In this document: positions 1-64,000 of the stretch, one piece after another | Position numbering within the stretch: the stretch's first letter is position 1 | Layout of the letters: each line of letters opens with the position of its first letter | Source: Poriferisphaera corsica | GTDB taxonomy: Bacteria > Planctomycetota > Phycisphaerae > Phycisphaerales > Phycisphaeraceae | Reading direction: 5' to 3' | DNA: 64,000 bases | NCBI RefSeq assembly: GCF_007747445.1 | Contig: NZ_CP036425.1 | Span: 4,138,175 to 4,202,174, forward strand | Position numbers and translations under genes: made by a program | Notes under the pieces: generated by a model | The model's database searches: none | Told to the model about the DNA's origin: nothing | What the model saw: the letters and a program-made list of their open reading frames with translations, nothing else

Positions 1-240
1 CCTGCCACCCAAAACCTCCCAGACACCAACAAACCGAGCATATTTCCCCCGTTCAGCAATAAAACCAACAAAATGCTTCACACCCTTAAAAATATCCCCT
101 CTCTGCACATCCTGATATTCATGGAACTGTCCCTCTCGATACAACTGCCACAAATCCTCACCATTTGTTCGATGTCGCAGCACCCGCACCGCTTTCAAAT
201 CATCAAACATCTCAAACTGCTTCAAAGCCAAAAGCTTCAC
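1..240 (-). CDS. Partial protein, GIY-YIG-associated N-terminal domain (tentative)
   Basis: The reading frame is open from position 240 to the left edge, so only the N-terminal 80 residues are present. I chose the GTG at 240-238 because GGGAGGT lies six bases upstream; the in-frame ATG at 300 has no ribosome site and sits inside a dispersed repeat. The protein begins VKLLALKQFEMFDD and contains LWQLYREGQFHEYQ and KYARFVGVWEVLG. This pattern (short basic start, YxLY..G..E.YQ, then a PUA-like FVGVW segment) resembles the N-terminal half of some GIY-YIG nuclease family proteins. The nuclease motif itself would lie outside the window, so the function is an inference only. Confidence 0.45.
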   Translation of the reverse strand, partial: MKLLALKQFEMFDDLKAVRVLRHRTNGEDLWQLYREGQFHEYQDVQRGDIFKGVKHFVGFIAERGKYARFVGVWEVLGGR

Positions 241-275
241 AATTGACCTCCCAGCATCATAAAATGTCTTTATTG

Positions 276-460
276 TAGGGCGTTTTGCGGGGTTATTCAT
301 GTGCAGACCAATGAGTCGGCTACATGAAACCAAGGTATTTAATCGATCCTTCCCTGCTATTATGCATTGGCAAGATCAATACGTATTCACACAAACAACT
401 CGATCCCCTCACTGCTGTTATGCGTTAACAAGTCTACGCGTATTTATGCAAACGACTCTA
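276..460 (+). repeat. 126-bp TIR element, copy 1, plus duplicated right half
   Basis: One full copy spans about 276-402, starting TAGGGCGTTTTGCG and ending ACAAACAACTCGA. The right half, from a CTGCT.TTATGC core to the TATGCAAACGACTCTA end, is then repeated imperfectly at about 403-460. It aligns with copies at 42958-43083 (reverse), 50346-50472 and 57625-57750. The left end overlaps the first codons of an upstream ATG alternative for the partial gene, which argues for the downstream GTG start. Confidence 0.65.
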
Positions 461-551
461 GACCCAAAAGTACAAATCAAATACACGAACGCGCACCATA
501 CCGCCTACCCATTTTAGCTAGACAGATATCATCATACTTTTTCTAATCAAT

Positions 552-566
552 CTAACGATTAGTTAG
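552..566. repeat. 15-bp palindrome CTAAY-N5-RTTAG, copy 1
   Basis: The sequence is CTAACGATTAGTTAG, with 5-bp arms and a 5-base centre. It lies 34 bases beyond the murF stop codon. It belongs to the nine-member family described in the findings. Confidence 0.7.
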
Positions 567-600
567 TTGTACAGACTGGAATGGCCACACAACATCTGTA

Positions 601-2505
601 TTATTCAAAATTTCTTTCAAACTCCACCATCAAATTACCTAACCGCATCGCATTCGATCCCTTGAGCAAAATCGTCTGCCCCGCCGCAATCCCCCTCGCA
701 ACAACCGCAACCCCCGGATTCTTCGGCCACTCAGGATACAAATGCACTTTGTGACGCAGCCCCGCCTCCTCTTTCAATCCAGCCGCCGCCTCACACATCC
801 GCGGCCCGACAAAAACCGCAACCGTCAACACTCCGCGCTGCAGCATATCACCCACCCGCGCCGCCGCCGCATCATGCTCCGCCGCCTCATGCTCACCTAA
901 TTCCAGCATGTCGCCCAGCACCACCGTGCACGGCTGCTTCACAGATGTCTTCACCCCACTCGCATAACTCCCTGCCCCGCTCAGCAACGTATTCCCATCA
1001 TCCAAATCATCGGATGAATGGATCGCACCCACGACCTCATACCCTTCATCACCCCCGGTCGCCAAACCTTCCAGCACATCCAACGCCGCCCGCAATGAAT
1101 CCGGGTTCGCGTTGTAAGCATCGTGAATCACAGTCGTTAAAGTCTCTTCAAAAACGCGTGGCTCAAGCCGACCCGGAGTCGGCGTAATGGCCAAAAACCC
1201 AAGATTCAGCTGAATGTCATCCACACCCATCCATTTCGCAACCGCGATCGCGGCCAACAGATTCACCGCATTGTGATACCCAATCAGCGGCACATTAATC
1301 GGGCCAAGCAATTTTTGACCTGGGAGCATCACATCAAAACTCATGCCGTCTGCGTATTGAACAAAACGCTCAATGTGCAGGGATGCGTCGGATGTCTGAT
1401 CGCCGACACTGCCGCCACCATAGGTGATGCGGTGATGATTGCGGGGCGGGCTCGCGTACGGCGCAATGCGTTTCGCGGCTTCACGTTCTAACACAATGAC
1501 ACCACCCGGTTTAAGATGCGCAAGCAGTGATGCTTCTTCTTTGGCAACCCCATTAAGGTTGCCGAAAAATTCTAAATGCTCACGGCCGATGCTTGTTAAA
1601 ACGATTGCGTCCGGCTCGATCAAGCGGCCGAGCACATCAACTTCCCCCGGATGATTCGTCCCGACTTCAACAACCGTGAAATCGTGTTCGGGCAATGCTG
1701 CGAGCAACGTCAGCGGTACGCCGATGTGGTTGTTAAATGACTTAGGTGATTGTGTACCAACGAGTTGGTGCAATCGCCAAAGGTCGGGGCGTTCTTCATC
1801 TACTGCAGGTGTGTTGTGTTTCGGTGGTGTCACCTCACCTGTGTTGGCGGGTGAGCGGTCGAGCGAGACCATGCGGCCGTGCATGAGCGTGTGGATGAGA
1901 TGACGGGTCGACGTTTTACCATTCGAACCCGCGACTGCGATAATTTTATTGTTACAGTCGCAGAGTACATCCCGCCAGGCACGGGCCAATTCTTGCAGCG
2001 CAAGTAATGTATTTTCAACGATTAAGATGCCGATGTGATGGCCGTGATTTTTGGGAGAATCCGATTCTTCGACAGCGAAACTTGGAAATTGATAGAGTAC
2101 AGAACTGTCTGATTCAGGCTGCTTAATCTGGGGCTGATCGCTATCAGCGCCAACTGAAAAAGAATGAGGCTGCGGTGTAAATGGCTCAGATGGTGCGATC
2201 TCGTCTGCGGGGGATGCGATCGCATCGCTGCTGACAAAATCTTCTAAATGGCTAACATCACTTGTGTTATCGACAATTAGAAGTGACGCACCGGCATCGA
2301 TAGCTTGCTGGAGGAAGGCGTGGCCGTCATGGTTTTCGCCTTTGAGCGCGAGATAAGCCTGTCCAGGTTGAAGAGTGCGCGTGTCGATAGAAAGCCCGCG
2401 GATCTGTGTGGTGGGGTTTGAGGGACGGCGCAACCATTTGCCTTGAGTAACCATGGCAAGGTTGGGGAGCGACCAGAAAACTTCGCCTGCGCGCTGAGGG
2501 TTCAT
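601..2505 (-). CDS. murF: UDP-N-acetylmuramoyl-tripeptide--D-alanyl-D-alanine ligase (MurF)
   Basis: MurF adds D-Ala-D-Ala to UDP-MurNAc-tripeptide in the cytoplasm, the last soluble step of muropeptide assembly. The Mur-ligase P-loop GSNGKTS is at residues 193-199, followed by VEVGTNHPGEV and a C-terminal ligase domain with TPGRLEPR and DAYNANPDS. At 634 residues it is much longer than the usual 450-500. The excess is low-complexity acidic insertions at about 85-156, 213-235 and 487-520, all outside the catalytic motifs. The ATG at 2505 has AGAGGAAG upstream. The gene stands alone, about 3.2 kb from murE rather than inside a dcw cluster. The strand G/C bias changes sign part-way through it (see findings). 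The family call is secure. Confidence 0.95.
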   Translation of the reverse strand: MNPQRAGEVFWSLPNLAMVTQGKWLRRPSNPTTQIRGLSIDTRTLQPGQAYLALKGENHDGHAFLQQAIDAGASLLIVDNTSDVSHLEDFVSSDAIASPADEIAPSEPFTPQPHSFSVGADSDQPQIKQPESDSSVLYQFPSFAVEESDSPKNHGHHIGILIVENTLLALQELARAWRDVLCDCNNKIIAVAGSNGKTSTRHLIHTLMHGRMVSLDRSPANTGEVTPPKHNTPAVDEERPDLWRLHQLVGTQSPKSFNNHIGVPLTLLAALPEHDFTVVEVGTNHPGEVDVLGRLIEPDAIVLTSIGREHLEFFGNLNGVAKEEASLLAHLKPGGVIVLEREAAKRIAPYASPPRNHHRITYGGGSVGDQTSDASLHIERFVQYADGMSFDVMLPGQKLLGPINVPLIGYHNAVNLLAAIAVAKWMGVDDIQLNLGFLAITPTPGRLEPRVFEETLTTVIHDAYNANPDSLRAALDVLEGLATGGDEGYEVVGAIHSSDDLDDGNTLLSGAGSYASGVKTSVKQPCTVVLGDMLELGEHEAAEHDAAAARVGDMLQRGVLTVAVFVGPRMCEAAAGLKEEAGLRHKVHLYPEWPKNPGVAVVARGIAAGQTILLKGSNAMRLGNLMVEFERNFE

Positions 2506-3035
2506 GTATCCAACTTCCTCTATCTCTATAACTGTCGACAGCTAAATATTTTAACACAAGTCCCCACCCATGTAATTGGCAGCGATTGTCGGGTTGAGTC
2601 GGTGCTCATGTGCCGATGCTGTACCCTCTAATAGAGGTTTCGCAGAACCTTGTTCATTGTAAGTGAAGGTAAATGCGATAGGGCGGCCGCAACTTGTTTT
2701 TTATCGGCTTATAGGGGACTGATTCTAGAGTCTGCACGGCATGTGTTTAGGGCGAAAGTGCATTCATATGACGGGTTACTGCGACTGTGTTGCTGCGGCG
2801 CGTCGGGTTTAGGCGCACAAAAACGTAAAACTACAGACTTTCCTGTAGGTGTTTTGGGTCGGTTTTGGCTCAAAACAGATGCGCTTTTGTGAGTTTGGGT
2901 CAGTAATAGGCGAGAAATGATAAGAAACGCGCGAGCGAGAATTGGCTATTTTCGCGTTTGTGCGCGCCCCCTAAATTATTTTGTGTTTGGTATGGAATTT
3001 GCAATGCGGAGCTTGAGAAGCATGAGAAGCATGAG
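2506..3035. other. Intergenic, no gene seen
   Basis: This is the 5' region of murF and the 3' region of the small membrane gene. Short open frames on the plus strand here have no ribosome sites and no recognisable protein character. No hairpin with a T-tract or other clear element was seen. Confidence 0.5.
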
Positions 3036-3362
3036 TCAATCGCGATGCGATCCAATCAAATTTCCATTCAACATACGAACGAGAACACTGACGGCAAGAT
3101 TGAAAAGTATGCCTAATAGAACCCAGAAGAAAATAAGTAAGGGCAACAGTGAGATGATTGCAGCATAGTTATTAGTCATGTCAACGAGCCACTTGGCAAT
3201 CGATTCGCACAGATTATTAATAGGCGTTTTGATTAGCAAACGGGCACTACTTGATGGTGCTGAGAGATACGCCAGCATCTGAAAAAGAGAGAAGAGTAAT
3301 CCAGTCAAAAATCCGGGCCAATAAAAGCGTTTATATCGAATCAATTGGCCTAGCATATTCAT
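3036..3362 (-). CDS. Small two-helix membrane protein, hypothetical
   Basis: The 108-residue product has two hydrophobic segments, at about 14-38 (WPGFLTGLLFSLFQMLAYL) and about 64-95 (IISLLPLLIFFWVLLGILF), with a basic N-terminus and a short charged C-terminus. I do not recognise the family. I used the ATG at 3362; GTG at 3368 and ATG at 3356 are also in frame and none has a strong ribosome site. The hydrophobic pattern looks more like a real membrane protein than a chance frame, but there is no motif to confirm it. Confidence 0.45.
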   Translation of the reverse strand: MNMLGQLIRYKRFYWPGFLTGLLFSLFQMLAYLSAPSSSARLLIKTPINNLCESIAKWLVDMTNNYAAIISLLPLLIFFWVLLGILFNLAVSVLVRMLNGNLIGSHRD

Positions 3363-3435
3363 ATCCACAAAAATCTGTTTTAATCAGATATATGGTTGCG
3401 GCATCGATTGTATTTGTTTTTGAAGTAAACACAAA

Positions 3436-3466
3436 GCAGCCCGCGGGGTTGACTGTCGCGGGCTGC
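3436..3466. terminator. Strong GC hairpin, possible terminator
   Basis: GCAGCCCGCG pairs perfectly with CGCGGGCTGC across an 11-base loop. On the minus strand it is followed by TTTGTGTTT, a weak T-tract, so it may end transcription coming from 3704-4252. There is no T-tract on the plus strand. Confidence 0.45.
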
Positions 3467-3513
3467 TGCTCTAGGGATTCTCAGTTTTAGTATTAATATT
3501 TATTAATGACTAA

Positions 3514-3528
3514 CTAATGGTTCGTTAG
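3514..3528. repeat. 15-bp palindrome CTAAY-N5-RTTAG, copy 2
   Basis: CTAATGGTTCGTTAG in an intergenic position between the hairpin at 3436-3466 and the AhpD-like gene. Arms are 5 bp with one T.G pair. Confidence 0.65.
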
Positions 3529-3627
3529 TGACTGTGACATTGTGTTTATTTTTTTGGCACATCGTATTTAATTCGCGTTTACGTTGAGAAAGCAACATGC
3601 ATGTCAATGCTTATTGAATGATTGTGT

Positions 3628-3656
3628 CACACCCCGTCACCGCCGGTGGCGGGCTT
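3628..3656. repeat. REP-like GC hairpin, copy A
   Basis: CACCCCGTCACCGCCGGTGG continues into CGGGCTTG. The core CACCGCCGGTG is palindromic. A near-identical unit sits at 4445-4473, so the pair brackets the AhpD-like gene. Confidence 0.55.
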
Positions 3657-3703
3657 GAAAGGATTGTTGCCAACGACGTGCGCACACATCCTTTGAATCG
3701 AAG

Positions 3704-4252
3704 TTAGACATTAACAGGTTTTGACCAGTCCCAATCTTTTTTGGGTAACTCATCAAGGGTAGTATGAGTGATGGCGTTGGTGTAGTTACTCATGAGTTTG
3801 ACAGCTAAAGCGAGGACCACGTCGAGTAGGTTTTGGTTGGTGAAGCCTGCGTCGAGAAAGTTTTGGGTGGCTTTATCGCCGGCGTGGCCGCGATTGTCGA
3901 GGAGTGCGCGAGTCAGGGTGCGAAGGGCTTCGATTTGTTTGTCGTCAGTGGGTGTGTTATCGCGTAATGCGTTAATGATATTTTCTGGCATCTTTTCCTG
4001 AGCCATGAGGTAAGAATGCCAGGGGACGCAGTAATGACAGTTGTTTTCGAAGTTTGCGGTCATCATGACGACTTGTTGATGAAGCGGCGAGAGTGAGGAT
4101 TTGGAGAGTAATTCCCAGATGGATTTGTAGCCTGCGAGGAGTTGAGGGGATTCGGCCATGACGGCGTGAAGGTTGGGGATGAAGCCATCGGGGAGCCAAT
4201 CTTGGGAGTCGGCTGGGGCGGATTGTTTGGTGTGATATGTAAATTCAGGCAT
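3704..4252 (-). CDS. AhpD/carboxymuconolactone decarboxylase-like protein
   Basis: The 182-residue product belongs to the AhpD-like helical superfamily: an internal CxxC in ENNCHYCVPWH at about 83-93 with the nearby histidine typical of AhpD-like peroxidase-related proteins, then an alpha-helical tail. In AhpD the CxxC pair does peroxide reduction or thiol relay; the substrate here cannot be told. I chose the ATG at 4252 because GGAG lies about nine bases upstream; an open frame continues to 4333 but has no ribosome site. The gene is monocistronic and bracketed by two copies of a GC-rich hairpin. It could instead act on a quinone or lactone. Confidence 0.8.
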   Translation of the reverse strand: MPEFTYHTKQSAPADSQDWLPDGFIPNLHAVMAESPQLLAGYKSIWELLSKSSLSPLHQQVVMMTANFENNCHYCVPWHSYLMAQEKMPENIINALRDNTPTDDKQIEALRTLTRALLDNRGHAGDKATQNFLDAGFTNQNLLDVVLALAVKLMSNYTNAITHTTLDELPKKDWDWSKPVNV

Positions 4253-4444
4253 GATAAAAACTCCGTAAGCTGCCAGGAGGTTGGTAAGGTTACGATTGAT
4301 CATGTTATGCATGTTCGCTACTGGATATGACAACCGGGTGAGTGGGGTGAAGTATTCCGTGGTTTATGTTGTATTTTTCGAGATTCATTTTGAGTGTTAT
4401 GTAGGCGGGTCAAGATTTGGGTGTGATTAACGTTTAGGTTCCAA

Positions 4445-4473
4445 ACACCCAGCCACCGGCGGTGGCTGGCTTG
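4445..4473. repeat. REP-like GC hairpin, copy B
   Basis: CACCCAGCCACCGGCGGTGG continues into CTGGCTTG. AGCCACC pairs with GGTGGCT over a 3-base loop. It matches 3628-3656 along its length, in the same orientation. Confidence 0.55.
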
Positions 4474-4550
4474 TGAGTGATTGGTGGCATTGGGGTTGTG
4501 TTTATGTTTTTGTGATGTGACTATCGCGGCAGGTCTGAGGATGTGCGCAA

Positions 4551-4582
4551 GAAAAAGCCGCGTGAAAAAGATCGACGCGGCT
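4551..4582 (-). terminator. Rho-independent terminator of the PEP-CTERM gene
   Basis: Read on the minus strand, AGCCGCGT pairs with ACGCGGCT across an 11-base loop and is followed by TTTTTC. It lies 27 bases beyond the stop codon of 4609-5466. Confidence 0.85.
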
Positions 4583-4608
4583 ACTTGTGTTATTGGGGAA
4601 TGGGATGA

Positions 4609-5466
4609 CTATTTATTTTTGCGCGAGAGGAAGAGGAGCGATCCGAGGGAAAGGAGCGCGAATGAGGCGGGTTCGGGGATGAGGGTAATGGTGCCAGTGC
4701 TGGTGGTGCCGTCAAAGGTCACTTCGATGCGTTTGAAGTCGATCTCGAACGCTGAGCCGTCGGCGAGGTTGCCGGAGAGGATGCCGGTGGTTGGGGCAAT
4801 GTCGCCGAGTGATATTGCGACGCCGTCTATCTTAAAGTTAGACCCATCGAGTGTGATGGATGAGATGAAGTCGGTTGAGAGGAACGCGTCGTTGCTGATG
4901 CCGATGGTTCCGCCTGAGATGGTGATTGATGCACCTTGGAAAGCAACGATTTCTCTGGAAATTGATCCGCCGTAGATGAATGCGGTAGAGTCTTGGCCGG
5001 CTTCGAAATCTTCGCCGACGGTGCCACCGAACATGCTGAAGAGGCTGTCGCCGCGGACGTTAACATCGTCGGCAACGACGCCGCCGGTGAGGTTGAAGGT
5101 TGCGAAATCATGGCTGTAGAGGTCGTCTTCGACGATGCCGCCATTCATGGTGATGGTACTGTCATCCCAGGCATCGACGTCTTGCTCGATGGTTCCGCCG
5201 TTGATGATGATGGTGGAGTTGCCAACGGCGAGTACACTGGTGTCAACGCCTTGAGGGCTGTCATCGCCGATGACGGCACCGGCATCGATAGTGAGGTGTG
5301 TGGGGCCGTTCGGGGCATTGGTATCGTTATCGACGACGATGGATTCGGTGGTGGTGGTGTTGAAGGTATGGATTCCGCCGTCTTCGTAGACGATGGTCGC
5401 AAAGGTTGATGTGGTACAGGTTAAGGCAGCGCATAGCGATGCCACGGAAATGGTTGAACGTTTCAT
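4609..5466 (-). CDS. Secreted PEP-CTERM protein with beta-solenoid repeats
   Basis: The 285-residue product has an N-terminal signal peptide (basic MKRS, hydrophobic stretch, cleavage near TFA), then repeating short strands such as IIINGGTI, ITMNGGIV and ITISGGTI typical of a parallel beta-helix. It ends with a PEP-CTERM tail: PEPASFALLSLGSLLFLSRK, that is PEP, a hydrophobic helix and a basic end. In the exosortase system this tail is cleaved at the envelope, so the protein is probably displayed outside the cell. No catalytic motif is visible. The ATG at 5466 is preceded by GAGGAG at good spacing; an upstream in-frame extension to 5502 lacks one. It has its own terminator. No exosortase gene is in the window. 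Confidence 0.85.
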   Translation of the reverse strand: MKRSTISVASLCAALTCTTSTFATIVYEDGGIHTFNTTTTESIVVDNDTNAPNGPTHLTIDAGAVIGDDSPQGVDTSVLAVGNSTIIINGGTIEQDVDAWDDSTITMNGGIVEDDLYSHDFATFNLTGGVVADDVNVRGDSLFSMFGGTVGEDFEAGQDSTAFIYGGSISREIVAFQGASITISGGTIGISNDAFLSTDFISSITLDGSNFKIDGVAISLGDIAPTTGILSGNLADGSAFEIDFKRIEVTFDGTTSTGTITLIPEPASFALLSLGSLLFLSRKNK

Positions 5467-5676
5467 CTTTTCTCCTCGTACGTGAAACCGGCTTGATCGC
5501 AATTGATCATGAAAGGGCTGGTCTCGTGAATCTGTGCACAGTTTAACGGATGATTTGGGATATCATTGCAAGAAAGGTAAAAAAAATAATGCGTATGAGG
5601 GATGTAAAAATGGGCAAAATCAAATGAAATTGCCTGAAAGTATGCTGGCGCAAAAGGTTATCGCAGGTGAATGGGA

Positions 5677-7533
5677 TCATTCGGGTGCTGAATCGTAGAA
5701 ACGTGTGGCCCAATTTTTCAGTGCATTTTTCGCGTATTCACGGTCATCGAAGTGGATTTTGACGGTGCCTTTGGGTGCAGGTGTGGCGGTTTTGAGGAGA
5801 TCGGGATCGGTGACGTCTTGAGTGCGAAGGATCTGATAAGTCTCGTGACCCTTACCGGCGATGAGGACGACGTCTTCGGGATTGGCGAGGAGGATGGCTT
5901 TGTGGATGGCTTTGGCGCGATCGGGTTCGATGATGCCTCCGCCCTCTCCTATTGCAGTTTCTGATGTGAAGGCTTGAATACGGTCTTCGATGGGGGCTTT
6001 GGGGCTTAGTTGTGGGATTGGTATGCCGGGGATGACGTCTTCGATGATGGCGATAGGGTCTTCGGTGCGCGGGTTGTCGGATGTGATGACGACGATGTCT
6101 GAGTATTCGGAGGCAACTGAGGCCATGCGTGGACGTTTGGTTTTGTCACGGTCGCCGCCGCAGCCGAAGACGGTGATGACGCGGCCGAGGGCGAGTGGGC
6201 GAACGGCGAGAAGTGCGTTTTCGAGTGAGTCGTCAGTATGAGAGTAGTCGACGAGAACTGTGGGGTATGGGAGCTCGGTGGGGAGTTCGGTGGGGTCTTC
6301 GGGCTGAGCAGTGAAGGGGTCTAGTGCGAGGTGAGCGGGGTTGAATTCGAGTGCGGCGAGGTCGTATTGGGAGGGATTGATGAAGACTTGTTCGAGTCGC
6401 CCGGGGATGCCGGGGGTTGATTCGAGAGCGCGACGGATTTGTCTGGGTTTGGTTTTGCCGGGCAGGTTGAGGACGTGAAGGGCGGCGAGGGCTTGGATGG
6501 CGTTGAGCGCGTTGTGGCGACCAATGAGCGGGAGTCGGGCTGAGGTTGAACCCCATGGGCCGGTGTAACGGGCGGATGATCCGTCGATGGAGAGTGAGGT
6601 GATGTTGACGTGGCAGACCTGGTGGTGGGTGTGGGGCGCGGTTTGAAAATCGGGGTTTGTCGTGGTTAGAAGCTGTTTGGCTGTGCAGGACTGGGCCATG
6701 CGGCGGGCGAAAGTGTCGTCGGCGTTGATGATGGCCCATGCGTTATCGGAAAGTGATTCGAAGAGAATGGCTTTTGCGGCGGCGTATGAGTTCATATCGG
6801 GGTGGAAGTCGAGATGATCGCCGGAAAGGTTGGTGAAGATGGCGGCATCAAACTGGAGGTTGTGGGTACGGCGTTGATGGAGAGCGTGTGAGGAGACTTC
6901 CATGATGGCATGTGTGCAGTTGTTGTCGACCATCTGAGCAAGGATTCGGTGAAGCTCGATTGAGCCGGGGGTGGTGAGTTCGGTGGGCTGGATACCGGAG
7001 CCGGTGTCGATGTGAACGGTGCCAATGAGGCCTGTTTTGTGGTTGAAGGATTGGAGGAGGTGTTGGGTGATGAAGGCGGTTGTGGTTTTGCCGTTGGTGC
7101 CGGTGATGCCGAGGAGTTTGAGTTTTGAAGCGGGGTGATCGAAGAAGTTGTCGGCGAGCTGGCCGACGAAAGCTTGGTCGATTTTGGTGTTGGGTGGTGT
7201 GGTGAGGAGGGTGATGGATGATGGGATGGCGGGGCGGCCGATGGGCTCGGTGAGATGGGAGTCGTAGGTTGGGATGTCTTGATCGTGGACGTCGATGATG
7301 GCGATGGCGCCGAGAAGGACGGCGTCTTGGATGAAAGATCGGGCGTAGCCGGAGGGGTTGCCGATAATGGAGGCGCCATCGTGTACCCATGAGCGGACGA
7401 TGAAGAGTGAGCCGGGGGTGACTTGGCGGGAATCGTCTGTGATGTTTGTAATAGGAAGATCGAGTGAACCTTGGATGAGAGTCAGGTCGATGTCGGCAAT
7501 GATGTCACGGAGTTGTTTGGTCATGGTGGGCAT
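5677..7533 (-). CDS. murE: UDP-MurNAc-tripeptide synthetase, meso-DAP type (MurE)
   Basis: MurE adds the third stem-peptide residue to UDP-MurNAc-L-Ala-D-Glu. The P-loop GITGTNGKTTT is at 142-152, the carbamylated-lysine region YAAAK at 250-254, and DNPR at 486-489. DNPR is the signature of enzymes that use meso-diaminopimelate rather than lysine, so a DAP-type peptidoglycan is predicted. The length of 618 exceeds the usual ~490; extra sequence includes a Pro/Glu-rich insertion at about 385-425. ATGs at 7533 and 7524 are both possible starts, neither with a strong ribosome site. It reads the same way as murF but is separated from it by three genes. Confidence 0.95.
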   Translation of the reverse strand: MPTMTKQLRDIIADIDLTLIQGSLDLPITNITDDSRQVTPGSLFIVRSWVHDGASIIGNPSGYARSFIQDAVLLGAIAIIDVHDQDIPTYDSHLTEPIGRPAIPSSITLLTTPPNTKIDQAFVGQLADNFFDHPASKLKLLGITGTNGKTTTAFITQHLLQSFNHKTGLIGTVHIDTGSGIQPTELTTPGSIELHRILAQMVDNNCTHAIMEVSSHALHQRRTHNLQFDAAIFTNLSGDHLDFHPDMNSYAAAKAILFESLSDNAWAIINADDTFARRMAQSCTAKQLLTTTNPDFQTAPHTHHQVCHVNITSLSIDGSSARYTGPWGSTSARLPLIGRHNALNAIQALAALHVLNLPGKTKPRQIRRALESTPGIPGRLEQVFINPSQYDLAALEFNPAHLALDPFTAQPEDPTELPTELPYPTVLVDYSHTDDSLENALLAVRPLALGRVITVFGCGGDRDKTKRPRMASVASEYSDIVVITSDNPRTEDPIAIIEDVIPGIPIPQLSPKAPIEDRIQAFTSETAIGEGGGIIEPDRAKAIHKAILLANPEDVVLIAGKGHETYQILRTQDVTDPDLLKTATPAPKGTVKIHFDDREYAKNALKNWATRFYDSAPE

Positions 7534-7649
7534 CTGTGGTGTGATAATAGGCGTCCGAGGCGGGCTCGCGATGTTACGGGCTTATAGAGTTATCGTGCAG
7601 ATGCGTGTTTGACGGCCAATTGGGGGGGTAAGGTCTGGATATAAAGTGA

Positions 7650-7675
7650 GCGACGATCTGGAGGTCGATCGTCGC
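7650..7675 (-). terminator. Hairpin 3' of the GH2 gene, possible terminator
   Basis: GCGACGATC pairs perfectly with GATCGTCGC over an 8-base loop, 60 bases past the stop of 7736-9868. The following minus-strand sequence TCACTTTAT is only weakly T-rich. Confidence 0.5.
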
Positions 7676-7735
7676 CCGTACTCGTACTGATTGAATCATG
7701 TAGGGGGGAGGTTTGTCCGGCGTCTTGGCTGTGAG

Positions 7736-9868
7736 TTATTCAGGGAAAGAATGGAAATCGGTCATTGAGGGGTCGTAGACGATTTCGGCGGTCCTGATTT
7801 CGAGAGAGCCGAGGTCGTTTTGCCCTTCGAGTTTGATGACGTTGGTGCCTTCCTGGAGGGTGATCGAATCCCAGATGAAGCGGAAGTCTTTAGAGGTTTT
7901 TGTGCCAAGGGATTTGCCGTTAACGATGAGGTTGACGGAGTTGCAGTTGGAGTAGACCTTGATGGGGATCTGCTTGGCGGGTGCTGGGGTGTATTCTTTT
8001 TGAGTGAGGTGCAAGACTGGCTCATCGCTCCAGTTGGCTTTGTACCAGAAGTATGCGTCTTTTTTGGTGGAGCGATCGTGGGTGACGAGTCCCTTGTCGT
8101 TGATGCCGGGCTGCTCGCCCTCTTTGCGGCCATCGACGGCGAAGTCGAACATGTTCCAGACGAATGTACCCCAGATTTTTTCGCGTTTCTGGAAGTCAAG
8201 CCAGTAGTACTCGTGCATGAGGCTTTGATATTCCATGGGGTGGATGGGGCCGCCGGCGGATCGCATGGCGGGGTCGTATTCGAAGTGTTGTGTGTTAGCT
8301 CCTCCGCCGTATTCGCTGACGGAGTAGTAGCGATCGTAACTTTTCTCGAAATTACGCATGTGGCTGGTGATGCCTTTGTAAACACCTTTTTTACCGTGCT
8401 GTTTGCTTGAGCCATACCAACCGTCATAAACGTTGACGCCGATAGTGTCGGTGTTGTTATGGAAGGCTGATTTCATCATTTCGCCGGCGAAGAGTGCTTG
8501 TGCGGAGAAGCGTGTTTCGTCGAGTTTTTCGATTTCTCTGCCGAGCGCTTCGAGGGTTGGCATGGTGTTTTTGTTCTTGCCGCGAAGTGTGAGTTCGTTG
8601 GCGATGCTCCAGCAGACGATGGATGGGTGGTTGTAGTTTTGGTAGACCATTTCGCGGAGCTGCTGAACGGCGTTGTCGGTGTACTCTTGGGTTGTGCCGA
8701 CTTTGTTGACTTGTGGGAGTTCGGCCCAGACGAGGAAACCGCGTTCATCCATGAGACGGTATGTGTTTCGAGCGTGTGGGTAGTGAGCGGCGCGGATGCC
8801 GTTGGCGCCCATTTCCTGAATGATGTCGAGGTCGAGGTTCCGCATTTCATCGGTGACGGCGGGGCCGACATCTTTACGGTGCTGGTGGTAGCAGATGCCG
8901 TTGATGCGTGTTTTTTTGTTATTGATGAAGAGACCACGTTTTGGGTCGAATTTAACGGAGCGGATGCCGAAGGATTCGGTTTGCGTATCGAGAACCTGCT
9001 TGGTTTTCGCATCAAGGATTTCGACCTTGGCGGTGTAGAGGTATGGGTTTTGAAAGCCATCCCAGATTTCAGGTGTCTTAACGCTGAGCGTGCGGTTGGA
9101 CGGTTTAACGGTTTTCGGATTGAGTTGGATTGATGATTGCGATTGAGCGACTTGGTTGTTGTCGGCGTCAAAGACTGTGGCTTGGAGGATGACATTTTGT
9201 GATTTGGAGGTTGTGTTGTTGAGGCGGGCCTGCACGCGAACGGCGGCTTTGGATTTTGTGATTGATGGGGTGGTGATGAAAACGCCGGTGGAGCCGAAGA
9301 ATGTCTGCTCGATGTGGATGGGGTTACGGACGAGCAGTTCGACTTCGCGGTAGATGCCGCCGTACATGGTGAAGTCGGCGGAGATGGGGCCGATGAGTTC
9401 GGAGTATGAGTTGTCTACTTTGACAGCAAGTAGGTTCTGGCCGTTGAAGTTGATTGAGTCAGTGATGTCGTAGGAGAAGGCTGAGTAGCCGCCACGGTGT
9501 TCACCGATGTGCTTGCCGTTGATGTAGACGTTGGCCACTTGATTGGCGGCGTTGAACTTGAGGATGAGGCGTTGGCCGACCATGTCTTTGGTGATGGGCA
9601 GATCGTAGCGATACCAGCTGACGCCACGGAAGTAATCGTCGCCGCCGTCTTGGCCGTCGAGGCCGTTCCATGTGTGGGGGATTGAGACGGTTTGCCATTT
9701 TGAGTCGTCGAATTTGGGATTCGAGGCATTGTCCTCTGCATGGTTTTTGAGGAAACGCCAACCTTCGGAAAGTGTCATGGCGTGTTGCTGTGGTGCTGCG
9801 GCGGTCACAGATGCGATGCAACACAGAGCGGAGAAGAGAAACAGGCCAAGTAAGTTAATTGATTTCAT
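7736..9868 (-). CDS. Secreted glycoside hydrolase family 2 (beta-galactosidase-like)
   Basis: The 710-residue enzyme has a signal peptide (about 1-24), a GH2 sugar-binding jelly-roll (about 30-180, with WRF, IPHTWN, YRG.SWYR), an immunoglobulin-like domain (about 185-300) and a TIM barrel (about 310-620). The acid/base glutamate is in WSIANE at E425 and the nucleophile in YYSVSEYGGG at E519, both intact. A beta-sandwich tail follows. It should cleave terminal beta-linked galactose or a related sugar from polysaccharides outside the cytoplasm; the exact sugar cannot be read from sequence. GAGAT precedes the ATG at 9868. It is transcribed alone. With the amylase at 58-61 kb it fits a polysaccharide-degrading lifestyle. 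Confidence 0.9.
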   Translation of the reverse strand: MKSINLLGLFLFSALCCIASVTAAAPQQHAMTLSEGWRFLKNHAEDNASNPKFDDSKWQTVSIPHTWNGLDGQDGGDDYFRGVSWYRYDLPITKDMVGQRLILKFNAANQVANVYINGKHIGEHRGGYSAFSYDITDSINFNGQNLLAVKVDNSYSELIGPISADFTMYGGIYREVELLVRNPIHIEQTFFGSTGVFITTPSITKSKAAVRVQARLNNTTSKSQNVILQATVFDADNNQVAQSQSSIQLNPKTVKPSNRTLSVKTPEIWDGFQNPYLYTAKVEILDAKTKQVLDTQTESFGIRSVKFDPKRGLFINNKKTRINGICYHQHRKDVGPAVTDEMRNLDLDIIQEMGANGIRAAHYPHARNTYRLMDERGFLVWAELPQVNKVGTTQEYTDNAVQQLREMVYQNYNHPSIVCWSIANELTLRGKNKNTMPTLEALGREIEKLDETRFSAQALFAGEMMKSAFHNNTDTIGVNVYDGWYGSSKQHGKKGVYKGITSHMRNFEKSYDRYYSVSEYGGGANTQHFEYDPAMRSAGGPIHPMEYQSLMHEYYWLDFQKREKIWGTFVWNMFDFAVDGRKEGEQPGINDKGLVTHDRSTKKDAYFWYKANWSDEPVLHLTQKEYTPAPAKQIPIKVYSNCNSVNLIVNGKSLGTKTSKDFRFIWDSITLQEGTNVIKLEGQNDLGSLEIRTAEIVYDPSMTDFHSFPE

Positions 9869-10352
9869 ATTTGAATGATCTCGTTATTTCACAGTAAAAA
9901 TCATGTCTTTCATGTTCATCATTAATGAGGTGATGAGGTGATGTAAAGGAAATTCCGACTTTTTGGGAAACTAGACATTACAACCAGTTTTTGCGCTATT
10001 ACAAATTAATGATTGATAGCGCACAAAGAAGATTGTTTCGTTTATAAGTCTTTACTGTAAAGATATTAAAAAATATGAAAACCAATCGGCTGATCATTTC
10101 AATTTGAGATCATTTTTAGTGGTATTTCGGACATACTCGCGTTGAGTTCTGCATGCTATTTCTGCGTGTGTGAGTTGATAGATGGATCAATGAAGAGCGT
10201 GTACGTATCGAAATACCGAGGGGCAGAAAATGCTTTGCCTGATCGTGATATTGGCTCGATATCAATGCCATCGCGCCCACGAGATCTGTGTTATAGATGC
10301 ATGGCGGCAGCGTATGAGATGGTGTGAGATCCCGATCGTTGGGATGCTGTTA
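9869..10352. other. Intergenic, GH2 upstream region
   Basis: AT-rich sequence holding the promoter side of the GH2 gene and the 3' side of mqnD. I see no convincing gene, operator palindrome or terminator. The short plus-strand frames here are unsupported. Confidence 0.5.
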
Positions 10353-11282
10353 TTAGATTTGATCGGCGGGTTCTGCGAAGTCGACTGGGCCGCAATCTGG
10401 GATGAGACCGGCGTCGATACCTTCTTGGATGAATTGGGAGACGGCTTTGCGGCCGCGCTCGCCATAGTCGATGGTCCAGTCGTTGACGTACATGCCGACG
10501 AACTCGTCTGCGAGGTCGGCGCCCATGTCACGAGCGTAGTTGAGTGCGAAATCGACAGATTGCTGACGGTTATCCAGGGCATACTGAATGCTGTTCAGCA
10601 GAATGCGTGTGATGACGGGGGCTTCTTCGATGAGGTCTCTGCGAATGGCGTTCGCGCCGAGAGGGAGTGGGAGGTTGCGTGAGTCGGTCCACCACTTGCC
10701 AAGATCGACGATGAGCTTGAGTTGTTGGTTTTGGTAGGTGATTTGACCTTCATGGATGATGAGGCCTGCGTCGAACTTGCCTTCGGCGACGGCGGGGATG
10801 ATTTCGTCGAACATGACGTTTTCAAATTTGATGTCGTCTTTGGTGAGGCCGTGCTCGGCGAGGAGGAGCTGGAGGGCGAGCCAAGCGGAGGTGCGCTCGC
10901 CGGGGATGGCGAGTGTTTTGCCTTTGAGGTCTTGGATATCGAATGAATCGCGAGCGACGACCATTGGGCCGTAGCCATCTCCCATGGAGGATCCGCAGGA
11001 GGTCATGATGTATTTATCAGCGACGTATGGGTATTGGTGTATCGAGAAGGCGGTGATTTCGAGTTCGCCTTTTTCGGAGCGAACGTTGAGGGATTGGATG
11101 TCCTCGAGGACGTGTATGAAATCGTAGTTGGCGGTGTCGATTTTTGGGGTGTAGGGCTGGCCGTCGGGGCCGATGAAGTTGGCGAGTGGATACCACATGA
11201 AGGCGTCATCGGGATCGGGGGAGTGGCCGATGTGGAGTGTTTTTCGATCGAGTGCGTTTGCTGTTTTAGTGTTCTCGCTCAT
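10353..11282 (-). CDS. mqnD: 1,4-dihydroxy-6-naphthoate synthase (MqnD)
   Basis: MqnD converts cyclic de-hypoxanthinyl futalosine to 1,4-dihydroxy-6-naphthoate in the futalosine route to menaquinone. The 309-residue product has the periplasmic-binding-protein-like fold of the family, with IGHSPDPDDAFMWYPL near the start, a central SSMGDGYGPMVVA and GLIIHEGQITY, the segment carrying the active-site histidine. I used the ATG at 11282 (MSENTKTAN), which gives the usual family length; an open frame runs back to 11381 without a ribosome site. It is divergent from miaE across about 140 bases. No other mqn gene is nearby, as is common for this pathway. Confidence 0.9.
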   Translation of the reverse strand: MSENTKTANALDRKTLHIGHSPDPDDAFMWYPLANFIGPDGQPYTPKIDTANYDFIHVLEDIQSLNVRSEKGELEITAFSIHQYPYVADKYIMTSCGSSMGDGYGPMVVARDSFDIQDLKGKTLAIPGERTSAWLALQLLLAEHGLTKDDIKFENVMFDEIIPAVAEGKFDAGLIIHEGQITYQNQQLKLIVDLGKWWTDSRNLPLPLGANAIRRDLIEEAPVITRILLNSIQYALDNRQQSVDFALNYARDMGADLADEFVGMYVNDWTIDYGERGRKAVSQFIQEGIDAGLIPDCGPVDFAEPADQI

Positions 11283-11425
11283 AGGGGTGATTGTAACAAG
11301 GGGAGGGATATTTGGGGAGCGAGCGGCGATATGGCTGAACATCTTAAAGAGATGAAGTGGTGCGATTTGATTGCGATACAATGAAGATGAGGATGATTTT
11401 ACGGATAGTCATGAGGAGATGCGTG

Positions 11426-12067
11426 ATGAGTTTGGTGAGTCAGATGGGTGAGGAAGAGATGCCGTTGCGGAGCGAGACGCCGATAGATTGGGCGGAGCGG
11501 ATGATGAGCGGGGATAAGTTGGCGTTATTGAATGATCATGCGCACCTGGAAAAGAAGGCGGGGTTAAATGCGATGGAGATGTTGAACAGGTGGCCGGAGC
11601 CTGAGCCGCCGGAGGCGTGGGTGCAATTGATGTGCGGTGTGGCGAAGGATGAAGTAGAGCATTTAGCGATTGTTTGCAGGATTCTGCATAAGCGCGGCGG
11701 GGCTTTGAGCAAGAGTCATCGCAATCCGTATGCGAAGGGATTAAGGGAATTGATTCGTAAGGGGGCAGAAACAAGTCAAACAGGGTTGGTGGATCGATTG
11801 ATGGTGAGTGCGCTGATAGAGCTAAGGAGTTGTGAGCGGTTTGCGGTGCTGGGCGAGCATGCGGGTGATGACAAGGAATTGGGTAAGCTTTATCGGGGGC
11901 TATGGGCGAGTGAGCATGGGCATTACAAGACGTTTTTGAATATGTGTTATAAGGTGCCGGGGATATCTAAGCGCGAAGTAGATGAGCGGTGGGACTGGTT
12001 TTTAGATCAAGAGGCAGCCTTACTTGGTAAACAAGGACGATATGCGGGGATGCATTCAGGTCTATAA
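11426..12067 (+). CDS. miaE: tRNA-(ms2io6A)-hydroxylase family diiron protein (MiaE)
   Basis: The 213-residue protein is a ferritin-like helical bundle with the metal-binding pattern of MiaE: HLEKKAG, AKDEVEHL, RSCERF and SEHGHY, giving the Glu and His ligands of a diiron centre. MiaE hydroxylates 2-methylthio-N6-isopentenyladenosine at tRNA position 37 using O2. The start at 11426 is set by GAGGAG eight bases upstream; the open frame reaches back to 11357 without support. It is divergent from mqnD and converges on the HTH-receiver gene, sharing a terminator region with it. Confidence 0.88.
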   Translation: MSLVSQMGEEEMPLRSETPIDWAERMMSGDKLALLNDHAHLEKKAGLNAMEMLNRWPEPEPPEAWVQLMCGVAKDEVEHLAIVCRILHKRGGALSKSHRNPYAKGLRELIRKGAETSQTGLVDRLMVSALIELRSCERFAVLGEHAGDDKELGKLYRGLWASEHGHYKTFLNMCYKVPGISKREVDERWDWFLDQEAALLGKQGRYAGMHSGL

Positions 12068-12077
12068 GACACGTATG

Positions 12078-12115
12078 AAAAAACCGAGTGGTGCTGTTTG
12101 GGAAGCACCACTCGG
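12078..12115 (-). terminator. Rho-independent terminator between convergent genes
   Basis: CCGAGTGGTGCT pairs perfectly with AGCACCACTCGG over an 8-base loop. On the minus strand it is followed by TTTTTTC, so it ends the HTH-receiver transcript. The plus side (CTGGTTGATGTCTTTT) is weaker and may also serve miaE. Confidence 0.85.
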
Positions 12116-12220
12116 CTGGTTGATGTCTTTTAATTCGTGATTGGTTAATCGAACGTGCATCACGTTTTCAATGTCACGTCACTTTATGTCTATCTAATCA
12201 TTTGAAAGACTAAGTGTTGA

Positions 12221-12799
12221 TTAGTAGACGAGTGAGACAGCATCTTCGATAGCTTCAACAACCTGACGAACATGGAATGGCTTCTTGAGGTAGCCATCAA
12301 AACCATTCTGCAGGAGATGTTGGGCTTGTCCGTCGGTTAATTTGCCAGACATTGCGACCACTTTGGTGAGTTGCAGATCTGGGTTTGATTTGACGAACTT
12401 AAGGATTTCTTCGCCTTTCAGATCGCTGAGGTGCATATTGAGGAGCATGACGTGTGGTCGTGCTTTTTCACATGCGATGCCTGCGGCGAATCCTGAATGT
12501 GCGGTGTGAACTTCATAATTGGCTTGTTCAGCGAGTACTTTTTCAAGTACCTCGACGATTTCTGAATCGTCATCGACGATGAGCACACGGGTCTGGCCGG
12601 ACTGGAGTCCGTCGAGAGGGATATTGTGTGCTTTCATGAATTTGATCAACGAACTAAGTGGGATTCGACGGTCTTTCGAGCCGGGGATGCGATATCCCTG
12701 GAGCTGTCCTGAGTCGAACCATTTGCTGACTGTGCGTGGTGCTACGTTGCAAATTTTTGCCACTTCGCCGGTCGTTAATATGTCTTTCTGTCTGGGCAT
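12221..12799 (-). CDS. HTH (excisionase/MerR-like) plus atypical receiver domain
   Basis: The 192-residue protein has an N-terminal helix-turn-helix of the excisionase/BldC type (about 8-55, TTGEVAKICNVAPRTVSKW) and a C-terminal receiver domain (about 70-190). The acidic pocket DDD is at 76-78 and the conserved lysine at 173 (LKKPF), but the residue at the phosphoacceptor site is Asn121 (MLLNMHL) where receivers normally have Asp. The codon is AAT. It may therefore be a phosphorylation-independent regulator. The order, DNA-binding domain first, is the reverse of most response regulators. No histidine kinase is adjacent. It could respond to a ligand or partner protein. Confidence 0.85.
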   Translation of the reverse strand: MPRQKDILTTGEVAKICNVAPRTVSKWFDSGQLQGYRIPGSKDRRIPLSSLIKFMKAHNIPLDGLQSGQTRVLIVDDDSEIVEVLEKVLAEQANYEVHTAHSGFAAGIACEKARPHVMLLNMHLSDLKGEEILKFVKSNPDLQLTKVVAMSGKLTDGQAQHLLQNGFDGYLKKPFHVRQVVEAIEDAVSLVY

Positions 12800-13270
12800 A
12801 CCTTGTCAACCTTTCTCCGGTAGGTCCTCCATCAGACGTGTTTCGTACTCCTAGAAACTTTCACGAACGCCTGACAGAAAAATCATCGGCAGGTTGAGGG
12901 GACGGATTAACCGTTATGTTAGGAAATTGCGCACATAATCGTCAGGAGCGATATGTTTGCTCGCTATTGACGTAGACGGCATGGGACGCACAGATGGGTG
13001 GTCCGAGAAAATCGCGCCTGCTGCTACAGGGCTAACTGATTGTTAGGTGACGCACAATCCTCACAATTGCTTCGCCGTTGGCCTTGCGTAGAGCAAGAAT
13101 AGAGATGCTGGCGAAAGGTCACTGCCGGGGAGGTTTGTGCCTGACAAGGTATGGAGAAAGAAGCAGGCAAGAACGCTCTAATGGCTACTTGATAAGTCGG
13201 ATATTGTGGTTCCATGACAACAATGTCACGACAGCGGATGTTTATCGGACAAGTGTGGTGCGAGGCGTGT
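12800..13270. other. Intergenic, 5' side of the regulator and 3' side of moeA
   Basis: About 470 bases. A minus-strand frame extends through it out of phase with moeA but shows no protein-like pattern. I looked for a molybdenum-cofactor riboswitch or stable RNA and saw no convincing match on either strand. Confidence 0.4.
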
Positions 13271-14512
13271 TCATGCGATTGGCAGGAATGGGAGGGGCGA
13301 GCCGGGAGGGATGGATTGTTGTTGTAGCGGGACGCGTATGATGCCATCAGCGAGTGCGGTGTGTACGATGTCGCCCGATGTGTGCCAAGGTATGAGTTGG
13401 ATTTGGTCTCGGGTGTCGCCAATGAATTTGACTGCTCTGAACATTTCACGCTTGGGATTCGGCGTGATGGATTCTGTAGACCAAACACGCTGCCACGGGA
13501 GAGGTGATGGATTGCTTTGCAGATGGTTCAGGATTGGGATTGCGATTAGATGGAATGCGGCGAGTGCTGAAACGGGGTTACCTGGAAGACAAAGAACGGG
13601 AGGATGAGCGTGAGGATCGGTGTTATGAAAGAGGGCTGTTGGCTTACCTGGCTGAACGGCGAGTCCTTGAAAAACTGGATTATAGCCCAGCTTTTCAAGG
13701 ATTTGAGCGATGTGGTCATGCTTGCCAACAGAAATACTGCCTGCAGTGATGATGAGGTCAGAAGTATGAGAAGCCTTTAGTATTGCTTCAGTCATCACCT
13801 CTGTATGATCGGGCAGATGCTCTTGATGTGAGAGATGGCAAGCTTGCGTGCTGATTAACGACGCGAGCATGGGAAGATTTGCGTTACGAATATGCATAGG
13901 TTGCAGGACGGCCGTTTCGGTGTCAGGCGACTGAACTTCGTTGCCTGTGGTAAATATGGAGATACGAGGCTGCTTTGCTGTGCGTAGCGAAGCATGACCC
14001 ACGGAAGCCGCGATTGCGAGATGATGCGGCGATAGCTGGATATTGGGAGGAATGATTTGCTGGCCACTTGTTGCGTCGGCTGCTCTTTGATGAATATTCT
14101 GAAAAGGCGTGATGGACTCAGTGTGAAACTGAACCGAATCGTGGTGTACTGTCGCGGATTCAATTGGTATGACCGCATCATATGTGGCAGGGACAGCGGC
14201 ACCAGTTGCAATTGAAATGACTCCGCTGGAGAGGTTGATGTGCTTTGAAGGCATTTCGCCGGCAGGTAAATCGGTCAGAACGGTGTATGGGTGATTGGGC
14301 TTATAGTCGGCTGAATGGATGGCAAAGCCGTCCATAGTCGCACGGTTAAATGGCGGCAGATCACGATCAGCGTGAATAGGCTCCCGTAAAATACGGTGCA
14401 AAGAGGTACACAGCGATGTTGTTTGAGTAGGCCGCGCAGAAAGTGTCTGCTGAATGAGAGAGATGACCCAATCGTAGCTCAGCAATGATTTGCCAGATGG
14501 TGTTGTGTTCAT
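13271..14512 (-). CDS. moeA: Molybdopterin molybdenumtransferase (MoeA)
   Basis: MoeA inserts molybdate into adenylylated molybdopterin to make Mo-cofactor. The 413-residue protein shows the family landmarks in order: PPFNRATMDGFAI (about 53-65), the domain III motif TAGSISVGKHD (about 255), QPGKPTA and CLPGNPVSALAAF, then the C-terminal beta-barrel domain IV. The motif usually read as GGVSVG is AGSISVG here. GCAGG lies close to the ATG at 14512. Divergent from the HAD gene. No other moa/mob genes or molybdoenzymes are in the window. Confidence 0.92.
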   Translation of the reverse strand: MNTTPSGKSLLSYDWVISLIQQTLSARPTQTTSLCTSLHRILREPIHADRDLPPFNRATMDGFAIHSADYKPNHPYTVLTDLPAGEMPSKHINLSSGVISIATGAAVPATYDAVIPIESATVHHDSVQFHTESITPFQNIHQRAADATSGQQIIPPNIQLSPHHLAIAASVGHASLRTAKQPRISIFTTGNEVQSPDTETAVLQPMHIRNANLPMLASLISTQACHLSHQEHLPDHTEVMTEAILKASHTSDLIITAGSISVGKHDHIAQILEKLGYNPVFQGLAVQPGKPTALFHNTDPHAHPPVLCLPGNPVSALAAFHLIAIPILNHLQSNPSPLPWQRVWSTESITPNPKREMFRAVKFIGDTRDQIQLIPWHTSGDIVHTALADGIIRVPLQQQSIPPGSPLPFLPIA

Positions 14513-14640
14513 GCCTGCATGATAGTTTCGCTGACTTGTGAGGTGAAGGCGTATATTCCTTACATTGGCTGCACAATTTTTCTGCCTGGCCGGGTTTCTT
14601 GTTTTGCTGAGTGCGAACGAAGCGTCTAAACTTATGGGCT

Positions 14641-15330
14641 ATGAAAGCGATTGTATTTGATTTTGATGGCGTTGTGTTTGATTCCGAACCGGTGCATTTC
14701 CAGGCTTTTTTGATGGTTAGCAAAGGGTTAGGGATCGAATTTGATTACCAGAAATACCTACAAGATTTCATCGGTTTCGATGACCGCGATGCGTTTCGAG
14801 TCATGCTGGACATGATCGGATACCAAGGTGATCGAGCTGAGAAGGTAGCGGAGCTATGCGAACAGAAGCAAGTTGCTTTTGAAACATTGGTTAAGGCTGG
14901 CGTCGCTAAACCCATTGACGGTGTGATGAATTTTGTTGAACAATTACAAAAAGCGGACGTTCCATTCGCGGTTGCGAGCGGAGCTACACGTTTGGATATT
15001 GAATTGATGCTCGACAGCATTGGAATGCGTGATGCGTTTGATGTAATTGTTACTGCAGATGATGTAGCAGCGTCAAAACCACATCCAGAGACTTATGAAA
15101 AAGCTGTCGTCAAACTTGCAGAAATGTACCCTACTAAATTATTGGCTACTGACAATTGTATCGCAATTGAAGATACCGCAACAGGTATCAAATCAGCAAG
15201 ATCAGCGGGATTGCAAGTTCTGGGCATCACGACTAGTAATGAACCTGATCTACTACGTGAAGCGCATCGGGTGATTGATTGTTTTGATGAAATCAATCCA
15301 GAGATTTTAAAATCTTGGTTTGTCGACTAA
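14641..15330 (+). CDS. HAD family hydrolase, beta-phosphoglucomutase-like
   Basis: The 229-residue protein carries all HAD motifs: DFDGVVFDSEPVHF (motif I, both catalytic Asp), VASGAT (motif II), the SKPHPETY lysine (motif III) and CIAIEDTATGIKSARSAG (motif IV). The cap insertion after motif I places it in subfamily IA, close to phosphoglycolate phosphatase and beta-phosphoglucomutase. It dephosphorylates or isomerises a small phosphorylated metabolite in the cytoplasm. The start at 14641 puts motif I at the N-terminus. A GlmM-type mutase follows 42 bases downstream on the same strand, which suggests linked sugar-phosphate roles. Its stop codon is part of a 15-bp palindrome. Confidence 0.85.
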   Translation: MKAIVFDFDGVVFDSEPVHFQAFLMVSKGLGIEFDYQKYLQDFIGFDDRDAFRVMLDMIGYQGDRAEKVAELCEQKQVAFETLVKAGVAKPIDGVMNFVEQLQKADVPFAVASGATRLDIELMLDSIGMRDAFDVIVTADDVAASKPHPETYEKAVVKLAEMYPTKLLATDNCIAIEDTATGIKSARSAGLQVLGITTSNEPDLLREAHRVIDCFDEINPEILKSWFVD

Positions 15331-15341
15331 TCTTTAGTTAG
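15327..15341. repeat. 15-bp palindrome, copy 3, over a stop codon
   Basis: CTAATCTTTAGTTAG contains the TAA stop of the HAD gene at 15328-15330. A flanking GA/TC extends the symmetry to GACTAA..TTAGTC. Confidence 0.7.
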
Positions 15342-15372
15342 TCATTTTTAATTTATAGAAGGGATATTCAAA

Positions 15373-16761
15373 ATGGGCGCGAGTGAAGCACCATTGATGC
15401 TTAGTGTGAGTGGGATGCGAGGCTGGGTTGGTCAGTCACTGACACCTGAAGTTGTAGCGAGATACGGTGCAGCGTTCGGGAGTTGGTTAAAAGAATCGTT
15501 GAAGAGTGAAACCAAACACCCGCACGTTGTGATTGGCCGTGATTCAAGACCATCAGGTGAAATGTTTGAAAATGCAGCAACTGCCGGTCTGACGAGCGTT
15601 GGATGCAAAGTCACTAAAATAGGAATTGCGTCAACGCCAGGTGTTGCAATTATGGGCAAACATCTGCAAGCAGATGGTGGTGTTGTCGTGACCGCTAGCC
15701 ACAATCCAATTATTTGGAACGGTTTCAAAGCGCTTAGACACGATGGTGTTGCACCACCAGCGGATCAGGCAGCAATCATCATTCAGCGTTTTCAAGAGAA
15801 TGACGTTCAGTATGTTGGCGTGGATGAATTACAGCCCGTGAGCATTAACCACAGTGCTGCGGAAGTACACGTTGAAAAAGTACTTGAGCATGTTGATATT
15901 GATGCTATCAAAAAAGCGGGGCTTCATGCTGTCGTAGACTCAGTACACGGCGCGGGTGGCCTTGAAGCCAAACTGCTACTAGATAAATTGAATGTCAAAA
16001 TCACACATTTGTACGCTGAACCAACAGGTATTTTCCCACATATACCGGAACCAACCAAAGAAAATCTGTCTGAACTCGCCAGCGTGGTCAAAGAAGTGAA
16101 TGCAGACATTGGCTTCGCACAAGATCCTGATGCAGATCGTTTAGCAGTGATTGACAATAACGGTAAATATATTGGGGAAGAGTACACGCTTGCGCTATGT
16201 GCTAAACATGTATTAAGTAATGGTGACGCAACAGCAGCAAACCTATCAACGAGCCGCATGCTTGATGATATCGCTGCAGCAGCAGGAGCCAAGGTATATC
16301 GTTCCGCTGTAGGTGAGGCAAACGTTGCTTCTGTAATGAAAGATCAAGATGCGATTGTTGGCGGAGAAGGCAATGGTGGCATTATCTGGTCAAAAGTGAT
16401 TCATGTTCGCGATTCTCTGGTTGGCATGGCTTTACTATGTGAAATGCTTGCCCACCAAAATACGACACTAGATAAGATTGCTGAATCAATACCGGCATAC
16501 TCTATTGTCAAAGATAAAATTAATCTTGAGCTTGGCATGGCAGATAAGATCAAGCCGACAATGCTTGAAGTCTTTCATGACCAGAGGATTGACACGCAAG
16601 ATGGCGTTAGAGTCGATTGGCCTGATAAGTGGGTACACGCACGTACAAGTAATACTGAGCCAATCATGCGTATCATTGCTGAAGCCAAGAACGAGAAGGA
16701 AGCCATTGACTTAATCAATCAGGTAAGAGATGCGCTTGGCTTCAATCGTTATCCCGAATAA
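15373..16761 (+). CDS. glmM: Phosphoglucosamine mutase-type phosphohexomutase
   Basis: The 462-residue enzyme has the four-domain phosphohexomutase layout: SGMRGWVG at the start, the phosphoserine loop TASHNP at 107-112 (Ser109), the Mg site DPDADR at 251-256, the sugar-specificity loop EGNGG near 333, and the C-terminal phosphate-binding RTSNTEP. GlmM interconverts glucosamine-6- and 1-phosphate for UDP-GlcNAc; relatives with the same motifs act on mannose or glucose phosphates, so substrate is not certain. GAAGGGAT precedes the ATG at 15373. Its product would feed the same cell-wall pathway as murE and murF. A strong terminator follows. Confidence 0.88.
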   Translation: MGASEAPLMLSVSGMRGWVGQSLTPEVVARYGAAFGSWLKESLKSETKHPHVVIGRDSRPSGEMFENAATAGLTSVGCKVTKIGIASTPGVAIMGKHLQADGGVVVTASHNPIIWNGFKALRHDGVAPPADQAAIIIQRFQENDVQYVGVDELQPVSINHSAAEVHVEKVLEHVDIDAIKKAGLHAVVDSVHGAGGLEAKLLLDKLNVKITHLYAEPTGIFPHIPEPTKENLSELASVVKEVNADIGFAQDPDADRLAVIDNNGKYIGEEYTLALCAKHVLSNGDATAANLSTSRMLDDIAAAAGAKVYRSAVGEANVASVMKDQDAIVGGEGNGGIIWSKVIHVRDSLVGMALLCEMLAHQNTTLDKIAESIPAYSIVKDKINLELGMADKIKPTMLEVFHDQRIDTQDGVRVDWPDKWVHARTSNTEPIMRIIAEAKNEKEAIDLINQVRDALGFNRYPE

Positions 16762-16780
16762 TTATCTCATAATTTTGATT

Positions 16781-16814
16781 AAAAAAAGGAGCTTATCAAT
16801 AAGCTCCTTTTTTT
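16781..16814. terminator. Bidirectional rho-independent terminator
   Basis: GGAGCTTAT pairs with ATAAGCTCC over a 2-base loop, flanked by seven A on the left and seven T on the right. It serves the mutase gene on the plus strand and the convergent lipoprotein gene on the minus strand. Confidence 0.92.
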
Positions 16815-17322
16815 AGTGCGGTAGTATTTGCATTTCAGAACTAAAACGCTTGCCTGTATGAGGTGAATATACAACACGCAAAACAGCCCCCTGCTGAGCG
16901 ATTTGCTGATCATGCATTTTTAATTGAAAAAGATAGCCTCGAGATATCGGATCGTAATGCTGCCTTTGTGATTCTAGTGTCAGCAATTCTGCATTCCATG
17001 TATACAACTGCGTGCCTGCTCCGCCGCTTGTTGAACTAACTGCCTCAAGTAACTCAAAAGCAAACATCCCAGCACCTTTTACAGAATCGCCCATCTCGTC
17101 AAATAGCTCAACGCGCGTTTCCAAAACAATCTGATTCTCTGATTTCCGAAAACGGGTCGATGGATATATGCGAATGGCAACTGGCTTAGATTGCCAAACA
17201 AAACTTTCATCTGAACGATTATCTAATGCTGTATTAGTATTGTCTGTACCTTTATTCACACAACCTAAAGACATCAATATCAATATAGCAAGGCACGAGT
17301 ATTTAGCTGAAGCGATGTTCAT
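16813..17322 (-). CDS. Putative lipoprotein at the end of the capsid module
   Basis: The 169-residue product starts with a lipoprotein signal: hydrophobic stretch then LMSLGC, with the lipidated cysteine near residue 21, followed by an Asn/Thr/Asp-rich linker. The rest is beta-rich (IRIYPSTRFRK, VLETRVELFDEMGDSVKGAGMF) and I do not recognise a family. I used the ATG at 17322; a GTG at 17328 is also in frame. It lies 130 bases downstream of the holin-like gene in the same direction, so it may be the last gene of that module or an unrelated host gene. Confidence 0.65.
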   Translation of the reverse strand: MNIASAKYSCLAILILMSLGCVNKGTDNTNTALDNRSDESFVWQSKPVAIRIYPSTRFRKSENQIVLETRVELFDEMGDSVKGAGMFAFELLEAVSSTSGGAGTQLYTWNAELLTLESQRQHYDPISRGYLFQLKMHDQQIAQQGAVLRVVYSPHTGKRFSSEMQILPH

Positions 17323-17458
17323 GATCACAAAATAATCCTATTATGAATTCAGATCAAGCGTGGTGCAATATTCAGTCGAAATAAAACAATTTTCGTGCAA
17401 TACGTCGTATATTCCAATCAACACATGACGCGTTATCCAACAATGACTATCAACTGAG

Positions 17459-17728
17459 CTAATTGCCTTTATCTGACAATAATTCTGAAACGCTGCTTAG
17501 TGAACGACATAATTGCTGTTGTGTATGATCAAATTTAACGAGAGCTTCAGTATTTTTTTCCAATAAATCCACCAGAATGTTGATCTCTGTTTTTTGATCC
17601 ACAATTTGCCGGTGTGTTTGCGACAACATTTTCGCATAATCTCGCGAAAGATATCTTTCCCAAATCCAAAGCACTCCCATTAATCCAGCCACACCAAATT
17701 GTACGAGATACTTTACGATCTCAGACAT
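17459..17728 (-). CDS. Small membrane protein with coiled coil, holin-like
   Basis: The 89-residue product has one N-terminal membrane helix (about 5-24, YLVQFGVAGLMGVLWIWERY) followed by a charged helical tail with heptad spacing (about 30-85). Phage holin-like proteins of the BhlA/UviB kind have this topology, but so do other small membrane proteins, so the role is an inference from the capsid-gene context. It begins 10 bases after the connector-like gene ends. Confidence 0.6.
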   Translation of the reverse strand: MSEIVKYLVQFGVAGLMGVLWIWERYLSRDYAKMLSQTHRQIVDQKTEINILVDLLEKNTEALVKFDHTQQQLCRSLSSVSELLSDKGN

Positions 17729-17738
17729 GTTAGTATCC

Positions 17739-18365
17739 CTATGTGCGCGTTAGTTGAGCTGTACTTCCAGACATAACAGGTAAACCATCCGAACGATTCG
17801 TCGTATGGATGATATCCAACGCCTTTAACACCTGTTGCTGATAATACAAACATTTTTCATACAGCGTTTTATATCTCTCTGTTTGAGACAGCAATAGATT
17901 CTGAAATATCTTTTCCAATGCGATGTAAGCAATTATTCTTTTGAATTTAATAATATTCTCTGTATCCGTTGATATCATGAGATTATCAAAATCCTCAGAC
18001 TTTATTTGCAGTAGACATCGTAATTCTTCGTGAGCTAAAGCTATCTGTGGTTCATATGTTATCACACTAAATTTTGTATCCAAATCATAACGAACCTCTA
18101 TTGGATCATCTTCAATACGACTTCGTAAGAATGACAATCTTATCCGGTGATCATCAACAACTTCAATAATCTCGAGAGGAACAAGTCCTAATGTTACAAC
18201 ACTACCGATACCAATGTTCCTTGCTGAGAAATCAACTGCCTGCGTATAAATATTATTATTTGAAAAAGAGCAAGGCGTATCTTTGACCAGTATTTGTGGT
18301 GTGATCATCGTATCAATAAATAAACTTGGCTCATATACAAGTAAATCTCTATCTTTTAAGTACAT
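17739..18365 (-). CDS. Unknown protein in capsid module, connector-like position
   Basis: The 208-residue product is mixed beta then alpha: an N-terminal half with short strands (PQILVKDTPCSF, VVTLGLVPLEIIEVVDDHRIRLSF) and a helical C-terminal half (YIALEKIFQNLLLSQTERYKTLYEKC). I do not recognise it by sequence. It follows the major capsid gene, the place where tailed phages encode head-tail connector proteins, and the helical half would suit such an adaptor. A terminator-like hairpin separates it from the capsid gene, so it is probably made in lower amounts. Confidence 0.7.
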   Translation of the reverse strand: MYLKDRDLLVYEPSLFIDTMITPQILVKDTPCSFSNNNIYTQAVDFSARNIGIGSVVTLGLVPLEIIEVVDDHRIRLSFLRSRIEDDPIEVRYDLDTKFSVITYEPQIALAHEELRCLLQIKSEDFDNLMISTDTENIIKFKRIIAYIALEKIFQNLLLSQTERYKTLYEKCLYYQQQVLKALDIIHTTNRSDGLPVMSGSTAQLTRT

Positions 18366-18375
18366 TGTCGTATCC

Positions 18376-18406
18376 TAAAAAGGGTGAGGCATAAAAGCCT
18401 CACCCT
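18376..18406 (-). terminator. Intra-operon terminator/attenuator behind the capsid gene
   Basis: AGGGTGAGGC pairs perfectly with GCCTCACCCT (10 bp, 6-base loop) and the minus strand continues TTTTTAGG. It sits between the capsid stop codon at 18418 and the connector-like start at 18365. It would let most transcripts end after the capsid gene. Confidence 0.88.
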
Positions 18407-18417
18407 ATAAGTATCGT

Positions 18418-19545
18418 TTAATCAATCGCCAAATTTGTCAATAATCCATGTGCATTTTCGTTGCGTAACTCAAGTGTATACTCCCCAATCAATTGGCCAC
18501 TTTCATAATCGCCTTGTGATGCCAATGGTTTATAGTGAAAGCTTCGGCCACTCATTGGTACCACAGCAACTCTTGATGAATCCAACATCAAAGCTGAATT
18601 CCGTGGCACCCATCTTGACATGATGACACGGCAAATACCAAAATCGGATTCATAAACACCGACATAATCTGAAAACTTCGTTTCATTCGCGCCATAACCA
18701 CGACCTTCGCTAACAAAGCGATTGATCATCCGCTTCTGAAAACCGTTTACAACAATGGTATCCACATTACCCGCAGATTGTTCCCAGATTACCCTTAACG
18801 CTTCATTCAGGCGGCTTTCTGTCAATTGGCTATCTTCGACATCAAACACATTTGTTTTCAATGCTGGAATAATACCCTGCATGGTACGCCTAATCGTACT
18901 ACTACCTTGTGGCGATGCTTGAGCTGCGATCCCATTAATCACACTATTTTCCAAGTCACGCATCATTTCACGCAAACGCTCTTGTTTTTGATAATCAAGT
19001 TCATCCGTAATGCCAACGGTATTACATGCAAGATGCGATCCTGAAACTTCTACGGCAGCAGTAAAAATTTGCGTAAAGTTTGTTTTTCTTATACGGTTAA
19101 CATTCAATGAACTTGGAGCATCTTCACCTTCAAGAGCGGCGCTACCAATTTTCAGAAGCTTTGTATTCTGGACGTATGGGGCAGATAAAGAGCCGCCATA
19201 TCCACGCGCAACAGTGATTGTTGATGATGATTTATTCTGTACCATCATCACTTCTTGACTGTCTTGCGCTCGCAGCAAATCACCTATTCGAAATACCTGA
19301 ACATCCTCGACATCAATTTGGGTCGCACTATCATTTACCGCTGTTGATATCTTCGTCGAGTATGACCGTAGTTCATCTTCCAGCCATTCATGAATGGTAC
19401 TCGTTGCGACTTGTTTCGAATCGCCTAAATAATTTAGTAGTGCGGTTTCGTAAGGACTAACGATCGAAACAACATCCGAAATATCTTCTGCAATTTCCGG
19501 GAGCTGAGCCCCTGCAGAAAAAGTTGCTTTACCTGTAAATGCCAT
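18418..19545 (-). CDS. Phage-type major capsid protein (SU10/DUF5309 family)
   Basis: The 375-residue protein matches the SU10-type major capsid family (DUF5309), an HK97-fold group: an N-terminal segment with SPYETALLNYLGDSKQVATSTIHEWLEDEL, then AVEVSGSHLACNTVGITDELDYQKQERLREMMRDLENSVING and a C-terminal GICRVIMSRWVPRNSALMLD. These proteins assemble the icosahedral shell. The ATG at 19545 has GGAG seven bases upstream and overlaps the end of the scaffold-like gene region. The frame is intact with no sign of decay. It is preceded by scaffold-like and portal genes and followed by an attenuator. No terminase or tail gene is present. Confidence 0.88.
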   Translation of the reverse strand: MAFTGKATFSAGAQLPEIAEDISDVVSIVSPYETALLNYLGDSKQVATSTIHEWLEDELRSYSTKISTAVNDSATQIDVEDVQVFRIGDLLRAQDSQEVMMVQNKSSSTITVARGYGGSLSAPYVQNTKLLKIGSAALEGEDAPSSLNVNRIRKTNFTQIFTAAVEVSGSHLACNTVGITDELDYQKQERLREMMRDLENSVINGIAAQASPQGSSTIRRTMQGIIPALKTNVFDVEDSQLTESRLNEALRVIWEQSAGNVDTIVVNGFQKRMINRFVSEGRGYGANETKFSDYVGVYESDFGICRVIMSRWVPRNSALMLDSSRVAVVPMSGRSFHYKPLASQGDYESGQLIGEYTLELRNENAHGLLTNLAID

Positions 19546-19556
19546 GATTATCTCCA

Positions 19557-20060
19557 TTAAATTTTTGTTCGTTTAATACGCAAATAGCGTAAAAGATCAC
19601 TCCGACGGCCTGTCTGTATCGCTTCTGTCGCAGCATTTGATACATCTCTATCTGTGTCTATTTGATCGCTAGGAGCCATCATCCTTGCCACTGAACCCTG
19701 ACTGCTTTTAAATAGATATGGCTTTGATTCTTTTAAATCATTAACCACCATTTCAATATCTGGATCGTCCATAGATTCAACAGAAACTTCAGTGAGTAAT
19801 CTTGCTGCCTCAATATCAACTGCACGTTCATCCATCAGTAATGCATCAATTCGTTGCCGACGTTCCAGATGAGATACCGTCTTCCGCGTATCCTCTAATT
19901 CTCCATTTAACTGCTCCACCTTCTGAGCCATATCTTCCAATGATTTCTCGGCTGCCTGAGCCCGCTTGCGATATCTAATCGCCTCTGTTACTGCTATTTT
20001 TTTTTCTTCTGTCTTAGTTTCTTGGTCTTGTGTTTCAGTCTTTATATCCATATCTTTCAT
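19557..20060 (-). CDS. Scaffold-like coiled-coil protein
   Basis: The 167-residue product is highly charged and helical, with an N-terminal acidic tail (MDIKTETQDQETKTEEKK) and a long heptad-like segment at about 25-75 (AEKSLEDMAQKVEQLNGELE). The C-terminus is basic (GRRSDLLRYLRIKRTKI). Capsid scaffolding proteins commonly look like this: a long coiled coil and a basic C-terminal capsid-binding end. Its place between portal and capsid genes is also the usual one for a scaffold. The call rests on shape and position rather than a family match. It starts 12 bases after the portal gene. Confidence 0.75.
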   Translation of the reverse strand: MKDMDIKTETQDQETKTEEKKIAVTEAIRYRKRAQAAEKSLEDMAQKVEQLNGELEDTRKTVSHLERRQRIDALLMDERAVDIEAARLLTEVSVESMDDPDIEMVVNDLKESKPYLFKSSQGSVARMMAPSDQIDTDRDVSNAATEAIQTGRRSDLLRYLRIKRTKI

Positions 20061-20072
20061 CTTTCTTATTTA

Positions 20073-21467
20073 TTACTTAGCTGCAATCTGATCAATCTCG
20101 CTGTAGCCTAATTCTGCCAATACCTGCTTCTGAGCCACACCTATTTTCAACTTTCGCTCCGCATTAATCAGACTTTGTGTTTCACCTGTTGGCATAGGTT
20201 CTGGCCAATCAATTCGCACTAACCTCTCTGCCGAATTTGTTTTGAATACACCCAAAACATGTGCTGTTTCTAAGATCAAACGACACATCCGAATCAACCC
20301 ATCGCCGTAGTTCACGCGCTTTTTTTCAGTTTTAGCTAACAAGCCCATCATCACAATACGCAATGCATTTTCACTGGTTAGATTACCGATTCGATCACGT
20401 ACCAAACCTGTCACCAAGGGACTAATCCCGCTGGCCTTATCCATAGCTTCTCGAATCTCTGCAATATGAGCGTCTTCAGATGGTGAATGACTATCACCAC
20501 CGAATTCTTCGATCGATGCACCTTCGTTATTTGTTGACCACATCTGGCCTGGACCGACTGGGCGATCAATAAACCCATCGATTCCCTTACCCAAATACAT
20601 CTTGAAAGCTTGAAATGTTACGCGATTGGCTCGATCAGACAATCTTGTATTCAGTTCATCCTGCAAGTTTATTAACGGCTCAACCTCGCTCAACCCCTCG
20701 TAGTAGTATGGCTGAGTTAAATTTTGTATATGAACAATTGGGATCTCACCAATAATGTTTATCTGAGATTCAATTACATTGCTATGCTTTTGATTTTTAG
20801 AATTTTTTGCATAAACACATTTTTCTGGTGTCCAAACATATGTATGCGTAACATCACTACGATCTTTATTTGCGAGCGGAATCATTCGCCACAAACGCTT
20901 CTTACATTGTCCCGCGTTTGAGGTACCTTGCTTCCAATGAATGATGTACCCATTGAGCTTTCGATAATCATGGGCATTTAACACTGGCACAGCTCTGGAG
21001 GCTTCAACAACCTCAAGCAAAATGCGCTTACCTGAATCAGCGTGCACTAAAACATCAACGTATCCATAAATCGCACCCAGTAATGCCAAATTCTGATAAA
21101 ATCCCATACCACCATTTGCTTTAATAACATCTCGTAGAAATGCTTCTATCTCATTCGCCCTCTGTGGATCGGAGGCGAGGCTTTGTATCGTGACAGGTTT
21201 TGAGAACATGAAATCAACCATGGCATGCACACGCCACGCAATATCGTTCTCAATGACAATCTCTTTACACTCCCCGGAATCATTTCGCCTTAGCAGACGA
21301 TCCGGCAGTCCAGACTTCTGATTTCCATCACCATATCTATTTCGATAGTAGCCCCATAACTTCCTATAGAATGGCAACTTCTCAACTTGATATTCATCAA
21401 TATAAGACTGAAGATCAACGATTCCTAAACCTGCAGCTACACTTTGATTTTCGCTGTCTTTTGCCAT
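20073..21467 (-). CDS. Phage-type portal protein (SPP1 gp6-like)
   Basis: The 464-residue protein matches the SPP1 gp6-type portal family: N-terminal YIDEYQVEKLPFYRKLWGYY, the early IVIENDIAWRVHAMVDFMFSKPV segment, a central GEIPIVHIQN, then LSEVEPLINLQDELNTRLSDRANRV and a helical C-terminus with SGISPLVTGLVRDRIGNLTSENALRI. Portals form the dodecameric ring through which DNA enters the head. I took the ATG at 21467, with AGAGGA upstream. It is the first gene of the module; in phages the terminase would come before it, but here the upstream position is occupied by a divergent regulator. Intact, with no stops or frameshifts. Confidence 0.88.
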   Translation of the reverse strand: MAKDSENQSVAAGLGIVDLQSYIDEYQVEKLPFYRKLWGYYRNRYGDGNQKSGLPDRLLRRNDSGECKEIVIENDIAWRVHAMVDFMFSKPVTIQSLASDPQRANEIEAFLRDVIKANGGMGFYQNLALLGAIYGYVDVLVHADSGKRILLEVVEASRAVPVLNAHDYRKLNGYIIHWKQGTSNAGQCKKRLWRMIPLANKDRSDVTHTYVWTPEKCVYAKNSKNQKHSNVIESQINIIGEIPIVHIQNLTQPYYYEGLSEVEPLINLQDELNTRLSDRANRVTFQAFKMYLGKGIDGFIDRPVGPGQMWSTNNEGASIEEFGGDSHSPSEDAHIAEIREAMDKASGISPLVTGLVRDRIGNLTSENALRIVMMGLLAKTEKKRVNYGDGLIRMCRLILETAHVLGVFKTNSAERLVRIDWPEPMPTGETQSLINAERKLKIGVAQKQVLAELGYSEIDQIAAK

Positions 21468-21732
21468 CACATTCCTCTCGCCTGACTTTGGATCCTCAAT
21501 TCACACTTCAGAAAGCGTTTTATTAACTTGCGAGAAGCGCTTTTGTGCGCATTTTTCTAGCAACATCCCCTGTACCTTCTTTTATATCTGTCAAACAGAC
21601 CTTGATTTATGTGATTTGTCTCTTTTAGCATCTAATGTTTGGTTTTAGTTAGTGTTTTGCGCACGGATTTTCTATAGATAACGACCTGCATTCGCTTGAT
21701 TTATCTCCAATTGATGTTTTAATAGTCAATCT
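21468..21732. promoter_or_regulatory. Divergent promoter region, capsid module / sigma-54 activator
   Basis: AT-rich region of about 265 bases between the portal gene (minus) and the activator gene (plus). It must hold both promoters. I looked for a sigma-54 site (GG-N10-GC) toward the portal gene; the nearest candidate on the minus strand (GGTACAGGGGATGTTGCT) has three bases too many between GG and GC, so I do not call one. Confidence 0.5.
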
Positions 21733-23328
21733 ATGAGTAGCAATGACCAAGAATTAGTCACATTGACTGAAATCACTCAAATTTTAAGTGATGGACTAGA
21801 ATTGAAGCAGGTTTTCCAGCGAGCTATCGCGTTACTCTCCGATAGGCTGCACATACATCGAGCCTCACTTGTTCTATTAGACAACTCGACAAACCAGCTA
21901 AATATCTTCGCTTCGGTCGGCTTAACGGCTGAAGAACAACGTCGAGGACAATACGCTGTCGGAGAAGGTGTCACCGGGCAGGTACTCGCAAGCGGCCAAA
22001 TCGCCATCATTCAAGATATTTCCAAACACCCAGACTTCCTCGACAGAACCGGCAGCCGCACAAACAGTACCAACTCAGACGAAATCATCTCATTCATCTG
22101 CTTACCTATAAAAGATGGCAACGACTATGTCGGTACGATGAGTATTGATATTCCCTACCAAACAGAGAAGATACTCGAACAAACGACACAGCTACTGAAT
22201 GTAATCGCTGGAATGTTCTCACAGACGATCCGCATACACCACCTTGTTCAACTCGAAAAAGAACAATGGGCAACCGAAAACAAACAGCTACGCGATAGCC
22301 TTCACAGTAAATACAGGTTTGGCAATATCATCGGCTCCAGCCCAGCGATGCTAGATGTACTCGCAACAATTGGACAAGTTTCATCATCACGCGCAACTGT
22401 TCTCCTTCTCGGTGAAACCGGCTGCGGCAAAGAGCTAATCGCCAAAGCAATTCATTACAACTCACCACGTAAAGACGAACCCTTGATCCGCGTTAATTGT
22501 GGCGCACTATCACCACAACTCTTAGAATCCGAATTGTACGGCCATATCAAAGGTGCATTCACCGGAGCGGTACGTGACAAAATTGGCCGCTTCGAGGCTG
22601 CAAACGGTGGCACAATCTTTCTTGATGAAATTGGCACACTCGACGCTCAGATGCAAGTCAAACTCCTGCGTGTACTACAAGAACGCGAACTAGAAAAAGT
22701 AGGTGACCACAAAACCATCAAGATCGATGTTCGCGTCATAGCCGCAACGAATCTGGATCTAGAAGAAGAAGTACGCAAAGGCAATTTCCGTGAAGATCTT
22801 TATTACCGCCTCAATGTCGTTACCGTCAGTCTCCCTCCTCTACGTAACAGACGTGATGATATACCAAAACTCATTGACCACTTCCTCGATACCTACAACA
22901 AAGAGAACAATCGTAATCTCTCCCGTATGAATCGTGATGTCCTGAACACATTACTACGATACCCATGGCCTGGAAACGTACGTGAACTTGAGAATGCTAT
23001 CGAACGAGCGACTGTTCTTTCTTCCAGTGATGAATTCACACTCGAATTACTACCGCTACAAATACGAATGTACGCACAGCAAACTCGAGGCGAAAGCTCA
23101 AACGAATCTGTAGAAGCACTTGCCTCTAAACTCGCAGAGCTAGGTATCAAACAATACAGTATTTATGAAGGCCAAATTTACGACTTAGTTGTCCATGAGG
23201 TCGAGAAACAACTTATCCGTGAAGCCCTCGGATACAATGATGGGACCAAAACGCGCACCGCGGATTTTCTTGGCATCAATCGCAATACACTCAACAAAAA
23301 AGTCAAAGACTTTAACATCACCAATTAA
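21733..23328 (+). CDS. GAF-AAA+-Fis sigma-54-dependent transcriptional activator
   Basis: The 531-residue regulator has a GAF sensor domain (about 20-165), a sigma-54 AAA+ domain (about 195-430) with Walker A GETGCGKE at 227-234, the sigma-54-contacting GAFTGA at 274-279 and RYPWPGNVRELENAIERA, and a C-terminal Fis-type HTH (about 490-525, TRTADFLGINRNTLNKK). The NifA-like order means it probably senses a small ligand or redox signal through GAF, not phosphorylation. It activates sigma-54 promoters by ATP hydrolysis. It is divergent from the capsid module with a shared 265-base intergenic region, so the module is a candidate target. No receiver or kinase partner is adjacent. Confidence 0.92.
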   Translation: MSSNDQELVTLTEITQILSDGLELKQVFQRAIALLSDRLHIHRASLVLLDNSTNQLNIFASVGLTAEEQRRGQYAVGEGVTGQVLASGQIAIIQDISKHPDFLDRTGSRTNSTNSDEIISFICLPIKDGNDYVGTMSIDIPYQTEKILEQTTQLLNVIAGMFSQTIRIHHLVQLEKEQWATENKQLRDSLHSKYRFGNIIGSSPAMLDVLATIGQVSSSRATVLLLGETGCGKELIAKAIHYNSPRKDEPLIRVNCGALSPQLLESELYGHIKGAFTGAVRDKIGRFEAANGGTIFLDEIGTLDAQMQVKLLRVLQERELEKVGDHKTIKIDVRVIAATNLDLEEEVRKGNFREDLYYRLNVVTVSLPPLRNRRDDIPKLIDHFLDTYNKENNRNLSRMNRDVLNTLLRYPWPGNVRELENAIERATVLSSSDEFTLELLPLQIRMYAQQTRGESSNESVEALASKLAELGIKQYSIYEGQIYDLVVHEVEKQLIREALGYNDGTKTRTADFLGINRNTLNKKVKDFNITN

Positions 23329-23349
23329 AAAGGCCGCATGATGCAGCCT
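23325..23349 (-). terminator. Rho-independent terminator of pepA
   Basis: On the minus strand AGGCTGCA pairs with TGCGGCCT (one U.G pair, 3-base loop) and runs into TTTTTAATT. It sits just beyond the pepA stop and over the end of the convergent activator gene. Confidence 0.8.
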
Positions 23350-23359
23350 CATTGTTTGC

Positions 23360-24877
23360 TTAATTATTTGCAAGATACTCTGTCACCAAGCGAACTCCCC
23401 ACCCCGATGGGCCTTTGGGATACAACGCCGTATCACTATCAAATGAAGCCACCCCTGCGATATCAATATGCATCCACGGCATTTTAGGCATCAATTTCGG
23501 GGCATCTTTCCCTACAAAATGCGATAAAAACGCGGCCCCCTGAATTGGATGCGCCTCACGATTTGCAGAATTGACTAAATCTGCGTGTGTTCCAGACATC
23601 TGCTTACGATGCTCATCCCAAAGCGGCAATCGCCAAATTTTCTCACCAGTTTTCTGCGAAGCCTTCTGCATCGATGCCATTATTTTGTCATCAGTCGCAA
23701 ATACGCCAGCACAATATGACCCCAATGCGACAACCACACCGCCCGTTAACGTTGCCATATCAATGACACTTTTTGGTTTATATGTCTTCGTCCCATAGGC
23801 CAAGGCATCTGCTAAAACCAATCGCCCTTCAGCATCAGTATTCGTGACCTCACATGTTACGCCATTGGTGAACTTAATTATGTCATCAACACGGTATGCT
23901 TCCGAGTCAATCATATTCTCTGCAGCAGCAATCAAACCGACAACCCGCTGCTTCAGTTTCAAATTCGCTACAGCCTCCATAATCCCAATCACCGTCATCC
24001 CGCCGCATTTGTCATACTTCATTCCCTTGCCGCCATCTGGCTTAAGCGAATATCCACCTGTATCAAACGTTATTGATTTTCCAACCAACAAGATTGGGTC
24101 TGCCTTCGCATCTGAACCCTTCCACTCCAAAGCAATGATCGCTGGCTTAGATTCACTACCTGCTCCCACAGCTAACAATCCCCCCATACCCAATTGCTTT
24201 GCCTTCGCAGCATTGATCACGGTACATTTCAGCCCCAATTTTTTCGCGGTTGATCGGCAGTACCTTTCAATATAAGGTACGTTCGCAACGTTCGGCGGTG
24301 TAGCTGCCAAACGTCTCGCTGTTGATACACCATCATTCATCGCAATCGCTCGATCTAACCCACCTCTGCACCCCTTCTCCATACTCACAACCAACGACTT
24401 TAACGCAGCGTTCTTCTTTTCTGACCCACTCACAGCACCTTTAAACTCCAAAAACTCGAAGGATGCAATCCCCATCCCATCCCCGACAGCCTCTCCAAAC
24501 TCAGCAGGCTTCAAACTACCCTTCATCGAATCAATACCAAATACCATCAACTTGGAGACATTCGCGGAATCTACAGCTCGATATAGCGCCTTGGATGCGA
24601 TACGAAGCTGATTACCATTCATCACATCAACCTTGCCTAAGCCAACGACAAACAATCTCTCTGCGCCGCTTTCAGGATACAACACCGCAACATCACCAAC
24701 CCGACCATTAAACTCATCTCTCTTAATATAACCAGACAACACACCACCTAATTGCTGGTCTAACTGTTTATATTCAGCCGGTAATCTCGTGGTCTTTTCG
24801 CTTAAGAATATCGCCACAGCACTCGACAGCCGCCCAGTCGTTTTAATATCTGCAGCAGATTTAATTCTTCGATACAT
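23360..24877 (-). CDS. pepA: Leucyl aminopeptidase (M17 family)
   Basis: The 505-residue protein has the M17 layout: a variable N-terminal domain and a C-terminal catalytic domain with VGKSITFDTGGYSLKP, the metal- and substrate-binding KPDGGKGMKYDKCGG and the signature NTDAEGRLVLADAL. M17 enzymes are cytoplasmic di-zinc or di-manganese hexamers that remove N-terminal residues. The start at 24877 is chosen because GAGG lies seven bases upstream; ATG 24883 is too close to it. It converges on the sigma-54 activator gene with a shared terminator region. Confidence 0.93.
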   Translation of the reverse strand: MYRRIKSAADIKTTGRLSSAVAIFLSEKTTRLPAEYKQLDQQLGGVLSGYIKRDEFNGRVGDVAVLYPESGAERLFVVGLGKVDVMNGNQLRIASKALYRAVDSANVSKLMVFGIDSMKGSLKPAEFGEAVGDGMGIASFEFLEFKGAVSGSEKKNAALKSLVVSMEKGCRGGLDRAIAMNDGVSTARRLAATPPNVANVPYIERYCRSTAKKLGLKCTVINAAKAKQLGMGGLLAVGAGSESKPAIIALEWKGSDAKADPILLVGKSITFDTGGYSLKPDGGKGMKYDKCGGMTVIGIMEAVANLKLKQRVVGLIAAAENMIDSEAYRVDDIIKFTNGVTCEVTNTDAEGRLVLADALAYGTKTYKPKSVIDMATLTGGVVVALGSYCAGVFATDDKIMASMQKASQKTGEKIWRLPLWDEHRKQMSGTHADLVNSANREAHPIQGAAFLSHFVGKDAPKLMPKMPWMHIDIAGVASFDSDTALYPKGPSGWGVRLVTEYLANN

Positions 24878-24883
24878 CCTCAT

Positions 24884-25307
24884 ACCTCATTCTTATATAT
24901 AGATTACGGAGCTTTTCACTGCACATCCTCGCAGCGTGCATTAACACGATCACCAACCGCCAGATACCACCTGCATCATATATATCTCGTCTATTCCATT
25001 ACCCCCAATCAAATCATTTCAATGCGTTACACCCCGAAATATCTCAACCTACCTACATATTTCTCTTGCGAATCACTTCTCCACCAGCGATACTCATTTG
25101 TTCCTCTGCAGGCCAACGCAGCACCTACCACTTTGATAAAAGTCACAAAAACACTTAAACTCAATTAAAATAATGATTTGCATCAACGCTGTAGGCAAAA
25201 TCATTTGACAACCCCCCCTGCCAAATGATAGTCTGCAAGGGTAAACCAAAACTGGATTTACATTCACGATGCCCTCCTCCTTCAGTAGATTTTCGGAGAG
25301 TTTAAGA
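24884..25307. other. Intergenic, promoters of divergent pepA and exported protein
   Basis: About 420 bases, AT-rich. No gene, repeat or clear hairpin was recognised. Confidence 0.5.
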
Positions 25308-26426
25308 ATGAGACGACTTCGTCCATTGGTTGGGGCCATGGCCATAACTGCAGCCGGGTTCTTTGGGTCTCTACCCACCCCGACTCTCGCACAAAGCGAT
25401 CAGCCTGCCCCACGTATCATCCAAAGTATTCAAACCGCCGACGCACCTATGCCTGCCGACGGCTTGCAAGCTATCAATGCTTTCAACGATTACTGGGTTA
25501 TGCAACTCGCCAGCGGCGATGAAGCCCAGATCGCAAAAGCACGTAAAGAGCTCAAGCAGATTGTCTCTCCATCTGGTTCTTCGAAAGAATTCGTCAAACA
25601 ATTCAACCACAACCTTTTGGCGAAACTCGCTCAGGTCATTCAAAAACCAAATATTCCCAGCGATTCTAGCGCAGATGAAAAAGCGCAGATTGAGAATAAC
25701 TTTCTTCTCACACGCATCAACGCCATGATCGTGCTCGTCAACACCGAAGGTGCTGGTATTGAACCTGTCCTTGCCATCGGACTCAATGACGAAAATCCTG
25801 GCGTACGATATTGGGCCTCAAAAGCTGTCTCAAAGATCGCACAGTACAAACGTCTGACCAAAGAAGAGCAGGCACCAGTACTTAAACTCTTAGAACAGGC
25901 ACTTGGACGCGAAACACAGTCCGCAGCTCTCACAGAGCAACTTGCCGCACTCAGTAATATGAATGTCGGTACCGCTCGTGGAATCCTCCTAAATGTCCTC
26001 ACAGCTCGTGTTGGCGTTCATGCAAAAGATATTTACGCATCCTACAGCCCTGAGCAAAAAGCTCTGCAGGAAATGTTCACCAAGCTCATTGCTGATATTG
26101 CACGTAACGGCATCGACTCTGATCAAATCAAATCATTTACCAGTGTCGCCTTCCGTTATATGACTCTAGCAACCGATCAACTCCTCACTGATACGGCATT
26201 CACAAATGAAACTATTGCGGATAAACGTACAATTATCCGCCTAGGCGATCGAATCATGCGATTTGCTCATGAGAATATCGATCCCGGTGCCCGTTCACCT
26301 GAGAAAATCGATAACGCTCTCAGTCTTGGCGACTGGGCATTCATCAAGACCAAGGTCAATGATTGGAATAAGATTCTCACAAAATCTCCATTTAATATTC
26401 CTGAAGATGAACTCCAAACCAAGTAA
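25308..26426 (+). CDS. Exported alpha-helical repeat protein, unknown function
   Basis: The 372-residue product begins with a signal peptide (MRRLRPLVGAMAITAAGFFG, cleavage near TLAQ). The mature part is all-alpha; the segment EPVLAIGLNDENPGVRYWASKAVSKIA looks like a HEAT-type repeat, with further helical pairs after it. I do not recognise a named family. It is probably periplasmic and may be a protein-binding scaffold. The start at 25308 has CGGAGAG upstream and removes a 13-residue extension with no ribosome site. It stands alone and has a strong terminator. Confidence 0.8.
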   Translation: MRRLRPLVGAMAITAAGFFGSLPTPTLAQSDQPAPRIIQSIQTADAPMPADGLQAINAFNDYWVMQLASGDEAQIAKARKELKQIVSPSGSSKEFVKQFNHNLLAKLAQVIQKPNIPSDSSADEKAQIENNFLLTRINAMIVLVNTEGAGIEPVLAIGLNDENPGVRYWASKAVSKIAQYKRLTKEEQAPVLKLLEQALGRETQSAALTEQLAALSNMNVGTARGILLNVLTARVGVHAKDIYASYSPEQKALQEMFTKLIADIARNGIDSDQIKSFTSVAFRYMTLATDQLLTDTAFTNETIADKRTIIRLGDRIMRFAHENIDPGARSPEKIDNALSLGDWAFIKTKVNDWNKILTKSPFNIPEDELQTK

Positions 26427-26452
26427 AGCCATCAGCCACCGCAATTAAAAAG

Positions 26453-26482
26453 AAAAAGCTGCACGATTTGTGCAGCTTTTTC
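26453..26482 (+). terminator. Rho-independent terminator
   Basis: AAAAAGCTGCAC pairs perfectly with GTGCAGCTTTTT over GATTT, followed by CTTTTG. It lies 27 bases after the exported repeat protein gene. Confidence 0.92.
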
Positions 26483-26692
26483 TTTTGCCCTATGTTCATA
26501 CAAGGCCTAATCGCTTCAAACAATGACCATGCCATTTGAACGTGTGCACAATATAAGGGAATCCCTTTATTAAATATAGTGAATACTCTATTTTAACGCC
26601 CGATAATACCCTCCCTATTTAGCCCTCAAGTCAATCTTTTGACCTTGTCGATACCAATAACACCCAAGGGGCGGGTCCCGGAGCGTTAGACA

Positions 26693-27199
26693 TTGGTGTC
26701 TGATTCAACGGAAAATGTAGCAGCACAGGTTCAGTCCCCCGAAGCACAGCCTGTACCGCCACCCAGTGGTGCATCCGACTATCGCATGCATTGCCGCCGG
26801 GTGAGTTCTTTATTTGGAAATACGGTATTAAGCGGCGCGATCTTTAGGATCGGACAGTCAGGCCAACTTTTGTGGGCCAGCGATTCAGCACGCGTTGTCC
26901 TTGGAATTCTTAACGCTTTCCATCACAACGCCCAGAACCAAAAGCTGAATCAACTCTGGCAACAATACTTATGGTCGCCAATAGATAAAAACGCATTGAA
27001 ACCTCAGGTTCACATCATCCGTGACCCCAACTGGTTATGCTCTGCATCAGTCTATTGGCACCCTAAACACCCCACCGGCCTGACCGTTTCACTTTGGAAT
27101 ATCAAATCTGCTAGCCATCCAGGCCAAACATTGCAGGTTGATCCAATGTGGATTTCCATCCTCAGGAAGCTGAATTGCGATCTGACTTTTAAGTCATAA
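26693..27199 (+). CDS. Unknown cytoplasmic protein upstream of Rrf2 gene
   Basis: The 168-residue product has a Pro/Gln-rich N-terminal tail (about 1-30) and a compact part with GAIFRIGQSGQLLWASDSARVVLG, which has a PAS-like flavour but no firm match. The best start is TTG at 26693 with GGAG nine bases upstream; GTG at 26696 is the alternative. It ends 55 bases before the Rrf2 gene on the same strand, so the two may be co-transcribed. No function assigned. Confidence 0.6.
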   Translation: MVSDSTENVAAQVQSPEAQPVPPPSGASDYRMHCRRVSSLFGNTVLSGAIFRIGQSGQLLWASDSARVVLGILNAFHHNAQNQKLNQLWQQYLWSPIDKNALKPQVHIIRDPNWLCSASVYWHPKHPTGLTVSLWNIKSASHPGQTLQVDPMWISILRKLNCDLTFKS

Positions 27200-27254
27200 C
27201 ACCTCAGATCACACCTCAGTCATGCACCGTTCTATCTGGAAGGTCGGTGCTCCG

Positions 27255-27686
27255 ATGAAACTCAGTAAAACCTCTGCGCATGCAGCACTCGCAATCGCGT
27301 TCTTGGCAAACCAAACAACACAAGGCCCTACTCAGGCCCGAACCGTTGCTGAACACCTCGGTGTTCCAACGGATTCAGCACTGAAAATCCTTCAGGCTCT
27401 TTCGAGACATCGTCTGATCAAGAGCCAACTCGGCCGTAGTGGTGGATACCTCCTCCATCGTCCCGCCGAAAGCATTAGCCTTCTCGAAATCGTTGAGGCT
27501 ATTGACGGACCAATCGCTGGCGAAATGCCCATCAGCCAGCACACGGGCAAGCTTGATTACTCAATGAACATCCTCCAGAGCGCATGCCAAAATGCTGCTC
27601 AACAACTCCGCGATACGCTCTGCAAATACACTGTTGCAGATCTCGTCGTTGCAGAGGAGCAACCCACTTTCGCTGTTGCTGGCTAA
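27255..27686 (+). CDS. Rrf2 family transcriptional regulator
   Basis: The 143-residue protein starts MKLSKTSAHAALAIAFLA and has the Rrf2 winged helix: AEHLGVPTDSALKILQALSRHRLIKSQLGRSGGYLL, then the linker SISLLEIVEAIDGP. The iron-sulphur type (IscR, NsrR) needs three cysteines in the C-terminal half; only two isolated ones are present (SACQNA and DTLCKY), so cluster binding is unlikely. GGAAGG lies 11 bases upstream of the ATG. Its target is unknown; the neighbours are an unknown gene upstream and the chemotaxis operon 300 bases downstream. Confidence 0.88.
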   Translation: MKLSKTSAHAALAIAFLANQTTQGPTQARTVAEHLGVPTDSALKILQALSRHRLIKSQLGRSGGYLLHRPAESISLLEIVEAIDGPIAGEMPISQHTGKLDYSMNILQSACQNAAQQLRDTLCKYTVADLVVAEEQPTFAVAG

Positions 27687-27714
27687 ACCTCAGTATAAAC
27701 TTAAAACAACACTC

Positions 27715-27742
27715 AAAGTGCACCAACCGGTGCACTTTTTTT
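27715..27742 (+). terminator. Rho-independent terminator
   Basis: AAAGTGCACC pairs with GGTGCACTTT over AACC, followed by TTTTA. It isolates the Rrf2 transcript from the chemotaxis operon. Confidence 0.92.
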
Positions 27743-27987
27743 ATCACCCCATATCTCAAATATCGGACTTGAACCCCCATAACATGCTTGAACAGCATAA
27801 TTATCACACAAACATCGCTGTTATTTTTCCAGCATCAGGTGGTTCCCCTAAAGAGAGTCGCTTCTCTCTCCGATCCTGTAATCCAGAGCAGGTCGTGGAA
27901 TGAATCCATTCACGTCTGCATGAGCACCTTAAGCTCAATAACGATCCAGTTTCTGGGGCAATACGTGTTCCATTGGAGGCTTGAAAT

Positions 27988-28521
27988 ATGTCTATTGAAA
28001 ATACTGATAATACATCCGTTGCCGCTGATCATGGTGAAGCGATCACCACCTCAGAAGGCGAACTCCTTCAACTCGTCAGTTTCGTTGTTGGCGATGAAGA
28101 ATTTGCAGTCCCCATCCTCAGTGTTCAGGAAATCAACCGCATGATGCAGATCACGCGCGTTCCTCAAAGTCCTGAATACGTTGAGGGTGTCATCAACCTG
28201 CGTGGCAAAATCATCCCTGTTATCGATCTCCGTAAGCGATTCGACATGGGTGAACTCAAAGATACCGCAGATGCACGTATCATTGTCATCGAAGTTGCAA
28301 ACCGCGTCATCGGCTTCACCGTCGATCGTGTCAATGAAGTTCTTCGCATCAACTCTGATATTGTTGAGCCACCCCCATCTATCTGCAGCAGCATTGACAC
28401 TGACTACATCCAAGGTGTAGGCAAGCTTGATGATCGTCTGCTTATCATGCTTAACCTCGAAAAATTGTTCGCTGGTTACGACGTTGATGAACTTGCGAAG
28501 GTTACAAAAGCCGCTGCATAA
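27988..28521 (+). CDS. cheW: Chemotaxis coupling protein CheW
   Basis: CheW links chemoreceptors to the CheA kinase. The 177-residue product has the SH3-like CheW fold: LVSFVVGDEEFAVPILSVQEINR, ITRVPQSPEYVEGVINLRGKIIPVIDLRKRF, and the late RLLIMLNLEKLF. A short acidic N-terminal tail (about 1-28) precedes the domain. GGAGG lies nine bases upstream of the ATG. It is the first gene of the operon cheW-cheR-cheA-cheX-cheY-DUF342-cheB. No receptor gene lies in the window, so receptors must be encoded elsewhere. Confidence 0.94.
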   Translation: MSIENTDNTSVAADHGEAITTSEGELLQLVSFVVGDEEFAVPILSVQEINRMMQITRVPQSPEYVEGVINLRGKIIPVIDLRKRFDMGELKDTADARIIVIEVANRVIGFTVDRVNEVLRINSDIVEPPPSICSSIDTDYIQGVGKLDDRLLIMLNLEKLFAGYDVDELAKVTKAAA

Positions 28522-28596
28522 ACCGCAATCAGAACATCAAAGCTCTCCGTAAGGGGAGCTTTGATTCCTTTTCATATCTTGATTGAAAGCGATTCG

Positions 28597-29457
28597 ATGA
28601 CGCCTACATCTCTAACATCTGCAAGCAAAATCAAAATGTCCGATGCACAATTCGATCAATTGCGCAAAGTCATCTATCAACGTGCAGGCATCCATTTTCT
28701 TGACTCAAAAAAATATGTTCTAGAAAGTCGACTTTCACGTCGCGTTGAAGAACTCGAATTCGACAACTTCGATCAATACATCATGTACCTGACCACTGGC
28801 CCATACCAGATGGACGAGTTTCAGGAGATGTTCAACCGCATCACGATCAACGAAACCAGTTTCTTCCGCAATGAGCCCCAGCTTCTATACTTCGAGCAAG
28901 AAATTCTCCCAAAGCTCATTGAAGCACGTCAGGCAAAGAAAACTCTGCGTATCTGGTCAAGCGCCTCATCCACAGGTGAAGAGGCCTATACGCTAGCCAT
29001 CCAACTAACACGATCATTGGGCGTACGTGCACTCGATTGGAAAATCGAAATCCTTGGCACAGATATCAGTGAAAAAGTATTACTACAAGCCCAAGAAGCA
29101 AAATACCCGCATTACTCAGTTCGAACGCTCAGCCCAATGATTTTACAGCGGTACTTCAAACAGGACGGTAACTTTTACCATCTCGATCCCGCAATCAAAT
29201 CAATGTGCCGTTTTGAAAAACTCAATCTCAAAGATCGACTCTCAGCAAAACGTTTCGGAACTTTTGATGTGATCTTCTGCCGCAATGTATTGATCTACTT
29301 TGACGATGACATGCGAAAATCTGTCATTAACATGTTCCACGATCAACTCGCCAAAGACGGTTGCCTATTCATTGGCCACTCGGAATCACTCAGAAACTTA
29401 AACGTGAAATTTGAACAGATCGCCGCACCTCAAGCATTCGCCTACACAAAGCTCTGA
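28597..29457 (+). CDS. cheR: Chemotaxis methyltransferase CheR
   Basis: CheR methylates receptor glutamates using S-adenosylmethionine. The 286-residue product has the N-terminal helical domain (FDQLRKVIYQRAGIHF, YVLESRLSRRVEEL), the SAM-binding RIWSSASSTGEEAYTLAI and the late FDVIFCRNVLIYFD. The usual glycine-cysteine pair in the SAM loop (WSAGCSTGEE) reads WSSASSTGEE. I used the ATG at 28597; a TTG at 28561 and an ATG at 28636 are also in frame, with no decisive ribosome site. It lies 75 bases after cheW. Confidence 0.92.
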   Translation: MTPTSLTSASKIKMSDAQFDQLRKVIYQRAGIHFLDSKKYVLESRLSRRVEELEFDNFDQYIMYLTTGPYQMDEFQEMFNRITINETSFFRNEPQLLYFEQEILPKLIEARQAKKTLRIWSSASSTGEEAYTLAIQLTRSLGVRALDWKIEILGTDISEKVLLQAQEAKYPHYSVRTLSPMILQRYFKQDGNFYHLDPAIKSMCRFEKLNLKDRLSAKRFGTFDVIFCRNVLIYFDDDMRKSVINMFHDQLAKDGCLFIGHSESLRNLNVKFEQIAAPQAFAYTKL

Positions 29458-29476
29458 GGTATACAGGAGTACGACA

Positions 29477-31744
29477 ATGTCTCTCGATGATATGGACCAA
29501 AGCCTGCTTCAGGACTTCCTAACCGAAGCTGGCGAATTAATTGAACAACTCGACAGCGATCTCGTTCAGCTTGAAAACGTCTCACCCGACGAATCTTCTG
29601 ACCTCTGTAACAGCTGTTTTCGTGCGCTTCATACAATTAAAGGTGCCGCCAGTTTTTTAGGCCTCACCGCAGTTACAACTTTCGCGCACGCTGCCGAAGA
29701 CTGCCTCAATTGTCTTCGTAAAGGCGAAATCCAAATCACACCAGATGTGATGGATGCGCTGCTTCGTAGTGCTGATATCGTCCGCGACCAAATCGAATCG
29801 CTTTCAAACGGCGAGGACCCCTCCGATGGTCCGCAAGATCTTATCGATCTTCTGCACAAACTCGCCTCTGGCACCACAAGTGATTCAAACGAAGAAGAAC
29901 AAACTGCAGCCACACAGCCGATTAACAATGATTTACCCGGCGAAACACTTGATCTACCAGCTCAAAAAGTTGATCTGATCGAATTTATGGTCATTGATCT
30001 TCAAGATTATTCAAAACAGCTTGATGAGGTGTTCGAGAAAATCGGTAACGACGGCACACGTCATGACGCTGCCGAAATCCTCACTGAAATCGCAGATAAC
30101 CTGATCAAGACCGCCGACTTCTTCGAATTAGATGCATTATGTAAGGTCGTCAAACTGCTTGACCGAATTGCATCAACTATCGACGAATGTCCACACAATC
30201 TACTTGATGAAGTCATCATTCGTCTGAATGCTGCCAAGTTCCTCATCGATGATCAAACCGAAATGCTCGGTAAAAACAGAGCCCTCCATTGGCCTCTCGA
30301 TACTTTCGTCGAACGTACCGAGCAACTCTGTAATCATCAACCACTTGATCCCGATATCACAGGCAAGCACAACAACGACATCCAGCAGTTACTCATACTT
30401 GATCAGGTCATAGAAGAAAATGCATCAGCCAATGCAACACCTGAGCAACAAACAATCGCTAAACCTGAGAATGGTGCGGCAGCATCATCTTCGAATGATT
30501 CAACTGTAAAAACAGATACTCAGGCAGCCACGAAGAAAACAGTTGAACAAACGATACGTGTTGAAGTCAGCCGTCTCGAATCATTACTCAACCTCGTTGG
30601 GCAGCTTGTTCTAAACAAAAATCGAGTCCTCGCACTTACACGCAACTTACGTGATTCCGATACCAGCCACGATTTGAATGAAGAATTTGTCGGCGCAGCA
30701 GGCGAACTCGATCGTCTCATGGGTGAGTTACAAGTCAGTGTCATGCGTACCCGTATGCAGCCGCTTGCCAAACTCTTCGACCGTTACCCACGCGTGATCC
30801 GTGATATCGCTCGTATGACTGACAAAAAGATCAATCTGCAAATTGAAGGCAAGGAAACAGAGGTCGACAAGAGTGTTCTCGAACAACTCGCAGACCCCCT
30901 CGTCCATATTCTTCGAAATTCCGCAGATCATGGCGTTGAGTCCCCTGAAGCCCGTCTCGCAGTGAGTAAAGCTGAAATCGGAACGATCACACTTTCCGCC
31001 GAACATCAAGGTTCACACGTCCGCGTCGCAATCAAAGATGACGGCAAGGGTCTCGACCGTGAAGTCATCGGCAACAAAGCCATCGAACGCGGACTCACAA
31101 CACAAGAGCAACTCGCTCAACTCACTGACTCCGATGTTTTCCGCTTCATCTTCGAAGCCGGCTTCTCTACCGCCGAGCAAGTCTCCGATCTCTCAGGTCG
31201 TGGCGTCGGCATGGATGTAGTCCGTACAAACATCAACAAGCTCAACGGCAGCATCAACATTCAATCCAAAAAAGGTCGTGGAACGACCATTGAAATCCTC
31301 ATCCCGCTTACCGTCGCCATCATGCCCGCCATGGTTGTCGGCGTAGGCAACCACACATACTCCGTTCCACTACAAAGCATTCTCGAAATCGTCCGACCTA
31401 CCGAAGAAGCCGTCTATTCAATCAACGGTCAGCAGGTCATGCGACTTCGTGACTCCGTCCTGCCTCTTATCAACATGAGGCACCGACTTAACGAAACTGA
31501 AACAGATAACGGTGACCGCTTTGCAGTCGTCGTTGCCGTTGGCGGCCAGACCGCCGGACTCGTCGTCGATCGTCTCATCGGTCAACAAGAAATCGTCATC
31601 AAACCTCTGGACGACACCTACACAGAGGGTGGTCCCTTCAGTGGCGCTACCATCCAGGAAGATGGTGAAGTTTGCCTCATCCTCGATGTCATCGAACTTC
31701 TTAAACACTCAGCGAACCTGGGACAGGAAAAGGCCGCGGCCTGA
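29477..31744 (+). CDS. cheA: Chemotaxis histidine kinase CheA
   Basis: CheA phosphorylates CheY and CheB. The 755-residue protein has an N-terminal HPt domain with the phosphorylated His52 (ALHTIKGAA), a helical region at about 165-300 that resembles a second HPt-type bundle but lacks the H.IKG motif, a low-complexity linker (about 315-360), the dimerisation domain (EVSRLESLLNLVGQLVLNKNR), the HATPase domain (HILRNSADHGVE, GRGVGMDVV) and a C-terminal CheW-like domain from about 610. The start at 29477 has AGGAGT seven bases upstream; the open frame back to 29411 overlaps cheR. Confidence 0.95.
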   Translation: MSLDDMDQSLLQDFLTEAGELIEQLDSDLVQLENVSPDESSDLCNSCFRALHTIKGAASFLGLTAVTTFAHAAEDCLNCLRKGEIQITPDVMDALLRSADIVRDQIESLSNGEDPSDGPQDLIDLLHKLASGTTSDSNEEEQTAATQPINNDLPGETLDLPAQKVDLIEFMVIDLQDYSKQLDEVFEKIGNDGTRHDAAEILTEIADNLIKTADFFELDALCKVVKLLDRIASTIDECPHNLLDEVIIRLNAAKFLIDDQTEMLGKNRALHWPLDTFVERTEQLCNHQPLDPDITGKHNNDIQQLLILDQVIEENASANATPEQQTIAKPENGAAASSSNDSTVKTDTQAATKKTVEQTIRVEVSRLESLLNLVGQLVLNKNRVLALTRNLRDSDTSHDLNEEFVGAAGELDRLMGELQVSVMRTRMQPLAKLFDRYPRVIRDIARMTDKKINLQIEGKETEVDKSVLEQLADPLVHILRNSADHGVESPEARLAVSKAEIGTITLSAEHQGSHVRVAIKDDGKGLDREVIGNKAIERGLTTQEQLAQLTDSDVFRFIFEAGFSTAEQVSDLSGRGVGMDVVRTNINKLNGSINIQSKKGRGTTIEILIPLTVAIMPAMVVGVGNHTYSVPLQSILEIVRPTEEAVYSINGQQVMRLRDSVLPLINMRHRLNETETDNGDRFAVVVAVGGQTAGLVVDRLIGQQEIVIKPLDDTYTEGGPFSGATIQEDGEVCLILDVIELLKHSANLGQEKAAA

Positions 31745-31760
31745 TACTAGGAGATTCCGT

Positions 31761-32240
31761 ATGAATCAGAACTACATTATCCCTTTTATGAAATCTGTGC
31801 AGAACGTCTTTGAGACGATGCTTCAGCTACCTGTACAGATTAAAGAACCAACACTGAAAAATGAAGATGAACCTTCCTTCGATGTCTCTGGCATCATCGG
31901 TATGTCTGGCGATGTTGACGGCACCGTCGTCTTAAGCTTCCCAACAACGACCGCTGAACGCATCGTTTCCATCTTCACCGGTATGGACATGACTTCTGAA
32001 AGTGAAGATTTTGCCGACGCCGTTGGTGAGCTCGTCAATATGGTATCCGGTGGTGCAAAAGCACAATTCACCGACAAAACCGTATCAATTTCTTGCCCTT
32101 CCGTCGTCATCGGTAGTAACCATCAAATCTTCGGCCAAAAGGATCTCACATGCATCCTGATCCCTTGCGAATCAGATTGCGGCGAGTTCTGCGTCGAAGT
32201 CGGTATACGCAACCTCGTAGCAGCTGAAGCAACTGCCTAA
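31761..32240 (+). CDS. cheX: CheY-phosphate phosphatase CheX
   Basis: The 159-residue protein is a CheC/CheX/FliY-type phosphatase. The single active-site helix DAVGELVNMVSGGAK carries the E-x2-N pair that CheX uses to hydrolyse CheY-phosphate, and SGIIGMSGDVDGTVVLSF is the family strand. CheX acts as a dimer. The ATG at 31761 has GGAG eight bases upstream, 16 bases after cheA. Placed directly before cheY, it likely resets the signal. Its TAA stop is inside a 15-bp palindrome. Confidence 0.9.
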   Translation: MNQNYIIPFMKSVQNVFETMLQLPVQIKEPTLKNEDEPSFDVSGIIGMSGDVDGTVVLSFPTTTAERIVSIFTGMDMTSESEDFADAVGELVNMVSGGAKAQFTDKTVSISCPSVVIGSNHQIFGQKDLTCILIPCESDCGEFCVEVGIRNLVAAEATA

Positions 32241-32251
32241 TACTTGATTAG
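32237..32251. repeat. 15-bp palindrome, copy 4, over the cheX stop
   Basis: CTAATACTTGATTAG with perfect 5-bp arms. The TAA stop codon of cheX is 32238-32240. Confidence 0.7.
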
Positions 32252-32301
32252 CAATACAACACAGAAAACAACATACATCAACTGGATGTGGAGTGAATAG
32301 A

Positions 32302-32670
32302 ATGAAAGTCTTACTCGTAGACGATTCAAAAACCATGAGAAATATCCAAAAGGGTATTTTGACACAGCTCGGTTACGGCGAAATCGAGGAGGCCGTAGAT
32401 GGTCTCGACGCCCTCTCTAAAGTCGGTGCCTTCGAGCCGGATCTACTTCTCGTCGACTGGAACATGCCTAACATGGATGGCCTGAGCTTCGTCAAAAAGT
32501 ACCGCAGCATGGGTAAAACCTGCCCGATTATCATGGTCACAACTGAAGCCGAAAAAATGCGCGTCGTTGAAGCCATCAAGGCCGGTGTCAACAACTATGT
32601 CGTAAAACCGTTCACACCCGATGTTCTATCAGAACGTATCAAGGAAACCCTGGCTCGAACAGCTGCCTAA
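32302..32670 (+). CDS. cheY: Chemotaxis response regulator CheY
   Basis: The 122-residue single receiver domain has the acidic pair D7-D8, the phosphoacceptor Asp52 (LLLVDWNMPNMDG), the switch threonine in MVTTEAE and the lysine in VVKPF near 102. It carries the signal from CheA to the motor or other output. The ATG at 32302 has GGAG eight bases upstream; the GTG at 32293 is inside that site. Its stop codon is part of the best of the 15-bp palindromes. Confidence 0.94.
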   Translation: MKVLLVDDSKTMRNIQKGILTQLGYGEIEEAVDGLDALSKVGAFEPDLLLVDWNMPNMDGLSFVKKYRSMGKTCPIIMVTTEAEKMRVVEAIKAGVNNYVVKPFTPDVLSERIKETLARTAA

Positions 32671-32681
32671 TCTTTGATTAG
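32667..32681. repeat. 15-bp palindrome, copy 5, over the cheY stop
   Basis: CTAATCTTTGATTAG, extended by GC on each side to an 8-bp stem (GCCTAATC / GATTAGGC). The TAA stop codon of cheY is 32668-32670. No T-tract follows. Confidence 0.75.
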
Positions 32682-32817
32682 GCGCTTTCGGCTCAATACA
32701 GGATTAGTGTTAAACGCGTTCATGTATAAATAATCTACAATCGCAAATTCCGCTTTTCTAGAATTTATACATCTCGATCCAAGGATCAACGCAATACACT
32801 TCTAAAGTACACTAAAA

Positions 32818-34260
32818 ATGTCTGAAGCGCCGGAACAAAACATCATCCGAGCGATCACATCTCCGGATAAAACCTCCGCAGAACTTGTGCTACAAGAAAA
32901 AGCGGATCGTTCGCTGATCAATGAACCTCTCTGCCTCACAGCTCTCATGGAGGCAGGTATCGAGATCAACGATGAAGTCTCGAAAGCGCTTCAGAATTTC
33001 CTTAAAAAAGCTAAAGCTTCTCGCGACAAGGAAGTTAAACACACCATCGCTACCGCACAGCTACCCGTGCATGGTATCGATGGCACCGTTAACTGGATTC
33101 AGAAAGATGATGAGGCCGCCGAAGGTAAAGCCTCTCATTACAGCCGCTCTGCATTTGTGATGGTTCGTAAGAACGACATTCTTGGCACAATGGTTGATGC
33201 GCAAAAAGGTACCGATGGCCGCGATGTCACCGGTAAAACCATACCCGCCAAAGAACCTCTTCAATGCAATGTCGAAATCGATCCTTCCATACGCGTTGAT
33301 AAAGATGGTAACCTTGTAGCGCAGCTCGATGGTGTCCTACTAACATCACATAAATTCGCCAAAATCGATCAACTTCTCGTTATCGACGACAACGTTGATT
33401 TCTCCACCGGCAATATTGATTTCACCGGCGACATTGAAATCATGCGCGACATACGTGACCGCTTTCACGTCAAAGCCTCCGGCAGTATCACAGTTCAAGG
33501 CTTTGTCGAAGATGCAACAATCGAATGCGGCAACTCACTAAAAATCACAAAGGGTTACGCCGGTCGCACACGCGCCGACACCATCGTTCTCGGCAATCTC
33601 TCAACCAAGTACCTCGACAATGTCAACGCTGAAGTTGGTCAAAATCTGCTCATCGATAAAGAGGCTATCAACTCAACGCTTATCGTTACAGGTGAAATTA
33701 AATCTCCCCTCGCCAGCTTCATTGGTTGCAATATTCAAGTCAGCAAAGCCGTCCACGTCAGCAACCTCGGCTCCGCTGGCAACGTCAAAACAACCGTTGT
33801 CCTCGGCAGCGTACCACGACTTCAAACCCTCGCGAATGAACTGAACGATATCATCGATCAGTTTAATTCTCACATCAATCAACTCAATCAGAAAATCGAT
33901 CAGTTCAATCAAGCCTCTCAACAAAACAAGCTCAGCCCTAAAGATGCTGAAAAACATACCGAATACATGTTCAGTGTGCAGCACATCAACAAGACGCTGG
34001 AAAAGGCGGAACCCACTCTCACTAACCTCAACGCTCGCATCGACGACAATCGTAAAGTAAACGTACAAGTCGACCACGCCATTTATCCAAATGTCAGCTT
34101 CGTCACCGATGACATCTCATACACGATCAACGATCTCATCAAAGGCCCCGTATCTATCTTTGAAGACACAAACAAACAACTGGTATTCCAACGATCTGGC
34201 GCCAAGCCAAAACCGCTTTCCGATATATCCACAGTAAGAACACTCAAATCCCCTTCCTGA
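32818..34260 (+). CDS. DUF342/FapA-type polymer-like beta-helix protein
   Basis: The 480-residue protein matches the FapA (DUF342) family: an N-terminal part with GTMVDAQKGTDGRDVTGKTIPAKEP, then a right-handed beta-helix (VDFSTGNIDFTGDIEIMRDI, VKASGSITVQGFVEDATIECGNSLKI), a helical coiled-coil insert at about 335-400 (QFNSHINQLNQKIDQFNQAS) and a short tail. Family members are often encoded beside chemotaxis or motility genes and some bind or organise membranes or cell-envelope partners; the precise role is not known. It lies between cheY and cheB on the same strand, so it is likely part of the same system. Confidence 0.85.
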   Translation: MSEAPEQNIIRAITSPDKTSAELVLQEKADRSLINEPLCLTALMEAGIEINDEVSKALQNFLKKAKASRDKEVKHTIATAQLPVHGIDGTVNWIQKDDEAAEGKASHYSRSAFVMVRKNDILGTMVDAQKGTDGRDVTGKTIPAKEPLQCNVEIDPSIRVDKDGNLVAQLDGVLLTSHKFAKIDQLLVIDDNVDFSTGNIDFTGDIEIMRDIRDRFHVKASGSITVQGFVEDATIECGNSLKITKGYAGRTRADTIVLGNLSTKYLDNVNAEVGQNLLIDKEAINSTLIVTGEIKSPLASFIGCNIQVSKAVHVSNLGSAGNVKTTVVLGSVPRLQTLANELNDIIDQFNSHINQLNQKIDQFNQASQQNKLSPKDAEKHTEYMFSVQHINKTLEKAEPTLTNLNARIDDNRKVNVQVDHAIYPNVSFVTDDISYTINDLIKGPVSIFEDTNKQLVFQRSGAKPKPLSDISTVRTLKSPS

Positions 34261-34310
34261 ACACACGATATATACGCTAAGACACAACTGATTTAGAAAA
34301 ATTAAACGCC

Positions 34311-35441
34311 ATGAAAAAAATCAAAGTTCTAGTTGTTGATGACTCCGCCTTTATGCGTCGCGCAATCTCCGGCATGTTCGAAGACGAATCCGACATGCAA
34401 GTTATTAAGATCGCACGCAACGGCAAAGAGGCCGTCGAATACGCAAAAGAATTCCAACCAGATATCATCACACTCGATATCGAAATGCCCGAAATGGACG
34501 GCCTCACCGCTCTTCGCCGCATCATGAGACAGTCACCAACAAACGTCATCATGATCAGCTCTCTCACCACTGAAGGCTCAGTCGCATCTCTCCAAGCACT
34601 CCGTCTCGGAGCCGCCGATGTTCTCGCAAAAGACCACGCAACGTTCTCAACCAATATTCAGAATATCAAAGGCAAACTCCTCGAACTTTGCCGCGCCCTC
34701 GCGAAAAATAATCGGTTTAGGAAATCATCAACAACCACCTCCACCGCAAAACCACTTACTTCCGCCCGCGCCAGGCTCTTAGCCGCGATGGATAGTAAAA
34801 AGGACATCACAGATCTTCCTCTCAAAATCCCTGCCTATACTAGCTCGCAATTCGACATCATCTGTATCGGCTCCAGTACCGGCGGCCCCCCTGCCCTCGA
34901 ATCAATACTTACTCAACTCCCCGAAGACTTTAAAACCCCAATCGTCATCGCTCAGCACATGCCTCGACTCTTCACCGAATCTATGGCTGTACGCCTCAAC
35001 GATATCTGCGCAATCAACGTCAAGCATATCGATGACGGCATGAACATCGAGCCCGGCAACGTCTACATCGCGCCCGGTGCCAAACACACACATATCAAGA
35101 AAGCTGGCCTAACACGTCGCTACTTCCGTGTTAATGACGAACCCACATCCGCTGTCTACAAACCATCCGTCGACGCACTCTTCCAATCCGTCGCCCAAAC
35201 CCTCGGCTCACGCGCTCTCGCTATCGTCCTCACCGGCATCGGCGAAGACGGCAAGATCGGCGCTCTAGAGCTCCACAACAAGGGCAGTAAAATCATCGCG
35301 CAGTACCCCGACTCTTGCGTTGTTTATGGCATGCCAAAAGCCGTCACCAACGAAAAAATCATTGACGCATCACTCTCCCCAGACAATATCGGGCAGTGCC
35401 TCAAAAACACACTTCATAACCAACAGCGCAAAGCCAGTTAA
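34311..35441 (+). CDS. cheB: Chemotaxis methylesterase CheB
   Basis: CheB demethylates or deamidates receptors when phosphorylated. The 376-residue protein has a receiver domain (about 1-120; DD 10-11 and the acceptor in TLDIEMPEMDG), a linker (about 135-175) and the methylesterase domain with the catalytic serine in CIGSSTGGPPAL, histidine in IAQHMP and aspartate in LTGIGEDGKIGAL. All three are present. It closes the chemotaxis operon; with cheR it provides adaptation although no receptor is nearby. A strong terminator follows. Confidence 0.95.
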   Translation: MKKIKVLVVDDSAFMRRAISGMFEDESDMQVIKIARNGKEAVEYAKEFQPDIITLDIEMPEMDGLTALRRIMRQSPTNVIMISSLTTEGSVASLQALRLGAADVLAKDHATFSTNIQNIKGKLLELCRALAKNNRFRKSSTTTSTAKPLTSARARLLAAMDSKKDITDLPLKIPAYTSSQFDIICIGSSTGGPPALESILTQLPEDFKTPIVIAQHMPRLFTESMAVRLNDICAINVKHIDDGMNIEPGNVYIAPGAKHTHIKKAGLTRRYFRVNDEPTSAVYKPSVDALFQSVAQTLGSRALAIVLTGIGEDGKIGALELHNKGSKIIAQYPDSCVVYGMPKAVTNEKIIDASLSPDNIGQCLKNTLHNQQRKAS

Positions 35442-35457
35442 CCAACCATTAAATAAT

Positions 35458-35490
35458 AAAAAGGCGAGCATTCATCTGCTCGCCTTTTTT
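35458..35490. terminator. Bidirectional terminator, end of chemotaxis operon
   Basis: GGCGAGCA pairs with TGCTCGCC over 6 bases, with A5 before and T6 after. It serves cheB on the plus strand and the TIM-barrel gene on the minus strand. Confidence 0.92.
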
Positions 35491-35504
35491 CATACCTCAT
35501 ATCT

Positions 35505-36326
35505 TCAAAGCATGGATTCGATCAACGTTTTTGCTTTCTTAATGTCCTCCACCCGCGACTCGCCCGCCTCTCGTTCAATCACATACTCACCTCCAAACCC
35601 ATGCTCCTTCAGTACACCCACAAACGCATCCCAATCCACCTCACCAGTACCCACACATTCCTCACTCCCCCATGTCCCTACCGTCTTCGTCGCATTCGCA
35701 TCTTTAACATGCACCTGTTTAACACGGCCAATCAATTTTCTCAGCGATTCAATCGGGTCACCCTTTCCATACAAAATCATATTCGCCGGATCAAAATTAA
35801 TCCCCACATCTTCACGATTCAAATAATCTAAAAACGCATTCAAATCCTCTGCTGTCTCTTGACCCGTCTCAAACAACGTCACACTCCCCGCCGCCTTAAA
35901 AATATCTGCCACGGTATTAATCCGTTCACACAATTTTCCAAACACCGGATCATTCTGATCATGTGGTATGAACCCAGCATGAAATGTCATCACCTCAATC
36001 CCCTCAGCTTTCGCAATCGCCGCAACCTTCTCTGCCATCACCCGGTTATCCTCCCAATGCTCATCAACTGCCAACCCGCCCGTTGCCGCAATCGTTTCAA
36101 GCGTGCTGTAATCCTCACCCTTCGGCCCATACATCCCTGACACAATCTCAATCCCCGACGCTTTCAACCGATCAAACACACCCACCCAAGCTGCCGGTTC
36201 CTCAACAATCGGCGTCAGCCCCAACTGCACCTTCTTCAAACCCACCGCCTCCAAAGCATCCATTAACTCATCCGCATTGTTTGGCCGTAATGACCAACTA
36301 CACACACCCATAGCAGAAGCACTCAT
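35505..36326 (-). CDS. Sugar phosphate isomerase/epimerase (xylose isomerase-like TIM barrel)
   Basis: The 273-residue protein belongs to the AP-endonuclease-2/xylose-isomerase-like TIM-barrel superfamily: VCSWSLRPNN, MTFHAGFIPH, VTLFETGQET, VGINFDPANMILYGKGDP, VKQVHVKDA and a late EYVIEREAG supply the His, Glu and Asp metal ligands. Members isomerise or epimerise sugars or act as inosose dehydratases; the substrate cannot be told. I took the second ATG (36326), seven bases from AGGA. It stands alone between the chemotaxis terminator and the DUF1800 gene. Confidence 0.86.
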   Translation of the reverse strand: MSASAMGVCSWSLRPNNADELMDALEAVGLKKVQLGLTPIVEEPAAWVGVFDRLKASGIEIVSGMYGPKGEDYSTLETIAATGGLAVDEHWEDNRVMAEKVAAIAKAEGIEVMTFHAGFIPHDQNDPVFGKLCERINTVADIFKAAGSVTLFETGQETAEDLNAFLDYLNREDVGINFDPANMILYGKGDPIESLRKLIGRVKQVHVKDANATKTVGTWGSEECVGTGEVDWDAFVGVLKEHGFGGEYVIEREAGESRVEDIKKAKTLIESML

Positions 36327-36528
36327 AATCATTTCCTATCAATCTAATTGACTATCAAATCTCATTACGATGACACCACTGCCCCGTGATTATAACCATC
36401 CAATCACCTAAAAAAAATCGCTATCACGACTTTCTCTGCCAACCATACAAATTTCTTGTGATTCGCCCCCTGCTTTCATTATCATAAGGATTCATCAATT
36501 CATACCACCCTACCGCCGTACTGTTATC

Positions 36529-38112
36529 ATGAAACACACGACCATTATCCTCGCCCTGCTTGCGATTCTCTCAATCACTTTCTCAGCATACGCCGCCCCA
36601 CCCCGCCGCAAGCCTCAGCCCAAGCTCGACATGACCCTCACTGACGCCCAAGCCTATCATGTCCTATCGCGCCTCACTTTCAACGCAACCCCCACAGACC
36701 ATCAAGCCCTCACTTCACAATCTTATAACGATTGGCTCGAATCCCAACTCAATCCATCATCAATCCCCAATTTAACCTCCCAATCTTACACTCAGAAAAA
36801 CTTCCCAGCACTCTATCTATCAATTAGTGATGCGATCCGCACTTACAACCCGCCTTATGATAAAAACAAAGAACGAATCGACGAACAAAAAAAACGTAAC
36901 CGTCTCCGTAACAACATCAACAAACAACTCCGCGCCTTCGTCATCTACAACGCAGTCAACTCTCCACGTCAGTTCGAGGAAGTTATTCTCGATTTTTGGC
37001 GCAACCACTTCACCGTCGATCAAAACAAAAATTTCCTCCCCTATCTCGCACCCGATTTTGAAAACACACTTCGAAAGCATGCTTTCGGACGATTCGATCA
37101 ACTACTGCTCGCCACCGCTCAACACCCCGCTATGCTCCTCTATCTCGACAACAATATTTCACAAAAACCATTCACCGATCGCGAACAACGCATCGTCTCC
37201 GCAGCCGACCGTAGACGTACCCCAAAATCTCAATCTATTCAACAATTAGAGAGACAACGCGGCCTCAATGAAAACTACGCCCGTGAACTCATGGAGCTTC
37301 ACACACTCGGCGTCGACAACGGCTACTCACAGCATGACGTCACCGAACTCGCCCGCGCCCTCACAGGCTGGACTGCCGCATGGATCAATGATGGCAAATA
37401 CACCAATCAATCCAACCAAAACGCCACATATCAATTTTACTTCAATGAAAACGCCCACGACTTCAACCGCAAGAACATCCTCAACCTCCGTTTCTCCGGA
37501 AAATCCGGCATAAAAGAAGGCCTCGAAGTCATCACTAAACTTGCCCGTCACCGCAATACCGCCAACTTCATCGCCTACAAACTCTGTCGTTACTTCATCT
37601 CCGATACCCCACCCCCCGAAATCGTCAAAGCCGCCGCCAATACTTTCGTCCGAACCAAAGGCAACCTCACCGCTGTCTACCGCACAATACTCACGTCACA
37701 GCAATTCCTTAACCCGCAAAACCACCGCACCAAATTCCGTACACCCTTCGAGTTCACAATCGCCGCACTCCGTGCGACTAATGCAACCATCTCCCGCTAT
37801 GATGCGATTGTCTATGCAATGGATAGAATGGGACAAAGTCTCTATCGCTGCCCCGACCCCACAGGCTACTACGATCAATCCGAAGCGTGGCTCGACCCCG
37901 GTGTCATGATCTACCGCTGGCAGTTCGCCCAAAACCTTGCGAATAACCGTATCAAAGGCGTCCGCGCCTCGTCCCTCTCTCCCAGCAACATCACCTCCAT
38001 TCTCAACCCCGATACACTCAGCCCTGAGCTCAAAAAACTTTTACAACTCAACCCCTCCCCTGCCAACTATACAGCCCTCATCCTTGGCTCACCTGAATTC
38101 CAAATGCAATAA
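36529..38112 (+). CDS. Exported DUF1800 family protein
   Basis: The 527-residue product has a signal peptide (MKHTTIILALLAILSITFSAYA) and a DUF1800 domain: LTDAQAYHVLSRLTFNATP near the start, VILDFWRNHFTVDQNK, LNENYARELMELHTLGVDNGYSQHDVTELARALTGWTA and a C-terminal segment with FRTPFEFTIAALRA and TGYYDQSEAWLDPG. The function of the family is not known. DUF1800 genes are typically paired with DUF1501 genes, as here, 59 bases upstream of one, and the pair is common in planctomycetes. It is probably exported with its partner. Confidence 0.9.
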   Translation: MKHTTIILALLAILSITFSAYAAPPRRKPQPKLDMTLTDAQAYHVLSRLTFNATPTDHQALTSQSYNDWLESQLNPSSIPNLTSQSYTQKNFPALYLSISDAIRTYNPPYDKNKERIDEQKKRNRLRNNINKQLRAFVIYNAVNSPRQFEEVILDFWRNHFTVDQNKNFLPYLAPDFENTLRKHAFGRFDQLLLATAQHPAMLLYLDNNISQKPFTDREQRIVSAADRRRTPKSQSIQQLERQRGLNENYARELMELHTLGVDNGYSQHDVTELARALTGWTAAWINDGKYTNQSNQNATYQFYFNENAHDFNRKNILNLRFSGKSGIKEGLEVITKLARHRNTANFIAYKLCRYFISDTPPPEIVKAAANTFVRTKGNLTAVYRTILTSQQFLNPQNHRTKFRTPFEFTIAALRATNATISRYDAIVYAMDRMGQSLYRCPDPTGYYDQSEAWLDPGVMIYRWQFAQNLANNRIKGVRASSLSPSNITSILNPDTLSPELKKLLQLNPSPANYTALILGSPEFQMQ

Positions 38113-38171
38113 ATCTCTCTCATTCCCATCATGCTTCACACACTTTTTGTATCATCGACCCAACCCCACAA

Positions 38172-39482
38172 ATGAGTATGACCATGAGCACCACAAGACG
38201 ACAATTCATCAAATCATCCGCCATCCTCACCGCTGCAGCAGCGGGTTCAATTTCCCCATGGTCAACCATCAAAGCCTTTTCGCAATCCACACCCCTCGCG
38301 CAAGCGCACGGCTGCAAAAAAACACCCACCCTCATCACCCTATACCTCCGCGGCGGCTCCGACCCTATCAACACCATCATCCCTTACGCTGATTCACTCT
38401 ACCCAAAACTTCGACCTACCATCGCAGTCCCCACACACAATAAAAACAACAAGCCGCAAATCATCCCCATCAGCAACCATTTCGGTTTCCACCCTGCTGC
38501 CGCACCACTCGCCGAACTTTACAAACAAAATCTCCTCGCACCAATACTCTGCACAGGCTCCACCCACCCCACTCGTTCTCACTTCGACGCGCAAGATTTC
38601 ATGGAGCGTGCCGCACCCGGCATCAAAACAATCACCGAAGGTTGGCTCAACCGTTTCCTTCAGCTCTCACAATCTTCTAACGACCACCCACTTCGCGCAC
38701 TTTGCATGCAACCCATCCTCCCTCGCTCACTCCGCGGCCAATACCCCGTTGTTGCAGTCCCGGATTACGCCGCAGCCTCCGCCATCACCCAATTCCAATC
38801 ACTATACACCTGCAAGGAAGGCGCATCCGCAGCCAACCTAAACGCAGCCAAACCCATCACCGCTGAACAAAATCGTCAGCGCATCATCCAAACCGGCCAA
38901 CAGGCCATCCAACGCGTTCATCTCCTTGATACCCTCATCAAAAATTACAAGCCCCAAACCACATACCCCAACTCAAACCTCGGCTCACAACTCCGCGACC
39001 TTGCCGCTGTCATTAAAACAGATCAAAACCTCCAAATCGCCGCCATCGACTATAACGGCTGGGATCATCACACCTATCAAGGCGCCGCCACCGGTAACTT
39101 CTCTCGCATGCTCCAAAACGTCTCTAACTCTCTATTAGCCTTCTCCAAAGACCTTGGGCCGCACATCAACAACACCGTCATCCTCGTCATGACCGAATTC
39201 GGCAGAACCGTCAAAGAAAACGGAAACAACGGTACCGACCACGGCCACGGCGGCTACATGCTCGCTCTCGGTGGGCCCATCGCCGGTGGACAAATCCTCG
39301 GCAAATGGACAGGTCTCGATCAACGCGCCCTCTACCAATCACGCGATCTCCCCGTCCACACCGATTTCCGCGACGTCTTCTCCGCCGTCCTCAAAGGCCT
39401 CTTCCAATTCGATACCGACAAACACGACTTCTTCCCCAAATACAACGCAAACCCCCAACTCCTCAAACTATTCACCGCATAG
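38172..39482 (+). CDS. Tat-exported DUF1501 family protein
   Basis: The 436-residue product starts with a twin-arginine signal (STTRRQFIKSSAILTAAAAG), so it is likely exported folded. The DUF1501 domain, related to alkaline phosphatase/sulfatase folds, shows LITLYLRGGSDPINTIIP, HFDAQDFMERA, IDYNGWDHHT, VILVMTEFGRTVKENG and GTDHGHGGYMLALGG. These contain the conserved His/Asp residues of the family. The activity is unknown. It follows the DUF1800 gene in a two-gene unit. The ribosome site is weak; ATG 38184 is an alternative. Confidence 0.9.
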   Translation: MSMTMSTTRRQFIKSSAILTAAAAGSISPWSTIKAFSQSTPLAQAHGCKKTPTLITLYLRGGSDPINTIIPYADSLYPKLRPTIAVPTHNKNNKPQIIPISNHFGFHPAAAPLAELYKQNLLAPILCTGSTHPTRSHFDAQDFMERAAPGIKTITEGWLNRFLQLSQSSNDHPLRALCMQPILPRSLRGQYPVVAVPDYAAASAITQFQSLYTCKEGASAANLNAAKPITAEQNRQRIIQTGQQAIQRVHLLDTLIKNYKPQTTYPNSNLGSQLRDLAAVIKTDQNLQIAAIDYNGWDHHTYQGAATGNFSRMLQNVSNSLLAFSKDLGPHINNTVILVMTEFGRTVKENGNNGTDHGHGGYMLALGGPIAGGQILGKWTGLDQRALYQSRDLPVHTDFRDVFSAVLKGLFQFDTDKHDFFPKYNANPQLLKLFTA

Positions 39483-39621
39483 ACCTTATAACCATACGTC
39501 CGCCCCTACACACAACCCCCAGCACTCACTCCAAACCTTCCCCTTGACCGATCATCACCTGTAGCAACTTTACCCATGAGTCTTTCGCAGCTCATCGTTA
39601 TTCATTGTCACAGGCGTTATC

Positions 39622-40503
39622 ATGAAACCATATATTCAAATCCACGCTGCCCTCCTTCTTATTGTCCTTTTAATTCTCACCGCCTGTGAGCGTAAGTCCT
39701 CTCAAACCAGCACCGCCACTCAAATCAACACAATCCACTCGCTCTATACCGCACAATACGATGGCATCATCACCAGCGCCGAGCTCTCATCCTATGGCAA
39801 TTTTGGCCTTGGCTCCTTCACCGGACTCGACGGTGAACTGATCATGCTCGACGGCATCCTTTACAAAGCTGATGAAAACGGCAAGCCTACCATCGCATCG
39901 CCATCAATCACCATTCCATTCGCAACCGTCACATTCTTTGCCTCTGAAACGGATATTCCTATCAATCAATCCCAACAGCTCGTTGACGTAAACGACATGC
40001 TCGTTCTAGATCGTCATATGTGCGAAAACAAACCCTACGCCATCAAAATCAAAGGCAGATTTAACTACATACACTACCGCTCATGGCCCAAACAAAACCC
40101 ACCCTATATCGGCCTCAACTCTCTCGCCAATATTGAAAAACGCTACCTCGCCAAAGATATTGATGCAACCCTTATCGGCTTCTATTTCCCACAATGGTTC
40201 GGCCACGTCAACACCATCTCATTCCACTATCACTTCATCTCCGACGACCACACCATTGCCGGCCACGTCCTCGATACAAACATCCATAACGCCATCGTCC
40301 AAGTCGATCCCATCGATAAACTCGATATCATCTTCACACAATCCAAAACCTCACCCTCACAACCTACCAACGAGTATCCCTCCGCAGCTCCAAACACCAT
40401 CGTAACCCCTCGCCCCCGTGATGTTCGTGAAGGCAACAACAACCCAAATCACAATAAACCAAATCCTCAAATCCCAAACAATCCCAGCAATCCAAATCGA
40501 TAA
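39622..40503 (+). CDS. Lipoprotein, acetolactate decarboxylase family (intact site)
   Basis: The 293-residue product has a lipobox (LLILTAC, Cys22) and an alpha-acetolactate decarboxylase domain: QYDGIITSAELSSYGNFGLG, DGELIMLDG (Glu72), PFATVTFF, HYRSWPKQNPPY (Arg153) and SFHYHFISDDHTIAGHVLD, which supplies His202, His204 and His215, the three zinc ligands. The enzyme turns acetolactate into acetoin. Here it would act at the envelope, which is unusual for bacteria outside some secreted Gram-positive forms. The C-terminal 45 residues are Asn/Pro-rich and look like a flexible linker. A diverged homologue is at 41734-42483. It lies upstream of pqiA-like 40552. Confidence 0.82.
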   Translation: MKPYIQIHAALLLIVLLILTACERKSSQTSTATQINTIHSLYTAQYDGIITSAELSSYGNFGLGSFTGLDGELIMLDGILYKADENGKPTIASPSITIPFATVTFFASETDIPINQSQQLVDVNDMLVLDRHMCENKPYAIKIKGRFNYIHYRSWPKQNPPYIGLNSLANIEKRYLAKDIDATLIGFYFPQWFGHVNTISFHYHFISDDHTIAGHVLDTNIHNAIVQVDPIDKLDIIFTQSKTSPSQPTNEYPSAAPNTIVTPRPRDVREGNNNPNHNKPNPQIPNNPSNPNR

Positions 40504-40515
40504 ATGCAACTTAAT

Positions 40516-40530
40516 CTAATTAGTGATTAG
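40516..40530. repeat. 15-bp palindrome, copy 6
   Basis: CTAATTAGTGATTAG, 13 bases after the stop codon of the acetolactate decarboxylase-like gene. Confidence 0.7.
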
Positions 40531-40551
40531 CTATATAACATCCCTTTAACC

Positions 40552-41580
40552 GTGAACACGAACCTCACAACATTACACAGCGCGCTTCCACGATACACGC
40601 CTCTGATCACAACACTCTGGCTCATCTCTTTTTCTTGTAACGTCGCAGCGCTTCTCACTCCCTTTCTACGTATTAACCTCGCGCTCTCCCCCACTCGAAT
40701 CTACTCCCTCCCTCACACCGTCCAGCTCATGTGGGAAGCCAAACTCTATCTCGTCGCTGCACTCATCGTCGGTTTCTCCATCATCTTCCCCTTCATCAAA
40801 CTCGCACTCATCGCCATCACCTGGCTTCACATCACCTCTCCCCACAAACGACAAAAAACCATCGCCATTCTCGAAACCCTCGGCAAATGGTCCATGCTCG
40901 ACATCTTCATCGTCTGCATCCTTCTCGTCCTCACCACCAACCAAGTCGTCATCTCCTCAGCTATACGCTTCGGTGTTTATCTCTTCCTCATCGCCATCAC
41001 ACTCTCCATGATCACCTCCCTCATCATCCAAACCATCTCACGTCCCATCGACACACCAAATCGCAAACGTAACGACACCTCCCCCGTCTGTATTGCTACA
41101 AAATCTTCAAAACTCTCCTTCCTCTATGCATCACTTTGGCTCCTCGCCCTCATCGCATTACTCACCGCCATCGGCTTTCCCTACTTCCGCATCCAAGGCT
41201 TCTTCTTCAACCAGCACGCCTACTCCATCTTCCGCACCACCACCACACTCTTCAAAGCCGGCGCCCCCATCTTTGCCGCCTTCCTTTTCCTCGTCCTCAT
41301 CATCACCCCTTTCCTCCACCTTATTTTCAACCTCCTACTCTATCTCGGCGACCTCACCCCAAAACGCCGACACCTCCTCCACCTCATCACCCACGCCCTC
41401 ACCTCATGGTCAATGCTCGACGTCTTCGCACTCGCCCTTCTCATCTTTCTCCTCGAGGGCCATTCTCTCATCAAAACCGCGATCCGCCCCGGGCTCATTC
41501 TCCTCGTCATCGCTGTCATCCTCCTCACCATCATTTCTCATCTACTCGCATCGCTCCAATCCAAACACACCAAGATCTAA
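40552..41580 (+). CDS. PqiA family inner-membrane protein
   Basis: The 342-residue protein is very hydrophobic, with about eight membrane helices in two similar halves. Each half carries the PqiA-type motif: LGKWSMLDIFIVCILLV in the first and LTSWSMLDVFALALLIF in the second. PqiA proteins work with MCE-domain partners (PqiB, YebT) in lipid transport across the envelope; no mce gene is adjacent. The usual cysteine motifs of zinc-ribbon type PqiA are absent. The start is GTG at 40552 with no obvious ribosome site. Confidence 0.85.
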   Translation: MNTNLTTLHSALPRYTPLITTLWLISFSCNVAALLTPFLRINLALSPTRIYSLPHTVQLMWEAKLYLVAALIVGFSIIFPFIKLALIAITWLHITSPHKRQKTIAILETLGKWSMLDIFIVCILLVLTTNQVVISSAIRFGVYLFLIAITLSMITSLIIQTISRPIDTPNRKRNDTSPVCIATKSSKLSFLYASLWLLALIALLTAIGFPYFRIQGFFFNQHAYSIFRTTTTLFKAGAPIFAAFLFLVLIITPFLHLIFNLLLYLGDLTPKRRHLLHLITHALTSWSMLDVFALALLIFLLEGHSLIKTAIRPGLILLVIAVILLTIISHLLASLQSKHTKI

Positions 41581-41601
41581 CCTCACCTCCTTACCCAATA
41601 G

Positions 41602-41630
41602 AAAAACCCCACGAGTTTTCACTCGCAGGG
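41602..41630 (-). terminator. Terminator of the minus-strand acetolactate decarboxylase-like gene
   Basis: On the minus strand CCCTGCGAGT pairs with ACTCGTGGGG (with mismatches) around GAAA and is followed by TTTTTC. It lies about 105 bases after the stop at 41734. Confidence 0.7.
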
Positions 41631-41733
41631 CCATAACATTCTTCCTATCTGGTTATTAGAGCAATCTGCGTGAGTATCTGGCCATTCGATGATTCTGCAA
41701 TCGTTCCAGATACCTCCGCTCAACGCTCCGGAA

Positions 41734-42483
41734 TTAGCGAGGCGATACCAGCGGAGGTTTCACATTACCCGTCATGATATACATGTCAGGCAACTCCATC
41801 ATCTCAACCTTACCGGTACGCAACTTCGCATCAACCAGGTGACCGCCATGACGCGCATCGTCCTGAATGAAATGGAACGTGTAACGCTTAAAGTTCAACT
41901 CGCCCATGAATGGCGGATAGTAGAACCCAACCAGCGTACCCTTCACATTATCATTCTCATATACATGCTCGTTCTTCACCGCCTGATCGTATGGCACATA
42001 ATTCTGTGTCAACGTCAAACAACGATAACGAACCGTATCAAACGTTCCCGTAAACTTGATCGCATTCACATGCTCAGGATTAATCACCTGATCATCCAAA
42101 AGCTTCTCAAAGTCCGAATACGTCATCGTATTCGATACGGGCCAGCTCTTCTGTGAACTGAAATGCGTAACCGTCGCAAACGGTGTCTGTACCGTCGGTG
42201 CCGGCTTCGTCAGCTCATCTCCAACACATGACTGGTATAGCTCACCATCTAACATGATCAGCTCACCATTCAAGTTTTCCGCCACGCCTATACCAAAGTC
42301 CCCATACGACTGCAGCTCCGCTACCGTCATCTGTCCTTGGTAAGCCCCAATCTCAAGCGCTTGTGCCGTGCCAATCTGATTGACCGACCCAACCTTTTGA
42401 GTTTTGACCTTTGACGTCGTTTCACATCCGACGCCAACCGCGACTACTGTCGCAATCGTAAATAATGATAAAGTTCTTTTCAT
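41734..42483 (-). CDS. Lipoprotein, acetolactate decarboxylase family, degenerate zinc site
   Basis: The 249-residue product has a lipobox (VAVGVGC, Cys20) and the same domain as 39622-40503: YQGQMTVAELQSYGDFGIG, GELIMLDG, PFATVTHF, VRYR and GGHLVD. In the zinc motif the first histidine is replaced: YTFHFIQDD gives Thr202-Phe-His204 where the other gene has His-Tyr-His, while His215 is kept. The RSWPKQ segment is also diverged (RCLTLTQ). It may have lost decarboxylase activity, or a nearby His (H212) may substitute. The two genes are convergent around pqiA-like, probably an old duplication. Confidence 0.8.
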   Translation of the reverse strand: MKRTLSLFTIATVVAVGVGCETTSKVKTQKVGSVNQIGTAQALEIGAYQGQMTVAELQSYGDFGIGVAENLNGELIMLDGELYQSCVGDELTKPAPTVQTPFATVTHFSSQKSWPVSNTMTYSDFEKLLDDQVINPEHVNAIKFTGTFDTVRYRCLTLTQNYVPYDQAVKNEHVYENDNVKGTLVGFYYPPFMGELNFKRYTFHFIQDDARHGGHLVDAKLRTGKVEMMELPDMYIMTGNVKPPLVSPR

Positions 42484-42655
42484 GGTGCATGTCCCCTGCT
42501 AGGAAGAATAGCGTGTTACTAACCGAAACAGTCTTGCCATGCCCAATTATCTTCGGCACCAAAACCTCGCATATCAACCCAAGCAGGGTAAAATCTCCTC
42601 CACTCCTCCTATCCCCCTCATTATCAAGACTGATTTTTCATCCCATATTTTACAT

Positions 42656-42670
42656 CTAACCATTAGTTAG
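42656..42670. repeat. 15-bp palindrome, copy 7
   Basis: CTAACCATTAGTTAG with perfect 5-bp arms. It lies in the intergenic region between the acetolactate decarboxylase-like gene and the small lipoprotein gene. Confidence 0.7.
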
Positions 42671-42705
42671 CCTGATAATATCTATCCCCTGATTAGTCCA
42701 AACAT

Positions 42706-42736
42706 ATAAAAAGCGGCTTGCCTCTCAGCAAACCGC
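42706..42736 (-). terminator. Terminator of the small lipoprotein gene
   Basis: On the minus strand AGCGGTTTGC pairs with GCAAGCCGCT (one U.G pair, 6-base loop) and runs into TTTTTATA. It sits 32 bases past the stop at 42768. Confidence 0.85.
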
Positions 42737-42767
42737 TCAATGACTTCTTAATCCGTTATTCAGACCT

Positions 42768-42929
42768 CTACTCCAAATAATCCACCGAATAATCCGGCGT
42801 ACTCACATCATAATTCTGCCGGCTACCAACATCATCACCATAAATCAGACGCCGCTTCTCTACACGATAACAACCACCCAACATCATCCCGCCCATCACC
42901 AACATTAAAATCACTAACGTTCGCATCAT
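42768..42929 (-). CDS. Small lipoprotein, unknown
   Basis: The 53-residue product is MMRTLVILMLVMGGMMLGGC followed by a short charged, Asp/Tyr-rich tail. LGGC is a lipobox with the lipidated cysteine at about residue 20, so the mature part is only about 34 residues. AAAGG precedes the ATGs at 42929 and 42926; either could be used. It has its own terminator. Small lipoproteins of this kind are often missed; the function is unknown. Confidence 0.7.
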   Translation of the reverse strand: MMRTLVILMLVMGGMMLGGCYRVEKRRLIYGDDVGSRQNYDVSTPDYSVDYLE

Positions 42930-42957
42930 GAACCTTTCATTCCTATAACCCAACACC

Positions 42958-43083
42958 TAGAGCAATTTGCGTGATTATTTAGAGAGCTTGAGTTGAAGTC
43001 CGAAGCAGCCAACTCACTAAATACCTGCATTACTTTGTAATCGACCCACTGGCCAACACGGAAAGTATTTACGAAACGCTCTA
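42958..43083 (-). repeat. 126-bp TIR element, copy 2
   Basis: Bounded by TAGAGCAATTTGCGTGATTA and ACGAAACGCTCTA, which are inverted repeats of each other. Its reverse complement aligns with 57625-57750, including CCAGNNGGTCGATTAC. It is in the reverse orientation relative to the other copies. Confidence 0.75.
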
Positions 43084-43312
43084 TCCTCAATCTCATGCCG
43101 CGCATTCTACCACACCCTCCCTCACATCCAACCTTGTCACCATTGTCGCACACCAAATCCCACCCAATTGTCCATCACACGACTAAGGTTTTCTACCACA
43201 CCATCCAGAACAATAACACACCACACCCCACATAGCCGACATCTATACAATCCAATCTCATTAACGCGCCCCTCTCAACGCCCACTTCCCCTATCCTCAG
43301 CGAGTCTCGCCT

Positions 43313-44185
43313 ATGCACACAACACCCGACATCGCAAAGCTCGGCTCACGCCCCCCCTTATCCCTCATCGATGCCCGTCTCCAACTTCACCACGCCGCAC
43401 AAATCCTCCAAGCCGCAGCCGACGCACTCCTCACCAACCAACCCGATGACTCTCACGCAGCCCTCAACTTCCATGCCGACTCCGCCGCCCTCTCTACCCA
43501 ACCCCTCCCCAATGATTACACCCTCAGCCTCATCCTTCCCACCCCACTACTCATGCTCACCGATGCATCACAAAACATCATCACCGAAACCCCACTTCTC
43601 GGACTCACCATCGCCGACGCCCTCGACTGGACAGCTCGGCAACTCGAACACTTCCTCCCTTCACATCCCACCCCACCCGATATCCAACTACGCCTCCGCA
43701 ACTACGAACTCCCCTTCCATCATGTCCTCGAAGACGAACCCTTTCGCCTCAAGTACCCACATCACTTCGATGAAGTCGCCCGCTACTTCTCCTTCGCTCA
43801 CCGCCTACTCGATCTCTTCACTCGCAACCTCCCCAACACCTCACCCATTCACGTTTGGCCACACCACTTCGACATCGCCACGCTCATCTACCTCGACCCC
43901 GACATGCCCCCGCAAAAATCTAGAACCATCGGCCTCGGCCTCTCCCCCGGCGACAAACATATCCCCGCTCCTTACCTCTACATCACGCCTTACCCCACCA
44001 ACAACATTAATCCCAATACACTACCCACCCCGCCCCACCACACCGCATGGGCCTCCACTTTCCTCGGCCTCACCATCCCCGCAACCGAAATCCTCGCCAT
44101 CCCCCACGAACATCGCATCCCCACCCTCATCGAAACCCTCACCCAATCCACCATCCTAACCCGCCAACTCCTCTCCAACACTTAG
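43313..44185 (+). CDS. DUF5996-like protein, unknown function
   Basis: The 290-residue product is cytoplasmic with no signal or membrane segment. ARLQLHHAAQILQAAADAL at the start, VWPHHFDIATLIYLDP in the middle and LSPGDKHIPAPYLYITPYP later resemble the DUF5996 family, which has no known activity. Residues are Pro- and Leu-rich in line with the C-rich strand here. The last base of its stop overlaps the stop of the convergent OLD-family gene (TTAG shared). Confidence 0.6.
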   Translation: MHTTPDIAKLGSRPPLSLIDARLQLHHAAQILQAAADALLTNQPDDSHAALNFHADSAALSTQPLPNDYTLSLILPTPLLMLTDASQNIITETPLLGLTIADALDWTARQLEHFLPSHPTPPDIQLRLRNYELPFHHVLEDEPFRLKYPHHFDEVARYFSFAHRLLDLFTRNLPNTSPIHVWPHHFDIATLIYLDPDMPPQKSRTIGLGLSPGDKHIPAPYLYITPYPTNNINPNTLPTPPHHTAWASTFLGLTIPATEILAIPHEHRIPTLIETLTQSTILTRQLLSNT

Positions 44186-46182
44186 CGATCATCAACATCT
44201 ACAGCCACCGTCTTCGTTTTACCAATCCCTTTCATTAGCAACTGTACACCCTTCTCATATCCTGCCTCACATATATCTAGCCCCTCATTCTTACTCAGCA
44301 CAAAATCAAACACCGCTTTCGCCAACAACTTCGCCTGATCTGACATATCATCCCAACTCCCCGTCAACCGCACTGCCTTCTTGCAAAATTTCACCTTATC
44401 CTTCACTGTCCCCGAACTCGCCTGATACGGATTCGCAATCCCGCTCGGCTTCGCCTTCGTCACATCCTCAAACAAACTCTCTAAATACGCCCCAAATTTC
44501 TTCGCATCCTTATCCCCCGGCATACCTTGATATTCAACCTCATTGATCTCAGCAGTCGCAATCCCATCTTCCAATCCCGAATACTCATCCAGCACACCCT
44601 TGATAACACTCGCCGATAGCAAACACTCCATCTCGCGTGATTCAATTTTGTAATAACGATCCCCCAACGATGCTTTCAACTTTTCATGCCGCTCATCCTT
44701 CCCATAATCACTATCCGACACCAACATCAACTCACCGCACAAATTTTTTGGCTGCATACACTCATCTTCACGATCCGAACAATCAAAAAAGTGCGTTATG
44801 TTCCCGCCACCATACTCTACAAACGCATAATGAATATCCTGCACAAACTTCTGCTTAATCAATCCCTCATCCAACAACTTCCCCTGCAAGCACGCCAGAT
44901 ACTTTCCGATATAAAGTCGATCCGTAATTCCCTCCACCCAAATCGTGCAATTCGATAGAAACACCGATGAATTGCGCACCCCAAGCTCATTCAGTAACGA
45001 AAAATCTTCATTACTGACATTCCGAATCTCAAACTTCGCTTCCTTCTCATCACCTACTTCGTTTTCATTCAGCACCTTACGCAATTTGTAAACCGAAATC
45101 CGATCATGATCCAAAGTCATATCCAGAAAATGATGCGAATGCGTCGTCACAAAAACTTGCCGCGTACCATTGCATGGAATCGTACTAATCGAATCAATAA
45201 ACTGCCTTAGCATCCCCGGATGCATATAAAGCTCCGGCTCTTCAATAAACAACAAAAGATCACGATCACGATGTAAAAACATCGGCAAGGTCATAATAAT
45301 GATGTGCTGTATTCCATCTCCAAGCTGATGAATTGGGTATTCTTGTTCATCCCCAATTTTTATATACAAGCCACTTTTTTTATCACTAACGCCTGAAAAT
45401 CTACTTATGCCTGCGGGCCTTCTTGTTATCAATTCCACAGGTTCAGAATTAAAAAACTGCTTTGACAAATATTGTTGGAAATCTCTTACAGCGTTTCTTT
45501 CTTTCAAAGAACTATGTTGATACTGAAAAATTGTCTCATTCACATTCAACCCACTGAATATCTCATTATTTTCTGCGCGATTTGAATCTGCATTGCCTAC
45601 ACTAGATCGATTCTGTAAACGCCCCTGATTTTTAAAATAATCATCAACAGTGGTACTAGTGTATCCACTCCCACGAAAACCTCTGAGAGTTGGAATATAA
45701 ACAGGGTATAAGTTTTCTAGCTTACGGGTGATTTCACTATATTCTTTATTTAACCCATTCCTATCTGAATGTTTCGAAAAATACTTATCTATATAGGCAT
45801 TCAGAGCACTCATTGACCCATGCATTCCTGATTTTTTTAATCCAGTGTCACAAATAGATACTAATTTGTGAACATCACTGTGCTTACCCTTATCTTCTAA
45901 TCTTGATTTGATTGCTTCCTTAACAATGTTCAAATTTTGCTGAAATATTACTGTAAAGATAGAGTTTTCATAGGTTAAACTGCTTGAATTAAATAATGCT
46001 CTCAAGAGGCGGCTTTTGCCACAATTGTTGGGGCCAATCAAAACATTTATCAAGGATAAATTTTGTAAATCATCCGCAATTTGTCCCGTACTTGCCCCAT
46101 AATAGTTATTTAAAGTAGACGGTACCTTAATCACTTCATACAAGTGGCATATTTTTGCAATTGAATTACCAGTATTTTTCAT
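44182..46182 (-). CDS. OLD-family ATPase with TOPRIM nuclease domain
   Basis: The 666-residue protein has an N-terminal ABC-type ATPase (Walker A IGPNNCGKS at 49-57; signature-like LGDGIQH; Walker B LLLFIEEPELYMHP; switch TTHSHHF) and a C-terminal TOPRIM domain (about 430-560) with the acidic residues in IWVEGITDRLYI and LVSDSDYG. This is the class 1 OLD (overcoming lysogenization defect) nuclease layout, shared by anti-phage proteins such as P2 Old and GajA. No UvrD-like GajB or other partner is adjacent, so it is likely a stand-alone class 1 member. An 8-bp inverted repeat sits just 5' of the ATG. The 5' half is more AT-rich than neighbouring genes, which suggests transfer. Confidence 0.85.
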   Translation of the reverse strand: MKNTGNSIAKICHLYEVIKVPSTLNNYYGASTGQIADDLQNLSLINVLIGPNNCGKSRLLRALFNSSSLTYENSIFTVIFQQNLNIVKEAIKSRLEDKGKHSDVHKLVSICDTGLKKSGMHGSMSALNAYIDKYFSKHSDRNGLNKEYSEITRKLENLYPVYIPTLRGFRGSGYTSTTVDDYFKNQGRLQNRSSVGNADSNRAENNEIFSGLNVNETIFQYQHSSLKERNAVRDFQQYLSKQFFNSEPVELITRRPAGISRFSGVSDKKSGLYIKIGDEQEYPIHQLGDGIQHIIIMTLPMFLHRDRDLLLFIEEPELYMHPGMLRQFIDSISTIPCNGTRQVFVTTHSHHFLDMTLDHDRISVYKLRKVLNENEVGDEKEAKFEIRNVSNEDFSLLNELGVRNSSVFLSNCTIWVEGITDRLYIGKYLACLQGKLLDEGLIKQKFVQDIHYAFVEYGGGNITHFFDCSDREDECMQPKNLCGELMLVSDSDYGKDERHEKLKASLGDRYYKIESREMECLLSASVIKGVLDEYSGLEDGIATAEINEVEYQGMPGDKDAKKFGAYLESLFEDVTKAKPSGIANPYQASSGTVKDKVKFCKKAVRLTGSWDDMSDQAKLLAKAVFDFVLSKNEGLDICEAGYEKGVQLLMKGIGKTKTVAVDVDDR

Positions 46183-46183
46183 A

Positions 46184-46206
46184 GCTATATCGTCTTGTGA
46201 TATAGC
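46184..46206. promoter_or_regulatory. Inverted repeat immediately 5' of the OLD-family gene
   Basis: GCTATATC and GATATAGC are perfect 8-bp arms around 7 bases, ending one base before the ATG at 46182. This could be an operator or a hairpin over the ribosome site. Confidence 0.5.
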
Positions 46207-46242
46207 GCAAAGTCAATGATTTTTTAGACTCCAACCGTATAT

Positions 46243-46257
46243 CTAACTGATAGTTAG
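46243..46257. repeat. 15-bp palindrome, copy 8
   Basis: CTAACTGATAGTTAG, 6-bp arms around GAT, 18 bases after the parB stop codon. Confidence 0.7.
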
Positions 46258-46275
46258 AGTTGTGTTGTAATTTCC

Positions 46276-47616
46276 TCACTCAAACTTCACGCCCATCCGT
46301 CCAATCAGATCATCAAACTGATCCAGCGAATAGAACTCAATACTCAGCGTACCGCTTCCCTTCTTGCGGCCAGGCCGAATCTTAATCTTCGTCGATAATT
46401 GCTCCGCCAGATGCTTCTCGAGATCCGCCATCTGCGCCGCCTTCCGCACCTTTGCCTCATCATCCCCAGCCTCTTTTTCCTTCGCATCCCCATCACCGCC
46501 CTGCCCTCGCGCCAACTTGCGAACCTCCATCTCCATCCGCCGTACCGACCACGCTTCCGCCACAGCCTTCTTCGCCATCGCCAACTGAATCCCCTCATCC
46601 TCAATCCCCGCCAGCGCCCGCGCCTGCCCCATCGACAAATCGCCTCGACGCAACATCGCTCGCACATCATCACATAACTTCAGTAACCGCAAATGGTTAG
46701 TAACTGTTGCCCGTTCCACACCCACGCGTTCCGCCACATCAGAATGGCTCAAACTAAACACCTCAGCCAGCCGTTTAAAAGCCTCCGCCCGCTCGATCGG
46801 GTTTAAATCCTCACGTTGCAGATTCTCAACCAGCGCCCACTCCGCCAACTGCTCATCATCCAGCTCCCGCACAAAGCCCGGCATCACATCCAGACCCGCC
46901 AACTGGGCCGCACGCCAACGACGCTCACCCGCCACCAGTTCAAATCGATGCCCTTCTTCATCAGCCTCTTCCATCGCCCGCACGATGATTGGCTGCATCA
47001 ATCCGTCCTTCTTAATTGATTCCGATAACGCACCAAGCGCACGCTCATCAAATTCCTGTCGCGGCTGGTATCGGTTCGGCACAATCTCACTCACAGCCAA
47101 ATACCGCAACCCCATATCCCCCCCTTTTTCACCAACATTTTGCTGAGGCCCAACCGGCTCTTCATCGTCTGACGCCACTTCAACCAATTTCCTCACAACC
47201 TCTTCTTTAACCGCCTCAACCACCTTCTCGCCCTTACCAGCCGCGATATTCTCGGCCGCACCCTCCGCCTCAATAATTTCATTCGCACTCACCATCTTCA
47301 CTACCCCAACCTCAACCACTGGCGCACTCTCCGCAACCTTCTCCGCAACATCACCCCCCTGCTTCGTTTTCTCTTCTTTGGCCGCAACACTCTTCACCTC
47401 TTGCGTTGGCAACTCTTGCGCTCCACGTGAAACTTTCTCTCCCCCATCTTCCTCCACGCCCCCCTGCTTTACTTCAACAGCCAAAGCCACATCATCGTTC
47501 TGTATCTCGGATGTCTTTTCTTCTGTAGGATCAACCGGCGGCTTCACATCCACTGGCTTTGCCATCAAACTACTCAAACCCCGCCCTAAACGTGATGCTC
47601 GCTTCTTAGCCGCCAT
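46276..47616 (-). CDS. parB: Chromosome partitioning protein ParB
   Basis: ParB loads at parS sites and spreads as a CTP-dependent clamp to organise the origin region. The 446-residue protein starts MAAKKRASRLGRGLSSLM, has an unusual acidic, low-complexity stretch (about 25-165), then the ParB N-domain (about 168-265; PNRYQPRQ and the CTP-binding GERRWRA), the parS-binding HTH (about 275-330; DVAERVGVERATVTNHL) and a C-terminal dimerisation domain (about 395-446). The ATG at 47616 has GGAG nine bases upstream. No parA gene is adjacent in the window. parS-like sites lie inside the gene and in the following 1 kb. Confidence 0.95.
   Translation of the reverse strand: MAAKKRASRLGRGLSSLMAKPVDVKPPVDPTEEKTSEIQNDDVALAVEVKQGGVEEDGGEKVSRGAQELPTQEVKSVAAKEEKTKQGGDVAEKVAESAPVVEVGVVKMVSANEIIEAEGAAENIAAGKGEKVVEAVKEEVVRKLVEVASDDEEPVGPQQNVGEKGGDMGLRYLAVSEIVPNRYQPRQEFDERALGALSESIKKDGLMQPIIVRAMEEADEEGHRFELVAGERRWRAAQLAGLDVMPGFVRELDDEQLAEWALVENLQREDLNPIERAEAFKRLAEVFSLSHSDVAERVGVERATVTNHLRLLKLCDDVRAMLRRGDLSMGQARALAGIEDEGIQLAMAKKAVAEAWSVRRMEMEVRKLARGQGGDGDAKEKEAGDDEAKVRKAAQMADLEKHLAEQLSTKIKIRPGRKKGSGTLSIEFYSLDQFDDLIGRMGVKFE
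47419..47434. promoter_or_regulatory. parS-like site inside parB (13/16)
   Basis: CGCTCCACGTGAAACT against the consensus TGTTNCACGTGAAACA has three mismatches, all at the outer positions; the CACGTG core and the right arm are conserved. It is in parB coding sequence, in the low-complexity region. Confidence 0.5.
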
Positions 47617-47826
47617 ATTCTGATACTCCAATTCCGCAGCCGAAGCTGCTTTTGTTCTTTGAATTATTTCCCATTCCCCGCTAGCTATCCCCAGTTTTTT
47701 CTCAAATCAGCCTCTATCTAAATTCGATTTAAGCTAAATTCGCCCCTTAATCCTCCCCAAAAATACAACCTCAATAGTGTACCGAGCACCCATCCACCTC
47801 AACAAGTAAATCTCTTGACCACCTCA

Positions 47827-47835
47827 TTATCCACA
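47827..47835 (+). promoter_or_regulatory. Perfect DnaA box
   Basis: TTATCCACA matches the DnaA consensus exactly. I found no second perfect copy nearby, so a functional box cluster is not shown. Confidence 0.5.
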
Positions 47836-47953
47836 CAAATCACGTAAGTCACCTTGTCGATACCCCATTTTGCTCTCATTTAGCACATTCAAATTGCTAT
47901 CTGAAAACAATAACAACCCATTTTACATCCATAACCTTAACCGCCAATGAGGA

Positions 47954-47969
47954 TGTTTCACGTGGAGCG
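47954..47969. promoter_or_regulatory. parS-like site (13/16)
   Basis: TGTTTCACGTGGAGCG has a perfect left arm and core and three mismatches in the right arm. Confidence 0.55.
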
Positions 47970-48161
47970 CATCACAACAATGCTCTTGAAAATCCACCCA
48001 GGGCCCGATAAACATCATTCACTCGCCACTGACCCGCGATCGCGCACCCTTGACCTGCGCTCACCCATGCCAACCTTACCTATTTCCTCATCCCGTATAC
48101 CCTCAATTCTTACCGATTCCTCAACCTCTTCATGCGCAAAATACTATTTGATAACTCAACC

Positions 48162-48177
48162 TGTTCCACGTGAAACA
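48162..48177. promoter_or_regulatory. parS site, full consensus
   Basis: TGTTCCACGTGAAACA matches the 16-bp parS consensus TGTTNCACGTGAAACA exactly. It is the strongest ParB site in the window, about 550 bases from parB. Confidence 0.9.
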
Positions 48178-48498
48178 TCTTTCTTACATCCACTTCGTCT
48201 CAATTGCGCCTTAATCACGCCGCTTTTTTGACACGCCAATACTTTAATCTTTCTGACCTTCTCGCTACGATCAGCTTTTTTTGGCTATTTCCCTCTTCTC
48301 ACAATACCCCACCGACTCCTTCTCATCCGATTCATCACGCTATCACTCACTAATCCCAATACCGCCAGAGGGCAGGGCACTCATTGCATTTCGAAAATTT
48401 CATCGCTCAACCACACAATATCTCCGTATCTGGAAGCACGCAGCCGTGAGATAAAAATAAATCATCCTCCCAAACATTTACATTGAGTATCGCCCTCG

Positions 48499-48514
48499 CG
48501 CTCCACGTGAAGCG
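48499..48514. promoter_or_regulatory. Degenerate parS-like site (12/16)
   Basis: CGCTCCACGTGAAGCG keeps the core but has four symmetric mismatches to the parS consensus; near-palindromic in its own right. Confidence 0.4.
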
Positions 48515-48887
48515 CGATCTCCCCCCCCTACCACTCAATCGAATACCACCCAACCAGATCGCTTAGCCAATCAACCGCATGATTCAATCGCACACTGCAT
48601 ATGCCTATACGCTTTCATACTGCCTTTGGCCATATCGCCCGATAATCCTCTTGTTACCAGTATTGATTGGCTAACTTCACAGAAACCCCGATAAACACAG
48701 CCTTAATTGAGCACCACGAGCCTATTGAAAAACCCGAGATTACATCCAAATACATTCAGGATCTCCCTATTCCTTGCCGATACAAGCGTTAGATCCGTCA
48801 TATTTGTACCCCACCCAGTGATGGCCAACCATCACGACGATTCTGGTGGTCAAACCAAATATCTTCGCCCATACGACGTATGTAGCC

Positions 48888-49949
48888 ATGGCAAAGCCAA
48901 AGCAATCCAATCCCAACCATTCAGAACGTGACACGAAGTCAGCTCGTGGCCAAGCCATTTCACAACAGCCACAACCACCTGTCCCGCAGCCAGATCAGAT
49001 CGAAGAACTCCTAAACCATTTACAGGACATGGAATCGCGTATCTCTGAGTTGCAGCAAGGGTTATCGCATTCACACCGACTCACAACGCTTGGCACAATC
49101 ACGTCGATTATTGCTCATGAATTTAATAATCTGCTGACGCCGATCATGTCATACTCTCAGCTGGCGATAAAGAATCCTGAGGATTTAACGCTATCGCAGA
49201 AGGCGAATGTGAAATCGTACGAGGCAGCATCGCGGGCAGCACATATCGTGCGATCGATGCTGAATTTCGCGAGACAGGAAGACAGTGCAAATCATATCTC
49301 CTGTTTTAACAGTGTGTTAGATGAGACGCTAGCATGTTTAGCCAGGCAGCCCGAGAAGGATAATATCCAGTTCAAGCGGCCAAAGGCGGATCGTGATGTG
49401 CAGATTTTGATCAATCCGACACATCTGCATCAGGTTTTGATGAACCTTATCCTCAATGCTCGCAAGGTTTTACTGGCGACTGGCGGGATGATTCAGGTGA
49501 ATACGCAGGTGATTGGGTCGGATGTGATTATTGAGATTGCGGATACGGGGCCGGGGATTCCGGAAGAGATTATGGGGTCGTTGTTTGATCCATTTGTGAC
49601 ACGATCAACTTCAACTGAGCAGAGCGATTCATGTGAAACCTCAGGGGTTGAATCAGATAGCTGTGATGTCGGATCGTGTGCGCGTGAGAGTGCTAAGCTT
49701 GAGAGCGCGGATGAGTTAAAGCGATATGGGCCTGTTGAATCAGGACAAAAAACGGGCGCACAGCATGATGAAGGGCAGGGGGGTGAGGTTGGAAAAGATT
49801 GCGCGAAGCATCAGCGAGGAACGGGGTTAGGTTTATATATTTGCAAGCAGTTGATCGAGCAGGCTGGTGGGAAAATTGCGGTGACTTCTGAGCCGGGACA
49901 TGGCGCGACATTCACGATTCGACTCCCTCAAGCGATTGACTTGATCTAA
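48888..49949 (+). CDS. Soluble histidine kinase with enlarged ATP lid
   Basis: The 353-residue protein has a Gln/Pro-rich N-terminal tail, a coiled coil (about 35-65), a HisKA domain with His77 in IIAHEFNN, and an HATPase domain (N box HQVLMNLILNARKV, G1 ADTGPGIP, G2 GTGLGLYICKQL). No membrane segment or sensor domain is visible, so it is a cytoplasmic kinase. Between the F-box region (DPFVTRS) and G2 there is an insertion at about 240-308, rich in Ser, Asp, Gly and Cys, where other kinases have a short ATP lid. The ATG at 48888 is preferred to a GTG at 48846. No response regulator is adjacent. The strand bias switches within this gene. Confidence 0.88.
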   Translation: MAKPKQSNPNHSERDTKSARGQAISQQPQPPVPQPDQIEELLNHLQDMESRISELQQGLSHSHRLTTLGTITSIIAHEFNNLLTPIMSYSQLAIKNPEDLTLSQKANVKSYEAASRAAHIVRSMLNFARQEDSANHISCFNSVLDETLACLARQPEKDNIQFKRPKADRDVQILINPTHLHQVLMNLILNARKVLLATGGMIQVNTQVIGSDVIIEIADTGPGIPEEIMGSLFDPFVTRSTSTEQSDSCETSGVESDSCDVGSCARESAKLESADELKRYGPVESGQKTGAQHDEGQGGEVGKDCAKHQRGTGLGLYICKQLIEQAGGKIAVTSEPGHGATFTIRLPQAIDLI

Positions 49950-50270
49950 GAGATTGCTGATCGCAACACCTTTCTTTTCTTAATGGTTTTTAACTTATTG
50001 ATGCGTATAGACTGAAATGTGCCTGTGTGCGCATCGCGTTTTTGCGCACAATCATTTCACGAAACGCGCATCAAAATGCCTGCTTATGGCGGGTTTTTAT
50101 GTTTTATGTTCTTGCCAATACGTCAGTTACGCTATTAAAAACCTGAACAACGAAAAGAGCCTGAAATCATCAAAGAAAACGAATAAATCAAAAAGTTTGA
50201 TCTGTTTTGTGAGAGAAATCTCAAAAAACTGGGCCACTTTTCAGGTTATGAAAATTTTGTGCGCGCTATT

Positions 50271-50285
50271 CTAATCATCGATTAG
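50271..50285. repeat. 15-bp palindrome, copy 9
   Basis: CTAATCATCGATTAG with perfect 6-bp arms around ATC. It is about 320 bases after the histidine kinase. Confidence 0.7.
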
Positions 50286-50345
50286 ACAGCTGGTAATAAC
50301 TACGTTCATATTTGGTAGACATGCGTGATCCTCATACAGAACATA

Positions 50346-50472
50346 TAGCCCACCTTGCATGGTTATTCATGTGTTGAGCAGCAAGTCGATTGCGTAAGAC
50401 AAAGGTACTTCACTGATTCTTGACTGCTGCTGTTCCCAGGCAAGACTTATGGGTATTTATGCAAACCGCTCA
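50346..50472 (+). repeat. 126-bp TIR element, copy 3
   Basis: Aligns with 57625-57750 from GGTTATTCATGTGTTGA through CAAGTCGATT and GGCAAGACTTATGGGTATTT to the end GCAAACCGCTCA. The left end (TAGCCCACCTTGC) has a 2-base insertion relative to the other copies. Confidence 0.7.
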
Positions 50473-50820
50473 AGGAAAGTGAGAGTGAGCACGGAAATAG
50501 AAATGGGAGCAAGCATAAGAACATGCGAGTGAAGTCATGTGAGACGCAATTTTGAGCAAAAGTGAAAACGTCAATGTGCTGTGAAATGGGAACGTGGGTT
50601 AGAACACAAACAGAACATGAGTGTGTTGTGAAATGAGAATGTGGGTGAAACCGAAACGCGTATGCGAGGCAAATTGAGAGTTAGACAGAGGCGGCGAATG
50701 AGATCGCAGCTATGAGAACGCAAATGCTGATATGTCGAACTTACTGCGAAAGTGTGCGCGATCACGGTTAGTGCAGATGGGAAAGCTGAAGGAGCAGAGG
50801 AAAGGTATTGGAATTCAGAG

Positions 50821-50870
50821 GGAGAAGGAGAGAGAGAATAGAGAGGGGGGGGGAATAAGGGGGGGAGATT
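50821..50870 (+). other. Polypurine / G-run tract
   Basis: The plus strand is almost only A and G: GAGAGAGAATAGAGA, then nine G, AATAA and seven G. It could form G-quadruplex or triplex DNA. GGGGAG and CTCCCC at its end also form a small hairpin. Confidence 0.6.
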
Positions 50871-51038
50871 AATGCCCTCCCCTGCTACGGTTTGGCGCCG
50901 ACAAATCGCTTGGTTCTGTGTAACACACCGTTATCCCGATTCGAAAGTCAGTGCAATACGTATCTATGGGGTCATTGATCGGGTCGATCATGATTAATAC
51001 TGTTTTCGCGGCTGAAAGCAGATAAGGCTGTTTATCCC

Positions 51039-52922
51039 ATGACTAATCAATCCAGCGTTATTGTGGTGTTATCGTTTTTAGTCGTTTCGCTGCTTGTGAT
51101 CACGATCGATGCGGTCAGCGAGAAGGCGGGCGGCGACATGGTGCGTGATGGATCAATCACAACTGTTGAGGTCAAAGGCGAGTTGCCACCGATTGTGGTT
51201 GATGAGGATTTTAATTATGCGTATACGAAGTCTTCGCCATTGATACCTAAGCCGCTAACGAAACATTTGCGGAAAATGGATCAAGCGGTTTATGAGGTAG
51301 TAAAAGGGAAGGCTTATACAGCGGTGGGGTATGGTTTATGTTCGACGACTATGATTATTGGTGATCGTGGTTTGATCATCATTGATCCGGGTGAGAATAA
51401 TGAGCAGGCTGAGGCAACGTTGAAGGCGTTTCGCAAGATCTCGGAGAAGCCGATCAGTGCAGTTGTGTATACGCATCGCCATCCGGATCATCCGTTTGGG
51501 GTTAAAGGATTAGGTGTGACGGATGAGGATGTGAAATCGGGGAAAGTGAAGATTGTTGCGCAAAAGGATTTCATACCGAACCTGATCAACGATGCTTCGG
51601 TGGTCGGGGCGATATTGACGGTACGGACGGGATATTCAGGTGGTAATGCGCTGCCTAAGGATGCAACGGGGATGATTGGGTCTGGGTTAGGGCCCACATT
51701 TTTGGCGGGACATTTATCGCTGATTGAGCCGAACGTGCTGGTTGATGAGGAGGAGGATATCACGATTGATGGCGTGCCGATTCATTTTATGCATGCGTAT
51801 GGTGATGCGGAAGATGAATTGGCGATGTGGTTCCCATCGATGAAATTGCTACATGGGGCGGAAACGATCCAGGGGACAACGTTTCCCAATATTTATTCGA
51901 TACGCGGGACGAAGTATCGTGATCCGGTGAAGTGGTATAACGGGATTAAGAAGCTGTTGAAGTATGCGCCCGAGGCGGAGTATTACACGGCATCGCATAT
52001 GCGGCCTTGGATTGGGAATGCGTACATTGTTGAGCGTTTGACGAATTATCACGATGCGATTCAGTATGTGCATGATCAGACTGTTCGTTATATGAACAAG
52101 GGCTATATTCCGGATGAGATTGTGGAGGTGGTGAAGCTGCCCGATCATCTTGCGAATGATCCGTGGCTCGCGGAGTTTTATGGCACGGTGAATCATTCAG
52201 CCCGGAATATTTACAACGGGTATTTAGGATTTTTTGAAGGTGATCCGAAGGTGTTTGCGAGCCCGGGTTTTGTTGCGTTGGCGGAGTTATATGTAGATGC
52301 GATGGGCGGCCGAGCGAAGATTTTGGCTGATGCGAAAAAGGCGATCGCGGACAAGCAATATGGCTGGGCGATGGAAATTCTGACGTATCCGATCCGTATT
52401 GATCATGGTGATATGGACGCGCGGAAGCTGAAGGCGGAGGCGATGCGTCAATGGGCGTATGAGCAGGAAAATACGAATTGGCGAACGCATGCTTTGTCTG
52501 GTGCGATGGAATTGGAGGGGAAGATGGATACGAAGCAGTTTTGGCAGTTTGCTTCGCCGGACATTATCAAGGTGCTGCCTGCGTCTTCGACGATCAACAC
52601 GCTGCGCGTGCGGTTGATGGCTGAGAAAACGCAAAACAAAGATATCACGATGGGTTTTGATTTCACAGATACCGGCGAGCAGTGCGGTCTGCAGATACGC
52701 CGCGGTGTGGCGGTGTTCCACCCGGACATGCCAAGTGAGGTTGATGTGAAATTAGTGTCGACAAAGGATGTTCTGGATAGCATTGTGCTGAAGCAGATGA
52801 CGATGAAGGACGCGATTGATGAGCATAAGATCAAAGTGGAGGGTTCAAGGGAGCTGATGGAGGAATTTTTCAGTTATTTTGAACCGCCATCGACCGACAA
52901 CATCAATATTGTTGTCAGATGA
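51039..52922 (+). CDS. Alkyl/aryl-sulfatase, metallo-beta-lactamase fold (SdsA1-like)
   Basis: The 627-residue protein has an N-terminal hydrophobic segment (about 6-24, signal or anchor), a metallo-beta-lactamase domain with THRHPDH at 145-151 and LLHGAETIQGTTFPNIYSIRG, a helical dimerisation region (about 290-480) and an SCP2-like C-terminal domain (about 520-625). This is the layout of SdsA1/BDS1-type alkylsulfatases, which release sulfate from alkyl sulfates with two zinc ions. THRHPDH shows Pro at one metal-motif position but both histidines and the aspartate remain. It is monocistronic and may work outside the cytoplasm. Exact substrate unknown. Confidence 0.92.
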   Translation: MTNQSSVIVVLSFLVVSLLVITIDAVSEKAGGDMVRDGSITTVEVKGELPPIVVDEDFNYAYTKSSPLIPKPLTKHLRKMDQAVYEVVKGKAYTAVGYGLCSTTMIIGDRGLIIIDPGENNEQAEATLKAFRKISEKPISAVVYTHRHPDHPFGVKGLGVTDEDVKSGKVKIVAQKDFIPNLINDASVVGAILTVRTGYSGGNALPKDATGMIGSGLGPTFLAGHLSLIEPNVLVDEEEDITIDGVPIHFMHAYGDAEDELAMWFPSMKLLHGAETIQGTTFPNIYSIRGTKYRDPVKWYNGIKKLLKYAPEAEYYTASHMRPWIGNAYIVERLTNYHDAIQYVHDQTVRYMNKGYIPDEIVEVVKLPDHLANDPWLAEFYGTVNHSARNIYNGYLGFFEGDPKVFASPGFVALAELYVDAMGGRAKILADAKKAIADKQYGWAMEILTYPIRIDHGDMDARKLKAEAMRQWAYEQENTNWRTHALSGAMELEGKMDTKQFWQFASPDIIKVLPASSTINTLRVRLMAEKTQNKDITMGFDFTDTGEQCGLQIRRGVAVFHPDMPSEVDVKLVSTKDVLDSIVLKQMTMKDAIDEHKIKVEGSRELMEEFFSYFEPPSTDNINIVVR

Positions 52923-53041
52923 TTTTATATCGCGATTGATGATGAATATTGTAAAGCGTGAGTGAGCGGGAAGTTGGAGATTGTGGAGGCAAGGATTAGC
53001 GTATGAAATAGGTGAGCCTAACATACGAGTGAAATTGGTGA

Positions 53042-53581
53042 TTATTTCGTTGGTATGGTGGATGTGGTTGGTGTGCTTGCGGAGGTTGATGTTTTTGAGG
53101 CTGATGTTTTATCCGTTGATGTGGCCTGCTTGAGCGACTTGCCTTTGAGTTTTTTCATATTGTATTCGAGTTGCTCATTGATGGTGACCTTGCCATCGCC
53201 GTTTTTGTCGGCAGGATTTTTCTTCTTGTTCTTTTTCTTCTGAGCTTCAGTTAAATTATTGCTTTTGGAAGGAATCTCGACAGAGATGCGATTGCCGGCT
53301 TTTTCAGCTTTTGAAGCAGACTTAGTTTCGCTTTTTGAAGTGGTTTCTTTCGCAGAATCTTGAGCATTTGGCTTGTTGTACGGGCCGGATTCGGTCGACT
53401 GCTGGGATTGGGTGTATTGATCATTGTCCTTCCAGCGACTATCGGTAGATTTTTCGTCGGTTGCTTGGGCGGACGAACCGTTTTCGTTAACGGGAGCCTG
53501 CTGCTTGATCGTTTTGTTCTCGAGATGGGTGTGAATATTGGCTGCTGCTGAGCCAAGTCCTGCACCGGTTACATTAGCCAT
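53042..53581 (-). CDS. Low-complexity protein with one EF-hand-like loop
   Basis: The 179-residue product is Ser/Thr/Lys-rich throughout. Near the C-terminus DKNGDGKVTINEQ (about 135-147) is a typical EF-hand calcium loop with Asp, Asn, Asp, Lys, Thr and Glu at the ligand positions. No signal peptide is visible. The start at 53581 has AAAGG seven bases upstream; the open frame to 53704 has no site. Function unknown; a calcium-responsive role is only a guess. Confidence 0.65.
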   Translation of the reverse strand: MANVTGAGLGSAAANIHTHLENKTIKQQAPVNENGSSAQATDEKSTDSRWKDNDQYTQSQQSTESGPYNKPNAQDSAKETTSKSETKSASKAEKAGNRISVEIPSKSNNLTEAQKKKNKKKNPADKNGDGKVTINEQLEYNMKKLKGKSLKQATSTDKTSASKTSTSASTPTTSTIPTK

Positions 53582-54013
53582 GAGATAACCTTTCATTAAA
53601 TGATTAATGAATGTGAATAAATGGCCCATGGAAAGGCCGACATGGCGTGGTGCGGTGGTTGGAGCCCTCGTGACTCTAAGGACAAGCCTTAGTGCCAATA
53701 CCACCTATATCGTGATTTTGGGTTTGAAAACTTGATGCGAAGTTGGCGGGGGCGCGGTAATACCATCGTTTTCTGGCGGCAATGGCTTTGATTATCGACA
53801 CTTCGAAATGATCGTGATCATGCTGCATGAGCAAGCGAGTTCGTGTGATGATTGAAAATGACTGAACGTTTCAATAGGGGGGCAGGGGGGGGGACGAGAT
53901 TGACTTGGTTTGAGGCGTGCGGGAAGATTACAATTCTTGCGTGGCTCTTTTGCTTGATTTATACTTGTGTAATCAAGTATTATTCAACGATAGACGATGT
54001 AGGATATATGACA
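53582..54013. other. Intergenic with MarR-type operator
   Basis: About 430 bases. Besides the operator at 53961-53980 nothing firm was seen; the plus-strand open frame to 53852 joins the MarR gene but lacks a ribosome site. Confidence 0.5.
53961..53980. promoter_or_regulatory. Inverted repeat, probable MarR operator
   Basis: ATACTTG and CAAGTAT are perfect 7-bp arms around TGTAAT, 33 bases before the MarR start. CTTGATT..AATCAAG overlaps it, giving a second symmetry. The position and size fit autoregulation by the adjacent MarR protein. Confidence 0.65.
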
Positions 54014-54436
54014 ATGGCGAAAGATTCTGTGAGTGCGATGATTGTGATTCAGAATGCACTGCTCGCTTCGGCGATGTCGAAGCGGGTGGGGAATCATCTT
54101 TGTGTGCATGGTTTGAGCGTGTCGGATTATTTGGTGATGCATTATCTGAATGGTTCGCCGCATGGCGCGGTACCTCGGATTGAATTGGCGGAGCATTTGG
54201 GGATGAGCGCGTCAGGTGTGACGCGGATGATTGCGCCGATGGAGCGAAACAACATCATTGAAAAAGAGGCAAACCCGCGAGACGCGCGGCAGAGCCTGGT
54301 GCGGCTGTCGGAAACAGGAAGGCAGCTCTTTAAAGATGCGCACAAGAGTTTCGAATATATCGCTGAGGAAATGGTCAAGCATTTGAGTGAAAATCAGCGC
54401 ATGCGGTTAATCGAGTTGATGTCGCGGATGATGTAG
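54014..54436 (+). CDS. MarR family transcriptional regulator
   Basis: The 140-residue protein is a MarR-type winged helix: YLVMHYLNGSPHGAVPRIELAEHLGMSASGVTRMIAPMERNNIIEKEANPRDARQSLVRLSETGRQLF contains the recognition helix and the beta-wing (DARQSLVRL). Such proteins repress nearby genes until they bind small phenolic or oxidised ligands. The ATG at 54014 lies nine bases after AGGA. A perfect inverted repeat upstream is a candidate autoregulatory site. A DUF1330-like gene follows 84 bases downstream and is probably co-regulated. Confidence 0.9.
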   Translation: MAKDSVSAMIVIQNALLASAMSKRVGNHLCVHGLSVSDYLVMHYLNGSPHGAVPRIELAEHLGMSASGVTRMIAPMERNNIIEKEANPRDARQSLVRLSETGRQLFKDAHKSFEYIAEEMVKHLSENQRMRLIELMSRMM

Positions 54437-54520
54437 ATTGAATGAATGGGGCGAGAAGTAGGTCAAGCGTATTGTCGAGCATTATGGATGTAGAGATAGA
54501 AAAGAATAAAGGAGATCGCG

Positions 54521-54940
54521 ATGTCTGAGGTTTATACCATGCCGACACAGGATTCGGGTGCGGCATTATTTAAGCGCGGGATTGAGGGTGAGCTGGTGAT
54601 GCTAAATATGTTGCGATTTCGTGAGGTGGCTGATTATTCGCAGACACCTAAACTTGACCCGGGTAAGGAGATTCCGGGGCGTGAGGCGTTTGAACTATAT
54701 ATAGAGCAAGCGCGGCCATTGGTTGAAGCGTGCGGCGGCGAGATTCTGTTTATTGGTGAGGGCGGTTCGTTCTTTATTGGGCCGGAAGATGAGCATTGGG
54801 AATTGATTATGCTGATTAAGCAACGGTCGCTGACGGATTTTATGTCGTTTGCGACGAATGAAGCTTATCAAACGGTGTTGGGTCATCGGATTGCGGCGGT
54901 GGCGGATTCGAGGTTGCTGCCGATGGAGCCACGGAAATAA
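54521..54940 (+). CDS. DUF1330-like alpha/beta-barrel protein
   Basis: The 139-residue protein has the ferredoxin-like dimeric alpha/beta-barrel pattern of the DUF1330 type: ELVMLNMLRFRE early, AFELYIEQARPLVEACGGEILFIGEG in the middle and WELIMLIKQRSLTDFMSFATNEAY near the end. Members may bind small aromatic compounds; no enzymatic role is known. AAAGGAG precedes the ATG. It lies downstream of marR, which suggests ligand-induced expression. Confidence 0.75.
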   Translation: MSEVYTMPTQDSGAALFKRGIEGELVMLNMLRFREVADYSQTPKLDPGKEIPGREAFELYIEQARPLVEACGGEILFIGEGGSFFIGPEDEHWELIMLIKQRSLTDFMSFATNEAYQTVLGHRIAAVADSRLLPMEPRK

Positions 54941-54977
54941 AAAAAAACACGGCTGCCAATCGAGAAGATGGCAGCCG
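54941..54977 (-). terminator. Terminator of the broken LamG/PEP-CTERM gene
   Basis: CGGCTGCCA pairs perfectly with TGGCAGCCG over 10 bases, and the minus strand continues GTGTTTTTTTT. It could also end the plus-strand DUF1330-like transcript, though the T-tract is only on the minus side. Confidence 0.85.
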
Positions 54978-55026
54978 CGCTATGGTTACGTTGAATTTAT
55001 ATCGTGCGAGATACACGCGTCTTGGT

Positions 55027-55971
55027 TTATTTACGCCGAGCCAATAAAGCGCCTAAGCCAAGAAGCAGCAGAGAAGCTGAAGCTGGTTCGGGGACGACGT
55101 TGCCGAGGAGATCTTGGGTAGCGAGCGCTTCGTCACTGATGCGGACATCGTCGAGATAGCCGTTGAAGCCGTCGGCTCCACCGTTGAAGAAACCGCGGCC
55201 GAGAACCCATGTTGCGACGCTGTTTGCGAGTGCGCCGCCGGCGTGTGTGTGGATGAGTGTGTATGTGGAATCGTCAGCTGATTTGAGGAAAATCTTGTTT
55301 GTTGAGCCATCACCAACGAGTGCGAGGCTGTACCATTGGTCGAGTTCGATGTCATCGCCAACACCGAAGTGAGTGTTGCCGGTTTGATTGGGATCGGTGA
55401 TGTGAAAATTGTTATTGGAATCGTATGAATAGAAGTGAATTTTCTTATCCATACCGATGCCGAGCCAGAATGTACCGAGTGGTCCATCCCCACTGTCGCC
55501 GGGATCACGGTCATGGCTGATGAGTGCTTGGAAGCCGGTGTTTTCTGTTTGTTAGAAAGAGACTTCAAAGGTGTAGCTGGATGCGCCGTTCATTGTTGAG
55601 CGGATGTTGCCGGTATTGACTTCATAGAGGTCGCGGAGGCCGCCGCCGGAGGCGTTCCATGAGAAGTTGTTTGCTTGTCCGGTTTGCGGGGTGACGTTGT
55701 ATCCGACATCACTTGAGAATGAGCCGTTTTGTGCAAACTGAAATAAGGCGTTGTTATTGCCAGAGAGGTCGGCGATGTATTCGGTGCCGCCTGGTCCTGG
55801 TGCAGAGGAAGATTCGAGAATTTTACCATCAGTAGGAGCGATGACAGAACCGTCTGAAAGCAGTGTTGCGCTTTCGAAATCCCAATGCGCAACAGTCGCA
55901 GCAAATGCAGAACCGGTTAAAAGTGTCGTTGCGCCGATTGCGGCGAGACCTGTAAAAGAACGCTTGATCAT
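55027..55971 (-). pseudogene. LamG-like PEP-CTERM protein with in-frame TAA
   Basis: One frame runs from the ATG at 55971 (GGAGG eight bases upstream) to the stop at 55027, broken only by a TAA at 55552-55554 (codon 140 of 315). The N-terminal part has a signal peptide and ATVAHWDFESATLLSDG; the region after the stop (TENTGFQALISHDRD) keeps the concanavalin-like (LamG) pattern through ELDQWYSLALVGDG and GFNGYLDDVRISDEAL to a PEP-CTERM tail (VPEPASASLLLLGLGALLARRK). There are no frameshifts and no other stops. This is a single-stop pseudogene, a recoded stop, a sequencing error or a sorted protein with regulated readthrough. PEP-CTERM proteins are exported to the envelope. Confidence 0.8.
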
Positions 55972-56522
55972 TTCCATTACCTCCATAAGTGAATCTTGAT
56001 GTTTCGAGAGTTCGTCAGAAAGTCGAATTGCTGATACTAAAATGTAACTTGAAAAATAATGATTGCTATGGCCAAAAAACATGACATGATGTCAATAATA
56101 CAACATGCGACCGAACCTGCATCACGTCATAATCCTTTTAATACAAATGTTTTATTTTATATAACCCTACAAACATGCTGCCATGGTTGTGGGGTTTAAG
56201 ATATGAACATAAAAACCTATGACCAAAACGCTTGGGTTATTAAGTACTCAATACGGACTTGAAGTCGTTAGGGTAATGCGCAGTTACGAGCGGGAATAGG
56301 TTATAAGTGATGGCTATGGAGAGGGGACACATGAAGTTAATCTTCACCGAGGAACTAGCGGATTATTCACATGAGATGTTCGTTTGATGTGATATATATG
56401 TTTTAAGAAAAGCGATAAATTGGCGCGTGAAATTTCCATCAAAGGATGGATTCCGGAAATGAAGTCTGCTTGTGATGAGGCGTGGTTGCGTACGCTGATC
56501 TTTGGTTTGACTGAATCTTTTG
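55972..56522. other. Intergenic, no gene seen
   Basis: About 550 bases, AT-rich at the left. Promoter region of the broken PEP-CTERM gene and the 3' side of the threonine aldolase gene. No hairpin with a T-tract or repeat copy was recognised. Confidence 0.5.
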
Positions 56523-57596
56523 TTAGCCGCCGAGGCGATGTTTGGTTGCGGTTTTTAAGTCGGTGATAAAGCGATCGATATCGGATTGTTCGGTGTCCCA
56601 GCTAGTCATGAGCCGGTATTGGCGGGGTTCGAGGAAGTCATAGAAAAGCCAACCTTGATCGAAGAGTGCTTGAGCTTCATCGGGCCAAAGTTCGATGAAG
56701 ACGGCATTGGCTTGCCGGGGCCGAAGGATGGTGATGTTATGATTGGTGAGTTGAGATTCGAGGAGGCCGGCCATGTGATTGGCGTGGTGAGCGGCGCGGA
56801 GAGCGGCCTTGTTTTCGAGCAGGCCGAGCCATTGAGCGGCAAGATAACGGGATTTGGATATGAGATGACCGGCTTGTTTGCGAAGGTACTCGGGTTTTAG
56901 TGGGTTGTGGTTAAGGTAGTTATGTCGTCCAAAGTCGAGAAAGACGGCGGCTTCTGTGGCGAGAGCGCCAGCTTTGGTTCCGCCTAGGGAGATGGCGTCG
57001 GGTTGAAGAATTTTGATGAGGGCAGGGGGCTCGATTTCGAGTGCAGCGATGGCGTTGAAAAAACGAGCACCATCAAGATGAACGAGCAAGCTGTGCGCGT
57101 CGGCTAACTGACGGATGGTTTCGAGCTCGGGGATGGAGTAGAGGGTGCCAAGTTCAGTGGGGAGTGTGATGGAAATGATTTTAGATTGTGTGGCGTGAAT
57201 GCCATGCGCGCGTTGAAGATGGGTGTGGGCGTGTTCGAGATTGATTTTGGCATCAGAGCCGGAGGTTGGGAGAAGTTTGATGTGAGCGAGATGCTCTGGG
57301 GCGGCGCACTCGTCGGTATATAGGTGAGAGAATTCGTGACAGATCACAGCGTCCCATGGGTCGGAAAGTGTGGCGAGGCAGAGTGTATTGGCGGCGGTGC
57401 CGGTGGGGACGAAATGGACTTGATCGGTGGAGTTGGCGGCTCGGCCGAGGAAATTGAGGATGGTTTGCTTGGCAAGCTCGGTGGTCGGGTCATCGGCGTA
57501 AGCGGGGGCATGGGCGGTATTGGTTTGTGTGAGATGGCTGATGACCTCCGGGAGGATGGGCGCGTGATTGTCGGAAGCAAACTGGCGACTGGTCAT
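56523..57596 (-). CDS. Threonine aldolase family PLP enzyme (beta-eliminating lyase)
   Basis: The 357-residue protein is a fold-type I PLP enzyme of the threonine aldolase group: FASDNHAPILPEV at the start, VPTGTAANTLCL, the substrate region HLDGARFFNA and the PLP lysine in ISLGGTKAGALATEA. It probably splits threonine or allo-threonine into glycine and acetaldehyde. A TIR element copy lies just upstream of its start. Confidence 0.88.
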   Translation of the reverse strand: MTSRQFASDNHAPILPEVISHLTQTNTAHAPAYADDPTTELAKQTILNFLGRAANSTDQVHFVPTGTAANTLCLATLSDPWDAVICHEFSHLYTDECAAPEHLAHIKLLPTSGSDAKINLEHAHTHLQRAHGIHATQSKIISITLPTELGTLYSIPELETIRQLADAHSLLVHLDGARFFNAIAALEIEPPALIKILQPDAISLGGTKAGALATEAAVFLDFGRHNYLNHNPLKPEYLRKQAGHLISKSRYLAAQWLGLLENKAALRAAHHANHMAGLLESQLTNHNITILRPRQANAVFIELWPDEAQALFDQGWLFYDFLEPRQYRLMTSWDTEQSDIDRFITDLKTATKHRLGG

Positions 57597-57624
57597 GGCT
57601 GGAACTCCTGGGTGCGGATCATTT

Positions 57625-57750
57625 TAGAGCGTTTTGCGTCAATACTCACTTGTTGACCAGAAGGTCGATTACGATTTAATGAGGCATCGTAAGCTATACT
57701 GCGGTTTACTTACTTAGGCAAGACCTGTGAATAATCACGCAAGCAGTTCA
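57625..57750 (+). repeat. 126-bp TIR element, copy 4
   Basis: Starts TAGAGCGTTTTGCGTCAATA and ends AATCACGCAAGCAGTTCA, the two ends being imperfect inverted repeats. Inside, TTACGAT and ATCGTAA form a second hairpin. The right end lies about 150 bases before the amylase operator. Confidence 0.78.
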
Positions 57751-57903
57751 ATAGGATGCGAGCTGGGTTGATGTGGACTGGATGATAGATGATAGATCGG
57801 CAAAATGTGGGTGTTTCTATATAAGCTGGAAATGTTGTAACGTTTTACCGTTTTTGATTTATGCTAACCTGTATTAGGGTAATTTTATACTTATTTTTAG
57901 CGC

Positions 57904-57916
57904 TTAAACGGTTTAA
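57904..57916. promoter_or_regulatory. LacI-type operator candidate upstream of the amylase gene
   Basis: TTAAACGGTTTAA is a perfect 6-1-6 inverted repeat with a central G, of the kind bound by LacI/GalR-family sugar regulators. It lies 155 bases before the amylase start. No LacI gene is in the window. Confidence 0.5.
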
Positions 57917-58070
57917 TAAAATGTTAAATAGTATATGATCGCATCACGTATCATTTCTTATTTGGTTTGTGATCACAGATCTTCGCGTGATTATAGCTAG
58001 CGCAGTTGATGTCATTCAGATTCATTCTATTTCACTCATATGTTGTTCAAACATAAGGAGAGATGATTCA

Positions 58071-60749
58071 ATGGGCACTTTCATCACATCAGGTATCAGG
58101 CATAGACAATTCATAGGAACAGCTTTAACCGCTTCGGCGATCCTTGGGCTTGGCGCTTCAGCGATGGGGTACGACGACGCGTCAGCGCCGACGATATTGC
58201 AATGGTTCGATGGGTCGTATCACTCGATGGAGACACGAGCGAGCGATATTTTCATGGCGGGGTATGGGAATGTATGGGTGCCGCCGCCGGGACGGGCAGA
58301 TTCGGGGAACCAGTCGGTTGGATACGATCAATATAATCGATTTGATCTGGGGTCAGCGGGCAACTCGACGTTGTATGGCACGGAAACAGGTTTGAAAACG
58401 TTGGCAAGCACGCTGGACAAGATCAATACGAATCTACATCTGGATCTTGTCTGGAATCATGATGGTTTTTCCGATCGCGGAACAAGTGGGTTCCCAGAGT
58501 CGGGTGGGTATCCTGGGTTCTGGCTGGGATCTGGGAGTAATGATGGAGATTTTCATAGCCCATACGCAACGGGCGATCTTGATGGTCGGTTGTCAGGCCT
58601 GATCGATATTGATCAGACGACTAATCATCAGTTTGTAAGAAATCCTGTCTCGGGCTTTAACAACGTACCAGCTGGGACAACACCGTTTTATGGCAAGCTG
58701 GCGAACGTGCCGACGGAAGCGAATCGCCGATTCTATATGGATCAGAGTTTATCATCGATGACGTACTATGAACCGAGAACGGGTCAGACGTTTACCTATC
58801 ATCGATATAACACTGCGAACACGCTTGCAGGTGATCCGGTGCAAGAAAATGCGCTTGGGTACTTAATGCGCAATACAAGGTGGCTGGTCGAGGAGATCGG
58901 CGCTGATGGATTTAGGATTGATGCGGCGAAGCATTTTCCAGGCTGGGTTTTGGATTACTACGATGCTTCGGTTTATCGCGCGAACCCAAGATTATTGCTT
59001 GATGGCTCGAGGCAAGACGTGTTCAGTTATGTTGAGGTGTTTGATTCCAATGCGAGCTATCTGCAAACCTTTGTTCGTAAAGACATCAACCCGAGTAATC
59101 CGGGCACAGCGGGGGGTAATCGCGATGCGCTGGATTTTGCATGCTTCAATGCGATGAAGACGAATCTTTCTGGTAATGGGTATCAAAACAACTGGTACAA
59201 CATGGTGTATGCCAGCATGGATTATCAGGATGATAATATATTGAATGGCTCGTCGGGTGTGAAGTTTGTCACGAATCACGATGAGCATGGGGCATATTTG
59301 AGTAATGTTGCTCATGCTTATGTGCTGATGCAGCCGGGAAATGCAACGGTCTATTTTAATGCGAAAGAGTTTGGTGATAATCGTGATTTTCCGAAAGACG
59401 GACGCGGCGATGCGCTAGGCGGTGTCTGGGGAAGTACGATCACGACTTTAACCAATATTCGCAACACGCATGGGCGTGGTGATTATCGTGAACGATGGAT
59501 GTCTAAAGAACTGCATGCCTATGAACGATCCGGATCAGCAATCGTTATGCTCAGCAACCGAACAGACGGCGGTTATGATTCGCGCACATTGCGTGTTGAT
59601 TTTTCGCCCAATACACGTCTGACTGAGTTGACAGGGAATCACAGTAAAGATGGCGCGGTATCCGAAGTCGTGTCGGTGTTCCAAGGCAATGACGGGAACT
59701 CGTACGTAGATGTGAAGTTTTTACGCAATAACAACAATGATCAAGGCTACTTAATTTATGGCTTGGCTAAGCCGCGATCATCACTGGGTGTTGAATTAAC
59801 GAATGTTTCGCAGGTATTAGCTGGCGGAAACACGGACACTTCAAGTTATGCGAATGCAACCAAACGATTGGCAGACTTGCATGTGATCACAGGCAACTCG
59901 TTTGACGCTTCGTTGTCAACACAAAAGGCTTTCCTTGCCAACGGTTATCATGATCATGATGCTGATGGTGACCAGGCGATCATTAAGATTGATGGTGGTA
60001 TTGATCTGAATGGAAACAGTGTTGTCGATAACGTAGCTCCAAACACAACATCTTATGGCTTTGAAAACTTCACAGGCGCAAACAATCCCGGATACTCTGC
60101 AACCAATAATAATGGTTACTATATGCAGACCATTGACGCTACAAGTTTGTCTGAAGGTGAACACTATCTAACGATTAGAGCTTACCGTCATAATGCGAAT
60201 ACTAGCGCACCGGAAGTATTTGAAGATTTCAAAAAGGCTATCTATATTGATCGGCTACCTCCCGATTCAGCAGTTGATTCGTTTAACGCGATCACAACAA
60301 GTGCGAATCAGAATCGCCGAGCGGTCCTCAAATCGAATGACAAGACTGCGAACAATATGCATCTGCTCGTTGATATTGGCTCGAATTACACTGACGCGGA
60401 AATTCTTGCAATGATCAACGGCAGCACCCAAGCAAGCAAAGTTGATCGTGACCAATGGCAAATGGATATCAATAGTGTGATTAGTGGTAACCATGCGTTT
60501 ACGGTCGTGACGTACGAGATAACAGGGAACTACAATATCCAACGATTCTCGGGCTTGTTGGTTTCGACCTCGATGGGCGCAGGCTTAGGCGATCTTGATG
60601 CGGACGGCGATGTTGATACGGACGACGAGAGTTTACTAGATACTCTGCTGGCTGCGAATAACAAACAGTTCAACGCTGCGGCTGACATGAACGGCGATGG
60701 CTTGATCGACGCTACAGACGAAAGCTTGTTTGATAGTCTGAACCCTTGA
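58071..60749 (+). CDS. Secreted GH13 alpha-amylase family enzyme with dockerin-like tail
   Basis: The 892-residue protein has a signal peptide (cleavage near SAMG), a GH13 catalytic domain with region I DLVWNH (125-130), region II GFRIDAAKH (nucleophile Asp284), region III EVFD (acid/base Glu322) and region IV TNHDEH (402-404), a C-terminal beta domain and further beta modules. All catalytic residues are intact. The last ~55 residues contain two dockerin-type loops, DLDADGDVDTDDESLLD and DMNGDGLIDATDESLFD. It should degrade alpha-1,4 glucans outside the cell. AAGGAG precedes the ATG at 58071. A LacI-type operator candidate lies upstream and a terminator downstream. Confidence 0.92.
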   Translation: MGTFITSGIRHRQFIGTALTASAILGLGASAMGYDDASAPTILQWFDGSYHSMETRASDIFMAGYGNVWVPPPGRADSGNQSVGYDQYNRFDLGSAGNSTLYGTETGLKTLASTLDKINTNLHLDLVWNHDGFSDRGTSGFPESGGYPGFWLGSGSNDGDFHSPYATGDLDGRLSGLIDIDQTTNHQFVRNPVSGFNNVPAGTTPFYGKLANVPTEANRRFYMDQSLSSMTYYEPRTGQTFTYHRYNTANTLAGDPVQENALGYLMRNTRWLVEEIGADGFRIDAAKHFPGWVLDYYDASVYRANPRLLLDGSRQDVFSYVEVFDSNASYLQTFVRKDINPSNPGTAGGNRDALDFACFNAMKTNLSGNGYQNNWYNMVYASMDYQDDNILNGSSGVKFVTNHDEHGAYLSNVAHAYVLMQPGNATVYFNAKEFGDNRDFPKDGRGDALGGVWGSTITTLTNIRNTHGRGDYRERWMSKELHAYERSGSAIVMLSNRTDGGYDSRTLRVDFSPNTRLTELTGNHSKDGAVSEVVSVFQGNDGNSYVDVKFLRNNNNDQGYLIYGLAKPRSSLGVELTNVSQVLAGGNTDTSSYANATKRLADLHVITGNSFDASLSTQKAFLANGYHDHDADGDQAIIKIDGGIDLNGNSVVDNVAPNTTSYGFENFTGANNPGYSATNNNGYYMQTIDATSLSEGEHYLTIRAYRHNANTSAPEVFEDFKKAIYIDRLPPDSAVDSFNAITTSANQNRRAVLKSNDKTANNMHLLVDIGSNYTDAEILAMINGSTQASKVDRDQWQMDINSVISGNHAFTVVTYEITGNYNIQRFSGLLVSTSMGAGLGDLDADGDVDTDDESLLDTLLAANNKQFNAAADMNGDGLIDATDESLFDSLNP

Positions 60750-60881
60750 TTGCCTTGAAATAAAGTGATGCTTCATCGTCTTCACAATCAATAATGACTC
60801 TGCGGACTGGTGTGATCGTGTTCTGTAGCCAGATCGCTAATGTAAGTCATTGAACAACTGAATCTCCCAATGGAACCAGAT

Positions 60882-60920
60882 ACCTTGTGATTGCTTGCAG
60901 TCACAAGGTTTTTATTTTCT
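60882..60920 (+). terminator. Rho-independent terminator of the amylase gene
   Basis: ACCTTGTGA pairs perfectly with TCACAAGGT over 10 bases, followed by TTTTATTTTC, 130 bases after the stop. Confidence 0.88.
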
Positions 60921-61034
60921 TCGATGAGGAGTTACAGAGATGTTTTGTATACAAAACGTGGCAGAGAAGGGGGAATGGCCGATACATTAAGTGAATGACT
61001 CATAATTCAATCTGAAGACGATAGGAGCTTGATG

Positions 61035-62798
61035 ATGCTCAAACAATATATCGCTGGTTTTATGCTGATTGCGGGCATGTTGGTGATGGTGGGTTGCGGG
61101 AGCGGCAGGCCGGAGGCGGATCTAGTTTATATCTCGGGAAGTGGCCATAACACAATGGACCCGCAGCGGATGTCGTGGCTGCACGATTTCCGTGTGGCGC
61201 GATGTTTGTATGAACCAATGCTGCGGTATGACTTCAAGAATGGCGAGTTTATGGCGGGAGTGGCGAAATCGTGGGAGATGTCAGCCGATGGCCTGAGATA
61301 TACATTCAATATTCGTGAAGACGCGAAATGGTCAAATGGGGAGCCGGTACGGGCGGAAGATTTTTACTGGGCTTGGATGCGAGTGTGCATGCCTGATCAG
61401 GCGGCTGATTATTCGGAATTCTTCTACCCGATCAAAGGGGTGCAAGCATTTTATCAATGGCGACTGGATCAACTGAGCGATTTTGTGAAGCAGTATCCCA
61501 AGGGTGATCAAGCTGCTGCCGATGCGATGTATGAACGAACAAAAAAGCAGTTTAAAGAAACGGTTGGAATCACAACGCCAAATGAACAGACCGTAGTGGT
61601 TGAGTTAGAGCGACCAACACCATACTTTTTACAGTTGGTGGCCTTTACGACATACACGCCAACACATCATCAATCGGTAATGGCGAATATGCGTGTGAAT
61701 GCTGAGACGGGTGCGATTACGTTGGATGCAACATACTGGTCGGATCCGAAACGATTAGTGACGAATGGGCCATATGTTTTGGTGAAGCGGCAGTTCAAGC
61801 AATATCTATATATGAAGGCAAATGATCAGTATTGGAATCGGGCGGCGATGAAGAACGATTCGGTGCTGGAGCGGATCATTGAGAACCCGGAGACAGCATT
61901 GCGGGTGTATGGGGATTCAAGAGAAGGGATTGATTTGTGGCCTGACGTACCTGCAAGCGGCGCGATCGGCGAGCTGCTGATTAACGCATCAAAAGAAGGT
62001 AAACGAAATGATGTGCATGTAATCGAATCAGCAGGGACCTATTTCTACAATTTCAGTTGCAGCAATGAACGAACGCAAGCTGGGGCTCCAAATCCATTAC
62101 GTGATGCGCGGGTCAGAAAGGCAATGGCCATGTCGATTGACCGACAATACATTGTTGATCGTGTGACACGTGTGGGGCAACCGATTGCCAGAACGTTTGT
62201 ACCGCCGAATACGATCGTGGGCTATACCCCACCGGTAGAGGATGGGATTACATTTGATCCGGAGCCGGCAAAATCGCTGCTGGATGAAGCTGGGTATCCA
62301 GGTGGTGACGGATTTCCAACGCTAACATTGCTATTTAACACAGGGAATATGCATGAATTTCCGGCACAGGCAATCGTGAAAATGTGGGAGACTCACCTTG
62401 GTATCAATGTGAATCTGCAGGGTGTTGAAACAAAGGTGTTTGGCGATCGACTTAAGAAGCATGACTTCGATATTTCCAGGGCAGGGTGGTACGGCGATTA
62501 CCCTGATCCAACCACATTTCTAAACAAAATGGCGGCGCATTCGAATAATAATGATGCCGACTGGCAAGATCAGCAGTACAACGCATTGCTGGAGAAGGCC
62601 GCAAATGAACTTGATCCGCCAAAGCGAATGAAGATTCTGGAAGAGGCAGAAGGACTGATGCTCGAATCCGCCCCAATGGCGCTTATCTATCAATATAACC
62701 ATTTACGGTTATACAATGCGGAACGTGTTAAGGGATTGGCCGAGCAAGATAATGCGTGGAATAAGTTCTATATGGAATTCATCAGCGTCGAAAAATAA
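61035..62798 (+). CDS. Peptide/oligopeptide-binding lipoprotein (OppA-like, SBP_bac_5)
   Basis: The 587-residue lipoprotein starts with a lipobox (LVMVGC) and has the SBP family 5 pattern: TMDPQRMSWLHDFRVARCLYEPML, GLRYTFNIREDAKWSNGEPVRAEDFYWAWMR, DARVRKAMAMSIDRQYIVDRV and ISRAGWYGDYPDPTTFLN. It binds peptides or other ligands for an ABC importer; no permease or ATPase gene is adjacent, so it is an orphan. The ATG at 61035 has AGGAG seven bases upstream; TTG 61029 and ATG 61032 are also in frame. Confidence 0.92.
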   Translation: MLKQYIAGFMLIAGMLVMVGCGSGRPEADLVYISGSGHNTMDPQRMSWLHDFRVARCLYEPMLRYDFKNGEFMAGVAKSWEMSADGLRYTFNIREDAKWSNGEPVRAEDFYWAWMRVCMPDQAADYSEFFYPIKGVQAFYQWRLDQLSDFVKQYPKGDQAAADAMYERTKKQFKETVGITTPNEQTVVVELERPTPYFLQLVAFTTYTPTHHQSVMANMRVNAETGAITLDATYWSDPKRLVTNGPYVLVKRQFKQYLYMKANDQYWNRAAMKNDSVLERIIENPETALRVYGDSREGIDLWPDVPASGAIGELLINASKEGKRNDVHVIESAGTYFYNFSCSNERTQAGAPNPLRDARVRKAMAMSIDRQYIVDRVTRVGQPIARTFVPPNTIVGYTPPVEDGITFDPEPAKSLLDEAGYPGGDGFPTLTLLFNTGNMHEFPAQAIVKMWETHLGINVNLQGVETKVFGDRLKKHDFDISRAGWYGDYPDPTTFLNKMAAHSNNNDADWQDQQYNALLEKAANELDPPKRMKILEEAEGLMLESAPMALIYQYNHLRLYNAERVKGLAEQDNAWNKFYMEFISVEK

Positions 62799-62843
62799 TA
62801 CTGACGTGTTTTGATATGACATTAAATATAAGTACAGATAGAA

Positions 62844-62873
62844 AAACTGCAGCGATCTAAACCGCTGCAGTTT
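62844..62873. terminator. Bidirectional terminator
   Basis: AAACTGCAGCG pairs perfectly with CGCTGCAGTTT over 8 bases. On the minus strand it is followed by TTC, and on the plus strand by GTTTGTT; it separates the OppA-like gene from the convergent dehydrogenase gene. Confidence 0.85.
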
Positions 62874-62895
62874 GTTTGTTGATGACGCTAGTTTG

Positions 62896-64000
62896 TTATG
62901 CACTGACGATGTTGTCGTACTTGTCTGTGAACTGACGCATGGCTCCGCGAGTATCGATAATGAGCTTCGCATTCTTGGCGACAAACTCGTAGTCGTATGC
63001 GGCATGGTTCGTTGCGATGAGAATGGCATCGTAACCAGCAAGTGATTCGGCGGAGAGTTCTACTGATTGTTTATTAACGTTGGGGTAATGACGCATTTTG
63101 TGAGTAGCTGGAACGTGAGGGTCGTTATAATCAACTGTTGCGCCAAGGTCTTCGAGCTGCTCAATGAGTTCGAATGAAGGTGATTCACGCACATCATCGA
63201 CATCGGGCTTGTACGCGAGGCCGAGGATGAGGATTTTCGATGTTTTGAGCGCTTTACCATGATCGTTGAGCGCGAGCATTGTCCGCTGAACAACGAATGA
63301 TGGCATTTCATGGTTGACCTGACCGGCAAGCTCAATAAAGCGTGTTGTTTTACCAACTTCTTTAGCTTTCCATGTGAGATAGAACGGATCAATCGGGATG
63401 CAGTGGCCTCCGAGTCCGGGGCCTGGGTAGAAAGCCTGGAAGCCAAATGGCTTGGTTGCAGCCGCGTCGATCACTTCCCAGACATCAATATCCATCGCGG
63501 TCAGAATGATCTTCATCTCATTCACAAGTGCGATGTTTACTGAGCGATAAACGTTTTCGAGGATCTTAGCTGATTCAGCAACTTCTGCTGAGGAAACGGG
63601 GATGATGTCAGAGATCGCATATTTATAGAGTTCCACCGCAAGATCGGTTGATTCCTTATCAAGGCCGCCGACGAGCTTAGGAATGGTTTGCGTGTTGTGT
63701 GACTTGCGGCCTGGGTCTTCGCGCTCAGGTGAGTATGCGAGATAGAATTCGCCATGCTTCAAGCCAGTTTCTTCGAGAATGGGGAGCATAACGTCGCGGG
63801 TCGTGCCGGGATAGGTCGTCGACTCAAGAACGATGAGTTGATCAGGGCGCAATGTTTTTGCGACCAACCGTGTGGTGTCCTCAACGTATGAGAGGTCCGG
63901 ATCCATATGCTTGCCCAGCGGGGTTGGAACACACAGTAAAAGTGCGTCAGCTTCGCCCATCCGTGACATGTCAGCGGTTGAATCGAACGTTTGGCCGTTA
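62896..64000 (-). CDS. Nucleotide-sugar dehydrogenase, truncated at the window edge
   Basis: The frame is open from the window's right edge, so the N-terminal NAD-binding Rossmann start is missing and an in-frame ATG at 63969 is internal. The visible 368 residues contain VPTPLGKHMDPDLSYV, the ESTTYPGTT and YSPERED of the family, the catalytic cysteine in PGPGLGGHCIPIDPFYL and the C-terminal domain (VDDVRESPSFELI). It is a UDP-sugar or UDP-HexNAc dehydrogenase of the WbpA/WecC/UglA type that makes a nucleotide-activated uronic acid for capsule or exopolysaccharide; which sugar cannot be said. Confidence 0.9.
   Translation of the reverse strand, partial: NGQTFDSTADMSRMGEADALLLCVPTPLGKHMDPDLSYVEDTTRLVAKTLRPDQLIVLESTTYPGTTRDVMLPILEETGLKHGEFYLAYSPEREDPGRKSHNTQTIPKLVGGLDKESTDLAVELYKYAISDIIPVSSAEVAESAKILENVYRSVNIALVNEMKIILTAMDIDVWEVIDAAATKPFGFQAFYPGPGLGGHCIPIDPFYLTWKAKEVGKTTRFIELAGQVNHEMPSFVVQRTMLALNDHGKALKTSKILILGLAYKPDVDDVRESPSFELIEQLEDLGATVDYNDPHVPATHKMRHYPNVNKQSVELSAESLAGYDAILIATNHAAYDYEFVAKNAKLIIDTRGAMRQFTDKYDNIVSA

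Follow-up and report, generated by a model that had tools for sequence, protein, structure and literature searches.

A phage-type head operon in Planctomycetota as the probable head half of a dispersed, GTA-like viriform

The window analysed here, a 64-kb stretch of chromosome, carries on its minus strand (16813-21470) six complete ORFs that run from a portal gene to a lipoprotein-like gene with no premature stops. Judged from gene content and distribution, this operon is probably the head half of a viriform of the gene transfer agent (GTA) kind that has been domesticated and is inherited vertically. The head genes (portal, scaffold, capsid and adaptor) and a separate packaging operon are all intact in this genome. 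Our best reading of the whole is a dispersed, DNA-packaging, GTA-like viriform whose tail has been lost repeatedly.

Gene content of the head operon

The features of the locus are as follows.

20073-21470, minus strand: portal protein P0001, 465 aa (PF05133, 1e-24; phrog_64, 1.4e-26)
19557-20060, minus strand: scaffold-like protein P0002, 167 aa (PF06810, 1.3e-7; phrog_194, 7.8e-8)
18418-19557, minus strand: SU10-type (HK97-fold) major capsid protein P0003, 379 aa (SU10_MCP PF17236, 4.7e-86; phrog_1328, 5e-83)
17739-18365, minus strand: predicted head-to-tail adaptor P0004, 208 aa (AF2 model with pLDDT 86, and VIA-align)
17459-17728, minus strand: P0005, 89 aa, one TM-like stretch followed by a coiled coil (by eye from the sequence)
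16813-17328, minus strand: P0006, 171 aa, lipoprotein-like by eye, end of the operon (homologues in relatives)
16783-16815, no strand: inverted repeat with a T-run, resembling a bidirectional terminator (read from the sequence, unscored by any tool)
21733-23328, plus strand: GAF-AAA-Fis sigma-54 activator P0007, divergent from the portal gene (PF00158, 3.7e-71)

An earlier note on this DNA had described intact portal, scaffold-like and SU10-type capsid genes in this order, free of stop codons or frameshifts, and both the reading frames and the Pfam assignments agree with it; PHROGs gave the same calls for portal, major head and scaffold. The PF06810 match of P0002 (32.1 bits) is below the Pfam cut-off of 35, and relatives of P0002 lie immediately ahead of the capsid gene in the relatives' loci examined. 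In an alignment of 40 capsid sequences, own included, conservation reaches at least 95% at 120 of the 379 positions. The capsid profile matched the solved capsids 9ny2 (1.4e-34), VP1 9in6 (3.9e-20) and SU10 7z45 (3e-12); searches of solved structures returned no match for the portal, one weak match for the large terminase (TerL) and none of use for the adaptor.

The connector-like label given to P0004 was borne out by the predicted structure and not by sequence. Sequence searches yielded nothing convincing and a plain Foldseek search of the AF2 model nothing significant, but re-alignment with VIA-align placed the model with the phage 812 neck (Z 10.3) and SU10 tail chains (Z 8.9, 8.4 and 8.3), the top ten rows consisting solely of phage neck or tail chains. 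The holin-like label for P0005 is unsupported, because no lysis family matched the protein. Relatives of P0005 lie on the module's 3' side whether or not a tail block is present, and the protein may serve a membrane or release role. The proposed five-gene operon contains those five genes, but P0006 also belongs to it: homologues recur at the same place in relatives, adjoining the phosphohexomutase gene. Comparisons by hhalign with the TM gene (F15, against P0005) and the lipoprotein-like gene (F10, against P0006) from other families did not support common ancestry.

The flanks are those that had been named, a glmM-type mutase (phosphohexomutase, PF02878-PF02880) on one side and the sigma-54 activator on the other. 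The inverted repeat separates P0006 from the convergent phosphohexomutase gene. An activator of the P0007 type stands divergent beside the portal gene at 11 of the 14 loci examined in the own family and may control the head operon. The gap between activator and portal holds no sigma-54 promoter-like site at up to 2 mismatches, and such matches are fewer in the window (28) than in shuffled sequences (mean 37). The scan of five neighbouring genes, including one without an assigned family (25269-26426), showed no terminase, tail, integrase or replication gene. No tRNA genes were found in the 64-kb window, and neither Pfam nor PHROGs detected an enzyme family within the head operon.

Packaging operon and terminase

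The module had been called stand-alone, lacking terminase, tail and integrase. This holds for the five neighbours, but for the whole genome stand-alone and terminase-less are wrong: an intact TerL lies on the same chromosome ~61 kb from the head operon (64 kb start to start). It belongs to an intact packaging operon that encodes HTH-like, ABC-type ATPase, GNAT-like, ParB-like and small-terminase-like proteins in addition to TerL, the small-terminase-like assignment being by position only. In an alignment of 42 TerL sequences, own included, the Lys-Thr of Walker A and the Asp-Glu of Walker B are present in 42/42, and the nuclease aspartates 396, 458, 540 and 544 in 41/42, the remaining row being a gap. 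The packaging genes T2, T3 and T5 are present at 17 of 21 TerL loci, own included, and a relative of S24-type repressors stands divergent to the packaging operon at 10 of the 21.

Measured in 8 single-contig genomes, the distance between head and TerL ranges from 10.7 to 982 kb; G167, also a single contig, was omitted on account of its interrupted capsid gene. Spans of 0.69 Mb (G063) and 0.98 Mb (G018) seemingly exceed the capacity of any head, and those of 64 kb (own genome) and 10.7 kb (G069) do not. Two other weak terminase matches in the own genome were rejected: that at 1.25 Mb is a NERD-domain helicase-like protein, and that at 1.27 Mb is part of an ordinary prophage.

Distribution, inheritance and selection

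Among 298 genomes of the class, 122 carry both the capsid and TerL families, 8 capsid only, 27 TerL only and 141 neither (Fisher p 1.7e-45, with genomes treated as independent of kinship); 8 of 157 genomes with TerL matches, at E 1.5e-8 to 6e-4, had been dropped beforehand. A co-distributed terminase operon at a separate locus supports the suggestion that the module is part of a split gene-transfer agent. The capsid family occurs in 130/298 class genomes and in 27/51 of the own family; it is patchy and thus no universal class trait. The portal family likewise occurs in 130/298, 122 of them with the capsid too. The capsid gave a single match in 118 of its 130 genomes.

Trees were set against taxonomic group labels (f-codes denote families). 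In the TerL tree (27 genomes), f1, f2, f3, f17 and the order label each form one starred clade, and f19 needs 2 changes. Support for the capsid tree is weak and its congruence imperfect: it requires 3 changes for f1, 2 for f2 and 3 for the order label. In a phylum-wide sample (n=294), all 20 strong TerL matches fell in the same class; 18 others were weaker (E 2e-10 or weaker).

The dN/dS check proposed for the capsid gave 0.09-0.25 among close relatives, with 0.09-0.26 for the portal and 0.09-0.41 for TerL, where one pair is saturated. All three genes are under purifying selection in the relatives tested. Relatives also keep the module at the same chromosomal site. The description as a domesticated head module is supported by these results: it is mostly single-copy and syntenic, with a vertical signal in the TerL tree and purifying selection.

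Premature stops in relatives, which the earlier note had named as refuting its reading, were encountered in the capsid family once, as an in-frame stop in the match of G270; the TerL matches of G053, G093 and G128 have one in-frame stop each, and the G053 copy is decaying. Many portal matches carry one flagged stop, most commonly in family f10. Reading these flags as disruption was rejected for G145, G056 and G229, where the flag is the natural stop, because the ORF is full length with the usual C-terminus. The capsid gene of six relatives contains a serine-recombinase element.

Tail block in relatives

At the same chromosomal site, relatives carry a tail-like block of 6-8 kb between the adaptor and membrane genes, and the site is constant whether the block is present or absent (start positions of called genes in the relatives' loci are approximate; L038 was read by tblastn and an F8 match). 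F8, a gene of this block, is tentatively a hub protein. Its AF2 model (pLDDT 65) gave no significant Foldseek result; the top ten VIA-align rows (Z 5.0-6.7, where the tool advises caution below 8) were all phage or contractile-injection tail proteins.

In the class search, F8 was not found in 74 of the 130 capsid genomes, the own genome among them. This count drops 30 of 91 genomes with F8 matches, most of them with a partial model match in proteins of ~700 aa or larger; a lenient count puts F8 in 59/130 (the dropped G035, G075 and G183 carry the capsid). Nor was F8 found in 27/27 f2 members listed, whose head genes are still under purifying selection; the list leaves out 148 non-matching genomes of the draw, and its same-order genomes without a match are all f4. 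A search of the own genome did not find the tail-block family F7, and the tape-measure family gave there a single sub-threshold match, inside the ordinary prophage. The nozzle family PF17212 had zero matches anywhere, controls included, and so carries no weight here. The earlier expectation that the remainder of the system lies at another locus was thus realised for the terminase, but no tail locus was found with these families.

Repeated loss of the tail block across the class is the best reading of this pattern. Since the block was not found in the own genome and many relatives, a tail-less head is suggested for them; on gene evidence, the particle of the own genome would most likely be a tail-less, DNA-filled head, or one with an unrecognised or borrowed tail.

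Relationship to phages and prophages

The nearest phages have a capsid 32% identical and TerL 21-30% identical. Scanning viral contigs with the single capsid query produced 1 distant match and with the TerL alignment 1 at 34%; the capsid alignment produced 87 matches, of which 80 were kept and 76 show <40% identity. Capsid exchange between the module and phages seems to have occurred, because two phage-like IMG/VR contigs hold a capsid 51-57% identical. A scan of genome contigs yielded one relative (51%). The record of Poriferisphaera phage ZRK32, partial and unverified, contains none of the module proteins. The ordinary prophage of the own genome is contiguous and has separate portal and terminase families.

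Comparison with known systems and alternative explanations

In intact prophages, the genes for structure, lysis, replication and integration lie side by side, and phage SU10 has a single contiguous genome. SU10 and its short-tailed relatives share the PF17236 capsid family and an adaptor-like fold with the present system; SU10 is a virus, whereas the present loci are split, and the neighbours scanned include no replication gene. GTA viriforms, as characterized in excerpts of PMC9662315, have caudoviricete-derived proteins, full endogenisation often at multiple loci, and mostly vertical inheritance; their heads are too small to take up the whole of their own genome, and they package random host DNA and deliver it to other cells. 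Here, the portal, SU10-type capsid and TerL families and the adaptor fold are caudoviricete-derived, the head and TerL loci lie apart, and the TerL tree and class-restricted strong matches point to mostly vertical, co-diversifying descent, the capsid tree less so. RcGTA (Rhodogtaviriformidae) similarly combines dispersed caudoviricete-derived genes, vertical inheritance and a retained TerL (PMC9662315, excerpts). It differs in phylum; the present system has an SU10-type capsid, its tail block was not found in the own genome, and its packaging and transfer are putative. BaGTA (Bartonella) and BhGTA (Brachyspira) are likewise independent phage exaptations into host-encoded particles (PMC9662315, excerpts), but from other host phyla and with experimentally established particles, those of the present system being predicted.

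Within the GTA-like reading, a sub-case would have a complete GTA with its tail at a third, unrecognised locus, the particle being tailed in the own genome too. The five loci of RcGTA (PMC9662315, excerpts) and the adaptor retained here favour this idea, which we regard as somewhat unlikely, as the searches for F8 (class) and F7 (own genome) were negative and the lone tape-measure-like match is below cut-off in an ordinary prophage. A head-encoding phage satellite using helper-prophage tails is improbable. Capsid-forming PICIs, which borrow tails from a helper, are mobile islands of compact build that encode an integrase. The combination of head, adaptor and terminase, with tail genes lacking, would fit such a satellite, and an ordinary prophage is also at hand in the genome. 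Against it, head and terminase are split rather than forming a compact island (10.7-982 kb in the 8 genomes), integrase and replication genes are absent among the five neighbours scanned, the dispersed loci follow host families in the TerL tree, and synteny is fixed in the own family.

A protein compartment, or a defence or competition particle that packages no DNA, is very improbable. Compartments of the encapsulin type consist of a capsid with a cargo enzyme and lack packaging machinery, and encapsulin systems are not known to have a portal, adaptor or terminase. The retention of the head despite loss of the tail block would suit a compartment, and encapsulins are likewise host-kept capsid proteins of the HK97 fold (PMC8346489, excerpts). 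The operon has no enzyme gene, however, and the system retains its portal, its adaptor and a TerL whose motifs are complete, capsid, portal and TerL being co-distributed; the capsid-like compartment of the earlier note is accordingly judged unlikely. Least credible is an ordinary or decaying prophage, which we consider extremely improbable. Caudoviricete genes, the S24-type repressor relative at 10/21 TerL loci and the decay in G053 would agree with it, but the capsid is a single match in 118/130 genomes, purifying selection acts in the close relatives tested, the flanks are a phosphohexomutase and a sigma-54 activator with TerL ~61 kb off, no integrase is among the neighbours, and the genome's actual prophage is differently built.

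Proposed mechanism and significance

Under the GTA-like reading, a regulatory or stress signal would lead to expression of both the head and packaging loci. Portal and scaffold would provide the base for capsid assembly, TerL would pack chromosomal DNA via the portal, the adaptor would close the neck, and release may be aided by the genes for the membrane protein and the lipoprotein-like protein. Relatives with the full set would deliver DNA by the small tail/baseplate-like block, which includes a lectin domain; the own genome would form a tail-less head with DNA, or one whose tail is unrecognised or borrowed. A bolder version, which we advance tentatively, would have an ancient packaging head, carried by many members of the class, that shed its tail several times, is still kept by selection as a new means of tail-free DNA export or exchange, and is attacked by parasitic elements that integrate into the capsid gene. 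If so, heads might leave the cell in vesicles or by lysis, and the recipient might use machinery of its own to take them up.

If true, a host-kept packaging system in Planctomycetota would be one more independent exaptation, and possibly a route by which genes are exchanged in this phylum, and tail loss under purifying selection raises the question of what role a DNA-packing head has without a tail. The passages retrieved from open-licence PMC literature contained no description of a Planctomycetota gene transfer agent. Strains in culture include Poriferisphaera corsica KS4T and strain ZRK32. Excerpts of PMC7947584 place the TerL of a predicted prophage of Zavarzinella formosa near the RcGTA group, and those of PMC10945688 report that strain ZRK32 releases hexagonal particles.

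Head operon

The window (G000:C1:4138175-4202174) sits on a single contig of 4,291,168 bp. We identified a run of six intact genes on its minus strand:

16813-21470, minus strand, head operon in gene order: portal; scaffold-like protein; SU10-type capsid; adaptor; protein with a TM-like stretch and a coiled coil; lipoprotein-like protein

The operon was as unbroken as the earlier note had described, and its connector-like gene found a counterpart in an adaptor-like fold, short of proof; the holin-like label on the TM/coiled-coil protein was dropped, as no family match backs it. Sequence searches with the 208-aa candidate adaptor returned no convincing match, and plain Foldseek with its AF2 model (pLDDT 86) gave nothing significant. 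In VIA-align, all of the top ten structural rows were phage neck or tail chains, including the 812 neck (Z 10.3) and SU10 tail chains (Z 8.9, 8.4 and 8.3), which we take to be the adaptor of SU10. Because Foldseek was null and the Z scores barely exceed the caution level of the tool, the assignment as a head-to-tail adaptor is good but not proof. The GC skew changes from positive to negative near 17 kb of the window, at the 3' edge of the operon, and reverts near 49 kb, which could reflect gene strand or an inversion.

Packaging operon

The module had been described as lacking a terminase, with the proviso that other parts might lie at a second locus. The first statement fails at the scale of the genome and the proviso was borne out: a whole-genome search for terL found an intact TerL of 566 aa, which lies past the portal at a distance of about 61 kb. 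All 42 aligned sequences, its own included, have the Lys-Thr of Walker A and the Asp-Glu of Walker B, and 41 have the nuclease Asp residues 396, 458, 540 and 544, the remaining row being a gap; the motif names are presumed assignments.

C1:4220925-4222622: TerL
upstream of TerL: small-terminase-like (by position only), ParB-like, ABC-type ATPase, HTH-like and GNAT-like genes

The Pfam matches of the HTH and GNAT genes, and of ParB in the P. corsica copy, fall under the Pfam cut-offs. Presence was scored by tblastn across 21 TerL loci, P. corsica included: 17 loci had the HTH-like, ATPase and GNAT-like genes (T2, T3 and T5), 12 had the small-terminase-like gene and nine had the ParB-like gene. 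A relative of S24/CI-type repressors, family-scanned in the L102 copy only, lies divergent to the packaging operon in ten (L095, L096, L097, L098, L102, L103, L104, L110, L113 and L114) and was not found in P. corsica's own packaging-operon stretch. A repressor of this type divergent to the operon suggests damage-linked control.

Distribution, inheritance and selection

The module is patchy across the class Phycisphaerae. Among 298 genomes, the PF17236 capsid and the portal were each found in 130 and TerL matches in 157, of which 149 were retained. Capsid and TerL occurred together in 122, capsid alone in eight (five of them less than 80% complete), TerL alone in 27 and neither in 141; the portal accompanied the capsid in 122 of the 130 capsid genomes. 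A single capsid match was present in 118 of these, and the extra matches in the other 12 were fragments in ten and additional, more distant capsids in G096 and G107. The family of P. corsica carried the capsid in 27 of 51 genomes. In a phylum-wide sample (n = 294), all 20 strong TerL matches fell within Phycisphaerae, and 18 weaker ones lay outside the class (best 2e-10). The start-to-start distance between capsid and TerL in eight single-contig genomes was 64, 41, 129, 982, 688, 10.7, 168 and 67 kb; a single genus accounts for both the 688 kb and the 10.7 kb spacing.

Trees were built from 27 genomes carrying both genes. In the TerL tree, families f1, f2, f3 and f17 each formed one starred clade, with one change for the order label and two for f19. 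The less resolved capsid tree kept f17 and f19 single, with two changes each for f2 and f3 and three each for f1 and the order label. The proposed dN/dS analysis of the capsid gene gave 0.09-0.25 among close relatives (NG86), with 0.09-0.26 for the portal and 0.09-0.41 for TerL, where one pair was saturated. One copy, in G053 (L224), seems to be decaying: the capsid could be traced over its first 45 residues only, and one TAA lies inside the TerL match, with the portal and a tail-hub-like gene still open.

The synteny comparison, also proposed earlier, showed that the head operon holds its chromosomal site within its own family, as judged from 14 loci (the window, L038-L040 and L210-L219) out of the family's 27 capsid genomes. 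A divergent sigma-54 activator adjoins the portal in 11 of the 14 (not found in two, beyond the contig end in one), and the phosphohexomutase gene lies next after the lipoprotein-like gene in every one of the eight stretches long enough to show it. At L210 (G570:C1:2322001-2342000), the head operon occupies the site that it has in P. corsica and is likewise tail-less.

Tail block

In nine of the 19 head loci compared at first, a tail block was located between the adaptor and the coiled-coil gene, eight being recognized by gene calls and L038 by a match to F8. Its conserved gene families are F11, F9, F7, F5, F17 and F8. F11 matched PF07157 slightly over the cut-off and a baseplate-hub PHROG in the single copy scanned, and F5 carries a Laminin_G_3 lectin domain. 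Tail proteins of phages or contractile-injection systems filled the first ten VIA-align rows for F8 (Z 5.0-6.7); by this measure F8 resembles a tail hub, on a weak model.

F8 was present in 56 of the 130 capsid genomes and missing from the other 74, including P. corsica, whose genome also gave no F7; none of the 27 listed f2 genomes had F8. Within the family of P. corsica, nine of 14 loci held the block and five lacked it at an identical site, and one genus contained both states (G586 with, G583 without). On the 27-genome TerL tree, tail state requires at least four changes, a count that does not separate loss from gain. The tail-less module appears still useful, because pairs within f2 and f17, which have no F8, keep a capsid dN/dS of 0.09-0.25.

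Relation to phages

The best capsid match in the phage collection was Sporosarcina phage Lietuvens (32% identity), and TerL matched the collection at 21-30% identity across 33-73% of the query. In IMG/VR, capsid matches reached at least 40% identity in four of 80 retained loci. L123 resembles a tail-bearing module of chromosomal origin that was catalogued as viral, and the L124 capsid was 40% identical. L121 and L122 are phage-like contigs with capsids 57% and 51% identical to that of the module; its portal and adaptor were not found in the 18 and 17 kb examined of their 41 and 62 kb. Since such contigs bear related capsids, capsid genes seem, from sequence comparison, to have been exchanged with phages to some extent. 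P. corsica also has a separate, ordinary-looking prophage, whose terminase, portal and capsid all differ from those of the module:

G000:C1 ~1.255-1.289 Mb (L117-L118): GpA-type terminase, lambda-type portal, protease-capsid fusion, tape-measure-like gene (below cut-off)

Proposed function

Gene content, intactness in P. corsica, co-distribution, dispersal and selection are shown by the sequence comparisons. In the working that we propose, the head and packaging loci would be turned on together, heads would assemble on the portal, TerL would load them with chromosomal DNA, the adaptor would seal the filled heads, and the membrane and lipoprotein-like proteins may aid release. Of the six viriform/GTA criteria in PMC9662315, three describe the module (caudoviricete-derived proteins, endogenization at multiple loci, mostly vertical inheritance), and we therefore call it GTA-like, not a GTA. 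According to PMC10945688, Poriferisphaera strain ZRK32 has an extrachromosomal phage of 21.9 kb and, when given nitrate or ammonium, yields hexagonal particles whose release does not kill the host. None of the module's proteins was seen in the partial record deposited for that phage.

Element inside the capsid gene

Fifteen genomes were selected for a split, truncated or missing capsid. Six (G581, G167, G001, G066, G206 and G596) contained a large serine recombinase gene inside the capsid gene; in the remainder, the stretch stops at a contig edge or no recombinase was seen.

Capsid genes interrupted by an element with a large serine recombinase
L219:3835-16573
L220:4068-16812
L221:6537-14582
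L222:7137-16524 (portal gene also split, by rearrangement)
L223:3495-15545
L226:9036-10894

As a control, none of 60 stretches with capsids not picked for a break held the recombinase, 31 of these stretches being under 6 kb. The insertion point was in the region of capsid residues 60-64 in five cases and near residue 324 in one, and the four inserts that could be spanned measured ~7 to 11.5 kb. The elements of G581, G167, G066 and G206 encode a protease-capsid fusion from a different family (PF25209 in the three copies submitted to Pfam, tblastn for G066) and an AAA_25 primase-helicase-like protein (Pfam in G206, tblastn in the other three). The element resembles a capsid-bearing satellite that integrates at the capsid gene of the module.
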